From assembly GCA_001775755.1 (NCBI GenBank), contig MEYF01000018.1, positions 892 through 54,742 on the forward strand: a stretch of 53,851 bases of DNA, given 5' to 3'. Made by a program: the position numbers and the translations under genes. Source of the stretch: Candidatus Aminicenantes bacterium RBG_19FT_COMBO_65_30. GTDB lineage: Bacteria > Acidobacteriota > Aminicenantia > Aminicenantales > Saccharicenantaceae. The notes below the pieces were generated by a model. That model saw only the letters and a list, made by a program, of their open reading frames with translations. It had not been told where the DNA came from and did no database searches. Shown here one piece after another: positions 1 to 53,851 of this stretch; the first letter of the stretch is position 1, and every line of letters begins with the position of its first letter.

Positions 1-4
1 CCGC

Positions 5-190
5 TCAGAACCGGGAAAATACCGTGATCAGGACAAGGGCTGTGCCATATACCGTAGCGATGACGAGGTGGGAGACTCTCCCGGCGCGGCCGAACGAACG
101 GCTTGTAGGACTTTTCAATCCGACCGACCAGATAGACAACATGGCCGCGGCCAGCTTGCCGAAAATCCGGAATTTCAGCAGATCGATCAT
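5..190 (-). CDS. possible small membrane protein (61 aa)
   Basis: ORF with a hydrophobic C-terminal segment; near the window edge, no recognised family. Confidence 0.25.
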   Translation of the reverse strand: MIDLLKFRIFGKLAAAMLSIWSVGLKSPTSRSFGRAGRVSHLVIATVYGTALVLITVFSRF

Positions 191-436
191 CGTTCCGGCA
201 CTCTATCCTTCCTCAATCCTGTGAACGGATGCTGCCCTTCACAAAGCGGATGATAACGCGGAAGATATTTCATTTCAAACTGGACTTGCGATCCAGTGTG
301 GAGAGATCTTGGGGGCAGGTCAAACGCTTGAAAATCTCACTTCAGAGGTGGTACATTGAGTGGGCCGGATCCGTCTATTTTAGGTGGCCGGGGAAGCCCG
401 GGGCCGGCATCGATTTCTGGTCGGGAGGCATAAGGC

Positions 437-1876
437 ATGGCGAACCGTAAGAGAAAAATGTTATGGATTGCGGGTGGGGTGATCCTGGCCGTCATCGTCT
501 TGGTCATCTTTACTCTCCTTTTCGGCGCCAACATTATCAAATCCCGGATCGAAGCGACCGCATCGAAGGCCCTGGGGATGGATGTCCGTGGCGGCGGCGG
601 AGGAAAAGTCTCTTATTTCCCGGTCTTCAGCGCTTCGCTCGCGGACGTCACCGTCAAGAACGGTGGCTTTGACGTTGCGACCGTGGCGAACGTGAAGATA
701 GGGCTGAAGCTCCTGCCGCTCATCACGGGCAGGGTCAGGATCAGCCGGATGGAGCTCGTCAAACCCGTCATCTCCATCGTCCGGCAGAAAAACGGAAAGC
801 TCAATATCGAAACGCAGAGAGGCAAGCGGCCGGGAAAGCGCGTGGACTTGAAAAAGCTGGCCGTTTCCCAGGGAAGCCTCCTTTATACCAACCTTCAATC
901 CGGCGGGGAAATCGAATGGGAGGGTTTCGATATCATGGTCGGAAATCTTTCTGCCGGGAGGACGGCGGGCGGGGACCTGCTGAAGACCCTGTCATTCACC
1001 GATGATATCCGGTGCCGCATGATCAGGGTCGGGAACTTCACGCTGACCGACCTCGCCATGAAAGTAGCGGGAGGAGAGGGAGTTTTCGATGTCAACCATG
1101 CCAGCAAGCAACTTCTCGGCGGGACGGGGAGCGGAACCCTCCACGCGGACTTCACGGGGACCGAGCCGCATTTCAGGATCATCCTTGCCGTGAGCCGGCT
1201 CAAGCTCCAGGACCTGCTTCAAGAATCCCCGAACGCGAAGAGCATGGAAGGGCTGGCCGACCTTTCCGCGGATTTGACCGCGAAAGGGAAAACCGCCCTC
1301 GAAGTGAAAAGATCCCTCAGCGGCCAGGTTTCCTTGAACGGCGAGAACATCGTTCTCAACAGCGTGGATATCGACGGCTTGATCTCGGCGATCCAACAAA
1401 GCCGGAGGTTCAACCTCGTGGACGTCGGGGCGTTCTTCCTCGCGGGCCCCTTGGGGCCGGTCCTCAACAGAGGATACCGTTTTGCCGACCTTTACCAGGA
1501 ATCCCGAGGGGGGAAAGGGGTCATCGCCAAGCTCGTTTCGGTCTGGAAAGTCGGAAACGGCGTCGCCGAGGCGGTCGATGTCGCCATGGCCACGAAAGAA
1601 CGCAGGATCGCCATGAAGGGCGGGCTGAATTTCCTCGACAACCGCTTTGAGGACGCCGTCGTGGCGGTCGTCGATCAAGACGGCTGCGCGGTCCTCACCC
1701 AAAAAGTCCGCGGACCGTTCGGCAGTCCGGAGATCGGCACAATCAACATCTTGAGGTCGCTCACGAGTCCTGTGATGAGTTTGGTGAAGAAGGCGTTGAA
1801 ATTGTTCGAAAGCGGGCCATGCGACGTGTTCTACTCGGGTTCCGTCGCGCCGCCGGAGCCTGCCAAGCTGCCGTAG
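437..1876 (+). CDS. AsmA-family protein
   Basis: N-terminal TM helix, then AsmA-like sequence (ARVRISRMELVKPVISIVRQKNGKLNIE..., C-terminal GGLNFLDNRFEDAVV...). Confidence 0.7.
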   Translation: MANRKRKMLWIAGGVILAVIVLVIFTLLFGANIIKSRIEATASKALGMDVRGGGGGKVSYFPVFSASLADVTVKNGGFDVATVANVKIGLKLLPLITGRVRISRMELVKPVISIVRQKNGKLNIETQRGKRPGKRVDLKKLAVSQGSLLYTNLQSGGEIEWEGFDIMVGNLSAGRTAGGDLLKTLSFTDDIRCRMIRVGNFTLTDLAMKVAGGEGVFDVNHASKQLLGGTGSGTLHADFTGTEPHFRIILAVSRLKLQDLLQESPNAKSMEGLADLSADLTAKGKTALEVKRSLSGQVSLNGENIVLNSVDIDGLISAIQQSRRFNLVDVGAFFLAGPLGPVLNRGYRFADLYQESRGGKGVIAKLVSVWKVGNGVAEAVDVAMATKERRIAMKGGLNFLDNRFEDAVVAVVDQDGCAVLTQKVRGPFGSPEIGTINILRSLTSPVMSLVKKALKLFESGPCDVFYSGSVAPPEPAKLP

Positions 1877-2043
1877 CCTACTCCGGACGATAATCTCGAT
1901 ATCTCCGATACGCCTAAACCAGCCAAATTCTGACTCCTATCGCCCGTCCATGTCAGGGCACGGGCATTCTGCCGCCCTACCTCGCCGTGAGCATCTCCTT
2001 GTAGGCGGTGTTCTGGGCGTAGATGCCGACGCACTTGGCTCAC

Positions 2044-2850
2044 TCAGGCTTTCACCCGCAGGAGTGCGTAGGAAAAGAAAACCACCACATCCGGCAGGAA
2101 ATGGATGAGCCAGGGCCAGGCGAATCCCCTCGTCTCGAGCATGCTCTTCCCAATCAGCCAAGCCAGGAAGCCGGGCATCAGGACCCCGAGGATACCGGGC
2201 GGCGACCCGTACAGCCAATGGGCCAGTCCGAAGAAGACCGCGGTGAGGAGGAGTGACTGGTTCTTTCCGATGATCTCCGTCAGCGTGGCCAGAGGTCCGG
2301 CGCGAAAATAGACCTCTTCGGTGGAGGCGTTGATCGTGGCGAAGAGCAGAACCGCGGGCAGGAGGGGCAAGGCCTTGACGACAATCGCCGTAGACGGCCC
2401 GATGGCCAGTATCGTCGGCACCAGGACGGCCAGCGCGGCGGCACAGGCGAAGATCCAGCCGAATGTCTTCCATGATTCCCCCGGCTTGATGCCCAGCCAG
2501 CGGACCGGCTCGATCGGCGCGTCCAGCCGGCCCTTGGTCATAAAGAACGCCCGCCGGTCCCGTTTAATGACCCAAAGGATGGCTATGACGGCCAGGGCGA
2601 CACCGATGTCCAAGACGAATTCGGCCATGAAGCCTTGGAAGAAAGAAACCCCGGGCCCGTTGAAGCGTCCCTGGAACCAGGCCGTGCCCCGGATGAGCGC
2701 TTTCAGGCCCAAGGCCAGATAAAAGACGGCCAGGACCACCACCCAGGCCGTGATGATCAGGATCCGGCGCGCGTCCCTGGCTTGGACCGCGTCTTCCTCG
2801 TTTACCGGCCCGCGGCCTTCTCGAGGCTCCGGTAGACCAATTCCAGCCAC
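2044..2850 (-). CDS. CPBP family intramembrane metalloprotease
   Basis: Multi-TM protein with STEEVYFRAGPL and FFGLAHWLYG motifs; start uncertain (overlaps upstream gene). Confidence 0.75.
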   Translation of the reverse strand: MAGIGLPEPREGRGPVNEEDAVQARDARRILIITAWVVVLAVFYLALGLKALIRGTAWFQGRFNGPGVSFFQGFMAEFVLDIGVALAVIAILWVIKRDRRAFFMTKGRLDAPIEPVRWLGIKPGESWKTFGWIFACAAALAVLVPTILAIGPSTAIVVKALPLLPAVLLFATINASTEEVYFRAGPLATLTEIIGKNQSLLLTAVFFGLAHWLYGSPPGILGVLMPGFLAWLIGKSMLETRGFAWPWLIHFLPDVVVFFSYALLRVKA

Positions 2851-3695
2851 TGGGGCGCTTTCATGAATCCGTTAGCCCAGGGCGAAAGACTCTCCGGCAC
2901 GCCCGCGGCCTTGATCTCATCGAGCGTCTTCCCCGCTTTCATCTGTTTTCGGACCAGATCGGCCGAATCGGCGAGCATGCCGCGGAAGGCCTTGAGCTCG
3001 GCGACGCCGGCCAGCGGGCCGTGTCCCGGAATGATCATGCTATCCCCGGGCAGAGAGTCGAGGATGATGTCCAACTGCCGCACCCAACTGTCGATGTCGC
3101 CGCCGTTAGCGACGTCCAGGAACGGGAACATGCCGTTGAAGAACATGTCGCCCATGTGGACGACCTTCAGCCCGTCCAGGAAGACCACGATGTCCCCATC
3201 GGTGTGGGCATGAGGGAAGTGAACCAACCTGATGGTTTCGCCGCCCGCGTACGCGGCCAATCTATCCGAAAAAGTGACGTCGGGCAGGGCGTTCGCCGGC
3301 AGGGCCTTCGTTTGACCCCCCATCAGGGTCTGGTCCTTGGCGAGGAGAGCCCGGACGTTCTCATGGGCGATGATGACCGCGCCGGGCCCCAAGGCCTTGT
3401 TCCCGTCCGTGTGATCGGAGTGCCAGTGCGTGTTCACCAGCACGCGAACCCGGTCGCCTCCGGGGAGGGACTTGACCGCCTCACGGATCGCTCCGGCCAC
3501 GCGCTCGAACATGGCGTCGATCATGATGAGCCCCGTGTCGTCGGCCACGACGCCGATGTTGCCGCCCCCGCCCTGCAGCATGTAGACCGGCCCGGCCACG
3601 GGCACCAGCGTGATCTGGGGCGGATTCTGCTGGGCCGAGAGGAACAAAGCGAGACAGGGGACCAAGAATAAAACGCTCAAGGCTTTTCGTTTCAT
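2802..3695 (-). CDS. secreted MBL-fold metallo-hydrolase
   Basis: Signal peptide MKRKALSVLFLVPCLALFLSA; zinc motif HWHSDH, later HFPHAHTDGD and IIPGHGP. Confidence 0.85.
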   Translation of the reverse strand: MKRKALSVLFLVPCLALFLSAQQNPPQITLVPVAGPVYMLQGGGGNIGVVADDTGLIMIDAMFERVAGAIREAVKSLPGGDRVRVLVNTHWHSDHTDGNKALGPGAVIIAHENVRALLAKDQTLMGGQTKALPANALPDVTFSDRLAAYAGGETIRLVHFPHAHTDGDIVVFLDGLKVVHMGDMFFNGMFPFLDVANGGDIDSWVRQLDIILDSLPGDSMIIPGHGPLAGVAELKAFRGMLADSADLVRKQMKAGKTLDEIKAAGVPESLSPWANGFMKAPQWLELVYRSLEKAAGR

Positions 3696-3730
3696 ATCAA
3701 ACCTTCCTTTCGACGACGCGATTACGATGA

Positions 3731-4591
3731 TCACGGGCCGGCGCCGATCGCGTTTTTAAGCGCCTGGAGGTTCGCCGCCGCGACCCGTTCCCCCCTCATG
3801 GTGATCCTCCGGGTGTCGGAAAAATCGAGGATCCCCAAGTCGACGGGGACCCGAAGGACGAAATCGGCCCGGCGCGCCCTCTCTTCATAGGCCGCGGCCC
3901 AGGCCACGTCGATCATCCTCTGGACGACCTGGAACGTGTTCTTGATCCTTTCCGGAGGCATCTTCTTGAGAGGCCGATGGATATCCACCAGGACCGTGAC
4001 CTCGGCTCCCGCCGCCTTGGCGGCTTCGACCGGCGCGCTGTTGAGGACCCCGCCATCGAGCAGGAGCTTCCCCTTCATTCGGACCGGGGCGAAGACGAGC
4101 GGCAGGGATATCGTCGCCCGGAGAGCCTTGGTGAGTTTACCCTCGGTGAACACGACTTCCTTGCCGGACACCAGGTCGACGGCGTTGCATACGAACTTGA
4201 TGGGCAGGTCTTCGATGCGGACGTCGCCGACGCAGCTCTTCAAGTAGGCCTCGATCGCGTCTTCCTTGTCGAGACCCATCTTGCCGAAGAACCTGTTTTT
4301 ATAGTCCGAGATCATCACGTATTCGAAAAGGTTCTTCGGGCGTTTGAAAAGCTTGGCGCGGGCCGGCTTGTCGGAGTAGCTCGTCAAGTTCAGGCCGCCC
4401 AGCATCTCCGTCATCTTGGCCCCCGTCAGGCCGGCCGCGTAGAGCCCCCCGACGATCGCCCCCATGGACGTCCCGGCGACGATGTCCGGGACGAGCCCGT
4501 TTTTCTCGAGGACGCGGAGGACGCCGACGTGGGCCAGCCCCCGGGCGCCGCCGCCCATGAGGACCAGGGCCCAGATCTTATCGGCTTTCAT
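3731..4591 (-). CDS. patatin-like phospholipase family protein
   Basis: Oxyanion motif GGGARG, nucleophile elbow GTSMG, DGG; start placed at MKADKIW. Confidence 0.88.
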   Translation of the reverse strand: MKADKIWALVLMGGGARGLAHVGVLRVLEKNGLVPDIVAGTSMGAIVGGLYAAGLTGAKMTEMLGGLNLTSYSDKPARAKLFKRPKNLFEYVMISDYKNRFFGKMGLDKEDAIEAYLKSCVGDVRIEDLPIKFVCNAVDLVSGKEVVFTEGKLTKALRATISLPLVFAPVRMKGKLLLDGGVLNSAPVEAAKAAGAEVTVLVDIHRPLKKMPPERIKNTFQVVQRMIDVAWAAAYEERARRADFVLRVPVDLGILDFSDTRRITMRGERVAAANLQALKNAIGAGP

Positions 4592-4760
4592 GATGGGCGC
4601 CCAAAGGATAACACCGCGCCGGAGGCCCGTCAACGGAGGCGGTTTTTGGGGGGGGTGGGAAATCACCGTCCGAATCACCCCTCGAGGCGATTGCGCCTGT
4701 CCGGTCCTCATAGCACGATCATACGCGAAGAATGATAAACGCTCTCCGCAGGAGCCAGAC

Positions 4761-5123
4761 ATGTTCGAAAGACGCAAGAGACACCGGTTCATCGACCAGA
4801 ACGAAGTCCTCGTCCGAACGTCCGTGGACAAATACCAGGGCCCGGGCATCGCCGCCCACACGTACGACCTGTCCACGGGCGGGGCGAGGATCATCACCTC
4901 GAAAAGCTACGCCGTTGGGACCGTCATCAGGGTCCGGCTCAACCTGGCCGAGACGGACCAGTTCGTCAACCTCGACGGGGAAGTCAAATGGCTCAAGCCC
5001 AGGGAGAACGAGGACCTCTACGAGATCGGGGTCGAGTTCCAGCGTCTGACGTCTCAGGCCGTGCTTACGCTGATCCGGCATCTCTACGGCCGGCACGAAG
5101 GCATCCCGACGACGGTCGCCTAG
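4761..5123 (+). CDS. PilZ domain protein
   Basis: RRKRHRFIDQ ... DLSTGGARI PilZ signature; SD-like GGAG upstream. Confidence 0.85.
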   Translation: MFERRKRHRFIDQNEVLVRTSVDKYQGPGIAAHTYDLSTGGARIITSKSYAVGTVIRVRLNLAETDQFVNLDGEVKWLKPRENEDLYEIGVEFQRLTSQAVLTLIRHLYGRHEGIPTTVA

Positions 5124-6239
5124 CTATTTCCCGCCGGCGAGATAAAATCCCGCGATCTTGAGCGCGAGCGCCGTGGCGTCGACGTCGGCGCGGTTGCAAA
5201 GGACGATCACCGTGAGCCCGTCGGCCGTGAAACGCTGGATGGCCGTCCGGAAGCCGATCGTCTCGCCGTAGTGCCACATCCGGGCGCGCCCCTTCCACGG
5301 ATCCAGGAACCAGCCGAAGCCGTACTCCGCCGGCTTCCCGTCAGGCCCGGTCGGCCCCTTGCCGGGGACTCGCACGGGGGTCAGCGCGGGCTTCATCTCC
5401 GCTTCGGTGAGCAGGATGCGCCGGCGCAGGGCCTCGTCCCAGAGGGATAGATTATAGAGGGACGAATACACGCCGCCGTCCCCCAGGGTCGCCGACGTCG
5501 GGCTCTGGTCGGTGAAACGCCACCGGCCGCCGTCCTTTGTATAGCCGAAGGCCCGGTCCGCGACGCTGTTCCCGCCGCGGACGAAAGCCACGGTGCCCCT
5601 CATTTTCAAGGGTACGAAGATGCGTTCCCGGAGGAACGAAGGGAAGGACGATCCCGAAGCCTTGGCCACGATGAGGCCAAGGAGGACGTACCCCGAGTTG
5701 CTATATCTCCAGAGCGATCCCGGCACGAACCACCCGGCGTTCTGTCGCTTCAGGAGGTCGAGGACACCGGCGTCGTCGATCTGGCTATCCTCCGCGGGCT
5801 TCGAGGGATCGGCGGACGGCATCGAGTCCTCGTAGTCGGGCAGACCCGACGTATGGTCGAGGAGATGGCGCACGGTGATGGCCCGGCCGTAATCGGGAAA
5901 ATCGGGGAGAAGGTCGGTCAGGCGGTCCTCGTAGTGGAGCTTGCCGTCGCGGACGAGCAGCATGACGGCCGCGGCCGTGAATTGCTTCGTGAGCGAGGCC
6001 AAGCGGAAGTTCGTCCGGCCGTCGATGGGGCGCATGGCCTGGAGGTCGGCGACCCCGCGGGTCCCGAGATAGATGACCTCCCCATCCTTCAGCACCATGA
6101 CCGCCGCGCCGGGCTCCCGCTCAGAGCCGATGCCCCTGAGGAGCGCGTCGACGAGCTTCGCCGGCTTGTCCGCGCCTCCGGCCGGCCGGCTCACGGCAAG
6201 GAGCGGCAGGGCGAGGCCGAGGATCACGGCCGTCTTCAT
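5124..6239 (-). CDS. serine hydrolase, class C beta-lactamase-like
   Basis: SLTKQFTA (SxxK), YSNSGY (YxN), WHYGET; signal peptide from MKTAVILGLALPLLAVS; ORF is open to 6362. Confidence 0.88.
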   Translation of the reverse strand: MKTAVILGLALPLLAVSRPAGGADKPAKLVDALLRGIGSEREPGAAVMVLKDGEVIYLGTRGVADLQAMRPIDGRTNFRLASLTKQFTAAAVMLLVRDGKLHYEDRLTDLLPDFPDYGRAITVRHLLDHTSGLPDYEDSMPSADPSKPAEDSQIDDAGVLDLLKRQNAGWFVPGSLWRYSNSGYVLLGLIVAKASGSSFPSFLRERIFVPLKMRGTVAFVRGGNSVADRAFGYTKDGGRWRFTDQSPTSATLGDGGVYSSLYNLSLWDEALRRRILLTEAEMKPALTPVRVPGKGPTGPDGKPAEYGFGWFLDPWKGRARMWHYGETIGFRTAIQRFTADGLTVIVLCNRADVDATALALKIAGFYLAGGK

Positions 6240-6364
6240 GACCGGTCCCAAGGGAATTCCCATTTCCAGCGCATCGTAATCCAAGAGCCGGGGAGATTTC
6301 AAGGCTCGGGAAAATAGCCGTTTGCGCGCTGCCCCGTGTCGGCTTAAAATAGGGGAGGACACCC

Positions 6365-7291
6365 GTGCCGGCCATGAATAGACGCGTCGCGCTTCATCTC
6401 ATCACCGGCCTGGCCGTTGCCCTCGTCCTCGCGGCCGCCGTCACGCCGGCCGTGCTCGCGGCCTCGCCCCAAGACCCGGCCGGCCCCGGGGAAAAACCGT
6501 CCCACTTCACCCGGCTCTGGGACCTGGACGAGGAGAACCGCCGCGACAGGTTCGCGTTCACTCCCTACCGGTCCAACTATATCCTGGTCTTTTCCACCAA
6601 CAGCTCGCCCAATATCGAAGTCTTCCGGGACGTCGATCCGGGCAGGACGCTCATGAAATCGGAAACCGCGTTCCAGCTGAGCATCAAGGCGAAGCTTTGG
6701 CAGGACGTTCTCGGCCGGAAGATGGACCTGTGGCTCGGCTACACGCAGATGTCTTTCTGGCAGCTCTACAACGTCGCTGAATCCTCCCCCTTCCGGGAAA
6801 CGGACCATGAACCGGAGCTCATTCTCAATATCCGGACCCGTTTTCGCTTCATGGGGCTCGCGGGCCGCTTCGTCCAAATCGGCCTGAACCACCAGTCCAA
6901 CGGCCTGGCCCAGCCCCTGTCGAGGAACTGGAACCGCGTCGTGGCCAGCGTCGGCCTGGAGAGGGGGCCTCTCTCTTTCCTCGTGACCGGCTGGGTCCGC
7001 GTTTTCTACAATCCCGAGGCCAACGAGAACCCCGGGATCTCGAGATACCTCGGCTACGGCCAGGTCCAGGCTTACTATTTCCTCAGGAGGCACAGGTTCG
7101 GGATCAAGCTCCGCGACAACCTGAATTTTCGTTTCAATCGGGCCGCCCTGCAGGCCGATTGGAGCTTTCCGCTGTTCGCGCAGGTCGGCGCGCTCGTCCA
7201 GTGTTATTTCGGGTACGGCGAGAGCCTTCTCGACTTCGACCACCGGGTGAGCCGGATCGGTGTCGGCATCGTCCTGGCCGACTGGTATTGA
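6365..7291 (+). CDS. pldA: outer membrane phospholipase A
   Basis: OMPLA catalytic segment LNHQSNGLAQPLSRNWNR (HxSNG plus downstream Asn) in a beta-barrel protein with signal peptide. Confidence 0.85.
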   Translation: MPAMNRRVALHLITGLAVALVLAAAVTPAVLAASPQDPAGPGEKPSHFTRLWDLDEENRRDRFAFTPYRSNYILVFSTNSSPNIEVFRDVDPGRTLMKSETAFQLSIKAKLWQDVLGRKMDLWLGYTQMSFWQLYNVAESSPFRETDHEPELILNIRTRFRFMGLAGRFVQIGLNHQSNGLAQPLSRNWNRVVASVGLERGPLSFLVTGWVRVFYNPEANENPGISRYLGYGQVQAYYFLRRHRFGIKLRDNLNFRFNRAALQADWSFPLFAQVGALVQCYFGYGESLLDFDHRVSRIGVGIVLADWY

Positions 7292-7336
7292 CGCCCGTCG
7301 CCCGACGTTGGAGGGCTTTGCCGGCGGCGAGGAGGG

Positions 7337-9463
7337 TCAGATCCGGAGCAGGTAGGACACCTTCAGGGTGATGGAGTAGCCGCCCACCCGGCCGAGGAGC
7401 TCGTTCCGCTCACTCTTCTTGAATGAGAGCTGGACAATGTTCCCGGCCCCGAAGTAATAGCCGACGAGGAAATCGAGGCTGTACTGGTTCTCCCTGGTCT
7501 CCCCGAGGAAGCGGGTGTTGAGGAAGAGGCTCCGGGTGAGCTGGTAGTGGAGCGCCGTCTCGTAGGCGAGGCCGTTGAAGGCTTCCGCCCCGGTGCCGTC
7601 GATCGTCTGGCGGATCCAATCGCCCTCGATCGACCATTCGAGATTGCTCCGGGGCCGCAGGACCAGCTGGCCCTCGACGCTCGTCTGGGTGCCGGGGACG
7701 ACGGCGGTGAACTCCTCGTTGTAGACGCCGCGCTTGTCCCAGCCGCCCTCGACGCTGATCTCCTTCAGGAAGCCGCCGCGCTCCCAGCTGAAGTCCAGGT
7801 TGCCGCCGTAGGTCTTGATGTAGTCCGGGGTCCAGACGAGCTCGTCGGCGACGTCGAGGACCTGGTACTTGCTCCGGCCGAGGTCGAAGCCGCCGTGGAC
7901 TTCGATCCGGTTGAACAGGTCGGAGAAGAACATCACCTCCATGCCTTCGCCGGTGGCGTTGCCGTGGGAATCCTGGCGCAGCTCGCCGCCGACATCGAAG
8001 CTGAAGCGCTTGAAAAGACCCTTGTTGTAGCGCCAGGCGTACCCGGCCATGAGGTCGAAGGACTGGACGTCGACCTGATCGATGTAGCCGGTCCGGATGT
8101 CGACGTTGTCCTCGATCCTCTGGAAGCCCGACATGATCTGCAGGCCGGCGTCCGGCTCTCTTTGGAACTGGATCTGGTGGATGCCGTTCCGCGCGCCGGC
8201 GACTCCCTCGTTGAAGGTGAGGGCGCTCATCCCCTGGATGTAGTAGAAATCCTTGAAGTTGAAATTGAAGTCGACGGCGACGTTCTGGTTGCGGTCGGCG
8301 CCGTCATGGATCCCGGCGTAATAAACCCCGACCTGGGAGTTCTTGAAGATGTCCTTCTGGACGCGGAAGACGCCGAAGAAGGAGTCGCCCGCGTCCTCCT
8401 TGTTGAGCGCGCCGAGGATGCCGAAGCCGAATCCGCCTGTCTTGCCGGAGATCTTGGCCGCGATCTTTGGGTTGCGGACGCGCCGGGAGTAGAAGAGGCT
8501 GATCCCGCCGCCGTGGTATTCGTCCCCCGTGGACAGGCTGAAGTAGCGGCTGCCCTCGGTGAAGAAGGGGCGGTTCTCCTCGAGATAGTTCTCGTAGGGG
8601 GAGAGCTGGTAGATGAAGGGATCGGATTCGACCTCGCTGAAGTCGGGGCTGGCCGTGACGTCGAGGTAGAGGTTGGGCTTGATGCCCCACTTGGCGTCGA
8701 GGCCGACCGCGGCCTTCGTGTCGGTCTCGTCCTCCCATTTCGACGTCCGGACGCCCGCGTAGGGGAAGAATTCGAGGTTGTAGCCGGGCCGGAGGCCGGT
8801 CAGGCCGCAAAGCTCGCCGCTCTGCTGGAGCTTGGGCAGGTCGCGGTCGACGTCGGTCCAGTAGTCCGTTTCGTTGAGCCGGTGGATATACCTTTCGAAA
8901 TTGACGCCCCAGACTTCGAGCTTCCGTGCGGAAAACCGCAGGGATTTGAAGGGAATGGCCATCTCCGCGCTCCAGCCGTCCGGGCGCATGGCCGCTTCGG
9001 ACTTCCAGATCGTTTCCACGGAGTTCTTCTGGATGCCCTTGGGGTTCAGGGAGAAGGTGATGCTCGTCCGCTTGTCGTTGTAGGCGTCGAGGATGAGGGT
9101 GATCGAATCGTTGTTCTCGAACTCGTTGCGCGGCGTCAGCTCGGCCCAGATCTTGTCCGGCTGGGAGTCCTTCATCAGGAAGGCGAAATAGAGGTAGTCC
9201 TGGTCGAAGGCGGCCCAAACGAGGGTCTCCTCGGAGGCCTTGGCGCCGTTGATGGGGTCGTACTGGAAAAATCCCGAGACGGGCTCCACGCCCTGCCAGC
9301 AGGCGTCGTCGACGAGGCCGTCGATCTTAGGGGGGGCGGTAACGATGCAGCTGACGGTCTGCCTCTTGGCCGGCTCTTGGGCATCGAGGGGGAGGACGAG
9401 ACCGGCGAGAACGGCCAAGGCGCCCATCCAGGCGAGGGGACGGTGTCGATATCGCGGCATCAT
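7337..9463 (-). CDS. carbohydrate-binding family 9-like / DUF5916 outer membrane protein
   Basis: CBM9-like N-terminus (PPKIDGLVDDACWQGVEPVSGFFQYDPINGAKASEET) and C-terminal barrel. Confidence 0.8.
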   Translation of the reverse strand: MMPRYRHRPLAWMGALAVLAGLVLPLDAQEPAKRQTVSCIVTAPPKIDGLVDDACWQGVEPVSGFFQYDPINGAKASEETLVWAAFDQDYLYFAFLMKDSQPDKIWAELTPRNEFENNDSITLILDAYNDKRTSITFSLNPKGIQKNSVETIWKSEAAMRPDGWSAEMAIPFKSLRFSARKLEVWGVNFERYIHRLNETDYWTDVDRDLPKLQQSGELCGLTGLRPGYNLEFFPYAGVRTSKWEDETDTKAAVGLDAKWGIKPNLYLDVTASPDFSEVESDPFIYQLSPYENYLEENRPFFTEGSRYFSLSTGDEYHGGGISLFYSRRVRNPKIAAKISGKTGGFGFGILGALNKEDAGDSFFGVFRVQKDIFKNSQVGVYYAGIHDGADRNQNVAVDFNFNFKDFYYIQGMSALTFNEGVAGARNGIHQIQFQREPDAGLQIMSGFQRIEDNVDIRTGYIDQVDVQSFDLMAGYAWRYNKGLFKRFSFDVGGELRQDSHGNATGEGMEVMFFSDLFNRIEVHGGFDLGRSKYQVLDVADELVWTPDYIKTYGGNLDFSWERGGFLKEISVEGGWDKRGVYNEEFTAVVPGTQTSVEGQLVLRPRSNLEWSIEGDWIRQTIDGTGAEAFNGLAYETALHYQLTRSLFLNTRFLGETRENQYSLDFLVGYYFGAGNIVQLSFKKSERNELLGRVGGYSITLKVSYLLRI

Positions 9464-9530
9464 GCGGACTCCTGGATACGAAAAATCACCATCCCTTTTG
9501 ACGGGAAGGAGCGGATTTTCTTCCCGAACG

Positions 9531-9878
9531 CTAGAAAAGGAATCCCCCGCCGCGGTTCTTCATGGCCAGGGCGGCCATCCGGATGATCATGAAAATGATG
9601 CCGCCTCCGAGAGCGGCGGCGTAGAGGGTCAGGAGTGCGGCGTTCAAGCGGGGGAGTTTCTTCGAATAGACCCAGGGGTAGATCAGGTCGAAAAGGGTCT
9701 TGCCGAAGAAGATGATCAGGAGAGTGAGCCCGAGGGCGGACCGGTAGAGGTACGACTTGACGTTCGACATGTCGACCCGGTCAAGGTTGATCAGAGGATA
9801 GAGAAGCCAGGCCGCGAGGACCCAGAGGCCGAGAGTCAAGCCGATGACCCAGCCTCGGTCCCGCGCCGTCTTAGGCAT
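9531..9878 (-). CDS. small multi-TM hypothetical protein
   Basis: 115-aa hydrophobic ORF from MPKTARDRGWVIGLT. Confidence 0.55.
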   Translation of the reverse strand: MPKTARDRGWVIGLTLGLWVLAAWLLYPLINLDRVDMSNVKSYLYRSALGLTLLIIFFGKTLFDLIYPWVYSKKLPRLNAALLTLYAAALGGGIIFMIIRMAALAMKNRGGGFLF

Positions 9879-9892
9879 GCCTGCCCTATTTC

Positions 9893-11638
9893 TCAGTACC
9901 GCCAGCTTTTGATGTCCGAGCCCGGGGGCGCCGTAGCCTCGATCCGCGTGACGATTCGCGGGATGTACATCTGGTGGTAGCGGAGGCGCGAGATCGCGTT
10001 CGGCCGGTCGTGGTCGCCGTTCCAGCAATGCTCGGCCCGGTCCCCGTAGTCGACTTCGCCCGCGTAATACGGAGCTTTCGTGCTTTCAAGGAACGCCTCG
10101 GCGAGATAGACGGCGTTGTTCAGGTAGTAGTTGTCCATGTCGCCGACGTAGATGTGGATCTTGCCTTCGAGCTTCGGGCCGAGCGTCTTCCAGTCGCGTT
10201 CGAGGATATGGACGAGGTCGTAGTTTTCTTTCCAGTACTCGGCTACTTCGCGGTCGATCTCTCCCGTGAACTTATCCCAGATCGGCTTGGGATAGCCGTC
10301 CCCGCCGACGGGCCCGAACACCGCCTGCCAGATGTCCCATTGGTCGCCCGACCGAGAATGGGTGCCCAGCGCGAGCTCGCGATGGCCGGTCTCCTCCAGG
10401 GTCGCGCTGACCTCGCCAAGGTAGTTGCGGAGAGCGGGCCGCGGCGTTTTCTTCCAGGGACTGTCGACGAAATAGGCGTTCCGGTGTTCATAGATGTTGA
10501 CGATCGTGTAGGCCCGGAAGTCGATCGGGTCGGGGCAGGAGGCGAAGCAGCCGTTGAACTCGTCGGGATAGAAAACCTGGGCGGCCAGGGCCTCCCAGCC
10601 TCCCGTTGAGCCGCCGTAAAGGAACCGGGCCCAGCCCCGGCCGAGGCCCCGGTACTTTTTTTCGATATGGGGGATGAGCTCGCGGACGATGGCGTCGCCG
10701 TATGGGCCGAGGTTGGCCGAGTTCACGGCGTAGGAATCGTCGTAGTACGGATTGGCGTGCTGGATCTCGACAAGGATGACCCGCGGGAAATCCTTGCCCG
10801 TCCACTCCTTGTAGAACTGGTGGGCGTACTCCTCCTGGATCCGGTTGTAGCCCGAAAGGCGGAAGCGCTCGCTGTAGTCGGGTTTGAGGTTGGCGTCGGG
10901 CGGCGTTTCCCGGAAGCCGCCGAAGGTGTACGGGAAATGGCCGTGGAAAATGACCAGGGGATAGCGGGCTTCGGGGTGTTCGTCGAAACCCTCGGGCAGG
11001 AGGATGCAGGCCCCGAGGTGCATGGGTCGGCCCCAGAACCTCGTCAGCAGACCGCTTGGAATGCGCTCGTGGCGGATGTATTTCGTGTCCTTGGGCGGCT
11101 CGATGGGCGGGATCTCCTTGTCGAGGACGAGGCGCACGGTCTCGGTCCGGCCGGGATCGATGGCGAGCTTGCGGGGAGCGCAGTAGAGGTTGCCGGGGGC
11201 CGCGTTCCAGCGCTGGCCCTCGCCGCGGTCCATGGGCAGCTTGACCGTGTGGCCGTCGGAGCGATGGAAGGTTTCATAGCGGTGGAGGAGGGCCTGGATA
11301 TGATATTCGCCGGCCGGCAGCTCGGCCAGGCTGCGCAGGGGATAGCCGAAGGCGGAAGCGTCGATGACCGCTTCGGCGCCCGGCGCGAGGCCCTCGACGT
11401 CGACGCCGAAAACGAGCTGGGTCGCGGGGCCGTCGCTGATCTGGAACCGGGGCTCGGCATCGCCGTTCGTCGACAGGAGAAGGAGCATCCGGCCGTCGAG
11501 GGGCGTTTTCGAGCGTGCGCTCGGGAAGGACACGGCGAACCTGACCTCGGCTGGGGAGGCGAGCGGGGTCGCCAGCAGAATGACGGCCGCGGCGAGCGGC
11601 GGCGCCCAGGGGAGGAAGCGGAGACGAGGCTTTTTCAT
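9893..11638 (-). CDS. secreted alpha/beta hydrolase, esterase D-like
   Basis: MKKPRLRFLPWAPPLAAAVILLATPLA signal peptide; YGGSTGGWEAL nucleophile elbow; ORF continues in frame upstream without convincing coding. Confidence 0.75.
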   Translation of the reverse strand: MKKPRLRFLPWAPPLAAAVILLATPLASPAEVRFAVSFPSARSKTPLDGRMLLLLSTNGDAEPRFQISDGPATQLVFGVDVEGLAPGAEAVIDASAFGYPLRSLAELPAGEYHIQALLHRYETFHRSDGHTVKLPMDRGEGQRWNAAPGNLYCAPRKLAIDPGRTETVRLVLDKEIPPIEPPKDTKYIRHERIPSGLLTRFWGRPMHLGACILLPEGFDEHPEARYPLVIFHGHFPYTFGGFRETPPDANLKPDYSERFRLSGYNRIQEEYAHQFYKEWTGKDFPRVILVEIQHANPYYDDSYAVNSANLGPYGDAIVRELIPHIEKKYRGLGRGWARFLYGGSTGGWEALAAQVFYPDEFNGCFASCPDPIDFRAYTIVNIYEHRNAYFVDSPWKKTPRPALRNYLGEVSATLEETGHRELALGTHSRSGDQWDIWQAVFGPVGGDGYPKPIWDKFTGEIDREVAEYWKENYDLVHILERDWKTLGPKLEGKIHIYVGDMDNYYLNNAVYLAEAFLESTKAPYYAGEVDYGDRAEHCWNGDHDRPNAISRLRYHQMYIPRIVTRIEATAPPGSDIKSWRY

Positions 11639-11712
11639 GGGACCCTCCTTGGAGGAATAGCGGCGTTCTTCAGGAGGGGAAAATAACACAGGAAAGCCGG
11701 GCTTGTCGACGT

Positions 11713-12729
11713 CTAACCGTTTCCCTGCGGGTGGCAGGAGTAACAGGCCTGGGAGCTGTAGGAGTATCCGGTGACACCTCGGTGCTCGTTGTCCATGTCC
11801 GTCTGGTCGTGGGCGTGGCATTCGAGGCAGCTGAAGACCCTGTAGTCACTCGTCCGGTGGCATTCGGAGCAAGCGACTGCGTGCCTTCCCGACTGGATGG
11901 GGAACGCGTGGTCGAAATTCGCGCCCGTCCAGCCGGTCGCCGATGTCCCGTGACATTCCGTGCAATCGAGGGGGAAACCGGAAGCGCTGTGGTTGGGGTC
12001 GGTCGTGCCGTTGTAGTCGGCGAGATGGCAGGAGGCGCAGGCCGGGGAAGTCCCCGCGTAGACGCCGTTCTTGTGGCAGTCCGAGCAGGCCGCCGACGCG
12101 TGCGCCCCCTGGAGGACGAAATCCGCGTGGTTGAAGGAGGCGTCCTCCCAGGCCCGCTGGCTGTGGCAGGACGGGCAGCTCGTCGGAAAACCGGCTTCGG
12201 CGTGATTCGGCTCCCGGGTTCCCAGGTAGTCGGATTCGTGGCAGGAATAACAGTCGGTCGGCCGGGGAGCGAAGCCGCCGCTTCCATGACAGGCCTCGCA
12301 GTCGAGAGTCCGGTGGATGCCCTCGAGCCGGAATCCGGCATCCGTCTCGTGGTTCCATTTTGCCGGGTCGACCTTCTTCCAGGATTGAGGCGTGTGGCAG
12401 TCGGCGCAGCGCGTGCCGAGGCGGAGGCCGTACCGGTCGTCCTGGCGGCGCTGCCAGTGGCAGACCTCGCAGTCCGTTGGGGTGCCCTCGAAGACGAGAT
12501 TGAGGTGACACTCCCGGCAACCGAGCGTCCGGTGCTTTCCGACGAGGGGGAAGTTCGTCCGGTCATGGGACTCGACCGTCCCTTCCTGGCCGGCCTTTAC
12601 CGCTTTGGTGCTTCCGCCCGTTTTCTCTTGTCCCGCGCCCCTTTGAGCTCCGAGGACGAGGAAAAAAGGGATGACGAGTGCTCCTGCCAGGGCGATGACC
12701 AGCCCGGCTTTGCTGCGAAGTCGGTTCAT
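11713..12729 (-). CDS. multiheme cytochrome c (12 CXXCH), cytochrome c3 family
   Basis: 12 CXXCH counted in translation; N-terminal signal/TM segment. Confidence 0.92.
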   Translation of the reverse strand: MNRLRSKAGLVIALAGALVIPFFLVLGAQRGAGQEKTGGSTKAVKAGQEGTVESHDRTNFPLVGKHRTLGCRECHLNLVFEGTPTDCEVCHWQRRQDDRYGLRLGTRCADCHTPQSWKKVDPAKWNHETDAGFRLEGIHRTLDCEACHGSGGFAPRPTDCYSCHESDYLGTREPNHAEAGFPTSCPSCHSQRAWEDASFNHADFVLQGAHASAACSDCHKNGVYAGTSPACASCHLADYNGTTDPNHSASGFPLDCTECHGTSATGWTGANFDHAFPIQSGRHAVACSECHRTSDYRVFSCLECHAHDQTDMDNEHRGVTGYSYSSQACYSCHPQGNG

Positions 12730-12736
12730 GGCTTCC

Positions 12737-14035
12737 TCAATGGCTCCTGTAGATCATCCTGACGAATAGAAAGTGCTCGTTGAGGCCGGACTGGAGGAAC
12801 CCGCCGTATTCGATGGACGCCGAGAGGCCCCGGCCGAGCCGGATGAGCGTCCCGAGCGATACGTTCCTGTAATTGTCGAGATGGATGAGCTGGGGGTCGC
12901 CGCCGCTCGAGTCGAGGCGCATGCCGTTGAAGGAGTTGGAGTAGCTCCCGTTCAAGGAGAACCGCCCGAAGTCCTTGGTCAGGGAAATGTAATAGGTGTC
13001 GGATTCGGACAGGTCGCCCCGGTTGAGGGCGTAATCCCCGACGGCGGAGATGCCCTGTCCGAGGATGTTCCAGGCGGAGGCGCCGAACCGCCAGGTGTGA
13101 TTGCGGACGCCGAGGTCTTTTTGCTGGCTTTCTTGGCGGCTTACGGACAGGCGCACGGTCCGTGTCGGCTTGAGGCTCAGCCGGACGCCGTAATAGCCCG
13201 TGTAGTAGAACCGCTCGACGTTCTGGTCGTAGATCGTCGGGTCTTGGGAGGCGGCGATGAGGTAACCGTGGAAGTCGAGGCCCCGGCCCGAGCTGTAGCT
13301 GGCGGTCAGGTCGGCCCACCGGCCGAGGTCCAGCCGGATGTTCCCGAAGAGTCGCGACAAACGGTTCGTGCCGTCGACGTGGTTCCCCAGTTCGTATTCC
13401 GCGTTCCCGTAGAAGACGAAGATCTTCCTGACGGGAAGAAAGACGTTGGCGTAGGCGTACTGCCGTTCGACGCTGCCCTCGTACCTCAGGTGGTTGAAGG
13501 TGAGGCCGATCGTCCGGCCTTGCGGGCCGAGCCAGCGGACGAAGGCCCCGGCCTTGAGGTACTTCGTGTCGAGGCGGTTGATGTAAGGCGTGGATTCGAA
13601 CCCTCCGTACGCTCCGGCCATAATGTCCCAGTTGAGCTTGAAGCCGGCTACGCCGCCGAGGAGGGAGCCGATCCCGGCGGTGTCGTAAAGGTTCATTTGG
13701 CCGAGCGCGAGATAAAAGCGCGAGCCGGGCTTATCGTAGGTCAGACGGGCGTTGTAGAGGATGAGCTGGTTCGTCGCGTCGCCGCGGATGCCGATACGGT
13801 CCCGGGCGTCCACGGTCAGGGTCCAACCCTGGCCGGGCCGGTTGATGAGGTCGAACCTGAACCTGGCGGAAACCTGGTTGAAGAACGTCCCGTCGGAATA
13901 GCGCGAACCGTTCCAATCGAGATAGATCGTCCCCTTCTGGTAGAAGGAGGCGCCGGAGGACTGACCGGCCAAGCGCGTCCCGGCGACGAGAAGCGCCGCT
14001 CCCAAGAGGACAATCGCCGGTTTTCGCAGCCGCAT
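12737..14035 (-). CDS. outer membrane beta-barrel protein in multiheme cytochrome operon
   Basis: Signal peptide, alternating amphipathic strands, terminal aromatic-rich strand (EHFLFVRMIYRSH); lies between two cytochromes. Confidence 0.75.
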   Translation of the reverse strand: MRLRKPAIVLLGAALLVAGTRLAGQSSGASFYQKGTIYLDWNGSRYSDGTFFNQVSARFRFDLINRPGQGWTLTVDARDRIGIRGDATNQLILYNARLTYDKPGSRFYLALGQMNLYDTAGIGSLLGGVAGFKLNWDIMAGAYGGFESTPYINRLDTKYLKAGAFVRWLGPQGRTIGLTFNHLRYEGSVERQYAYANVFLPVRKIFVFYGNAEYELGNHVDGTNRLSRLFGNIRLDLGRWADLTASYSSGRGLDFHGYLIAASQDPTIYDQNVERFYYTGYYGVRLSLKPTRTVRLSVSRQESQQKDLGVRNHTWRFGASAWNILGQGISAVGDYALNRGDLSESDTYYISLTKDFGRFSLNGSYSNSFNGMRLDSSGGDPQLIHLDNYRNVSLGTLIRLGRGLSASIEYGGFLQSGLNEHFLFVRMIYRSH

Positions 14036-14038
14036 GGT

Positions 14039-14605
14039 TCAGTCCTTTGCCCGCCGGCGATCGACCGTCCAGCTCTCCTGCGTGTGGCAGGCCAAGCAAT
14101 TATCCTGTCGGCCCGGATGCGGGGGATTGTGACAACCCCGGCAGCCCGGAACCTTTAGCAGGTAGGATTTGCCCTGGGTTCTGGGGTAGGTGCTGGCCGG
14201 CGTGTGGCAGGCTTCGCAATCCTTGGTCTTCAGATGGGCGCCCTGGAGGTCGGCCCCGGTTTCGGCATGATCGAAGCTCGCTGGCTCGAGGGGGACTATG
14301 TTCGCCTGACGGCCCTGATGTTCGGCGTGGCAGACGGCGCAGTCGTCGGCCTTGTCGCGGTGATAGCCCTTTTGGGCGGCGACGCGGGAGGCGATCTCGG
14401 CGTGACAGGCGAGGCATTTAGCGGGGGACACCTTGCCCGCGGCCACGTGACACGCTGAGCAGTCGGTCTCACCCGGCTTAGACGCATGGGCTGCGCTCAG
14501 GGGGCCCGGGATTTCCTGGGCGCCCGCCCCCCGGCCCAAAGGGGGAGCCATGGAAGCGGCGACAGCCAGGGCGAAGAGCGGGACGAACAGGCTGGTGATT
14601 TTCAT
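14039..14605 (-). CDS. multiheme cytochrome c (6 CXXCH), cytochrome c3 family
   Basis: 6 CXXCH counted; N-terminal signal peptide. Confidence 0.9.
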   Translation of the reverse strand: MKITSLFVPLFALAVAASMAPPLGRGAGAQEIPGPLSAAHASKPGETDCSACHVAAGKVSPAKCLACHAEIASRVAAQKGYHRDKADDCAVCHAEHQGRQANIVPLEPASFDHAETGADLQGAHLKTKDCEACHTPASTYPRTQGKSYLLKVPGCRGCHNPPHPGRQDNCLACHTQESWTVDRRRAKD

Positions 14606-14622
14606 TCCTATTATTATTATAT

Positions 14623-14651
14623 ATCCTATAGAATTAATATGAGGCTGTCAA
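14623..14651 (-). promoter_or_regulatory. putative sigma70 promoter of cytochrome-porin operon
   Basis: Reverse strand TTGACA (14651-14646), 17-bp spacer, TAGGAT (14628-14623), just upstream of the start codon at 14605. Confidence 0.55.
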
Positions 14652-14830
14652 CCGCGGCCCGGCCCTTGTGCCCCGGGCGCGGTGGGAAATTCCTCCCGGG
14701 GTTCACCCTTAGGGGTGATTGACCGGGGCCGGGGGTGAGCCGGATGATAGGGCTGGAATAGGCTGAAGAACTCTTGTCCGGGCGGTTCCGTGTTATAATC
14801 CGCCCGGCGCGCTTTGAAAGGAGCCGGCCC

Positions 14831-16150
14831 ATGGCCAAGATTTTGCTGCTCGATTTCACAGAAGCCGAAAGAGACCATCTCGTCTCCCAGAAATACGACG
14901 TCGAGACCCGGACGACGGGCTGGACGACGGGCGGGGACGAATCCCTCAACCTGCCCGACGATAGCGAGATCGTCTTCTATCAGGTCGGCGGCGGGGCCGC
15001 AGCGGGCCGGGCCGACCTCCACGCCGGAGTCCACGAAATCCTCATGGCGAGGGTGAAGGAAGGCGCCCGGGTCGTCTGCTTCATCGGCGGCGGCGACACG
15101 CGCCAGCTGACGAATATCATCGGGCCCGTCGCCGGACTCCAGATCAAGGACAGCGTCCGGGCCGACGCCGTCGTCTTCAGCCCCCGCGCCCTGTTCCACG
15201 CCCCCTTCGAACGGTTCAAGCCCTTCATCGCCAAGGCCTTCCGGCTCCTCCCCGAGACCTTCGCCGACGGCGTATGGGAGAAAGAGACCGCCACGTCCGG
15301 CAAGTTCGAATTCCTGGCCAAGACGACCGACGGCGCGCCCGTGGCGATGATCCTGAGGAAAGGCAGGGGCCATGTCCTCCTCCTGCCTTCGTTCGGGCCG
15401 AAGAACGTCGAGGTCGTCGACTCCATCCTGAAAGACAAGCTATCGCTCGGCGCCGAGCTCCTCGATGAGCCGGCCGGCGATTGGCTCGACGCCGACGACT
15501 ACGCCTTCCCGGAGCTCAAGGCCCTGGCGGCCAAGCGGGACGAGGAGAAGAAGCGGTTCGACGAGGTCCTGGCCGACTACGACCGCCAGATCAAGGACAT
15601 GAGGGCCGGCGGCCAGGAGGAATTCCACCGCCTGCTCACGGGCGAGGGGGCCGTCCTCAAGAAGGCCATCGTCCATGCGTTCCGCTATCTCGGCTGGGGC
15701 CGGGTGGTGGACGTCGACGAGTATTGGAAGAAAGTCATCCGGAACAAGGAGGAGGACGCCTGGCTCATCGAGCCCGGCGACTCACCCGTCGAGGTCGGCA
15801 TCCGCAAGGGCGAGCTCGTCATCGTCCTCGTCCGGAGCAATAAGAACTGGGCAACCGACGATGAGTGCGCGCTCCTTCAGAAGTACAAAGGCCGGCGGAT
15901 GCAGGAGTTCGACAACACCCGGATGAAGGCCGTCCTCGTCGGCAACTACTTCTCCGCGACCGAGGCCAAGATCCGGGAGAATCCGTTCTCCGCCTCCCAG
16001 ATCGAGGAGGCCCAGAAGGACGGCAACGGCCTGCTCGCGACCTACGAGCTCTTCCGGGCGATCAAGGCCGAGAAGGAAAGCCGCATCTCCAAGGACGCCA
16101 TTCGCGAGCAGATCAAGCTCAAGACCGGCCTGATCACGTTCGAGATCTGA
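14831..16150 (+). CDS. conserved hypothetical protein, possible nuclease-fold C-terminus
   Basis: Long ORF with SD (AAAGGAG); no clearly recognised family. Confidence 0.6.
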   Translation: MAKILLLDFTEAERDHLVSQKYDVETRTTGWTTGGDESLNLPDDSEIVFYQVGGGAAAGRADLHAGVHEILMARVKEGARVVCFIGGGDTRQLTNIIGPVAGLQIKDSVRADAVVFSPRALFHAPFERFKPFIAKAFRLLPETFADGVWEKETATSGKFEFLAKTTDGAPVAMILRKGRGHVLLLPSFGPKNVEVVDSILKDKLSLGAELLDEPAGDWLDADDYAFPELKALAAKRDEEKKRFDEVLADYDRQIKDMRAGGQEEFHRLLTGEGAVLKKAIVHAFRYLGWGRVVDVDEYWKKVIRNKEEDAWLIEPGDSPVEVGIRKGELVIVLVRSNKNWATDDECALLQKYKGRRMQEFDNTRMKAVLVGNYFSATEAKIRENPFSASQIEEAQKDGNGLLATYELFRAIKAEKESRISKDAIREQIKLKTGLITFEI

Positions 16151-16223
16151 GGCCCGCGGCCCCCGCCCCAGGCCGTCCCATCACTGACCGGGCGGCAACG
16201 CGCACAGTTTGACCCCTTCTTGT

Positions 16224-16252
16224 TTGACCGTTGTGGTCGATTGTGCTACAAA
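16224..16252 (+). promoter_or_regulatory. putative sigma70 promoter
   Basis: TTGACC (16224-16229), 17 bp, TACAAA (16247-16252), upstream of TPR gene. Confidence 0.4.
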
Positions 16253-16286
16253 AGAAGGCTGCCGATATCCGGCGCGGGAGAGAGAA

Positions 16287-16943
16287 ATGAAGAGAACGGA
16301 GAGGCACCACCTTCAAGAAGACGGTATGGCCCACGGGCTGAACTGGCTCGTCGAGACGATCAGGAAGTATCGGCGTGAGATCGTCATCGTCGCCGGGGCG
16401 CTCGTCTTCGCGGCCGTCGTCTTCGGCGCGCTCCTCCTCGTCCGTTCTCACGGGCGGAGCGTTCAGAGCCGGGCTATCGGGGAAATCGGCGACCTCGCCG
16501 CCGAGGTCGTTCTGAAACCCGAAAAGCTGGCCGACCTGGAGAAGCTCGCCGAGAAAGGGCGCACCGCCCGCCTGGCCAACATGGAACTGGCCAGGTACTG
16601 GGCTGAGAAGGGCGATTGGGCCAAGGCGGAATCGTACCTGGGCCGGATCGCCGACGGCAGGAAGGACCTCCTTCATTACCAGGCCGAGGACCTCAAAGCC
16701 CAAGTCGCGCTGGGGAAGAAGGAGTTCGACAAGGCTATCGCCATTTACAAAAAGATCGGCGACGAAAAGCCCAAGGTCTATCCGCTCGACGCCGCCCTGT
16801 TCCACCTCGCCGAGAGCCACGAGCTCAAAGGCGAGACCAAAGAGGCGCTGGACCTTTACAAGAAGCTCCAGGAGGAGTACGCCCAGTCCTACTACGGCTA
16901 CGAGGCGTCCCTCAAGGTCGGCCGGCTGGGGCTCCAGAAATAG
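16287..16943 (+). CDS. membrane-anchored tetratricopeptide repeat protein
   Basis: Single TM (IVIVAGALVFAAVVFGALLL) followed by TPR-like helices. Confidence 0.75.
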   Translation: MKRTERHHLQEDGMAHGLNWLVETIRKYRREIVIVAGALVFAAVVFGALLLVRSHGRSVQSRAIGEIGDLAAEVVLKPEKLADLEKLAEKGRTARLANMELARYWAEKGDWAKAESYLGRIADGRKDLLHYQAEDLKAQVALGKKEFDKAIAIYKKIGDEKPKVYPLDAALFHLAESHELKGETKEALDLYKKLQEEYAQSYYGYEASLKVGRLGLQK

Positions 16944-17231
<288 letters not shown>

Positions 17232-17256
17232 TCCCTCATCGATCGGGCTAGTCTTG

Positions 17257-17292
17257 AAGGAGGAGTGAACGGGCTTCACTCCTCCTTTTTTT
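17257..17292 (+). terminator. rho-independent terminator
   Basis: AAGGAGGAGTGAA-cgggc-TTCACTCCTCCTT perfect 13-bp stem followed by T run. Confidence 0.9.
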
Positions 17293-17301
17293 CTTGGGAC
17301 C

Positions 17302-18264
17302 ATGAATGACGCGTCGGTTGGCGAAAGGCCCTGGCTGAACGGGCTCCTCTTCGTCCTGACCATCCTGTCGACCTGCTTTGCCGGACTCGGCTGGAGCGCG
17401 AGCTATCTCTATCTCGACGGCGGCGCCGCGTCCGGGGCGGACTTCGTCGCCGGGGCAGGCCGCGCGTTCACTGATCCCCGGATCTTCCCGCTGAGCGCCC
17501 TCTATGCGGCCGCCCTGATGACCATCCTCGTCGGGCACGAGCTCGGTCACTACTTGACCTGCCGCCGCTACGGCATTCGGGCGACGCTGCCCTTCTTCAT
17601 CCCCGGCCCTCCGTTCATCGGGACCTTCGGGGCGTTCATCCGCATCAAGTCACCCATCCGCTTCAAGCATCAGATCTTCGACGTCGGCGCCAACGGTCCG
17701 CTCGTCGGATTCTTCCTCGCCCTGCCCGCCCTGGCCGGCGGCCTGGCCTTTTCGAGGGTGACGGCCTATATCCCCGCGGCGGATACCATCTCCTTCGGCG
17801 AGCCGCTCCTCTTCAAGCTCCTGACGGCCCTTTTCTTCGGGAGGGTCCCCGAGGGTTCGGCCCTTATCCTGCACCCGGTCGGCTTCGCCGGCTGGGTGGG
17901 ACTCCTGGTCACGGCCATCAACCTGGTGCCGCTCGGCCAGCTCGACGGCGGGCACATCGCCTACGCCCTTCTCGGAAGGAAGGCCCGGTTCGTCTCCAGG
18001 ATCATGGTCGGATTCCTCGTCGTCATGGGCGTCTTTTTCCACATCACCTGGCTCATCGTGGCCGCCGTGATCCTCTTTTTCGAATTCAAGTCGAAGTCCC
18101 GCATGAAACACCCGCCGGTCATGGATGAGGACGCGCCGCTCGACCCGAAAAGGCGGTTCCTGAGCGTTCTCATCGTTCTTATTTTCATCCTGTCCTTCAT
18201 TCCCGACCCGGTCAAGGGCATGGGATTGTTGAGTGTTATCAAGGGCGCGCTCGGAGCCGGATGA
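17302..18264 (+). CDS. site-2 protease family (M50) membrane metalloprotease
   Basis: HELGHYLTCRRYG and QLDGGHIAYAL motifs, multi-TM. Confidence 0.88.
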   Translation: MNDASVGERPWLNGLLFVLTILSTCFAGLGWSASYLYLDGGAASGADFVAGAGRAFTDPRIFPLSALYAAALMTILVGHELGHYLTCRRYGIRATLPFFIPGPPFIGTFGAFIRIKSPIRFKHQIFDVGANGPLVGFFLALPALAGGLAFSRVTAYIPAADTISFGEPLLFKLLTALFFGRVPEGSALILHPVGFAGWVGLLVTAINLVPLGQLDGGHIAYALLGRKARFVSRIMVGFLVVMGVFFHITWLIVAAVILFFEFKSKSRMKHPPVMDEDAPLDPKRRFLSVLIVLIFILSFIPDPVKGMGLLSVIKGALGAG

Positions 18265-18387
18265 CGGAGCGCGATGACAGCGAGCCGGCCCGGATTTTTA
18301 CACAACATTTGTGGAAAAGTTAATGTCCGGCCCTGCTTGAACATAACTCGGATTGCACAAGAATTCATCATGGCCGCAATTCGGGCG

Positions 18388-18416
18388 TTTTCAATGAGTT
18401 AACAGCTCATTGAAAA
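18388..18416. promoter_or_regulatory. operator-like perfect inverted repeat
   Basis: TTTTCAATGAG-ttaacag-CTCATTGAAAA overlapping a -35-like TTGAAA (18410-18415), 18 bp from TAATAT (18434-18439). Confidence 0.5.
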
Positions 18417-18463
18417 GACTGATGTTGTGGCGTTAATATAATGGAGGGCCGAAGGAGGCGCGC

Positions 18464-19147
18464 ATGGCCGACCAGTTCCGTGAAGCCGAGGCGACATTCA
18501 GCCTCCTGCGCGAAAAGTTCAGGGACAATAAGATCTCCCAGAGGGAGTTCGCCGACTCCCTGAAACAGCTCCGGATCAGGGACGATCAGGGCCGCTTCTG
18601 GGTGATCGGCGCGCAAAGCGGCAAATGGTACGCCTTCGAGAACGGCGAATGGGTCGAAGCCAAGCCTCCTTCCCAGATGGAGAGGAAGGCGATCTGCATC
18701 GCCTGCGGCTTCGAGAACGACCTCGAAGCCGAGTTCTGCGCCCGCTGCGGCAACCGGCACGACGAGGAAGCCCCCGAAACGCCAACGGCGGCGGACGAAG
18801 GCGGATTGTCCGCGCCGGACGAAGCGGCCCAGCCGCCGGCGGGCGGAGAGATCGTCATCCGCTCCGCCAACGTGATTTCGTTTTTCTGGTTCTTCGGCGT
18901 CCTGGGGCTGTTCGCGGGGATCCTCTTCGGCCTCCTCGCCGGCGTGACGAGCCTCTTCACCGGTTTCGTCGCCGGCCTGCCCGGCTTTTTTGTGGACCAC
19001 CAGGGTGACCTCCTGGGAGGGCTGGCGTTCTCCATTATCGGCGGGATCCTGGGCTTCGGCATCGGCGGGGCGGCGGGCGCGGCCATAGCCGCCGTTTCGA
19101 ACGGGATCCTGTCGCTCGTCGGCGGCCTCAGGTTCCGCCGGTCTTGA
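18464..19147 (+). CDS. zinc-ribbon membrane protein of unknown function
   Basis: CIACGFENDLEAEFCARCG zinc ribbon, C-terminal Gly-rich TM segments. Confidence 0.75.
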   Translation: MADQFREAEATFSLLREKFRDNKISQREFADSLKQLRIRDDQGRFWVIGAQSGKWYAFENGEWVEAKPPSQMERKAICIACGFENDLEAEFCARCGNRHDEEAPETPTAADEGGLSAPDEAAQPPAGGEIVIRSANVISFFWFFGVLGLFAGILFGLLAGVTSLFTGFVAGLPGFFVDHQGDLLGGLAFSIIGGILGFGIGGAAGAAIAAVSNGILSLVGGLRFRRS

Positions 19148-21416
19148 CCCTGGCCAGGCCCCAGGCGATCTGGCCGAGCGACAGCGATTCGTCGTTGGGG
19201 GAGTAAGCCAGCGGCCGGAAAACGCGGAACCCCTTCGCGGCGAGCCGTCTCTCCGTCCTTTCGAGAAGCCGCCTGTTGAGGAAGACCCCTCCCGCGAGCG
19301 AAACATCCCCCGTCCCGTGTTCGCGCCGCGCGCGTTCGGCGACGCGGACAATGAGGCCGGCCAGGGAATCATGGAACTTGGCTGAAACCGCCGCAACGGG
19401 CGTTCCTTTTTCGATGTCGCGGACGAAGGAGCGAATGAGCGGCGCGAAGGATATCTCCACGGGCCGGCCCGGGCCCGGATCGGACAGGGCGATCGGGTAG
19501 GCGCCGCGGAAGGCCCCGTCGGCGGCGGCCTCGAAGCGCATGGCCGCCTCGGCCTCGAATTCCTGACGCTCGGGCGCCGTGCCGGCGAGGAACGAAGCGG
19601 CGTCGAAGAGCCGGCCGCAGCTCGAAGAGAGGGGGCTCCGGACGCCGCCGCGGATCATTCCGAGGACGGCGACCGCGCGCCGATTGCCGATCCTGTGGAA
19701 GGCGGCGAGGCCGGGGACGTCCGCGCCGAAGGCCCGGTCGAGGTAGGCCAGGGCCATCCGCCACGGCTCGCGTGCGGCCAGGTCGCCGCCGGGCAGGGGC
19801 ACGGGCTCGAACCTGGCGAAACGCTCGTAGCCGTCATAATCAGCCAGGAGAAATTCCCCGCCCCAGGCCGTCCCGTCCTGGCCGTAGCCGTAGCCGTCGA
19901 GGGCCACGCCGAGGACGCGGCGCTGCGGCACGTGCCCATGCTCAAGGAGCGGGGCGAGGACGTGGGCGAAGTGATGCGGAACGCGATGGTGGGGGATGCC
20001 CATCTTGGCCGCGTAGCGGGTCGTCCGGAAGTCGGGATGGAGGTCGGTGACGACGGCCGCCGGCCTGGCGTCGAAGAGGCGCAGGAGATGGGCCAGGGTC
20101 TCTTCGAAATAGCCGAAATTCCGGTAATCGTCGAGATCGCCCAGGAACTGGCTGGTGACGACGTAGCCGTTCTTGTAGAGGGAGATCGTGTCCTTGAGCT
20201 CGCCGCCGAGCGCGACGAGGACGGTGTCGGACCGGAGCGCTTCGGGAACGGACTGGGGGGTGGGGACGTAGCCCCGGGCGCGGCGGACGAAAAGAGGCCT
20301 CTTGTTGACGACCTTGACCACGGAGTCGTCGGCCCGCGTCGCGATCGGACGGTCGTGCGTCAGCACGGCGTCGCAGAGCTTCCGGATCCCCTCTTCCTCG
20401 TCCTTGATGATCGGGGCGTCCTTGGCGTTGGAGCTCGTGGCCACGACGAGCTCGAGGTGCTCGAGAAGAAGACGGTGGAGGGGCGTATAGGGCAGCATGA
20501 AGCCGACCTCGTCGAGGTTGGGCGCGATGAGCGGGATGTCCTTCTTTTTCCTGAGAAGAACGATCGGCCGGCGCGGCGAGAGGAGGAGCCGGCGCTCGGC
20601 CGGGCTTGCGTCGGCGAAGCGGCCGACGACGGCGACGTCCCGGGCCATGAGCGCCAGCGGCTTCGTTCGGCGGTCCTTCGTCCGGCGCAGCCGGGCGACG
20701 GCCTTCCGGTCGAAGGGGTCGCAGACGAGGTGGAAGCCGCCGAGCCCTTTCACGGCCAGGATCTTTCCCGCCCGGATGAGCTCGACGGCCTCGGGGATGT
20801 CGCCGCGGAGCTTGCGTCCGGTTCGCGCATCGAGGAGCGTCAGGCGCGGCCCGCAGGCCGGGCAGGCGATGGGCTGGGCGTGATGCCTGCGGTCGAGCGG
20901 ATCCTCGTACTCGCGGCGGCAGTCCGGGCACATGGGGAAGCCGGACATGGTCGTCCGCGGCCGGTCGTAAGGCAGGCCCCGGACGATGGTGTAGCGGGGG
21001 CCGCAGTTGGTGCAGTTGGTGAAGGCGTAGCGGTAGCGGCGCTCCCCGGGCGTTTCGATCTCCTCGAGGCAATCGGGGCACGTGGCGATGTCGGGGGAGA
21101 TGAAGACGAATCCCGCGGCGTCCCGGGTCTTCCGGATCTCGAAGCCCCGGCTGTTCTCGACCGGCGCGGGGCGCACGTCGAGCTTCTCGATGACGGCCAG
21201 GGGCGGCAGGCCCGCGCGCAGGGCGGCGGGGAATTTTTCGCGGACGACCGAGGGCGGCCCTTCGACGTGGATCTCGACGCCCGAGCCGGCGTTCTCGACC
21301 CAGCCGTCGAGCCCCAAGCCGCGGGCGAGGCGGTAGATGTAAGGGCGGAACCCGACTCCTTGGACGACGCCGAACACGGTCAGGCGCGCCGCGGCCTTGC
21401 GCGTTCTTGTCGTCAT
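19128..21416 (-). CDS. hypF: carbamoyltransferase HypF
   Basis: Acylphosphatase N-domain (GVVQGVGFRPYIYRLA), zinc fingers CPDCLEE / CPDCRREY, YrdC and Kae1-like domains. Confidence 0.95.
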   Translation of the reverse strand: MTTRTRKAAARLTVFGVVQGVGFRPYIYRLARGLGLDGWVENAGSGVEIHVEGPPSVVREKFPAALRAGLPPLAVIEKLDVRPAPVENSRGFEIRKTRDAAGFVFISPDIATCPDCLEEIETPGERRYRYAFTNCTNCGPRYTIVRGLPYDRPRTTMSGFPMCPDCRREYEDPLDRRHHAQPIACPACGPRLTLLDARTGRKLRGDIPEAVELIRAGKILAVKGLGGFHLVCDPFDRKAVARLRRTKDRRTKPLALMARDVAVVGRFADASPAERRLLLSPRRPIVLLRKKKDIPLIAPNLDEVGFMLPYTPLHRLLLEHLELVVATSSNAKDAPIIKDEEEGIRKLCDAVLTHDRPIATRADDSVVKVVNKRPLFVRRARGYVPTPQSVPEALRSDTVLVALGGELKDTISLYKNGYVVTSQFLGDLDDYRNFGYFEETLAHLLRLFDARPAAVVTDLHPDFRTTRYAAKMGIPHHRVPHHFAHVLAPLLEHGHVPQRRVLGVALDGYGYGQDGTAWGGEFLLADYDGYERFARFEPVPLPGGDLAAREPWRMALAYLDRAFGADVPGLAAFHRIGNRRAVAVLGMIRGGVRSPLSSSCGRLFDAASFLAGTAPERQEFEAEAAMRFEAAADGAFRGAYPIALSDPGPGRPVEISFAPLIRSFVRDIEKGTPVAAVSAKFHDSLAGLIVRVAERARREHGTGDVSLAGGVFLNRRLLERTERRLAAKGFRVFRPLAYSPNDESLSLGQIAWGLARVKTGGT

Positions 21417-21429
21417 GGGTCCCGCCGCC

Positions 21430-21990
21430 TCACGATGAGGACCTTTTCCCGACGGCGGCCCGGCTGTAGAGACAGCCGCAGTAATCCTGCCGGTAGAGCC
21501 CGTGGGCCCGGCTGAGGTCGACGCTTTTCTTGAAGCCGTCCTTCTTCTTGAAGTCCGCTTCGAGGAAGGCGACGCCGTAACGGGCGGCGAATTGACGGCC
21601 GATGCGGTTCATGACGGCGGCCTTTTTCCAGGGGCTGAGGCTCATGACCGTGGCGTAGGCGTCGAACCCCTCGCCGGCCGCCCTCTCCGCCGTCCGGCGG
21701 AGCCTCGCGGCGTAGCAGACGTCGCAGCGACGCCCCTTCTCCGGCTCGTCCTTGAATTTCCTGGTCAGGGCGAACCAGCCGGCCGGGTCGTATTCGTCCT
21801 CGAGTAAGGGGACGCCGACGGTCCGGGCGACCTTGCGGGCCTCTTCGAGCCGGAGGTCGTACTCCTCGCGGGGATGAATGTTGGAGTTCGAGAAAAAGCC
21901 GGTCACTTCGTAAGCTTCCTTGAGGACGCCGAAGACGAACAGGGCGTCAGGCGCGCAGCAGACATGAACCAAAATGCTGGGTTTGGGCAC
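21430..21990 (-). CDS. queH: epoxyqueuosine reductase QueH
   Basis: HVCCAPDA, RCDVCYAARL, YRQDYCGCLYS motifs. Confidence 0.92.
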   Translation of the reverse strand: MPKPSILVHVCCAPDALFVFGVLKEAYEVTGFFSNSNIHPREEYDLRLEEARKVARTVGVPLLEDEYDPAGWFALTRKFKDEPEKGRRCDVCYAARLRRTAERAAGEGFDAYATVMSLSPWKKAAVMNRIGRQFAARYGVAFLEADFKKKDGFKKSVDLSRAHGLYRQDYCGCLYSRAAVGKRSSS

Positions 21991-22062
21991 CCGACTATTC
22001 TAGCTGTACTCTGAATTGGGGACAAGTCAGCGCGGACATCCGCCGAATACGATCCCCTCGGC

Positions 22063-23091
22063 CTATTTTAAATGTTCGAGACGGTCCTCGAGGTCGGCGA
22101 TCGTCTTGTTCACGCCGTCGATCTGAAAGTAGACGACGGCCAAGTCCTCATGGCCGATCCGCGCCTCGTCGAGGATGCGGCCGACATTCTTGAACAACGG
22201 CTCCATGAGCCGCTTGACATCGACGATCTTGTCCTGAATGAGCGCCTTCGCCTTCTGCCACTCCCGGATCTCCTTTTCCCGGACCTGGAGGCGCTCGCGG
22301 TACTCCTCCTCGATCCGGTGGATGGCGGCGTTGAAGACGCGCACTCGGCCCTCGACCTCTTCAAGGCGGCGCTCCAGCCGGTAGCGCTCCTCCTGGAGGA
22401 GGGGCGCCTTCTCCCGGAGGGCGCGGACGAGGCCGGCCAGGGAGGCCGCCTTGTCCCGGGCCTTGTCCAGCCGGGCCGTCCTGTCGGCTTCATTGAGTTT
22501 TGGATTCTCCTCGGCGTTACGGACGTCCTTTTCGACCGCCCTGACCTGGGCTTCGGCGGCCTCGGCTTCGCGAAGCGATGCTTCCAGGGGGTCGAGAATT
22601 TCCTTCTTCTTGTTGGCTAGGGCGAGCATCTCCTCCTGGTGCGGCCGCCGGGCCTCTTCCTGTTCGCTGACGAGGGCCCGGAACCGCTCAAGCGCCGCCT
22701 CGTGTTCGCGGCCGAGGACCTCGATCCGCGAAAAGACGTCGTGCCACGTCTTCTGGTGACGGCCGATCTCCTGCTCAAGGCCGGAAAGCTTGCCGCATTC
22801 CTCTTCGATGCAGGGCGCCCGCACGTCCTCTTTCCAGGCGAGCTTGCCGAGCTCCCTCCAGAGCCCGGCCTTCTTCTCATTTTCCTTCTTCAGCTTGACC
22901 TGGAGGCGGAGGCGGAGCATGTGGCGGCGGGCTCCCGACAGGAACGCGCTGATCCTGCGGCGGAGGTCCTTGTCCCGAAGGAAGATGAAAACGATGAGGA
23001 GCAGGATAACGCAGAGAAGGAACCAGAGCAGCCAGAAGGGGAGGCCCTCGGGAACGCCTGAAGGTGGCTGGGTCTGGAGGGTCGCGTCCAC
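22063..23091 (-). CDS. membrane-anchored coiled-coil protein
   Basis: N-terminal TM (LPFWLLWFLLCVILLLIVFIF) then long charged coiled coil; GTG start proposed. Confidence 0.65.
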   Translation of the reverse strand: MDATLQTQPPSGVPEGLPFWLLWFLLCVILLLIVFIFLRDKDLRRRISAFLSGARRHMLRLRLQVKLKKENEKKAGLWRELGKLAWKEDVRAPCIEEECGKLSGLEQEIGRHQKTWHDVFSRIEVLGREHEAALERFRALVSEQEEARRPHQEEMLALANKKKEILDPLEASLREAEAAEAQVRAVEKDVRNAEENPKLNEADRTARLDKARDKAASLAGLVRALREKAPLLQEERYRLERRLEEVEGRVRVFNAAIHRIEEEYRERLQVREKEIREWQKAKALIQDKIVDVKRLMEPLFKNVGRILDEARIGHEDLAVVYFQIDGVNKTIADLEDRLEHLK

Positions 23092-23130
23092 GCCCCAATT
23101 ATGGCACAAGGGCGGCCTTGCGGACAATCC

Positions 23131-23231
23131 AGAAGGGGTCAAACCTTAATTCTTATACTTTTTAGGTTCTTAATCTCTGCCCGCACGGAGATTAGGTTTA
23201 AAAGTATAAGAATTAAGGTTTGACCCCTTCT
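23131..23231. repeat. near-palindromic element with 32-bp perfect terminal inverted repeats
   Basis: AGAAGGGGTCAAACCTTAATTCTTATACTTTT (23131-23162) is the exact reverse complement of 23200-23231; inner arms TAATCTC/GAGATTA also pair. Confidence 0.95.
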
Positions 23232-23734
23232 TATTCATATTGCCGGAAAAGGCGGATGAGCGTCGCCTTGTCCATGAGGCTGGACTGGCGGTAGCGGATG
23301 CGACCTTGGCGGTCGACGATGATCGTAGCCGGGATGAACTCGCCCGGCTCGTAGTCCTGGACGATCTCCGGCGTAGCCAGGGCGACCGGATAATTAATCC
23401 CTACCTTCTGGGTCCACTCGAGGAGAGCCGACGCCGATGCGTCGTCGACCGAAACGCCGAGGATCTCCAGGCCCTTGTCCTTGAGCTCCTTGTAGGCCTC
23501 GATGAAGTCGGGGATCTCCCGGCGGCAGGGAGGGCACCAGGTCGCCCAGAAGTTGAGGACCAGGACCTTGCCTTTATACGAGGACAAGGACAGGGAGTTG
23601 CCCTGGAGGTCTTTGAGCGAGAAATCCGGGGCCGGGACGGCTTCCGCTTCCGTCTTGGCCTGGGCGCAGGCGATCCCGGTCACCGCGAGCGTGAACATCG
23701 TCAGTGCCGAAGCGGCGGCAAGAAGTCTCTTCAT
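23231..23734 (-). CDS. TlpA-family thioredoxin-like protein
   Basis: Signal peptide; FWATWCPPCRREIPDF active site. Confidence 0.9.
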   Translation of the reverse strand: MKRLLAAASALTMFTLAVTGIACAQAKTEAEAVPAPDFSLKDLQGNSLSLSSYKGKVLVLNFWATWCPPCRREIPDFIEAYKELKDKGLEILGVSVDDASASALLEWTQKVGINYPVALATPEIVQDYEPGEFIPATIIVDRQGRIRYRQSSLMDKATLIRLFRQYE

Positions 23735-23812
23735 CGGTATCTCCTCGATCTGCGGTCAACCGCCAAAATCTGACAAATACGATATAAATTATAGTGAAAA
23801 AAGGGGGGAAAG

Positions 23813-23951
23813 AGAAGGGGTCAAACCTACTTTTTACGCCCTTAACAACACCATTCAGATATCTCCCAGAAGTCCGGCTCCGAACCACTCCGCCGCACTT
23901 CTGTTGGTCGCTCCTCAGAATCCGCTCCCCGCCGTAGGTTTGACCCCTTCT
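23813..23951. repeat. 139-bp element with 18-bp perfect terminal inverted repeats and internal hairpin
   Basis: AGAAGGGGTCAAACCTAC (23813-23830) vs GTAGGTTTGACCCCTTCT (23934-23951); internal stem 23868-23877/23893-23902. Confidence 0.93.
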
Positions 23952-23955
23952 TATC

Positions 23956-24849
23956 TTAGACGGAGAGTTTGAGGAGGCGCTCCCAGCGGGCGTCGACCTC
24001 GGCCTGGATGGAGCCGATTTGCTCATCGGTCAGGTGCCGGAACCGGCCCTGGATCCGGACGTAGTCGTTGACCGGCTTCTTGTCCTTGAGCTTCAGGTTC
24101 AGCGTGTACTTTTCGCCGTCCTCGATCTCGAGGAGCGGGAAGTAGGCGTTCTGGACGGCCATCCTGGCCAGCTTGACGGTGTCCTCGGGCCGGCTCTTCC
24201 AGCCGGTCGGGCACGGGGCGTAAACGTGGAAGAACCGCGTTCCCTTAATGTCCTTGGCCTTCTTCATCTTCTTGAAGAAATCCTCGGGATGCGAGACGCT
24301 GGCCGTGGCGATGTACGGGACGCGGTGCGCGGCCAGGATGGCGACGATATCCTTTTTCGGCTGGGTCTTGAAATGCTTGACCGGGGTCGTCGTCGTCCAG
24401 GCGCCGTAGGGCGTCGCCGACGAGCGCTGGATGCCCGTGTTCATGTAGGCTTCGTTGTCGTAACAGACGTAGATGATGTCATCGTTCCGCTCGGCCGCCC
24501 CGGACAGGGCCTGGAGGCCGATGTCGAAGGTGCCGCCGTCCCCGGCCCAGGCCACGACCGTCGTTTCCGCATCTCCCGTCATCTCCAGCCCGGCCTTGAC
24601 GCCCGTCGCCGTGGAGGCGGCGGTCTCGAAGGCGCAGTGATAGATGGGGACGTCCAGGGAGGAATAGGGATATGGCCCGTCGATGACCGCCCAGCAGCAG
24701 GCGGGGATGCAGAGCACGGTCTTCTGGCCGAGGGCCTTGAGCATGTAGCGCATGGCCAGCGCCGCGCCGCAGCCCTGGCAGGCCAGGTGGCCGCAGGCCA
24801 TCAGCTCTTCGGCCGGAAGGGTCAGGGTCATCTTCTTATCTTTTTTCAT
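23956..24849 (-). CDS. porB: pyruvate (2-oxoacid):ferredoxin oxidoreductase beta subunit
   Basis: ACQGCGAALAMRY, TPP-binding WAGDGGTFDIGLQALSG, YDNEAYMNTGIQRS; real start at MKKDKK. Confidence 0.92.
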   Translation of the reverse strand: MKKDKKMTLTLPAEELMACGHLACQGCGAALAMRYMLKALGQKTVLCIPACCWAVIDGPYPYSSLDVPIYHCAFETAASTATGVKAGLEMTGDAETTVVAWAGDGGTFDIGLQALSGAAERNDDIIYVCYDNEAYMNTGIQRSSATPYGAWTTTTPVKHFKTQPKKDIVAILAAHRVPYIATASVSHPEDFFKKMKKAKDIKGTRFFHVYAPCPTGWKSRPEDTVKLARMAVQNAYFPLLEIEDGEKYTLNLKLKDKKPVNDYVRIQGRFRHLTDEQIGSIQAEVDARWERLLKLSV

Positions 24850-26000
24850 TTCTTGACTCCGATCCAGACGATCTCTTCGTCCGCTCGATCCTTGGCCAGG
24901 GCGTGGGCGGCGACTTCCTTGAATGAGTCCGTGGTGATGTCGCGCCCGCCGAGCCCGGCGATGTAGCCGAAGACGGGCGGTGTCCCGGGCTCGCCGTAGA
25001 GGGCGGATTTCACTTCCTGGAAGAAGATGCCGTGGGCGCCATAGGAGCAGTTCCGGTCGACGACGGCCGCCTTCTTGACCTTCTTGAGGATCTCGCGGAC
25101 CTTGGCGAACGGGAAGGGGCGGAAGACCTTGATCCGCAAGTTCCCGGCCTTGACGCCGGACCGGCGGAGCTCGTCGACGGCGACGCGGGCCGTGAAGCCC
25201 GCCGTCCCCGAGGTGACGAAGACGAACTCGGCGTCGTCGCATTTGTAGGCGTCGACGAGGCCGAGGTTGCGGCCGAACATCTTCTCGAACTCGCGGCCCG
25301 TCTCCTCGATCAGGGCCGGCGCCTTCTCCATGTCCTTCTGGAGCTTGTAGCGGAGCTCCATGTAGTGCTCCGCGCCGGTCAGGCCGCCGAAGGCCCGGGG
25401 GTCGTTCGGCGTCAGCCGGATCTCGGGTTTGAACGGCGGCAGGTACTTGTCGACCGCGGCCTGGTCCGGGACGTCGACGACCTCGTAGGTGTGGGACAGG
25501 GCGAAGGCGTCCAGGACGACCATGCCCGGGATCATCAGCGCCTCGGAGACCTTGAAGGCCTGGATGACCGTGTCCAGGACTTCCTGGTTCGAGGCGCAGT
25601 AATACTGCATCCAGCCCGTGTCCCGTTCGGACAGGCTGTCGTTCTGGTCGGTCCAGATCGACCAGCCCGGGGCCATGGACCGGTTGATGTTGCCCATGAC
25701 GACGGGGTGGCGCCCGCCCGAGGCCCAGTGGAGCATCTCGTGCATCAAGGCCAGCCCCTGGGCCGAGGTCGCGGTGAACGTCCGCGCCCCGGCGACCGAG
25801 GCGCCGATGCACGCGGCCATGGCCGAATGCTCGGACTCGACCTTGATGAACCGGGCGTCGAGCGTCCCGTCGGCGCACATCTCCGACAGGAGCTCGACGA
25901 CCTGGGTCTGCGGCGTGATGGGATAGGCGGCGATGACCTGCGAGCGGGAAAGCATGGCGCCGTAGGACAGCGCGTGGTTGCCCATCATGACTTTCTTCAT
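24846..26000 (-). CDS. porA: pyruvate (2-oxoacid):ferredoxin oxidoreductase alpha subunit
   Basis: MKKVMMGNHALSYGAMLSRSQVIAAYPITPQTQVVELL; ATGA overlap with porB. Confidence 0.93.
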   Translation of the reverse strand: MKKVMMGNHALSYGAMLSRSQVIAAYPITPQTQVVELLSEMCADGTLDARFIKVESEHSAMAACIGASVAGARTFTATSAQGLALMHEMLHWASGGRHPVVMGNINRSMAPGWSIWTDQNDSLSERDTGWMQYYCASNQEVLDTVIQAFKVSEALMIPGMVVLDAFALSHTYEVVDVPDQAAVDKYLPPFKPEIRLTPNDPRAFGGLTGAEHYMELRYKLQKDMEKAPALIEETGREFEKMFGRNLGLVDAYKCDDAEFVFVTSGTAGFTARVAVDELRRSGVKAGNLRIKVFRPFPFAKVREILKKVKKAAVVDRNCSYGAHGIFFQEVKSALYGEPGTPPVFGYIAGLGGRDITTDSFKEVAAHALAKDRADEEIVWIGVKK

Positions 26001-26293
26001 CTCCGCTCCTCCACCATGACGATGCACTTCGCCGGGCATTCCTCGGCGCAGATGCCGCAGCCCTTGCAGTAGTCGTAGTCGACGACGGGCCATTCGTCGA
26101 CGATGTCGATCGACGGCTCGGGGCAGAACTTCCAGCAGATGCCGCACTTGAGGCACTTCCCAAGGTCGATCTCGGGGCGGATGTTCCGCCAGGCGCCCGT
26201 CAGGTTGTGGGTCTGGCTGCCAACGGACGCGATCATCAGCGGCATCTCCTCGGCCGAGTTGAAGACGATCTTTTTGGCTTTCTTTTCCCTCAT
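25997..26293 (-). CDS. porD: 2-oxoacid:ferredoxin oxidoreductase delta subunit (2x4Fe-4S)
   Basis: CLKCGICWKFCPEPSI and CKGCGICAEECPAKCI. Confidence 0.93.
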   Translation of the reverse strand: MREKKAKKIVFNSAEEMPLMIASVGSQTHNLTGAWRNIRPEIDLGKCLKCGICWKFCPEPSIDIVDEWPVVDYDYCKGCGICAEECPAKCIVMVEERR

Positions 26294-26305
26294 GTGATCT
26301 CTCCC

Positions 26306-26848
26306 TCAGGCCAACTCGTAGGCCTCTTGGGCCGCCTTGACGTTGTCCTCCGGTTTGATGGAGATGTCCTCACGGATGGCCGCGGCCAGGGACTCGAGCT
26401 TGGTCAGGCCGAGGACCTTGATGACGGCGCCGGCGATGGCCGTGTTGACGATCGGGGCGGCCAGCGTTCCCAGCCTGTTCTTGACGGCGATCTCCGTGGC
26501 GTTGATCGTCCGGACCTTGAACTTGCCGTGGAAGGGGAAGGCCTCGGGCCGCCGGTCGCTGTTGATGATGATCGTCCCGCCCGGCTTGAGGCCGTCCGTG
26601 ATGTCGATGGCCTCGACGAGCGTCGGGTCGACAACGACGACGCTGTCGGGCGTGTAGATCCGGCTCTTATCGTAAATCGGCTTGTCGTCGATGCGGATGA
26701 AAGCGACGACGGGGGAGCCCCGCCGCTCGACGCCGAACTCGGGGTAGGCTTGGACCCAATTGCCCTCCTTGGCGATGGCGTCGGCCAGGATCTTGGAGGC
26801 GACGACGGTGCCCTGGCCGCCGCGGCCGTGGAAACGGATTTCGACCAT
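26306..26848 (-). CDS. porC: 2-oxoacid:ferredoxin oxidoreductase gamma subunit
   Basis: MVEIRFHGRGGQGTVVASKILADA. Confidence 0.93.
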   Translation of the reverse strand: MVEIRFHGRGGQGTVVASKILADAIAKEGNWVQAYPEFGVERRGSPVVAFIRIDDKPIYDKSRIYTPDSVVVVDPTLVEAIDITDGLKPGGTIIINSDRRPEAFPFHGKFKVRTINATEIAVKNRLGTLAAPIVNTAIAGAVIKVLGLTKLESLAAAIREDISIKPEDNVKAAQEAYELA

Positions 26849-26881
26849 GTGCCTCTCCTTAGCGATTTTGGATGAAGCGCT

Positions 26882-26910
26882 ATTATATGCCCGGGGCGAA
26901 TCAGGGTCAA
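26882..26910 (-). promoter_or_regulatory. sigma70-type promoter of porCDAB
   Basis: Reverse strand TTGACC (26910-26905), exactly 17 bp, TATAAT (26887-26882). Confidence 0.7.
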
Positions 26911-27053
26911 ACCAACAAATCGGCCCACAGCGAACCAGTAGCGAAGAGTAATTCAGGATTTGTTTAAGATATTTACCAGAATAGCGGCTTCGAGCCGCTC
27001 CGCCGCTATTCTGCCGGTCGCTCCCAAGAGTCCGCTCCCTGCCGGCCGGGGAG
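26905..27053. repeat. degenerate copy of the GGGGTCAAAC element with conserved internal hairpin
   Basis: GGTCAAACC end plus body homologous to 23859-23934; perfect stem AGAATAGCGG (26978-26987) / CCGCTATTCT (27003-27012) with 15-nt loop. Confidence 0.8.
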
Positions 27054-27908
27054 CTAGAGATTGGCGGCGCCGAACGTGTCGCCCTGGCGGATGTCGCCGG
27101 TCTCCAGCCCCTTCTTGAACCAGCGCACCCGCTGTTCGGACGTGCCGTGAGTGAACGCGTCCGGAACGATGTAGCCCTGCGTCTGCTTCATGATCCTGTC
27201 GTCGCCGACCGCGCCGGCCGCGTTGATGCCCTCCTCGATGTCGCCCGATTCGAGGAAGTCCGTCGACTGCCTGGCGTAGTGGGCCCAGACGCCGGCCAGG
27301 AAATCGGCCTGGAGCTCCATGCGGACCATGAGCTGGTTGAAGTCCCGTTCGCTCAGCCGTCCTCGCTTGGCCATGACCTGGTCGTTGATGCCGAGCAGGT
27401 TCTGGACGTGGTGGCCGACCTCGTGGGCGATGACGTAGGCCAGGGCGAAATCGCCCGGGGCGCCGAGCTTGCGCTGCATGTCCTCGAAGAACGAAAGGTC
27501 GATGTAGACCTTCGAGTCCCCGGGACAATAGAACGGGCCCGAGGACGCACCGGCGTAGCCGCAGGCTGAATCGACCTGGCCCGTGAACAGGACGAGCTTC
27601 GGCTCGCGATAGCCCTGTCCCATCTGCTGGAACTGCGCCTTCCAAACGTCCTCGATGTCGGCCAGGACGACGGAGACGAAATCGCCCATCTCCTTGTCCT
27701 TCTCGCTGAGCGGCTGCCCAGCCCCCGTGGTCGCCAGCGGCCCGTCGACCTGGAGGCTCTCTGTGATCTCGGACGGATTGCCGCCGAGGAGGAAGTACAG
27801 GACAACGATCACCAGGCCGCCCAAGCCGCCTCCGACCGCGAGGCCTCGGCCGCCGATCCCCCGCCGGTCTTCGACGTTGTCGCTCTTGCGTCTTCCCTGC
27901 CATCTCAT
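27054..27908 (-). CDS. neutral zinc metallopeptidase (YpfJ family)
   Basis: MRWQGRRKSDNVEDRRG N-terminus, AHEVGHHVQNLLG zinc motif. Confidence 0.93.
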   Translation of the reverse strand: MRWQGRRKSDNVEDRRGIGGRGLAVGGGLGGLVIVVLYFLLGGNPSEITESLQVDGPLATTGAGQPLSEKDKEMGDFVSVVLADIEDVWKAQFQQMGQGYREPKLVLFTGQVDSACGYAGASSGPFYCPGDSKVYIDLSFFEDMQRKLGAPGDFALAYVIAHEVGHHVQNLLGINDQVMAKRGRLSERDFNQLMVRMELQADFLAGVWAHYARQSTDFLESGDIEEGINAAGAVGDDRIMKQTQGYIVPDAFTHGTSEQRVRWFKKGLETGDIRQGDTFGAANL

Positions 27909-27922
27909 GTGTCCCCTCCTTA

Positions 27923-28771
27923 TTATCTCGCCCTTTGGGCCCGGTAGAGCTTTTTCAGCATCAGGGCGTCCTCCTCGAGGTTCGGGCTCTCGCAGATGAC
28001 CATGCCCTCGACGCCCAGGTCGCGCAGGGCTTGGAGCCATTCGTCGTAGCGGAAATCCGTCTCCTCGAGGTTGAGGTGCTTGATCTCGCCCTTATCTCCG
28101 TAGTGGATGCCGGCGATGTGGATGTGGACGTTGCGCAGGGCCCGCGGCCCGAGCTTTCTCGCGACCTTGCTCAGGACCCGGTGGAAGTCCGTGTAGGAGT
28201 TGATCCTCCCCTCCCGGGCGTAGAGGTGAGAGAAATCGAGGCAGGGCTGGAGCCCGGCGACGTCGCGGCAGAGGGTCAGAACCTCGTCGAGCGACCCGAA
28301 CTGGGACCGCTTGCCCATCGTCTCGACCCGGAGGGTGACGGCCAGGCGCTCGGTCCGGACGATGGACTGGACCGCGCCCAGCTCTCTCTTGACGGCCTCG
28401 TAGGTCTTTTCCGCCGAATCCTTGCCGTAGAAAGCGGCGTGGAAAACGACGCTCGCCGCGCCGCAGGCGGCCCCGACCCGGGCGGTGTTGAGGAGGCGCT
28501 CCTGGCTCTGGAGGCGCTTGCCGGGGTCCTCGGAGTTGAGGTTGATGAAATAGGGGGCGTGGACGCTCAGCCGGACGCCCAGCGCCGCGGCCTTTTCGCG
28601 GACCTTGCGGGCCGTGTCGAAGCCCATCTTGACGCCCTTGACGAACTCGATCTCCAGGCAGTCGAGCCCGAGCGCCTTGATGCGCTCGATCGCGGCCAGG
28701 CTGGAGTCGTCGGCGGACGAGAGGGGGACGCCGGCCGTCCCGAAGTGGAGGCCCCTAGGCGCAATCGCCAT
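27923..28771 (-). CDS. TIM-barrel endonuclease IV / sugar phosphate isomerase-like protein
   Basis: [50 protein letters not shown]. Confidence 0.82.
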
Positions 28772-30062
28772 CGGCCTTCCCTCCGGAGCCGAGGAATTCG
28801 CTGACGATCCGCATGGCGCAGAAATCCCCGCACATGGAGCAGGCCTTGGTGCGGGTTTTCCGCCTCTTCCGGACGGCCGCGAACTTCGCGGGGTCGATGG
28901 CCAATCGTCGCTGGGTCTCCCAATCGAGACGCTTCCGGGCCCGGGCGAGCGCGAGGTCGCGCTCGAGGGCGCCGGGAACGCCCTTGACGATGTCGGCCGC
29001 GTGGGCGGCGATCTTCGAGGCGATGAGCCCCTCGCGGACGTCGTCATCGCTGGGCAAGCCGAGGTGCTCGGCCGGAGTGACGTAGCAGAGGAAATCGGCG
29101 CCGGCCGCGGCGGCGACGGCCCCGCCGATGGCCGAGACGATGTGGTCGTAGCCGGGGGCGATGTCGGTGACCAGGGGGCCGAGGACATAGAACGGCGCGG
29201 CGTGGCAGACCCGCTTCTGGAGGCGCACGTTCATCTCGACCTGGTCGAGCGGGACGTGGCCCGGGCCCTCGACCATGACCTGGACCCCGGCCTCCAAAGC
29301 GCGCTTGACGAGCTCGCCGAGCGTCAGGAGTTCCTCGATCTGGGGGCGGTCGGTGGCGTCCAGGATCGAGCCGGGACGGAGGCCGTCGCCCAGGCTGAGG
29401 GTGACGTCGAAGCGCCGGGCGATCTCGAGCAGGCGGTCGAACCGGGCGTAGAAGGGGTTTTCCTTTTCGTTGTGGAGCATCCAGGCGAGGTGGAAGGCGC
29501 CTCCCCGGGAGACGACGTCGGCGACACGGCCCTGCTTTTTCAGGCGGTCGATGGCCTTCAGGGTTAGCCCGCTGTGGACGGTCATGAAGTCGACGCCCTC
29601 GCGGGCCTGGGATTCGACGGCCTCGAAAAGGTCCTCTTCGGCCATATCGACGATGGTCGCCCGGCGGTCGATGGCCTTGACCGCCGCCTGGTAGATGGGC
29701 ACGGTTCCCAGCGGGACCGGCGTCCGGGCGAGAATGGCCTTGCGGATCTTGCGCAGGTCGCCGCCCGTGCTCAGGTCCATCAGGGTGTCCGCCCCGTGCT
29801 GGAGGCTGATCATGACTTTGCGCAATTCGTCGGCGAGCCTCGGGAAGTCGCGCGAAGTGCCGATGTTGACGTTGACCTTGGTCCGGAGGCCCTGGCCGAT
29901 GCCGGCGGGACGGGCGGGGGAGTGGTTCGGATTGAAGGGGATGACGGCGAGGCCGCGGCCGACGAGCCCGGCCAGCATGTCCGCGGCCATGCCCTCGGCC
30001 GCGGCGACCTTTCTCAAGACAGGAGTGAGGACACCTTTCCTTGCTTTTTCCGTCTGCGTCAT
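28755..30062 (-). CDS. thiC: phosphomethylpyrimidine synthase ThiC
   Basis: [22 protein letters not shown]-terminal [10 protein letters not shown] cluster motif. Confidence 0.95.
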
Positions 30063-30097
30063 GATGGGTCGATCCCGCGCGAAAGAATGGAATATAG

Positions 30098-30126
30098 AGT
30101 ATAGAGGAGGGGCCGGGGGCTGTCAA
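30098..30126 (-). promoter_or_regulatory. sigma70-type promoter of thiC
   Basis: Reverse strand TTGACA (30126-30121), 17 bp, TATACT (30103-30098). Confidence 0.7.
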
Positions 30127-30224
30127 GAAAGCGGCGGGCGGACCCGGGGCGACCTCGTCCGCCGCTTCGCCAGGAAAAAAATCTCGTGGTCCTATGGAGA
30201 ACTCGTGAAGTCCATGATATCCTG

Positions 30225-30707
30225 ATGGCCGAGATGTCCTCCTGGAAGAAGTTCGCCGTCTACGGCCTGCCGCCGCTCCTCTGGATGGCCTTTATTTTCC
30301 CGTTGGGAAACCCGGCCCTGGGCTCGAGCCGCATCTTCGAGGTCTTCGCCGACGTCTTTAGATGGTTCGCGCCGCACGCTTCCGCCCGGACCCTCGGCCT
30401 GGTCTACATCGTTTTTCGTAAGACCCTCCACTTCATCGAGTACGGTTTCCTGGCCTTCCTTCTCTACCGGGCCTTCCGCGCCGGACGAGGCCCGACTTGG
30501 TCCAAGCCGAAGGCGCTCCAGGCGGCCTCCATAGCCATCGCCTACGGTTTCCTCGATGAACTTCTCCAGTCCTTCGTCCCGAATCGGTTCGGCAGTCCGT
30601 TCGACTGGGCCGTGGACACCGCCGGGATCCTGGCCGCCATCGCCGCCATCGCCTGGGCGGGTTCGAGGCGGGACACGGGTCCGGACGGCTCCGCGCCCTT
30701 TTCCTAA
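30225..30707 (+). CDS. VanZ family protein
   Basis: HFIEYGFLAFLLYRAF and DELLQSFVPNRFGSPFDWAVDTAG motifs. Confidence 0.88.
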   Translation: MAEMSSWKKFAVYGLPPLLWMAFIFPLGNPALGSSRIFEVFADVFRWFAPHASARTLGLVYIVFRKTLHFIEYGFLAFLLYRAFRAGRGPTWSKPKALQAASIAIAYGFLDELLQSFVPNRFGSPFDWAVDTAGILAAIAAIAWAGSRRDTGPDGSAPFS

Positions 30708-30820
30708 AGAGGCCGTTCGACATCACCCCGTCGTCCCTCGGTCTCCTGCTCTCCGCGCCCTCTTCCCTTGTTTTCTCGTGAACCGTAATCTGCTAATATG
30801 GGGAAGAAGGTTCGACCGCC

Positions 30821-31420
30821 ATGAAAAAAACGGCTCTGCTGACGTTTGCGATCATCGTGACCATGGCCACGGTCGCGACACGTTCGCCCGCCCGGACCGG
30901 AGCCGGCGGCCAGGTCAGCTCCGAGGTCCGGGCCAGGGCGGCCGGGATCTTCACCGCCCTTGACAAGATCGAGGCGGAACAGGGACGGCCCGGACCGGCG
31001 CCGGGTTCCCGGAGCCTGACCTTCACCGAAGCCGAGCTCAACGCCTACGCCGCCTGCCGGCTCGATGCCGAGAGCGGGCCTTACGTCAAGGCCGCGGAGT
31101 TCAAGCTTCTCGCCGGCGACAAGTTCGAGGGGCGCATCACCATCGACCTCGGCAAGCCCCGAGTTTCGGGCATCCTGCCGCAGAAGCAGGACCTGCTCTT
31201 CGCGGCCCGCAGCGAGACCCGGGACGGGAAGATCAGGATCAACATCGACAGCCTTTTCCTCGGCACCCAGCCGATCGCGCCGGCCTTCGTCGACGTCATC
31301 ATCGACGTCGTCGCCCGCCTGCAGGGGGTCGAGCCGGCGAGCCTCAAGGACTGGTACGACCTTCCGCCCGGGGTCCTTCGGCTCGAGACGCGGCCGGGCC
31401 GCGTCGTCGTCATCTACTGA
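30821..31420 (+). CDS. secreted hypothetical protein
   Basis: Signal peptide; SLTFTEAELNAYAACRL; no recognised family. Confidence 0.65.
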   Translation: MKKTALLTFAIIVTMATVATRSPARTGAGGQVSSEVRARAAGIFTALDKIEAEQGRPGPAPGSRSLTFTEAELNAYAACRLDAESGPYVKAAEFKLLAGDKFEGRITIDLGKPRVSGILPQKQDLLFAARSETRDGKIRINIDSLFLGTQPIAPAFVDVIIDVVARLQGVEPASLKDWYDLPPGVLRLETRPGRVVVIY

Positions 31421-31449
31421 ACGGACAAAGGGAAGAGGAGGGGGAGAGA

Positions 31450-32103
31450 ATGATCCGGGTCATCAGCGGCATTTACAAGGGCAGGCGCCTGAAGCTCGTG
31501 CCCAGCCCCTTGGTCAGGCCGATGCAGGACAAGGTCAAGGGCGCGCTCTTCAGCATCGTCGGCGACCGGATCAAGGGGAGCGTCTGCCTCGACGGCTTCT
31601 CGGGGACGGGTTCGGTCGGCCTCGAGGCCTTGAGCCGCGGCGCCGGCCGGGTCGTCTTCGTCGACGAGTTCTACCCTTCGGTCAAGGTCATCCGGCTGAA
31701 CGTCGCCAAGTGCGGGGCCGAGGAGAAGTCGGTCGTCCTCCACCGGGAGTTCAACCGGGCGGTCATCGACCTGGCCAAGAAAGGCGTCCGCTTCGACATC
31801 ATCTTCCTCGACCCGCCCTACCGGCTCCTCGAGGAGCGGAACCCGCTCAGGGTCATCCGCAAGCGGGACCTTCTCAAGCCGGGCGGCCTCATCGTCCTCC
31901 GCCACTACTTCAAGATCAAGCCCAAGCTCGGGGACTTCAAGCTCGAGCGCCGGGTAGCTCTCGGCGACGACGTCCTCGCCCTGTTCGTTCCGGAGGCCGC
32001 GGCCGCGGCCGGCGAGGCCGGGCCCGCCGACGCCGAAACCGCGGCGAAACGGCCGAAGACGGGCTTGCCCCGCGCGCCGCGTTCCCTTAAAATGAGACCA
32101 TGA
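31450..32103 (+). CDS. rsmD: 16S rRNA (guanine(966)-N(2))-methyltransferase RsmD
   Basis: MIRVISGIYKGRRLK, DGFSGTGSVGLEALSRGA, FLDPPY. Confidence 0.92.
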   Translation: MIRVISGIYKGRRLKLVPSPLVRPMQDKVKGALFSIVGDRIKGSVCLDGFSGTGSVGLEALSRGAGRVVFVDEFYPSVKVIRLNVAKCGAEEKSVVLHREFNRAVIDLAKKGVRFDIIFLDPPYRLLEERNPLRVIRKRDLLKPGGLIVLRHYFKIKPKLGDFKLERRVALGDDVLALFVPEAAAAAGEAGPADAETAAKRPKTGLPRAPRSLKMRP

Positions 32104-32972
32104 AAAAAACCGGGAGCGCGGCGGCCCCGTTCTGGAAAGAGGCGCCGCTCGTCGACGAGCGCGAGATCTTCACCGAGTTGGCCGCAAAGAAAGGCAGCTC
32201 CCTCTTCCTCGGCCGCTACTCTCTCAACGAGGTCCTGGCCGTCCTCAACAAGAAGGGGTTCCTCAAGGAGGCCCGCAAGCGCTTCCTCTGGCCGCTCGCC
32301 TACGAGCTCGATTCGTCCGCTTACCCCCTCCAGAGGCTCCAGATCTACCTGCGCGAGCCGGGGCCGGAGAACCTCATCGTCGACGTCAAGGTCAAGGAGA
32401 CCGAGTTCGTCCCCAAGGAGACGGCGGAGGGCCTGCCGCTCCTGCCGCCGCAAAAGGCCCTGGCCTTCGAATGGCTGACCCTCCAGAACCCCCTTGTCAA
32501 GCCCGGCGAGCCGTTCGCGCCCCTGCCCGGCCAGACGCGTCCCGGACTGAGGTTGCGGGCGAAGATCATGGACCTGTTCCTCTACCTCGCCCGGCTGATC
32601 CACAAGGACTGCCTCCTGGCCTTCCCGGCCTACTTCCACAACGCCGTCCTTTTTTCGCGGTACTTCCACTTCTGGAATCCGCGCAAGGAAGCCGAGGTCC
32701 TGGCCATCCGCCGGACCTTCAGCCACATGCCGTTCCGACAGCTGGCCTGGGTCGTCCACCTGAACTGCCTGAGGCGGGAGGACGGCACGGTCTACGAATG
32801 GGCGGCCGAGGAACAGCTCTATCCCATGACCCGCCCCCTCAAGGACTACTTCGATTCCCGGCGGTACAAGGACGTCGTGAGAACGGGCCGGAAAAATCCC
32901 GTTTTTTCCGTCGATTGGGCCGAATTCGAGAGGAGATCCACCGACATCCCCGCGTTTTGCGGCGGCCCTTAG
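32100..32972 (+). CDS. conserved hypothetical protein
   Basis: 290-aa ORF coupled to rsmD (ATGA overlap); no recognised domain. Confidence 0.65.
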   Translation: MKKTGSAAAPFWKEAPLVDEREIFTELAAKKGSSLFLGRYSLNEVLAVLNKKGFLKEARKRFLWPLAYELDSSAYPLQRLQIYLREPGPENLIVDVKVKETEFVPKETAEGLPLLPPQKALAFEWLTLQNPLVKPGEPFAPLPGQTRPGLRLRAKIMDLFLYLARLIHKDCLLAFPAYFHNAVLFSRYFHFWNPRKEAEVLAIRRTFSHMPFRQLAWVVHLNCLRREDGTVYEWAAEEQLYPMTRPLKDYFDSRRYKDVVRTGRKNPVFSVDWAEFERRSTDIPAFCGGP

Positions 32973-33008
32973 AATCTGCTATAATACCGCGCTCAAGGAG
33001 ATCGTCCC

Positions 33009-33287
33009 ATGAAGAAAGACGTCCACCCCGAATACCAGGAATGCGTCGTGACCTGCGCCTGCGGCAGCACGTTCAAGACGAGGTCCACGAAGAAGGAGAT
33101 CCGGGTGGAGATCTGCTCCCAGTGCCATCCGTTCTTCACCGGCAAGCAGAAGTTCATCGACAGCGCCGGCCGGGTCGAGAAGTTCAAGAAGAAATTCGGC
33201 GACGCCAAGGACTTCAAGACGGCCAAGGACGTCAAGACCGCCAGGGACGTCAAGAGCCTCGCGAAGACTAAAAAATCGTCTCGATGA
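33009..33287 (+). CDS. rpmE: 50S ribosomal protein L31
   Basis: [48 protein letters not shown]. Confidence 0.95.
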
Positions 33288-34387
33288 TCCAGGAACTACA
33301 GGCGATCGAAGACAAGTATCGCCGGCTGACGGCAGCGCTTTCCGACCCCGCGATCGCCGCCAACCCCCAGAAGATCCGCGCCCTGGCCAAGGAACGGGCC
33401 GAGCTCGAGCCCGCCTTCCGGAAGTATGAAGAGTACAAGCGCGTCCGCAAGGACCGCGAGGAGGCCCGCCGCCTCCTGGCCGATCCCAAGACGGAGCCGG
33501 AGCTCCGGCGCATGGCCGAGGGCGAGACCGAGGAGCTCGAGACGAGGGAGAAAGCCCTCGTCGACGAGCTCCGGACCATGCTCCTGCCCAAGGACCCCAA
33601 CGACGAGAAGAACGTCATCCTCGAGATCCGGGCCGGGGCGGGAGGGGACGAAGCGTCGCTGTTTGCCCAGGACCTTTTCCGGATGTACTCGCGGTTCGCC
33701 GAAAAAAAGGGCTGGAAGCTCGAGGTCGTCGACACGAGTTTCTCGCCGATCGGCGGCCTCAAGGAAGCGATCGGCAACATCCGCGGCAAGGGCGCCTACT
33801 CGCTCCTCAAGTACGAGAGCGGCGTCCACCGCGTCCAGCGCGTGCCCAAGACCGAGGCCTCCGGCCGCATCCACACCTCGACGGCGACCGTGGCCGTCCT
33901 GCCGGAGGTCGACGAGATCGAACTCAGGATCGACCCCAAGGACCTCAAGATCGAAGCCTTCGGCTCGTCCGGCCCGGGCGGACAGAGCGTCAACCGGAAT
34001 TACACCGCGATCCGCGTCACCCACAAGCCGTCGGGCCTCGTCGTCTCCTGCCAGGACGAGAAATCCCAGCACCGGAACAAGGAGAGGGCCCTGCGGGTCC
34101 TGCGCGCCCGGCTCATGGACATCGCCCAGCGGGAACAGCAGGCCGAGATCGCCCAGAACAGGCGGTCCCAGGTCGGAACGGGGGAGAGGAGCGAGAAGAT
34201 CCGGACCTACAACTTCCCCCAGTCGCGGATCACCGACCACCGGCTGAATGAGAACTTCCACAACATGGAGGGCATCCTCGCCGGCGACCTGGACGACATC
34301 CTGGCCAGGCTCGTCCTCCAGTCCCAGGCCCAGGCGTTGGGCGAGATGCCGCGCGACTCCGGCCAGGCCAAGGACGTTGGAATCTAA
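33284..34387 (+). CDS. prfA: peptide chain release factor 1
   Basis: [24 protein letters not shown] motif; order rpmE-prfA-prmC. Confidence 0.96.
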
Positions 34388-35225
34388 GAAAACCCTCGGC
34401 GAGCTCTACCGGAACGGGATCGCCCTTTTAGGCGACCGGCCCCAGGCCGTTCTCGAAGCCAAGGTCCTCCTTCTCCGGGCCGCGGCCGTCACGGAGGCAC
34501 GGTTCCTCGCCGCCCCCGACAAACCGTGCTCCTCGAAAGCGGAGGCCTTTTTCCTGAGGCTCGTCGGGAGGCGGCTCGACGGCGTGCCGCTGGCCTATCT
34601 CACCGGCAAGAAGGAATTCTGGTCCATCCCGTTCGAGGTTTCGCCGTCCGTCCTGGTGCCGAGGCCGGAGACCGAGGTCCTCGTCGAAAAAGTCCTCGGG
34701 CTGGCGACGCGGGAGGACGAGTCCATCCTCGACGTCGGCACGGGCAGCGGCTGCATCGCCGTCGCCCTGGCCAAGGAGCTGCCGCGGGCCCGCATCCAGG
34801 CCGTGGACATTTCGGAACGGGCGTTGCGCGTCGCCCGGCGGAACGCTGCGCTCCATAAGGCCGGGCATATCCAATTCCACAGATGCAGCCTCTTCTCGGC
34901 CTTCCGCGGGACGGGCGTCCGCTTCGATTTCATCGTGTCCAACCCGCCGTACATTTCGCGGGGCGAGTGGGACGGGCTGCCGCCCGAGGTCCGGGACTTC
35001 GAGCCGCGGCGGGCCCTCCTCGCCGGGGAGTCCGGGCTGGAGCTGATCGAGCGGCTGATCCGCCGGGCCGGGACGTTCTTGAGGCCGGGCGGCTACCTCA
35101 TCTTCGAGATCGGAGACGGCCAGCGCGACAGGGTCCTTTCCCTATTCGGCAAACGTTGGACCGAGATCGAGACGGCCTGGGACCTGGCCGGCCAGCCTCG
35201 CGTTATTACGGCCCGTCGGGCCTGA
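34377..35225 (+). CDS. prmC: peptide chain release factor N(5)-glutamine methyltransferase
   Basis: YLTGKKEFWS, VPRPETEVLVE, DVGTGSGCIAVALAKE, SNPPYI; TTG start proposed. Confidence 0.93.
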   Translation: MESKKTLGELYRNGIALLGDRPQAVLEAKVLLLRAAAVTEARFLAAPDKPCSSKAEAFFLRLVGRRLDGVPLAYLTGKKEFWSIPFEVSPSVLVPRPETEVLVEKVLGLATREDESILDVGTGSGCIAVALAKELPRARIQAVDISERALRVARRNAALHKAGHIQFHRCSLFSAFRGTGVRFDFIVSNPPYISRGEWDGLPPEVRDFEPRRALLAGESGLELIERLIRRAGTFLRPGGYLIFEIGDGQRDRVLSLFGKRWTEIETAWDLAGQPRVITARRA

Positions 35226-35308
35226 AACGGTCAGGAACCGGCGGGCAGGCATGATGGGCAGAGGGCGAAAAATATCCCAATGTTGCGGGCCATAGTTATG
35301 GGAATGGA

Positions 35309-37393
35309 CTACTTCTTGATCCGGTCGAGGTTCTCCCTGACACGATCCTGCTGAGGATTGATAGCCAGGGATTTTTCCCAAGCGGTCCGGGCCTCTTCGA
35401 GATCCCCCAGCTCGAATGCGCACTGGCCGATGGAGTTCAGGATATCCAGCCTCATCCCGGCCCGGTCAAGGTAAGTCCGGTAATAAAGGATGGCCTCCCG
35501 GTACTGTCCCAGGGCTTGACTGCAGGTCCCCAGGAGGGCCAGGACCTCGTGTTTTTCTCCCGTCGCTTTGGAAAAGGGGCTGAGGACGTCTTTGGCCCTC
35601 GCGTACTCCTCGCTCCGAACCAGCCATTCGGAATAAGCCAGGGCGTAATCCAGCATATTGGGATTCGCGCGGTAAGCCTTGGCCAGGAGCTCGCCGCCGC
35701 CATCCCGATCGCCCGCCTTCACGAGCTGGCCGCCCGCGAGATAGGCATACATGGCGTTGTCGGCCGGCGGCATGACCTTGGCCACGACCCAGGGCCTCGG
35801 GATCTCCGCGAGAGGCGAGACCACGAAATCCGCGTCGGCGGTGACCGCCGTCCGGGCTTGCGCGTCGCGGAGGGTCACCCGAAGCTTGTAGTAATCGGGG
35901 GGGAAAGTCCGCAGGGGGAATTCCTGAACGACATCCATCGCCGGCAGGTCCTTGAGCGGGACCTCGCTCCGCAGGAACTCCCGGCCTTGCCGCTCAAAAA
36001 CGAACTCCGCGCGTCCCGTCCTCCGCAGATCGTCGGGCATGGCGAAGACTTGGAAGAAAACGGCCAGGGTTTCCCCTGAGGCGAAGGTTCGGCCCGGCTG
36101 GCAGGAGATCTGGATGTCGCCGGCGCGAAAAGGCTTGACCTGGCGCGGCGCGGCGGGCAATCGCTTCGCCCGATAGCCCAGCAGGAGAGGGCTCATCCCA
36201 AACTCGGCGGGCCGGGCGCCGGGCACGGCGATCCGTTTTTCGAAGGACGCGAACTCCTTGGAGACGGTGTTTTTCAGGAGGAGGCTGAAGTTGTATTCCC
36301 CCGAGACCAGGGGAATAGCATCCTCGATGAGGATGCCCGTCTTCCGGACGTCCTCGATCTGGCCTTCGCCGAAATCCAGCGGGAAGGTCTTGTCGTACTG
36401 GAAGATGACGCGGCCGTCCGAGGCCGTGACGATCCCGTTGAGCGCGAAGTTGACGCTGGCCTTCCCGTCGTGGGACAAGAGCGACAGTTTCGCCGGCTGG
36501 ACCGCATAATGGACGAAGAAGAGGCCGGAGTCGTCCCGGATGATCGAGACCAAGCTGTCACTATCGATGTAGTTGGCCGTGTAATCGATCTCGATGACAT
36601 CCTTGAACCTAAGCAGGGCCTCGGCGTACCCGGGATCAACGGCTTTTTCAGGGAGGCCGTGGACGCGGCCGATCAACATGTCGGAGGCCAGGGACGGCTG
36701 GCCGAGGGGAAGTCCCTCCCCGGGAATGAGGGAAAGGGAGACCTCGGCCAGACGGGCGTTGAATTTGCGGAGCTGTTCGTAGGCGGCCGAGAGGCTTGTC
36801 GGGTCGCCGCGGAAGTTGACGAGGAGACTCGCGGGGCCGTCCTGGGCCGGGCTGTAGAGGACGTATTCCCCCGCGCCTTTCCGCTTGAAGAAGACGATGT
36901 CGAAATGAGACGGCAGGCCGAGTTCCGGCCGGCCGGCATAGGACCAGATCAACGTCGGGTAGACATAAGATTCCCCTTCGAACCGGCTGATATCCAGGGG
37001 AGGTCCGAGGATGACGTAGATCCTCCCGCGGTCGGTCATCCAGCCGGGCCGGGTCGTGTCGCGCGAGAAGAACTCGTCGGCATAGGCGATCCTCTTGTAG
37101 TGCTCTTCCTTGGTCTCGTTCGCCGGCGTTCCCGGCGTGGGATCCCGCTGCTTCCAGAAGGCGTCGATGAAGATGTCCCGCTCCCGGTCGTTCCCGAGCC
37201 GGAGGAAGACGTCGCGCTCCCTGGCGCTGATGATGTAGACAACCTCTTTTTCCAGCCATTCCCGGAACCGCTGAGGAAGGTTTTTCAGGGCCGCCCGGGT
37301 CTGCCCTGAGGTCGAGACCGGGACCGCGATCCATAGGAGGACGAGGGCGAGCAACGATAGGATACCGGTTCTTCTCTTGGACCTAGGACTCAT
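35309..37393 (-). CDS. GWxTD domain-containing protein
   Basis: PGWMTDRGRIYVILGPP signature; C-terminal TPR. Confidence 0.88.
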   Translation of the reverse strand: MSPRSKRRTGILSLLALVLLWIAVPVSTSGQTRAALKNLPQRFREWLEKEVVYIISARERDVFLRLGNDRERDIFIDAFWKQRDPTPGTPANETKEEHYKRIAYADEFFSRDTTRPGWMTDRGRIYVILGPPLDISRFEGESYVYPTLIWSYAGRPELGLPSHFDIVFFKRKGAGEYVLYSPAQDGPASLLVNFRGDPTSLSAAYEQLRKFNARLAEVSLSLIPGEGLPLGQPSLASDMLIGRVHGLPEKAVDPGYAEALLRFKDVIEIDYTANYIDSDSLVSIIRDDSGLFFVHYAVQPAKLSLLSHDGKASVNFALNGIVTASDGRVIFQYDKTFPLDFGEGQIEDVRKTGILIEDAIPLVSGEYNFSLLLKNTVSKEFASFEKRIAVPGARPAEFGMSPLLLGYRAKRLPAAPRQVKPFRAGDIQISCQPGRTFASGETLAVFFQVFAMPDDLRRTGRAEFVFERQGREFLRSEVPLKDLPAMDVVQEFPLRTFPPDYYKLRVTLRDAQARTAVTADADFVVSPLAEIPRPWVVAKVMPPADNAMYAYLAGGQLVKAGDRDGGGELLAKAYRANPNMLDYALAYSEWLVRSEEYARAKDVLSPFSKATGEKHEVLALLGTCSQALGQYREAILYYRTYLDRAGMRLDILNSIGQCAFELGDLEEARTAWEKSLAINPQQDRVRENLDRIKK

Positions 37394-39590
37394 GCCTCTC
37401 CTTCTTCAGCCTCTCGATGACGCCCTTGACCTCCTCGATGTCCTTGGCATCCTGCCGGGGAGATGCATACCGGACGAAGAGCTCGAAGCGCCGGAGCGCG
37501 TCCTCTTTCCGGCCCAGCCTCAGGTAGACCCGCCCGAGGTTGTAGAGCGCCTCGGTCTGACGGGGTTCGATCTCAAGGGATTTTTCCCAGAGCTTCACCG
37601 CCTCGTCGACCCGGCCTTGGCGGTATAAGACCGCGGCCAGGCCGTTATGGGCGGAGGCCAGCCGGTCGTCCATGGTGATAGCCGATCGATACCGCTCCGC
37701 CGCTTCCGGATAGCTTTTCTGGGCCAGGTAGCAGTTGCCCAGGTTGTTCATGGCCATGGCGTAGTGCGGATTCAGCGACAGGGCCTTCCGGAACGCCACG
37801 GCCGCCTCTTCGACGCGGCCGCTCTTATATAGGCTGACGCCGATGTCGTTGTGGGGCTCAGCGGCATCCGGATTGAGCGCCAAGGCCTTTTCCAGGGCGC
37901 GGACGGACTCCTCGAGCCGGCCGGCCTCCTGGTAATACAGGCCGAGATGGGCCAGGAGTTGGTCGGTGGCCAGGCCGCGGCCGACGGCCTCTTCGAGAAG
38001 ACGGATGGCGTCGCCGCCCCGGCCCATCTTGGTGAGATTGTAGGCGGCGTAATCATAGCCGATGATGTAATCCGGCTGACGGCGAAGGATATCCTTGTAC
38101 ATCGCTTCCGCTTCCTCGAGCCGGCCGGTCTCCGAGGCGTTCACGGCGTCGCTCAACAGGTTGTCGAGGGCGATCATCGTCTTGGGGTCCGGCCGGGGTG
38201 TCGTTGCCGGGGCGACGCCGCTGCTGAGATATCCGAGGGACTGGAGCTTTTGCCTCGCCTCGCGGTCGAGGGCCGGGCCCGGCGCCGTGTCGGGAGGCGG
38301 CGCGGCCTGCCGCTTGATCATGGTCTCCATCTCCCCGCGGAGCCGATGGACGACCTCCGCGCGGCCGCCGTGGATGTTGACGGTTTCGCCGGGATCGGCC
38401 TTGAGATCGTAGAGCTCGGCGGCCGGGGCGTCGATGTACTTCCATTCGGACGTGCGGACACCCCGGAGCGGGGCCCAGTTGCGGCCGAGCAGCGGGGCCA
38501 TGGACTCGATGTAAAGGGTCCGCCCGGAGCCCTCGCGGCCGGCCCCCGGACGCGTCATCATCGGGACCATGGACCGGCCCGGCAGATCCCCTTGCGGCGG
38601 CCAGCCCATGAGGTCCAGCACGGTCGGGAGGACGTCCGCAAGGCCGACCTGGGCCTCGACCGTCCGGCCCCGCGGCAGGGGCCCGGGTCCGGCGATGATC
38701 AGCGGAACGTGCAAGGTCGGGTCGTAGATGAAGATCCCGTGGGTCTTCTCCGCGTGGGCGCCCAGCCCCTCCCCGTGGTCGGACGTCAGGACGACCAGGG
38801 TGTCGTCGGCGCGGCCGAACTCCTCCAGGGCCTTCATGAGCTTCCCCAAGCACTCATCGGCGTAGGCGATCTCTCCGTCGTACTCCCGGCCGGCGAAATC
38901 CCTGTCGAAGGGAGGAGGCGGATCATATGGGGCATGGGGGTCGAAATAGTGGACCCAAACGAAAAAAGGCTCCCGGCTGTGGATCCGGATCCATGCCTCG
39001 GCCTTCCTGTTCACATCTTCGGCCCGCCGTTCGACGAAGGCCATGTCCCGGACCCTGTTCCGGCTGCCATAGAGGTCATCATAGGTCTCGAAGCCCCGGT
39101 CCAGGCCGAACCGCGAATCCAGGGGGAAGGCCCCCACGAACGCGGCCGTGGAATACCCCCGCCCGCGGGCGATCTCGGCCAGCGTCGCGGGCGTCGGCCG
39201 GAGGCGCTCGCCGTTATCGCGGACGCCGTGGGTGAGAGGCAGGAAGCCCGTGAAGAGCGTGCAGTGGGACGGGAGGGTCAGTGGGACATGACTGAAAGCC
39301 CGGGAAAAGAGGACCCCCCGCCGGGCCAGCTTGTCCATGGACGGCGTCCGGGCCCCCTTGTGCCCGTAGGCCCCGACCCTGTCGGCGCGCAGGGTGTCGA
39401 CGGTGACGACGAGAAGGTTGGGCTTCCCGGGGACAGCGCCGGCCGGCCGGGCGAAAACGGCCAGGATCCCGCCGAGGAGGAGACAGGTCACGACCCGGAA
39501 CCGAATCGAGGGAATTCTGCGGGGATCGGTCGACCCTGTTTTTATGGGACGTCGGGCCGGGTCAGCCGCAACAGCCACTTCCACGAACAC
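37383..39590 (-). CDS. sulfatase-like alkaline-phosphatase-superfamily hydrolase/transferase with TPR
   Basis: NLLVVTVDTLRADRVGAYG, TLPSHCTLFTG, TSDHGEGLGAHAEKTHG; TPR repeats at C-terminus. Confidence 0.88.
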   Translation of the reverse strand: MFVEVAVAADPARRPIKTGSTDPRRIPSIRFRVVTCLLLGGILAVFARPAGAVPGKPNLLVVTVDTLRADRVGAYGHKGARTPSMDKLARRGVLFSRAFSHVPLTLPSHCTLFTGFLPLTHGVRDNGERLRPTPATLAEIARGRGYSTAAFVGAFPLDSRFGLDRGFETYDDLYGSRNRVRDMAFVERRAEDVNRKAEAWIRIHSREPFFVWVHYFDPHAPYDPPPPFDRDFAGREYDGEIAYADECLGKLMKALEEFGRADDTLVVLTSDHGEGLGAHAEKTHGIFIYDPTLHVPLIIAGPGPLPRGRTVEAQVGLADVLPTVLDLMGWPPQGDLPGRSMVPMMTRPGAGREGSGRTLYIESMAPLLGRNWAPLRGVRTSEWKYIDAPAAELYDLKADPGETVNIHGGRAEVVHRLRGEMETMIKRQAAPPPDTAPGPALDREARQKLQSLGYLSSGVAPATTPRPDPKTMIALDNLLSDAVNASETGRLEEAEAMYKDILRRQPDYIIGYDYAAYNLTKMGRGGDAIRLLEEAVGRGLATDQLLAHLGLYYQEAGRLEESVRALEKALALNPDAAEPHNDIGVSLYKSGRVEEAAVAFRKALSLNPHYAMAMNNLGNCYLAQKSYPEAAERYRSAITMDDRLASAHNGLAAVLYRQGRVDEAVKLWEKSLEIEPRQTEALYNLGRVYLRLGRKEDALRRFELFVRYASPRQDAKDIEEVKGVIERLKKERHES

Positions 39591-39616
39591 GGCATCAGCA
39601 TAGCATATTGAAAAGA

Positions 39617-39644
39617 AAAGGGGAACTCGCGGGAGTTCCCCTTT
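39617..39644 (-). terminator. rho-independent terminator after TonB receptor
   Basis: AAAGGGGAACTC/GAGTTCCCCTTT perfect 12-bp stem with T-rich tail on the minus strand. Confidence 0.85.
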
Positions 39645-39674
39645 GAAGAGTCGATGACCGCTGTCAGTCCGGGC

Positions 39675-42521
39675 CTAGAACTGCCATTTCAAACCGAGCC
39701 TGAGGATCCGCGGGGCGAGGACCATCAGGATCTGGTGATATCCACTCCACGATTCGTTGTCCCAATCCAGGGTCGTATTGGCGTTTGAGGTGTTGAAGAC
39801 GTCGGCCATGACCTCGAACGTGCCGATCCTCTTGAAGCGGAAGACCTTGCTCAGCCTCAGATCGAAGATGGTCATGGCGGGATAGCGGTGCGTCCCGTAC
39901 TTCTCGAACTCGACGTTGATGGCGTCCTGGTTCACGTCCGGGTAGTAGTAGTACCGTTGGGCCGGCAGGCCGGCGCGGTAGTTGAAGAAGCCGCCCAAAG
40001 TGAATCCGAAGGGCAGCTCGTAGCTGCCGACGACCTTGATGATCCAAGGGGAGTCGTTCCACGAGACGACGCCGTCGTTGAAGACCCTGTTGTTGGGGTC
40101 GTTGACGGCCGTGATCGGGAGCTTGGTGTTGGTGCGGCCGTAGGTCACGGACGCCTGGCCCAGCCACTTGTGGGAGAATCTTTTGCGGAGGACGAGCTCC
40201 ACGCCGCGGTAGGAGTTCTTGTAGCCTTCCCGGGTGGTGATGTAATAGTCGATCAGCCCGACCTTGTCTGCCGCCAGATCGTAGACCGTGGCGAAGCCGC
40301 CATCGTCGGCCGTGCCGTATTCGCCGTCCGGGCCGGGGTCCTGGACCTCGATGGGCGTGTAGTCCGCCACCGGATCGTTGGCCAGGTTGTACTCGTAGAA
40401 GAGACGCTTGTTCTCGCGGTACATGAAGTTCAGGCTGAGGCCGATGTCGTTGGTCAGCTTCCTCTCGAAGCCGATGACGGCTTCATCGATGTAGGGGGCC
40501 TTCAGGTTGGGATCGATCGAGTACTTGGAGGCGATGTCGACGAACCTGATGCTGCCGAGCTCGTCCGTCTGGGCCTGCGCATCCTCGTTGGCGTCATCCC
40601 AGGAATAGTCGACCTCCCAGGTGCCGGTGTCGATGATCCTCCAGGCCGGGTCGTAGTTGACCTGGTAGGAGTAGCGGGCCAGGTTGATCTTGAAGACCGT
40701 GGACCCGTCGTTAAAAAGGTCATAGGTGAGCCCGATTCGAGGATAGAGGACGTTCCAGGCCACGACGTTCTTCCTGGCCGGGGAGTGGGTGGCCACGGGC
40801 TCTCCCGTCCGCGTGGTGTAGTAGTCCGTCCAGATGTTCCCGGCGGTATCGGTTTCGTTCGTGTGCATGTGGGTGCTGTCGAACCTCAGGCCGAGGTTGA
40901 TGGTCAGGTTCTTTTTCAGGGTAAAGATGTCCTGGATGAAGGCGGAGTAGACGTCGTTCGTCTGCGACCATTGGACCTCGCGGAACGTCCAGACGCGGTA
41001 GGACCCCGTCCGATCCGGATAGTCGAAATAGAGCAGGTGATTTCCCGGGAATTTCCGGTCCGTATGGAACGGCGTCTTCTGGTAGTCGAAGCCGACCTTG
41101 ATCTCGTGATCGCCTCCGAGGAGGTCGTCCTTGAAGTAGTCGGCGTAGGCCGTCAACGAGTACCGGTCGCTGTAGTACCAAGTATACTGGTAATAGGCGT
41201 CCTCATACATCCGTCGGTAAGGCTCGGAATAGTAGATCAGGACCGCCGGCTGGTCCATGTTCACGGACGGCTGAGGGGCCATTTGGTAGTACATGTCGTA
41301 GTAGCCGAGCTTGAAGTTCACGAGGAGGTTCGGGCTCAGCGTCCAGGTGTCCTCGACGTGGAAGAACCAGGAGGGCGAGTCCTGGAAGGAGGTCGTTTCG
41401 GGGGGCCGGCGGGGGCCGGCGCCCCTATTGGGCATGGCCTTGGAGTCGTAGTTGACCCAACCCATGATGCGGTTGTTCTTGGCCAGCTGACCGGTGATCT
41501 TGCCCGTCCAGTGCATGAGGTCCGAGTACTCGGTGCCCGGCTGGCCGTCGATCTCGTAGCCGATGATGTACTTGTTGATCTCGGTCCGCCGGAAGGCCGT
41601 GTAGAACCAGAGCTTGTCCTTGAGGATGGGGCCGCCCAGCTCGCCGCCGTAGTCGTAGAGGTATTTCGTGGGATTGCCGAACCCGACGCCGTCGTAGGCC
41701 GGGGTGTCCGGGATGTTGTTGGACTGGAAGGTCTCATCCTCGCCGTAGAGGCTGATCCCGCCGCTGAACTTGTTGCCGCCGGATTTGGTGATCATGTTGA
41801 GGACGACCCCGCTCGACTGGATGTCGACGGCGTGGGCGCCCGTTTCGACCGAGATCTCGGCGAAGGAATCGAAGTCGAAGTACATGGCCGTGGCCCCCGC
41901 GGCCGCGGCGTCCGTGACCTGGATGCCGTCCAGGTTGTACTGGGTCTGGTCGGTCATGGTCCCATGGGCGTAGCCGCGGCTCTGCTGGCCGCCCTCGCTG
42001 CCGCCGACGTTCTGGGTGTTCATGACCATGCCGGGCGTCATCTCCATCAGGACCCACGGATCGCGGGCGGTGGGCAGCTTCTGGAGCATGTCCAGCGTGA
42101 AGTTCGTGGCGATCGTGGACGACTTGATATCGATGATCGGGCTCTCGCCGACGACCGTCACAGTCTCCTGAAGGGCCGCCGGCTCCAGGGCGGCGTTCAC
42201 GGTGGTCGTCACGCGGATGGCCACGTTGACGCCCGTCTTCACCAGAGTTTTGAACCCGCTCAGTTCGAACGTCACGTCGTAGTTGCCGACGGGGAGCAGG
42301 ACGAATCGATAGATTCCGTTCACGGAGGTGACGGCGGATTGGGTTTTCTGGATCAGGGCCGGGCTGGCGATGGTCACGGCGACACCCGGCAGCAGAACGC
42401 CTTCCTGGTCCGTCACCCGGCCGCTGATGATACCCGTCTGGGTCGAGTCCTGGGCCGAGAGCAGTGAAGCGACAAAGACGAGGGACAGTGCGAGAAAGCT
42501 CAATTTTTTCATTTTCGGCAC
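39675..42521 (-). CDS. TonB-dependent receptor with carboxypeptidase-regulatory-like N-domain
   Basis: GIISGRVTDQEGVLLPGVAVTIASPAL, plug region ETVTVVGESPIIDIKSS, C-terminal barrel ending in F. Confidence 0.93.
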   Translation of the reverse strand: MPKMKKLSFLALSLVFVASLLSAQDSTQTGIISGRVTDQEGVLLPGVAVTIASPALIQKTQSAVTSVNGIYRFVLLPVGNYDVTFELSGFKTLVKTGVNVAIRVTTTVNAALEPAALQETVTVVGESPIIDIKSSTIATNFTLDMLQKLPTARDPWVLMEMTPGMVMNTQNVGGSEGGQQSRGYAHGTMTDQTQYNLDGIQVTDAAAAGATAMYFDFDSFAEISVETGAHAVDIQSSGVVLNMITKSGGNKFSGGISLYGEDETFQSNNIPDTPAYDGVGFGNPTKYLYDYGGELGGPILKDKLWFYTAFRRTEINKYIIGYEIDGQPGTEYSDLMHWTGKITGQLAKNNRIMGWVNYDSKAMPNRGAGPRRPPETTSFQDSPSWFFHVEDTWTLSPNLLVNFKLGYYDMYYQMAPQPSVNMDQPAVLIYYSEPYRRMYEDAYYQYTWYYSDRYSLTAYADYFKDDLLGGDHEIKVGFDYQKTPFHTDRKFPGNHLLYFDYPDRTGSYRVWTFREVQWSQTNDVYSAFIQDIFTLKKNLTINLGLRFDSTHMHTNETDTAGNIWTDYYTTRTGEPVATHSPARKNVVAWNVLYPRIGLTYDLFNDGSTVFKINLARYSYQVNYDPAWRIIDTGTWEVDYSWDDANEDAQAQTDELGSIRFVDIASKYSIDPNLKAPYIDEAVIGFERKLTNDIGLSLNFMYRENKRLFYEYNLANDPVADYTPIEVQDPGPDGEYGTADDGGFATVYDLAADKVGLIDYYITTREGYKNSYRGVELVLRKRFSHKWLGQASVTYGRTNTKLPITAVNDPNNRVFNDGVVSWNDSPWIIKVVGSYELPFGFTLGGFFNYRAGLPAQRYYYYPDVNQDAINVEFEKYGTHRYPAMTIFDLRLSKVFRFKRIGTFEVMADVFNTSNANTTLDWDNESWSGYHQILMVLAPRILRLGLKWQF

Positions 42522-42647
42522 GGCCTCCTTTCGTGTTTCCGAATGTCATGATATTCCACGCTTTATTTCGATGTCAAGAGCGTGGTCTCGTGGTCTCGGC
42601 CATCACATCAGCGCCGCGCCGGACAGACGAAATCATGCTCTCCGGAC

Positions 42648-44648
42648 CTAGGGTCGGCGGTCACTCCCCGCCGCGGCCCGCCCCGGCCGGAACTGGGTTT
42701 CGTATAGGGCCGCGTAGAGGCCGCCCTTGGCCAGGAGCTCCACATGTGTGCCCTGCTCGACCAGGCGGCCGGCCTCCAGCACCAGGATGACGTCCGCCGC
42801 CAGGATCGTGCTCAGGCGGTGGGCGATGACCAGGCTCGTCCGGCCCTTCATGATCCGCTCCAGCGCCTCCTGGATCAGCGCCTCGGACTGGCTGTCGAGC
42901 GACGACGTCGCCTCGTCCAGCACGAGGATGCGCGGGTCCTTGAGGATGACCCGGGCGATGGCGACGCGCTGCTTCTCGCCGCCGGAGAGGCGGTAGCCGC
43001 GGTTGCCCACGACGGTGTCGTAGCCTTCGGGTAGGCCCGCGATGAAGGCGTGGATATTCGCGGCGGTGCAGGCCGCCTCGATCGCGGCCGGGGTGGCGTC
43101 CGGCCTGGCGTAGAGGAGGTTGGCCCGGATGGTGTCGTTGAATAGGAAGGTTTCCTGCGTCACCATGCCGATATGCGCCGACAGGGTGCTCATGGCCAGA
43201 CCGCGCAAATCATGGCCGTCGATGCTGATGACGCCGCTCGTCGGATCGTAGAGCCGGGGCAGCAGGTAGGTGACCGTGGTCTTCCCCGCCCCGCTCGGGC
43301 CCACCAGCGCGGCCAGCTGGCCGGGCTTGATCTCGAAGCTGAGGTCGCGGAGCGCCCAGGGTTCGGCGGCGGGAGGCTCGTGGGCCGGAGTCTCTTCGGG
43401 GAATTGCGGATCGGGCGTTTGGAGCTTCCCCCCCTCTTGCGAGAGAGGAGGGGGGGCCATGCCCCCGCCGCGGTGGCCGAAGCGGACCACATCGCTCAAC
43501 CCCTCGGCCGCGGCCTCCGTCTCGTTCTTCCCCGGCCGATAGCTGAACGAGACGCCCGAAAAACGCACGTGCCCTCGGACCGACTTCAGCGTCAGCGCGC
43601 CCGCCCGCTCCTCGATCTCCACCGGCAGGTCCATGACCTCGAAGACCCGCTCGAAGCTGACCAGCGAGGTGGCCAGGTCCATGCGCGCGTTTGTCAGCGC
43701 CGAGAGCGGACCATAGAGCATCCCCAGGTACGCCGTGAAGGCGACGATCGTGCCGATGGTGAAGCCGGCCCCGCGCAGGACGAGCAATCCGCCGCCCCAG
43801 AACACCACCACCGTGCCGACCGCGCTGATCAGGCTTACCGTTAAGAAGAACCAGCGCATCATGAAGGCCTGGCGCACGCCGGCCCGGCGCACGCGGTCCG
43901 CCCGGCCGCGGAACCGCGCCACCTCGAGGGCCGCGCGGCCGAACAGCTTGACAAGCAGTGCCCCGCTGACATTCAGGGTCTCGTCCATCATGGCGTTCAT
44001 CTCGGCGTTGAGCGTCATCTGCTGGCGCACGACGGCGCGCAGCCGCCGGCCCAGGAGACGCGCCGGGATCAGGAAGAGCGGCAGCACGGCGATGGCCAGC
44101 AGCGTCAGCCGCCACTCCAGCCGGAGCATGATCACCAGCGCGCTGACCAGAGTGATGGAATTGGTGAAGACGTCGACGATCGTGCCGCTGACCGCCCTCT
44201 GGGCGCCGATGACGTCGTTGTTCAGCCGCGAGAGGAGCTCGCCGGTCTTGGTGTGGGTGAAGAAGCGCAGGGACATGCGGTGCAGATGGTCGAACAGCCC
44301 CGTCCGCAGGTCGCAGATGATCCCCTCGCCCACGGACGCGCCGAGGTAGCGTTGGGCCACTCCCAACAGCCCGTTGACCAGGGGGACGGCCAGCATGCCC
44401 AGCGCGAGCAAGGTCAGCCGGTGGAAGTCGCGTTCCGGCAAAGCCCGGTCGATGAGGTCGCGCACGAGCAGCGGGGGCGCCAGTCCGAGCAGGGTCACGA
44501 CCAGGATCAGGAGCAGCATGGCCGCGATGCGGCCGAGGTAGGGGCGGCCGTAGGCCAGGGCGCGCCGAACCAACGCCCGGCTGATCTCCGGACGATCCTG
44601 CTCCTCGTCGTAGCGCAGAAAGGACCGCCAGCCGCCGCCGTTAGGCAT
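42648..44648 (-). CDS. ABC transporter, fused permease and ATP-binding protein
   Basis: Walker A GPSGAGKTT, LSGGEKQRVAIAR, ILDEATSSLD; N-terminal TM domain. Confidence 0.95.
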   Translation of the reverse strand: MPNGGGWRSFLRYDEEQDRPEISRALVRRALAYGRPYLGRIAAMLLLILVVTLLGLAPPLLVRDLIDRALPERDFHRLTLLALGMLAVPLVNGLLGVAQRYLGASVGEGIICDLRTGLFDHLHRMSLRFFTHTKTGELLSRLNNDVIGAQRAVSGTIVDVFTNSITLVSALVIMLRLEWRLTLLAIAVLPLFLIPARLLGRRLRAVVRQQMTLNAEMNAMMDETLNVSGALLVKLFGRAALEVARFRGRADRVRRAGVRQAFMMRWFFLTVSLISAVGTVVVFWGGGLLVLRGAGFTIGTIVAFTAYLGMLYGPLSALTNARMDLATSLVSFERVFEVMDLPVEIEERAGALTLKSVRGHVRFSGVSFSYRPGKNETEAAAEGLSDVVRFGHRGGGMAPPPLSQEGGKLQTPDPQFPEETPAHEPPAAEPWALRDLSFEIKPGQLAALVGPSGAGKTTVTYLLPRLYDPTSGVISIDGHDLRGLAMSTLSAHIGMVTQETFLFNDTIRANLLYARPDATPAAIEAACTAANIHAFIAGLPEGYDTVVGNRGYRLSGGEKQRVAIARVILKDPRILVLDEATSSLDSQSEALIQEALERIMKGRTSLVIAHRLSTILAADVILVLEAGRLVEQGTHVELLAKGGLYAALYETQFRPGRAAAGSDRRP

Positions 44649-44761
44649 AAGATGAAGCCTTTTTGAAAGGTGATGCCGGCACGAGGCGAATGAGATTCAA
44701 GAGAGAGAATGGTAACACCGGGAGGACGCGCGGTCAACAACGGGCATCGGCCGGGGAGGGG

Positions 44762-44792
44762 AATTCGGAAACGGGTATTGTGTCCCCGAATT
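44762..44792. repeat. short GGGGACA-type inverted repeat at gene end
   Basis: AATTCGG (44762-44768) ... CCGAATT (44786-44792), containing reverse-strand AATTCGGGGACACAATA. Confidence 0.5.
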
Positions 44793-45858
44793 AGATGGGC
44801 GGCAGGAGGCGCGTCGTCTCGAAGCGGATCTTCTCCCAGACGGCCAGGTCCAGGCCGCAGAAGACGTCGACGACCTTCGGGTCGAATTGCCGCCCCGCGT
44901 TCCCGACGAGCTCGCGCCGGGCGGCGCGGAAGTCCCGCGGCGCCCGGTAGGGGCGGTGGGAGGTCACGGCGTCGAGCGTGTCGGCCACGGCGAAAACGCG
45001 CGCCTCGAGCGGTATGGCCTCGCCCTTCAGGCCCTTGGGGTAGCCCGTGCCGTCGTATTTTTCGTGGTGGCAGAGGATGATGTTCCCGACCTCGCGGACG
45101 AGCTTGACGTCCCGGACGAGACCGTAACCGAGCATGGGGTGCCTCTTGATGACCTCCCATTCCTTGGCCGTCAGCGGCCCGGGTTTCTTCAGGATGGAGT
45201 CGGGGATGGCCATCTTGCCCGAATCGTGGAGGAGCGCCCCCTTGCGGATGCTGTCGAGCGCCCGCGGGTCGCGGACGCCGACGGCCTCGGCCAGGACGTG
45301 GCTGTAACGGGAGACCGTCTTGGAGTGCCCGTAGGTCTCGACATCCCGCAGGTCCAGCGCGGCCATGAAGTTCTCGAGGGTCGTGTCGTAGACTTCCTCG
45401 AGCTCCCGCGATCTGCGGAGGTGGAAGGCCAGCTCTTTCTTGAACCGGCGCAAATCCTCTTTTGAACGATCGATGCGGCGGCGGGCCTCGCCCTTTGACC
45501 GCCCGTTGCGGACGGCCGAATAAACGGCGGCCGGATTGGCCGGGTCGGCCAGGTGGTCGAGCGTGCCGTCCTCAAGGGCGGGGATGAAGCGGACCGCCGC
45601 TTCCGAACCGACGAGGGCGATGATCGAGAGAACAGGATGGAGCCGCCTCCATTCCTTGATCGAGGACGGGAGGCGGCTCTGCCCTTCGCCCGGGGCGACG
45701 ACCAGGGCGAAGAGGCCGTCCCTCTGCCCGGGCGCTTCCGGAGGGGCGGGAAGGGCTCGCCGGGCATCGACTCTAACGCCGAGACCGGACAAAAATGCGT
45801 CAAGTTCTGCCCGTTTTTTGTCATTCTCGACGATTAAAAGGACCCCGGCTTCGTTCAT
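44791..45858 (-). CDS. HD-GYP domain phosphodiesterase with degenerate receiver-like N-terminus
   Basis: LLHDSGKMAIPD, HHEKYDGTGYPKGLKG. Confidence 0.93.
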   Translation of the reverse strand: MNEAGVLLIVENDKKRAELDAFLSGLGVRVDARRALPAPPEAPGQRDGLFALVVAPGEGQSRLPSSIKEWRRLHPVLSIIALVGSEAAVRFIPALEDGTLDHLADPANPAAVYSAVRNGRSKGEARRRIDRSKEDLRRFKKELAFHLRRSRELEEVYDTTLENFMAALDLRDVETYGHSKTVSRYSHVLAEAVGVRDPRALDSIRKGALLHDSGKMAIPDSILKKPGPLTAKEWEVIKRHPMLGYGLVRDVKLVREVGNIILCHHEKYDGTGYPKGLKGEAIPLEARVFAVADTLDAVTSHRPYRAPRDFRAARRELVGNAGRQFDPKVVDVFCGLDLAVWEKIRFETTRLLPPI

Positions 45859-45968
45859 GACGCTTTTTTATACCTTTTTTCATTCGGGCTTTCAAGCCGG
45901 GCCATTTCTTTCTTGACAAGGAAGCGATCGTATCATCATAATATGTTCGCTAAGGTTAAGGAGCGGCC

Positions 45969-47258
45969 ATGGAACACGACGCGAACATCTTTAGGGATTC
46001 CTCGCAGGTCATCCAGGAAGTCGAAGACCAGCTTGAACGGATCCTTCAGAAAAAATTCCGCGACGTCGACTCCGAGCTCGTCGAGCGCATCAACCGGGAA
46101 AAGGAAGCCGCCCGCAAGCGCAAAGAAGAGATCGAGCACGAGTTCGAGAAGGAAAAAACGGCCCTGACCGACTACCGGGTCATGGTCCGGGACTTCGAGG
46201 AAAAGAGGGCCGGCCTTCTCAACGAGGCCCGCGACCGCTTCCAGAAAGTCCTCAAGTTCCAGGCCGAGATCGAAAGCCTGGCCAAGTCCACGGTGGACGA
46301 GATCAAGAGGGTCAACGAGATCCAGGAGCGGCTCGAGGGCCTGCGGGCGAAGACGTCGGAGCGCGCGGCCTTCCTCAAGAACGACCTCAAGGAGCGATTT
46401 GGGATCGTGGCCGAGGTCATGGAGGAGGAGCCCAAGCCGCTCGGCCTCGATCTCGACGAGGAGCTGGAGAAGCTCCGCAAGATCAAGGACCTCCTGACCC
46501 TCGAGTCGGCGGCCGCCAGCCTCGGCCGCATGGGCGGCGAGCCGGCCCGCCGGGAGGACCTGGCCGTGATGGACGCGGCCGCGGAAAGGGCCGGCCCGGA
46601 CATCCCCGAGATCCGGGACCTCATCGCCGGGCCGGCGTCCCCCGATAGTCCGGAAGCCCCGGCCGAAGAGGCGCCGCGCCCGGCCGTCGAAACCGCGGCC
46701 GCGGCAACTCCCGAACCCGTCCGGGAGCCCGAGTCCGACCCGGAGGCTTGCGAAGTGGTCACCGAAGAAGAGGCCATCGCCTGGCTCGAAGCCTGCCGCC
46801 GCACGGAACCCGCCAACGGGAGCGGCGAGATCCACTACTTCCAGAAGGACAAGGTCGTCATCGCCGACCCGGAAAAGATCCTGACCGCCGTCGGCAACAC
46901 GATGGACGAGGCCCAGCGGCTGTCCTTGAAGCTCGGCCTGACGGAGTCGCCCAAGGACCAGTTCTTCATCAAGCAGGAGCTCATAAACTGGCAGGAGGGT
47001 TTGCGGGCGCTTTTCCTGCGGATCATCAAGATGTGCGAGAAGAGCTCCTGGGCTCTGCCCCTCTACACCGAGGAGATCCTCAACCCCGAGGTCCTGCGGC
47101 GGCTGCTCGAGCGGCTGAGCATGGAGAACTGGAGCAACCTCGAGGAGTTCGCCTCGTTCTCCGCCGCCGTGGCCGAGATCCGTAAGGCCTTCCAGGCCCG
47201 GATCGAGCCGCGTCTCGCCTATCTCTTGGCGCTCAAGCGGGAGATCGAAGCGGAATAG
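45969..47258 (+). CDS. coiled-coil hypothetical protein
   Basis: Charged coiled-coil N-terminus, Pro/Ala-rich linker, helical C-domain. Confidence 0.7.
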   Translation: MEHDANIFRDSSQVIQEVEDQLERILQKKFRDVDSELVERINREKEAARKRKEEIEHEFEKEKTALTDYRVMVRDFEEKRAGLLNEARDRFQKVLKFQAEIESLAKSTVDEIKRVNEIQERLEGLRAKTSERAAFLKNDLKERFGIVAEVMEEEPKPLGLDLDEELEKLRKIKDLLTLESAAASLGRMGGEPARREDLAVMDAAAERAGPDIPEIRDLIAGPASPDSPEAPAEEAPRPAVETAAAATPEPVREPESDPEACEVVTEEEAIAWLEACRRTEPANGSGEIHYFQKDKVVIADPEKILTAVGNTMDEAQRLSLKLGLTESPKDQFFIKQELINWQEGLRALFLRIIKMCEKSSWALPLYTEEILNPEVLRRLLERLSMENWSNLEEFASFSAAVAEIRKAFQARIEPRLAYLLALKREIEAE

Positions 47259-47285
47259 GCTCCGGCCCCTCGGGCCGGCGGCGGA

Positions 47286-49307
47286 TCAGGAGAGAGTGTC
47301 CTTTCTCCTGAAGTGGAACAAATAGCTCTCGATCCCCTTGATCTCCTTGAAGGTCAGGTCCTTGAACTTCATGCCTGAATAATAGAAGCCCGGGTCGCCC
47401 CCGCCCTTCTCCGAATAGATGATGTCGCTTTTGATCAGTATGGCCTTGTCCTCGACGACGAGGATCGTTTCGAGCGTCTGGAGCGGGGGGAGGGCGGTGT
47501 CGGAGACGACGCGCGCCCCTTCGAGGCTGATGTTGACGGTTTTGGCGACCTTGAAGCCGCCGTTCTCCCGGAAGAGGAAGGGCGTCGAGACGTTGTAGCG
47601 CTCGTATTTCCTCCTCTCCCGGACGAAGCGGCCGGCCGCGGCCGCGCCCTCGGCTTTCTTGCTCTCCCCGACTTCCTCCCAGACGAAGTTGCAGACGCGG
47701 TTCTTGTCGATGGGGACGTCGGTGGGGCCGCGGGGAGCGAGGTCCGGCCGGCATTTGCCCTTGGCCTCAGCCAGGGCGAGGTCCGCCTCGCCGGCCAGGC
47801 GCTTGAGGTCGGGCTTGGTCAGGGGGCCCGGCTGTTCGCCGTCGTTCTTGGGGAAGATCGTCACGCCGAACGACATGGTCAGGTTGGAGCGCGGCTGGAA
47901 CTCCTGGAGCTCGAAATAGTGGTCTTCGACGTTCTTCCGGATACGTTCGGTGAGCAGGAAGGACTCCTCGACGCTCTTGACGCCCATCAGGAAGAAGAGG
48001 AACTCCTCGCCGCCGTAGCGGCAGAGCAGGTCCTCCTCGCGGATGGAGAGCTTGAGGACGTGAGCGAGCTCGCGGAGGAGCCTGTTCCCGGCCTCGTGGC
48101 CGTTGCGGTCGTTGTAGGCCTTGAACCAGTCGACGTCGCCCATGACCAAGGCCATGGCGCCCTCCTCGCGGCGGCGCTTGCTCAGGGCGTTGACCTTCTG
48201 GAGGACTTTTTCGAAGAACGGCTCGGGCCTGAGGAGCCCGGTCAGGGGATCGAACTGGATGAGGTTGAGCTTGGTCATGGCGATGGCCATGTGGTCGGAA
48301 AGGCCGCGGAGGATCTCCAGGTCCTCCCGGGTGAATCCCTCGGGGTTCAATTTCCCGGCGGCCATTTTGTTGTAGACCTCGAGGACGCCGATGACGTTGG
48401 GTCCGTGCATGATGGGCACGCCGAGCAGGCTCTTCGGCGGGGTTTTGAGGAAGGCCGTGTAGCGCTTGCTCAGGCGCCGGTCGAAGGTCAGGTTGGCGAC
48501 GCTGACGTCGTGGCCGAACCGGGCGACCGAGGCGGCGAAGTCCTGGGCCTCGAGCGGGGCGATGTACTTGGAGAAATCCGAATGGGCCAGGAAGGCGTTG
48601 TCCCAGACGAGGGGCTTCAGGTAGCGGCCGATGACCTCGTTCTCGTCGATGATGTAGACGGTGGCGCTTTCGGCCTGGACGATGTCCCGGATCTCGGGGA
48701 CGATGTCGAGAAGACTGCTGACGTCGTCGGCGCCGTAGATCTTCCGCAGGGTCGTCTCGACCCGCTGGCGCTCCTTCTGGGATCCGACGTATTGCGCCTC
48801 GATGGCGATCCGCTTTTCGACCTCGCGTATGAAGCCGGTGTTGAGCAGGCCCTTGATCTCGTGGATCTCGGCCAAGACGTCCTTGACTTTGGCGTCCTGG
48901 AGGCCAAGCGACAGGCGGAGGTCGGCCGCCTCCGTATTCAGCCGGGCGTGTTCGACGACGCGGCCGAGGGCGCGAAGGAAAGCGAGCTCCCGCGGCGCCG
49001 CGGGCGAGGTGCGGCAGAAGTCGACGTCGACGCCCGGCGGCCATTCGTCGGCGGCACGCGAAACCTGATCCTCGTCGTCGCCGGCGAGGAGGACTCCGGT
49101 CGGAGGGTGGACCATGGCCTTGAGCGCCGTCGATCCGGCGAAGGCCATGTCGATGACCGCGACGGCGACGTTCCCCTCGGCGAACACGGCCAGGGCCGCT
49201 TCGGGGTCGCTCTCGGCCCGGACCGGGCCGTACTTCTGGGCCAGGCGGGCGAGGCGGTCGGCTTCCGTGGACAACGGATGGATAACGAGGATGAGCTTTT
49301 GGATCAT
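47286..49307 (-). CDS. GAF-GGDEF diguanylate cyclase with C-terminal PilZ domain
   Basis: REEDLLCRYGGEEF (I-site RxxD plus GGEEF), PilZ-like RRKYERYNVSTPF ... NISLEGARV. Confidence 0.92.
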   Translation of the reverse strand: MIQKLILVIHPLSTEADRLARLAQKYGPVRAESDPEAALAVFAEGNVAVAVIDMAFAGSTALKAMVHPPTGVLLAGDDEDQVSRAADEWPPGVDVDFCRTSPAAPRELAFLRALGRVVEHARLNTEAADLRLSLGLQDAKVKDVLAEIHEIKGLLNTGFIREVEKRIAIEAQYVGSQKERQRVETTLRKIYGADDVSSLLDIVPEIRDIVQAESATVYIIDENEVIGRYLKPLVWDNAFLAHSDFSKYIAPLEAQDFAASVARFGHDVSVANLTFDRRLSKRYTAFLKTPPKSLLGVPIMHGPNVIGVLEVYNKMAAGKLNPEGFTREDLEILRGLSDHMAIAMTKLNLIQFDPLTGLLRPEPFFEKVLQKVNALSKRRREEGAMALVMGDVDWFKAYNDRNGHEAGNRLLRELAHVLKLSIREEDLLCRYGGEEFLFFLMGVKSVEESFLLTERIRKNVEDHYFELQEFQPRSNLTMSFGVTIFPKNDGEQPGPLTKPDLKRLAGEADLALAEAKGKCRPDLAPRGPTDVPIDKNRVCNFVWEEVGESKKAEGAAAAGRFVRERRKYERYNVSTPFLFRENGGFKVAKTVNISLEGARVVSDTALPPLQTLETILVVEDKAILIKSDIIYSEKGGGDPGFYYSGMKFKDLTFKEIKGIESYLFHFRRKDTLS

Positions 49308-49473
49308 AGCCCTCGTTGCCTCTTTCCTGACGAAAGAGCGAAAAACTCTTCCTTTTCCTCTTTAATATGTATACCAGATTTTCGGCCCTCGTCAATCGTT
49401 TTTTTTGACTTTTGATTAGCCTTCCGGCGATGTGGTATATTTCCCGGGCGAGAAACGTTCGAGGAGACAAAAA

Positions 49474-51144
49474 ATGGCAAAAACGGCGAACGAACCGGTC
49501 GCGAATATCCGGGCCCCGAGGGGCTCCCGCCTGACAACCAAAGGCTGGTCCCAGGAGGGGGCACTGCGGATGCTCATGAACAACCTGGATCCGCAGGTGG
49601 CCGAAAAGCCCGGCGAGCTCATCGTCTATGGCGGGACCGGCAAGGCCGCCCGGAGCTGGGAAGCCTACCGGGCCATCGTGGCCAGCCTGAAAAAGCTCGA
49701 GAACGATGAAACGCTCATCGTCCAATCGGGGAAGCCGGTGGCCGTCTTCAGGACTCACGCCGAGGCGCCCCGGGTCCTCATCGCCAACGCCCTGGTCGTC
49801 CCCCAATGGGCCAACTGGGACGAATTCCGGCGCCTCGAAGCGCTGGGCCTGACCATGTACGGCCAGATGACGGCCGGCAGCTGGATCTACATCGGGACCC
49901 AGGGCATTCTCCAGGGGACCTACGAAACCCTGGCCGCCGCGGCCCGAAAGCATTTCGGAGGCTCGCTCAAGGGGACACTGACCTTGACCGCGGGGCTCGG
50001 CGGTATGGGCGGGGCCCAGCCCCTGGCCGTGACCATGAACGACGGTGTCGCCATCGTCGCCGAGGTCGACTCCCGCCGTATTGAGAGGCGTCTCGCCACG
50101 AAATACGTCGACATCATGACCGACAGCTTGGACGAGGCCCTGCGCCTGGCCGGTGAGGCCATGAAGAAGGGGACGCCTCTCTCCATCGCCCTCCTCGCGA
50201 ACGCCGCCGACGTCCTGCCTGAGTTCGTCCGCCGGGGCATCACGCCGGATGTCCTGACCGACCAGACCTCGGCCCACGACGAGCTCAACGGCTACGTGCC
50301 GAACGGGCTTTCCTACGAGGACGCGCTGGCTCTCCGGACGAAGGACCCGGCCGACTACATCCGCCGATCTTACGCCGCGATGGCCGCCCACGTCGAAGCC
50401 ATGCTCGAACTGCGGAAAAGGGGAGCCCGGGTTTTCGACTACGGCAACAACATCCGCGGCCAGGCCCGGAAAGCGGGGGTGGCCAAGGCCTTCGACATCC
50501 CCGGATTCGTCCTGGAGTACATCCGGCCTCTCTTCTGCCTCGGCAAGGGGCCTTTCCGCTGGGCGGCGCTCTCCGGAAAGCCGCAGGACATCGCCGCCAC
50601 CGACGCGGCCGTGCTCAAGGAGTTCCCCGAGGACGAGGCCCTGGCCCGCTGGATCCGCAAGGCCCGGAGCCGGGTCAAGTTCCAAGGCCTGCCGGCCCGC
50701 ATTTGCTGGCTCGGTTACGGCGAGCGGGCCCGCTTCGGCGCCGTCATCAACCACCTGGTGAAAAAAGGAAAGACGGCCGCGCCCATCGTCATCGGCCGCG
50801 ACCACCTCGACACCGGCTCGGTCGCCTCGCCGAACCGCGAGACCGAGGGCATGCGGGACGGCTCGGACGCCATCGCCGACTGGCCCGTCCTCAACGCCCT
50901 CCTCAACGCCGTCAGCGGCGCCTCGTGGGTTTCCGTCCACCACGGCGGCGGCGTGGGCATCGGCCTGTCGATCCACGCCGGGATGGTCATCGTCGCCGAT
51001 GGAACGGCGATGATGGGGCGCCGGCTGGAGCGCGTCCTGACGGTCGATCCGGGCCTGGGCGTCGCCCGCCACGCCGACGCCGGATACCCGGACGCCATCG
51101 CCTGCGCCAAGAAGAACGGCCTCAAGATCCCGATGATGAAATAA
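49474..51144 (+). CDS. hutU: urocanate hydratase
   Basis: [63 protein letters not shown]. Confidence 0.95.
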
Positions 51145-51207
51145 GCACCGTCAAAGGGAAGCGACGCGCCGCGGCGCGTTCCCCCGGCGGGTGTCAACTC
51201 GCCTTTC

Positions 51208-51230
51208 CGAAAGCCCTCGGCTTTCGTTTC
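51208..51230 (+). terminator. terminator-like hairpin after hutU
   Basis: CGAAAGCC-ctc-GGCTTTCG followed by TTTC; preceded by palindrome ACGCGCCGCGGCGCGT at 51164-51179. Confidence 0.55.
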
Positions 51231-51279
51231 CATCCCGATTGTTTTGAGCGGGTTGGACCAGGCTCCGGAGGCTCGGCCG

Positions 51280-51296
51280 CTGGCACGCCGCTTGCT
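51280..51296 (+). promoter_or_regulatory. sigma-54 (RpoN) -24/-12 promoter
   Basis: cTGGCACGCCGCTTGCT: TGGCAC-N5-TTGCT, about 10 nt before the expected TSS and 27 nt before the peptide start codon. Confidence 0.85.
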
Positions 51297-51322
51297 TTGA
51301 AGAGGGCGAAAGGAGACACCCG

Positions 51323-51541
51323 ATGAAAAAGCTGGCGATCTTAGCCCTGGCCGGGCTCGTCCTCGTTTCCGCGGCCCTTTTTTTCCCCATGGCCGCCGCC
51401 GGACACGATGTCAATGAATGCGACAGGGATCACCGGGATTGCCGGGAGAACGTCCTCAACATGGACGCCCCCTGGTACAAGGTCATGATCTTTCTGACGG
51501 TCTGCGACATCGGGCTCGGCAAGTGCATCCTCTTCATGTGA
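51323..51541 (+). CDS. secreted small Cys-rich peptide precursor
   Basis: SD AAAGGAGA; signal peptide MKKLAILALAGLVLVSAALFFPMAAA; mature region with two CX6C motifs. Confidence 0.8.
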   Translation: MKKLAILALAGLVLVSAALFFPMAAAGHDVNECDRDHRDCRENVLNMDAPWYKVMIFLTVCDIGLGKCILFM

Positions 51542-51551
51542 TCGAGGCGGA

Positions 51552-51577
51552 GAGGGCCCTCGCTTTCGAGGGCCCTC
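51552..51577 (+). terminator. strong intercistronic hairpin after peptide gene (attenuator or processing site)
   Basis: GAGGGCCCTCG-cttt-CGAGGGCCCTC perfect 11-bp stem; no U tract. Confidence 0.75.
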
Positions 51578-51606
51578 CATGCCGGCCGGCGAAAAGCACG
51601 GTCGGC

Positions 51607-52602
51607 ATGGGCATGACAAGACGCGCGGCCGAGGCCATGGTCGTCATCCTGTCGCTGACCGTCGCCGCGGCGTCCGGAGGCGCGAAGGAGCAAGCTGTTG
51701 AACGCTGGAAGGCGGTCGAGGTCGCGGCCGCGGCGAACGAAGCGGACGAAGCCTTGCTCGGACGGCCCCTCTCCCTGGCCCTCGACGCCGAGTGTCTCTA
51801 CGTGGCCGACGCCCAGGATTGCGCCGTCAAGGTTTTTTCGAAGGACGGGAGATTTCTGAGAGCGTTCGGCCGGAAAGGCCGCGGGCCCGGCGAGCTCACT
51901 TTCCCTTCCGGGGTCTCCGTCGTCGGCGGGAGGGTCTATGTCGCCGACAAGCTCAACTACCGGATCCAGATATTTGACGGAGAGGGGAAGCCGCGCGGGG
52001 GCTATCCCGTGCCCTTCGCGCCGGACAAGGTCTTCGCCATGGGCGCCGAAACGCTTCTGATCACGGGAAATCCGACCGGCCGTCGGGCGGGAGAAATGCT
52101 CCTCCACATCTACGGCGACGCCGGCCGCCTCCGCTGGGAAGGGCTCGAAGCGCGATCCTCGTCAGACCCGATGTACGACACGTTCCGGAACATGATCCTG
52201 GTGTGCCCAGGGGAGGAGAAAGACTTCTACGTTGTTTTCCGGAGCGGCGACCGGACGATCCTCCGCTTCGCCGGGACGGGCGTCCTCCGGGGGAAAACCC
52301 CCGTCGACGAGCGCCACGCCTTCCGGCCTTTGGACATGCCCTTCAAGGGACCGAAGAAGCGCCTCCTCGGCTTTTGCTGGGCAGCGGCCCGGGACCGGGG
52401 ACTCTTCTATCTTTCGGCGCCCGAGCCCGTGGACGGCAAGGACCTCGGGCCGGGCCGGCGGTTGTCCGTTATCGATAAAGACGGCCGCCTTCAGGCTGTC
52501 GTCGAGCTGCCGTGCCCCGTCCATCGGTTCGTCGTCGAGGAGGATCGTGTTTTTGCCATAGATGACGAGGGCGGACTGAGGATCTTCGAGATCGTCCGAT
52601 GA
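51607..52602 (+). CDS. secreted 6-bladed beta-propeller protein
   Basis: NHL-like repeats LYVADAQDCAVKVFSKDGRFLRAFGRKGRGPGELTFPSGVSV, VYVADKLNYRIQIFDGEG; signal-like N-terminus. Confidence 0.85.
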   Translation: MGMTRRAAEAMVVILSLTVAAASGGAKEQAVERWKAVEVAAAANEADEALLGRPLSLALDAECLYVADAQDCAVKVFSKDGRFLRAFGRKGRGPGELTFPSGVSVVGGRVYVADKLNYRIQIFDGEGKPRGGYPVPFAPDKVFAMGAETLLITGNPTGRRAGEMLLHIYGDAGRLRWEGLEARSSSDPMYDTFRNMILVCPGEEKDFYVVFRSGDRTILRFAGTGVLRGKTPVDERHAFRPLDMPFKGPKKRLLGFCWAAARDRGLFYLSAPEPVDGKDLGPGRRLSVIDKDGRLQAVVELPCPVHRFVVEEDRVFAIDDEGGLRIFEIVR

Positions 52603-53069
52603 AACGCTGGTTCTTGATCGTCGCCGTCGCCGCGTCCCTCGCGGGAGGCTTGGGGGGGACGGCCGGGGAACCCGTCGACGTCCGCATCTGCGCCAGCCTC
52701 GACGAAGCGGCCCCGTCCGGCGCCGGCCCCGTGCTTCTCGTCTTCTTCTCGACGGATTGCCCCGTCTGCTATGACGACCTCTTCGAATCGAGATACCTGA
52801 TCGACAAGGGACGCTGGCCGGTCTCCGTGGTCGGCGTCTGTTCCGGGCTCCGGGAGGACCTCAGGATCTTCCTCGAGAAACACGCCTGGGCGCTCCCCGT
52901 CGTCCTGGACAGGCGGAAGATCCTTTTCAGGAGATTCAAGGTGGACGCCGTCCCGTTCAAGGCCCTGCTCTTGGGGACGGAGGCGGTCTATCGGGACGAT
53001 CCCTACCGCGATCCCGAGGGACGCCGGGAGGAATTGAAACAATGTTTGACACGGCTCTTTTCCCGATAA
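52599..53069 (+). CDS. secreted thioredoxin-like protein
   Basis: Signal peptide; LLVFFSTDCPVCYDDL CXXC motif; ATGA overlap with preceding gene. Confidence 0.82.
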   Translation: MKRWFLIVAVAASLAGGLGGTAGEPVDVRICASLDEAAPSGAGPVLLVFFSTDCPVCYDDLFESRYLIDKGRWPVSVVGVCSGLREDLRIFLEKHAWALPVVLDRRKILFRRFKVDAVPFKALLLGTEAVYRDDPYRDPEGRREELKQCLTRLFSR

Positions 53070-53776
53070 CGTGGCGCGTCACCCGGCGGAGGCTTCTCGC
53101 CTCGCCGCTGGCGATAGCCGCCGGCCTGGCCTTCCCCGCGTTCGTCGTCTGGATCGGCTTCAACGACTCGTACGAAACGGCGGCGAAGTTCTTCTTTTTT
53201 CTCCTGCCTCACGTCTTTCTCATCGCCGCCCAGGACACGGTTCGGACCGATATCGAGAGCGGGGCCCTCGAGAACGTTCTCTTCCTCGGCGGCAGGTTCC
53301 GAGGCTTCCTCAGGGCGAAGAGCTACGTCCTGGCCGCGGCCGTCGGGGTTTACGCCTGCGGCTTGTTCGGATTATTCACGGCTTGGGGACTGGCCGCCGG
53401 CGCGTTCAGGCCCTATTTCGTCATAAGGTTCGCGCTGGGGCTCCTGGCCGGGTCCTACTATATCGCCTTGGCGGGGACCCTGAGCTACTTTCTCAGGGCC
53501 GGGTCGAATGTCCTGGCTCTTCTGCTCGCCCAGTCGGCCGCCCTGATCGCGCTGCTCTTCTCGGCCACTTCGCGGACGGGCTTTCTCGATTACGCGGCCT
53601 CGGGGCATTTTCCTGGGCTTGGCCCGAAGCTCCTCTTCGGCGGCCTGGTCGCCATACTGCCCAACGTGGTCGTGTCCGGACGGCTTCTCGTCTTTGCCGC
53701 CGAGGTCCTGACCGGGCTCGCGCTATCGCTTTTCGTCCAGAATCGGCTGGCCCGGGCGCTCGAGCTGGGGAAATAG
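53042..53776 (+). CDS. ABC-2-type permease-like membrane protein
   Basis: About six hydrophobic segments; overlaps upstream gene and precedes an ABC ATPase. Confidence 0.75.
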   Translation: MFDTALFPITWRVTRRRLLASPLAIAAGLAFPAFVVWIGFNDSYETAAKFFFFLLPHVFLIAAQDTVRTDIESGALENVLFLGGRFRGFLRAKSYVLAAAVGVYACGLFGLFTAWGLAAGAFRPYFVIRFALGLLAGSYYIALAGTLSYFLRAGSNVLALLLAQSAALIALLFSATSRTGFLDYAASGHFPGLGPKLLFGGLVAILPNVVVSGRLLVFAAEVLTGLALSLFVQNRLARALELGK

Positions 53777-53785
53777 GGGGCGAAC

Positions 53786-53851
53786 ATGATCGAAGCGCAT
53801 CGGCTATCCAAACGATTCGGCCCGGTCGAGGCCCTCCGCGACGTTAGCTTC
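53786..53851 (+). CDS. ABC transporter ATP-binding protein (5' partial, runs off window)
   Basis: MIEAHRLSKRFGPVEALRDVSF, typical ABC ATPase N-terminus. Confidence 0.85.
   Translation, partial: MIEAHRLSKRFGPVEALRDVSF

Follow-up and report, generated by a model that had tools for sequence, protein, structure and literature searches.

A genuine sigma-54 (RpoN) promoter in front of the gene for an exported small peptide was confirmed at the sequence level in the window (the whole stretch of 53,851 nucleotides analysed here, from Candidatus Aminicenantes bacterium RBG_19FT_COMBO_65_30), and the reading of 51280-51296 as the promoter of an operon under a paired upstream enhancer is in our judgement highly probable. 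The promoter is of the textbook sigma-54 type, and the peptide family and operon are undescribed in the sources searched; a literature search on sigma-54 in Aminicenantes, or on sigma-54 together with secreted precursor peptides, found no paper. A single promoter match thereby becomes a regulon open to testing, in bacteria known chiefly through metagenomes; its promoter and enhancer pair are defined, and its peptide, likewise defined, is a clear candidate for laboratory study.

The sequence TGGCACGCCGCTTGCT at 51281-51296 had no mismatch to TGGCAC-N5-TTGCW, with GG at -24 and GC at -12 correctly spaced, and the longer CTGGCACGCCGCTTGCT deviated from YTGGCACGrNNNTTGCW solely at the r position (C at 51288), exactly as the first-pass annotation had described it in sequence and in coordinates. 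When the window was scanned for TGGCAC-N5-TTGCW with one mismatch tolerated, this was the single match; however, 0.68 such matches per window are expected by chance, so that the match by itself is suggestive only. Genome-wide, four exact sites were found versus none for a reversed-pattern control. The predicted transcription start (~51307) precedes the ATG (51323) by 16 nt, and the Shine-Dalgarno AAAGGAG falls just inside the predicted transcript, in agreement with the earlier estimate of about 16 nt with room for a ribosome-binding site. No sigma-70-like promoter was found at 51100-51700.

What decided the matter was conservation. TGGCAY-N5-TTGCW was exact in 31 of 35 peptide-gene loci (window included; several genera and families, statistically non-independent as relatives) and present with at most one mismatch in 34, always at -41 to -44 from the ATG, while elsewhere in the same loci two exact sites occurred per 1.24 million strand-bases (a background of 1.6e-6 per position). 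The sole locus missing the -24/-12 element (L099) is from a different family. Because the promoter is conserved at a fixed spacing across orthologous loci, it is taken as genuine; the first-pass annotation had named a lack of such conservation before orthologous peptide genes as one ground for refutation. The alternative, a random match in a genome rich in G+C, could draw on the 0.68 matches expected per window, but against the fixed spacing and the low background it is exceedingly improbable, and we rejected it at the sequence level. Among the same-genus loci, intergenic DNA could hardly be aligned outside the -24/-12 element, the ribosome-binding block and the two dyads (see below). Dispersed peptide paralogs (L104, L108, L091, L095, L101 and L094) had a one-mismatch -24/-12 at -39 to -43, and tandem second copies had none, as expected if tandem copies use the promoter of the first.

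Table 1. Features of the control region and the peptide operon, in window coordinates.
Feature	Position	Strand	Basis or remark
Far upstream dyad GTCAAAGGGAAGCGAC, putative activator (bEBP) site, one of a pair	51150..51165	.	13/13 same-genus loci
Near upstream dyad GTCAACTCGCCTTTCC, putative bEBP site	51193..51208	.	Aligned in 13/13 same-genus loci
Sigma-54 -24/-12 promoter CTGGCACGCCGCTTGCT	51280..51296	+	Exact to TGGCAC-N5-TTGCW; conserved in 34/35 orthologous loci at fixed spacing
Predicted transcription start	51307	+	12 nt after the -12 C (51295); from promoter geometry
Shine-Dalgarno AAAGGAG	51309..51315	+	Inside the conserved GNGAAAGGAG block of the alignment
Exported 72-aa peptide, signal-type N-terminus, CX6C-X20-CX6C mature region	51323..51541	+	Orthologs, Cys spacing, prediction
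RNA hairpin GAGGGCCCTCG-CTTT-CGAGGGCCCTC between peptide and propeller genes	51552..51577	+	z-score -3.41
6-bladed beta-propeller / NHL (DUF5128)	51607..52602	+	PF17170 E 1.6e-9, PF01436 E 3.7e-7
AhpC/TSA-redoxin fold with CPVC motif, thiol-disulfide oxidoreductase-like	52599..53069	+	PF00578 E 4.1e-6; cluster 2
Membrane protein	53042..53776	+	No Pfam family; clusters 11 and 5 context
ABC ATPase, start of gene	53786..53851	+	Truncated where window and contig end

Further upstream, all 13 same-genus loci had in common two 16-bp dyads (GTCAAC-N4-GTTGAC / GTC-N10-GAC), lying some 130 and 173 nt before the ATG; their arrangement is the layout of an enhancer for a sigma-54 activator (bEBP), and we regard them as putative binding sites. 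The far dyad was found at -171 to -174 in each of the 13, at 43-44 bp from the near one, and its window copy had four mismatches to GTCAAC-N4-GTTGAC. The near dyad, with three mismatches in the window, was a near-perfect palindrome in several loci (GTCGACATCGGTTGAC in L081, GTCAACCGCGGTTTAC in L075) and perfect in L087, which belongs to a different genus. Summed best dyad mismatches were 29 in the genus versus a shuffled mean of 60 (minimum 53), and 69 versus 105 (minimum 97) in 23 other loci (including L045, the second copy of one genus member, and one near-identical pair); the dyad consensus was read partly from the tested loci, which makes the result in the other genera the fairer one. When dyad pairs were sought, 28 of 35 loci gave a shuffle P <=0.05, where the spacing was 43-44 bp (13 loci), 31-33 bp (13 loci) or 36 bp (2 loci). 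The 31-33 and 43-44 bp spacings (26/35 loci) correspond to roughly three or four helical turns; by established bEBP biology, two activator dimers would bind there on one face of the DNA. The pair was absent from L079, L082, L085, L086 and L106 among the 35 loci searched, and no match of GTCAAC-N4-GTTGAC was made to a described bEBP site. The dyad offers a handle for tracing the activator. Two dispersed paralogs of one family (L104 and L108) have a different dyad (GATCACAAAGTGTGAC and GATCACATTCTGTGAC) upstream of their sigma-54 sites.

In the named genome collection, Candidatus Aminicenantes bacterium RBG_13_64_14 was the sole relative found. The genome in which the window lies (2.45 Mb in 136 contigs, 86% complete) encodes RpoN (PF04552 E 2.5e-59 on C89), whose absence had been named at first pass as fatal to the promoter, and eight strong bEBP AAA+ domains (PF00158). 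Because of these eight domains and the conserved paired dyad upstream, the regulated, activator-dependent expression proposed earlier gains support, as far as sequence can speak to it. On the other hand, the search for a bEBP gene near the locus, which the first-pass annotation had recommended, returned none on the window's contig and none in the stretches fetched around relatives' operons, and no convincing dyad, hence no link, was found beside the bEBP genes. A phyletic profile of bEBP C-termini over 60 relatives indicated that, among the matches listed, most types are order-wide, and it singled out no activator. One candidate, a C99-type bEBP located ~17-26 kb from the peptide in one genus, was set aside, as no convincing dyad stood beside its gene; an exact dyad elsewhere in the genome (L145) lay beyond the 3' end of a gene that has no sigma-54 site and was taken as chance. 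Two separate observations concern the bEBPs themselves: three genomes of another genus (L146, L147 and L151) each have the exact sigma-54 site TGGCAYAAAAATTGCT at a few kb from their C99-type bEBP, and in the bEBP at L158:3352-5703 (G000:C54) the sigma-54 contact loop reads GAFTDA, not GAFTGA.

To what does this promoter belong within the genome? Other exact or near-exact sigma-54 sites precede a type IV prepilin and four FecR/DUF6600 proteins, and further ones a beta-barrel-like protein, a carboxypeptidase-regulatory-domain protein and a family-5 solute-binding protein. Thus an exported product under sigma-54 is the usual case in this genome, contrary to the first-pass view that regulated expression of a secreted peptide was unusual; nor did the genome scan proposed with it find similar small peptides behind the other sites, since other exported proteins stand there and the genome has one clear copy of the peptide family. 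No sigma-54 site was found before any of the genome's other 12 propeller genes in the stretches fetched. That sigma-54 controls the bacterial exterior, with synthesis and transport of envelope components as the theme, is the idea of Francke et al. 2011 (PMC3162934), whose main text does not contain the word Acidobacteri-. The sigma-54 targets of this genome resemble that scheme in being exported or envelope proteins, whereas the paper is not about small Cys-hairpin peptides. The peptide promoter is thus part of such an exterior-oriented regulon, and appears to have an activator site of its own. Several other targets, DUF6600 proteins among them, have a TGTCC-N8-GGACA dyad upstream (summed mismatches over 13 promoters 27 versus a shuffled mean of 46, minimum 39), apparently a second sigma-54 sub-regulon. 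At the four FecR/DUF6600 loci (L003, L047, L051 and L061) this dyad lies ~48-75 bp before the -24/-12 element. The prepilin gene with an exact sigma-54 site is located just downstream of a PilR-like bEBP gene (L001 and L007; G000:C16).

The operon reads peptide, RNA hairpin, 6-bladed propeller, CxxC redoxin, inferred ABC permease and ATPase, and across loci one or two peptide copies came first, then the propeller and the redoxin, in most cases followed by the ABC permease and ATPase genes; genes were called by cross-locus conservation, codon usage being misled by shadow reading frames in the G+C-rich loci. In distant relatives a strong stem folded at the corresponding place between peptide and propeller genes, followed in some by a terminator-like T run that the window copy does not have, and a search of Rfam with the window gave no match. 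The hairpin may stop transcripts partially or give them a stable 3' end, raising the peptide over the downstream products. The propeller (cluster 1), second in nearly every locus, reached 37.8 bits with PF17170, above the gathering cut-off of 22.9, and is probably exported. The membrane protein is presumed to be an ABC permease from its hydrophobicity and the adjoining ATPase, of which a full-length ortholog (L045:8461-9153) matched PF00005 (ABC_tran) with E 7.3e-19. Some genomes of another genus are missing the ABC genes and have a TonB-receptor-like gene instead (L091; receptor called by eye).

The peptide was found in 36 of the 60 genomes searched (its own included), and the Cys spacing of 6-20-6 held in all 30 members compared. 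AlphaFold2 without an alignment modelled two helices in the mature part (30-45 and 51-70) at a pLDDT of ~90, four of the five models being much poorer, so that the mature peptide is predicted as a two-helix hairpin. Its net charge was -3 to 0 (acidic to neutral) in the members checked, and dispersed and tandem paralogs have diverged. Neither Pfam nor NCBIfam gave a family above its curated cut-off for the window peptide, and the same databases searched with the family gave weak matches in one or two members and nothing more; the match of one member to the NprX pheromone model (E 7e-4) probably reflects merely its signal sequence. Among 396 genomes of the phylum, where only prefiltered candidates were scored and diverged members may be missed, the peptide was found only within the same order. 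A PDB sequence search with the peptide returned signal-peptide matches to antibody chains only, and the nearest PDB shapes by Foldseek included plant helical-hairpin peptides at E-values that were not significant.

From these elements, of which the promoter with its conservation, the dyad pair, the operon and the Cys pattern are seen in the sequence itself, a mechanism can be proposed. In response to a signal, a bEBP bound to the two dyads, ~100-160 bp upstream of the start and on one helix face, would open the RpoN polymerase; the first product of the operon would be an exported small peptide folding into a disulfide-stapled two-helix hairpin, the stem-loop after its gene would render it more abundant than the propeller, CxxC redoxin and ABC transporter, and the redoxin and transporter would help its folding, handling or immunity. 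In its most likely role the peptide would be made on demand and be either secreted or kept in the envelope. From the promoter itself one would expect the peptide to be produced solely in response to a specific signal, and the operon gives a hint of how it is handled.

As for what such a peptide does, three proposals were weighed. The first places the peptide in the cell envelope, with a structural or regulatory task there (as a partner of the propeller, say) and no release. It is possible and would account for the propeller following the peptide in nearly every locus; the exported and envelope nature of the genome's sigma-54 targets also fits it, through the exterior idea (PMC3162934), but a simple envelope part would not need an ABC transporter and a redoxin. 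Those two genes speak for the second proposal, in which the peptide would be a bacteriocin-like antagonist, exported and disulfide-stapled, with the transporter for export or self-immunity. The signal-type N-terminus, the four Cys, the diverged tandem and dispersed paralogs and the helical hairpin shape with its weak geometric likeness to plant hairpin peptides point the same way, yet the acidic to neutral mature part, the non-significant Foldseek E-values, the single clear copy in its own genome and a propeller left unexplained make this antagonist doubtful.

Lower in likelihood stands a signal sensed via the propeller or via a histidine kinase feeding the bEBP, an improbable reading that suits the activator-dependent promoter, the small exported product and the conserved enhancer pair and is weakened by a bEBP found nowhere near the operon and by a pheromone-model match that is probably just signal sequence. 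Envelope part, antagonist and signal thus form a rough order of likelihood with little separating them. In a bolder composite, put forward tentatively as rather less than an even prospect, disulfide-stapled helical-hairpin peptides of a family not described before would be produced on demand through their own bEBP and sigma-54, would be matured or handled by the propeller, CxxC redoxin and ABC transporter encoded on the same transcript, and would act as signal or antagonist among uncultured Aminicenantes.

Among known systems, sigma-54 promoters under bEBP enhancers share with the control region the TGGCAC-N5-TTGCW element, same-face paired dyads, rpoN and bEBPs in the genome. Plant alpha-hairpinins, which have a helix-loop-helix with two disulfides, share four Cys with the peptide, whose two helices are predicted and whose disulfides are putative, and the Jug r 2 leader and pumpkin C2 peptide resemble the peptide model geometrically, though not significantly. 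However, the alpha-hairpinin motif is CX3C-X4-20-CX3C (PMC11591084) whereas all 30 members compared have CX6C-X20-CX6C, and the present peptide is bacterial and acidic, with no sequence homology to the plant ones. For operons of the NVEALA type no paper was found, and in NCBIfam the peptide matched no family of this kind. We take these operons of Bacteroidota to have, as here, a small exported peptide gene adjoining that of a 6-bladed propeller, and presumably they offer a lead only.

Two neighbours of the operon are recorded for completeness. Directly upstream lies a urocanase gene (49432-51144), at whose place the same-genus loci also have a conserved reading frame. Nearby on the minus strand (47286-49307) is the gene for a GAF-GGDEF-PilZ protein, an architecture that combines cyclic-di-GMP synthesis and binding.
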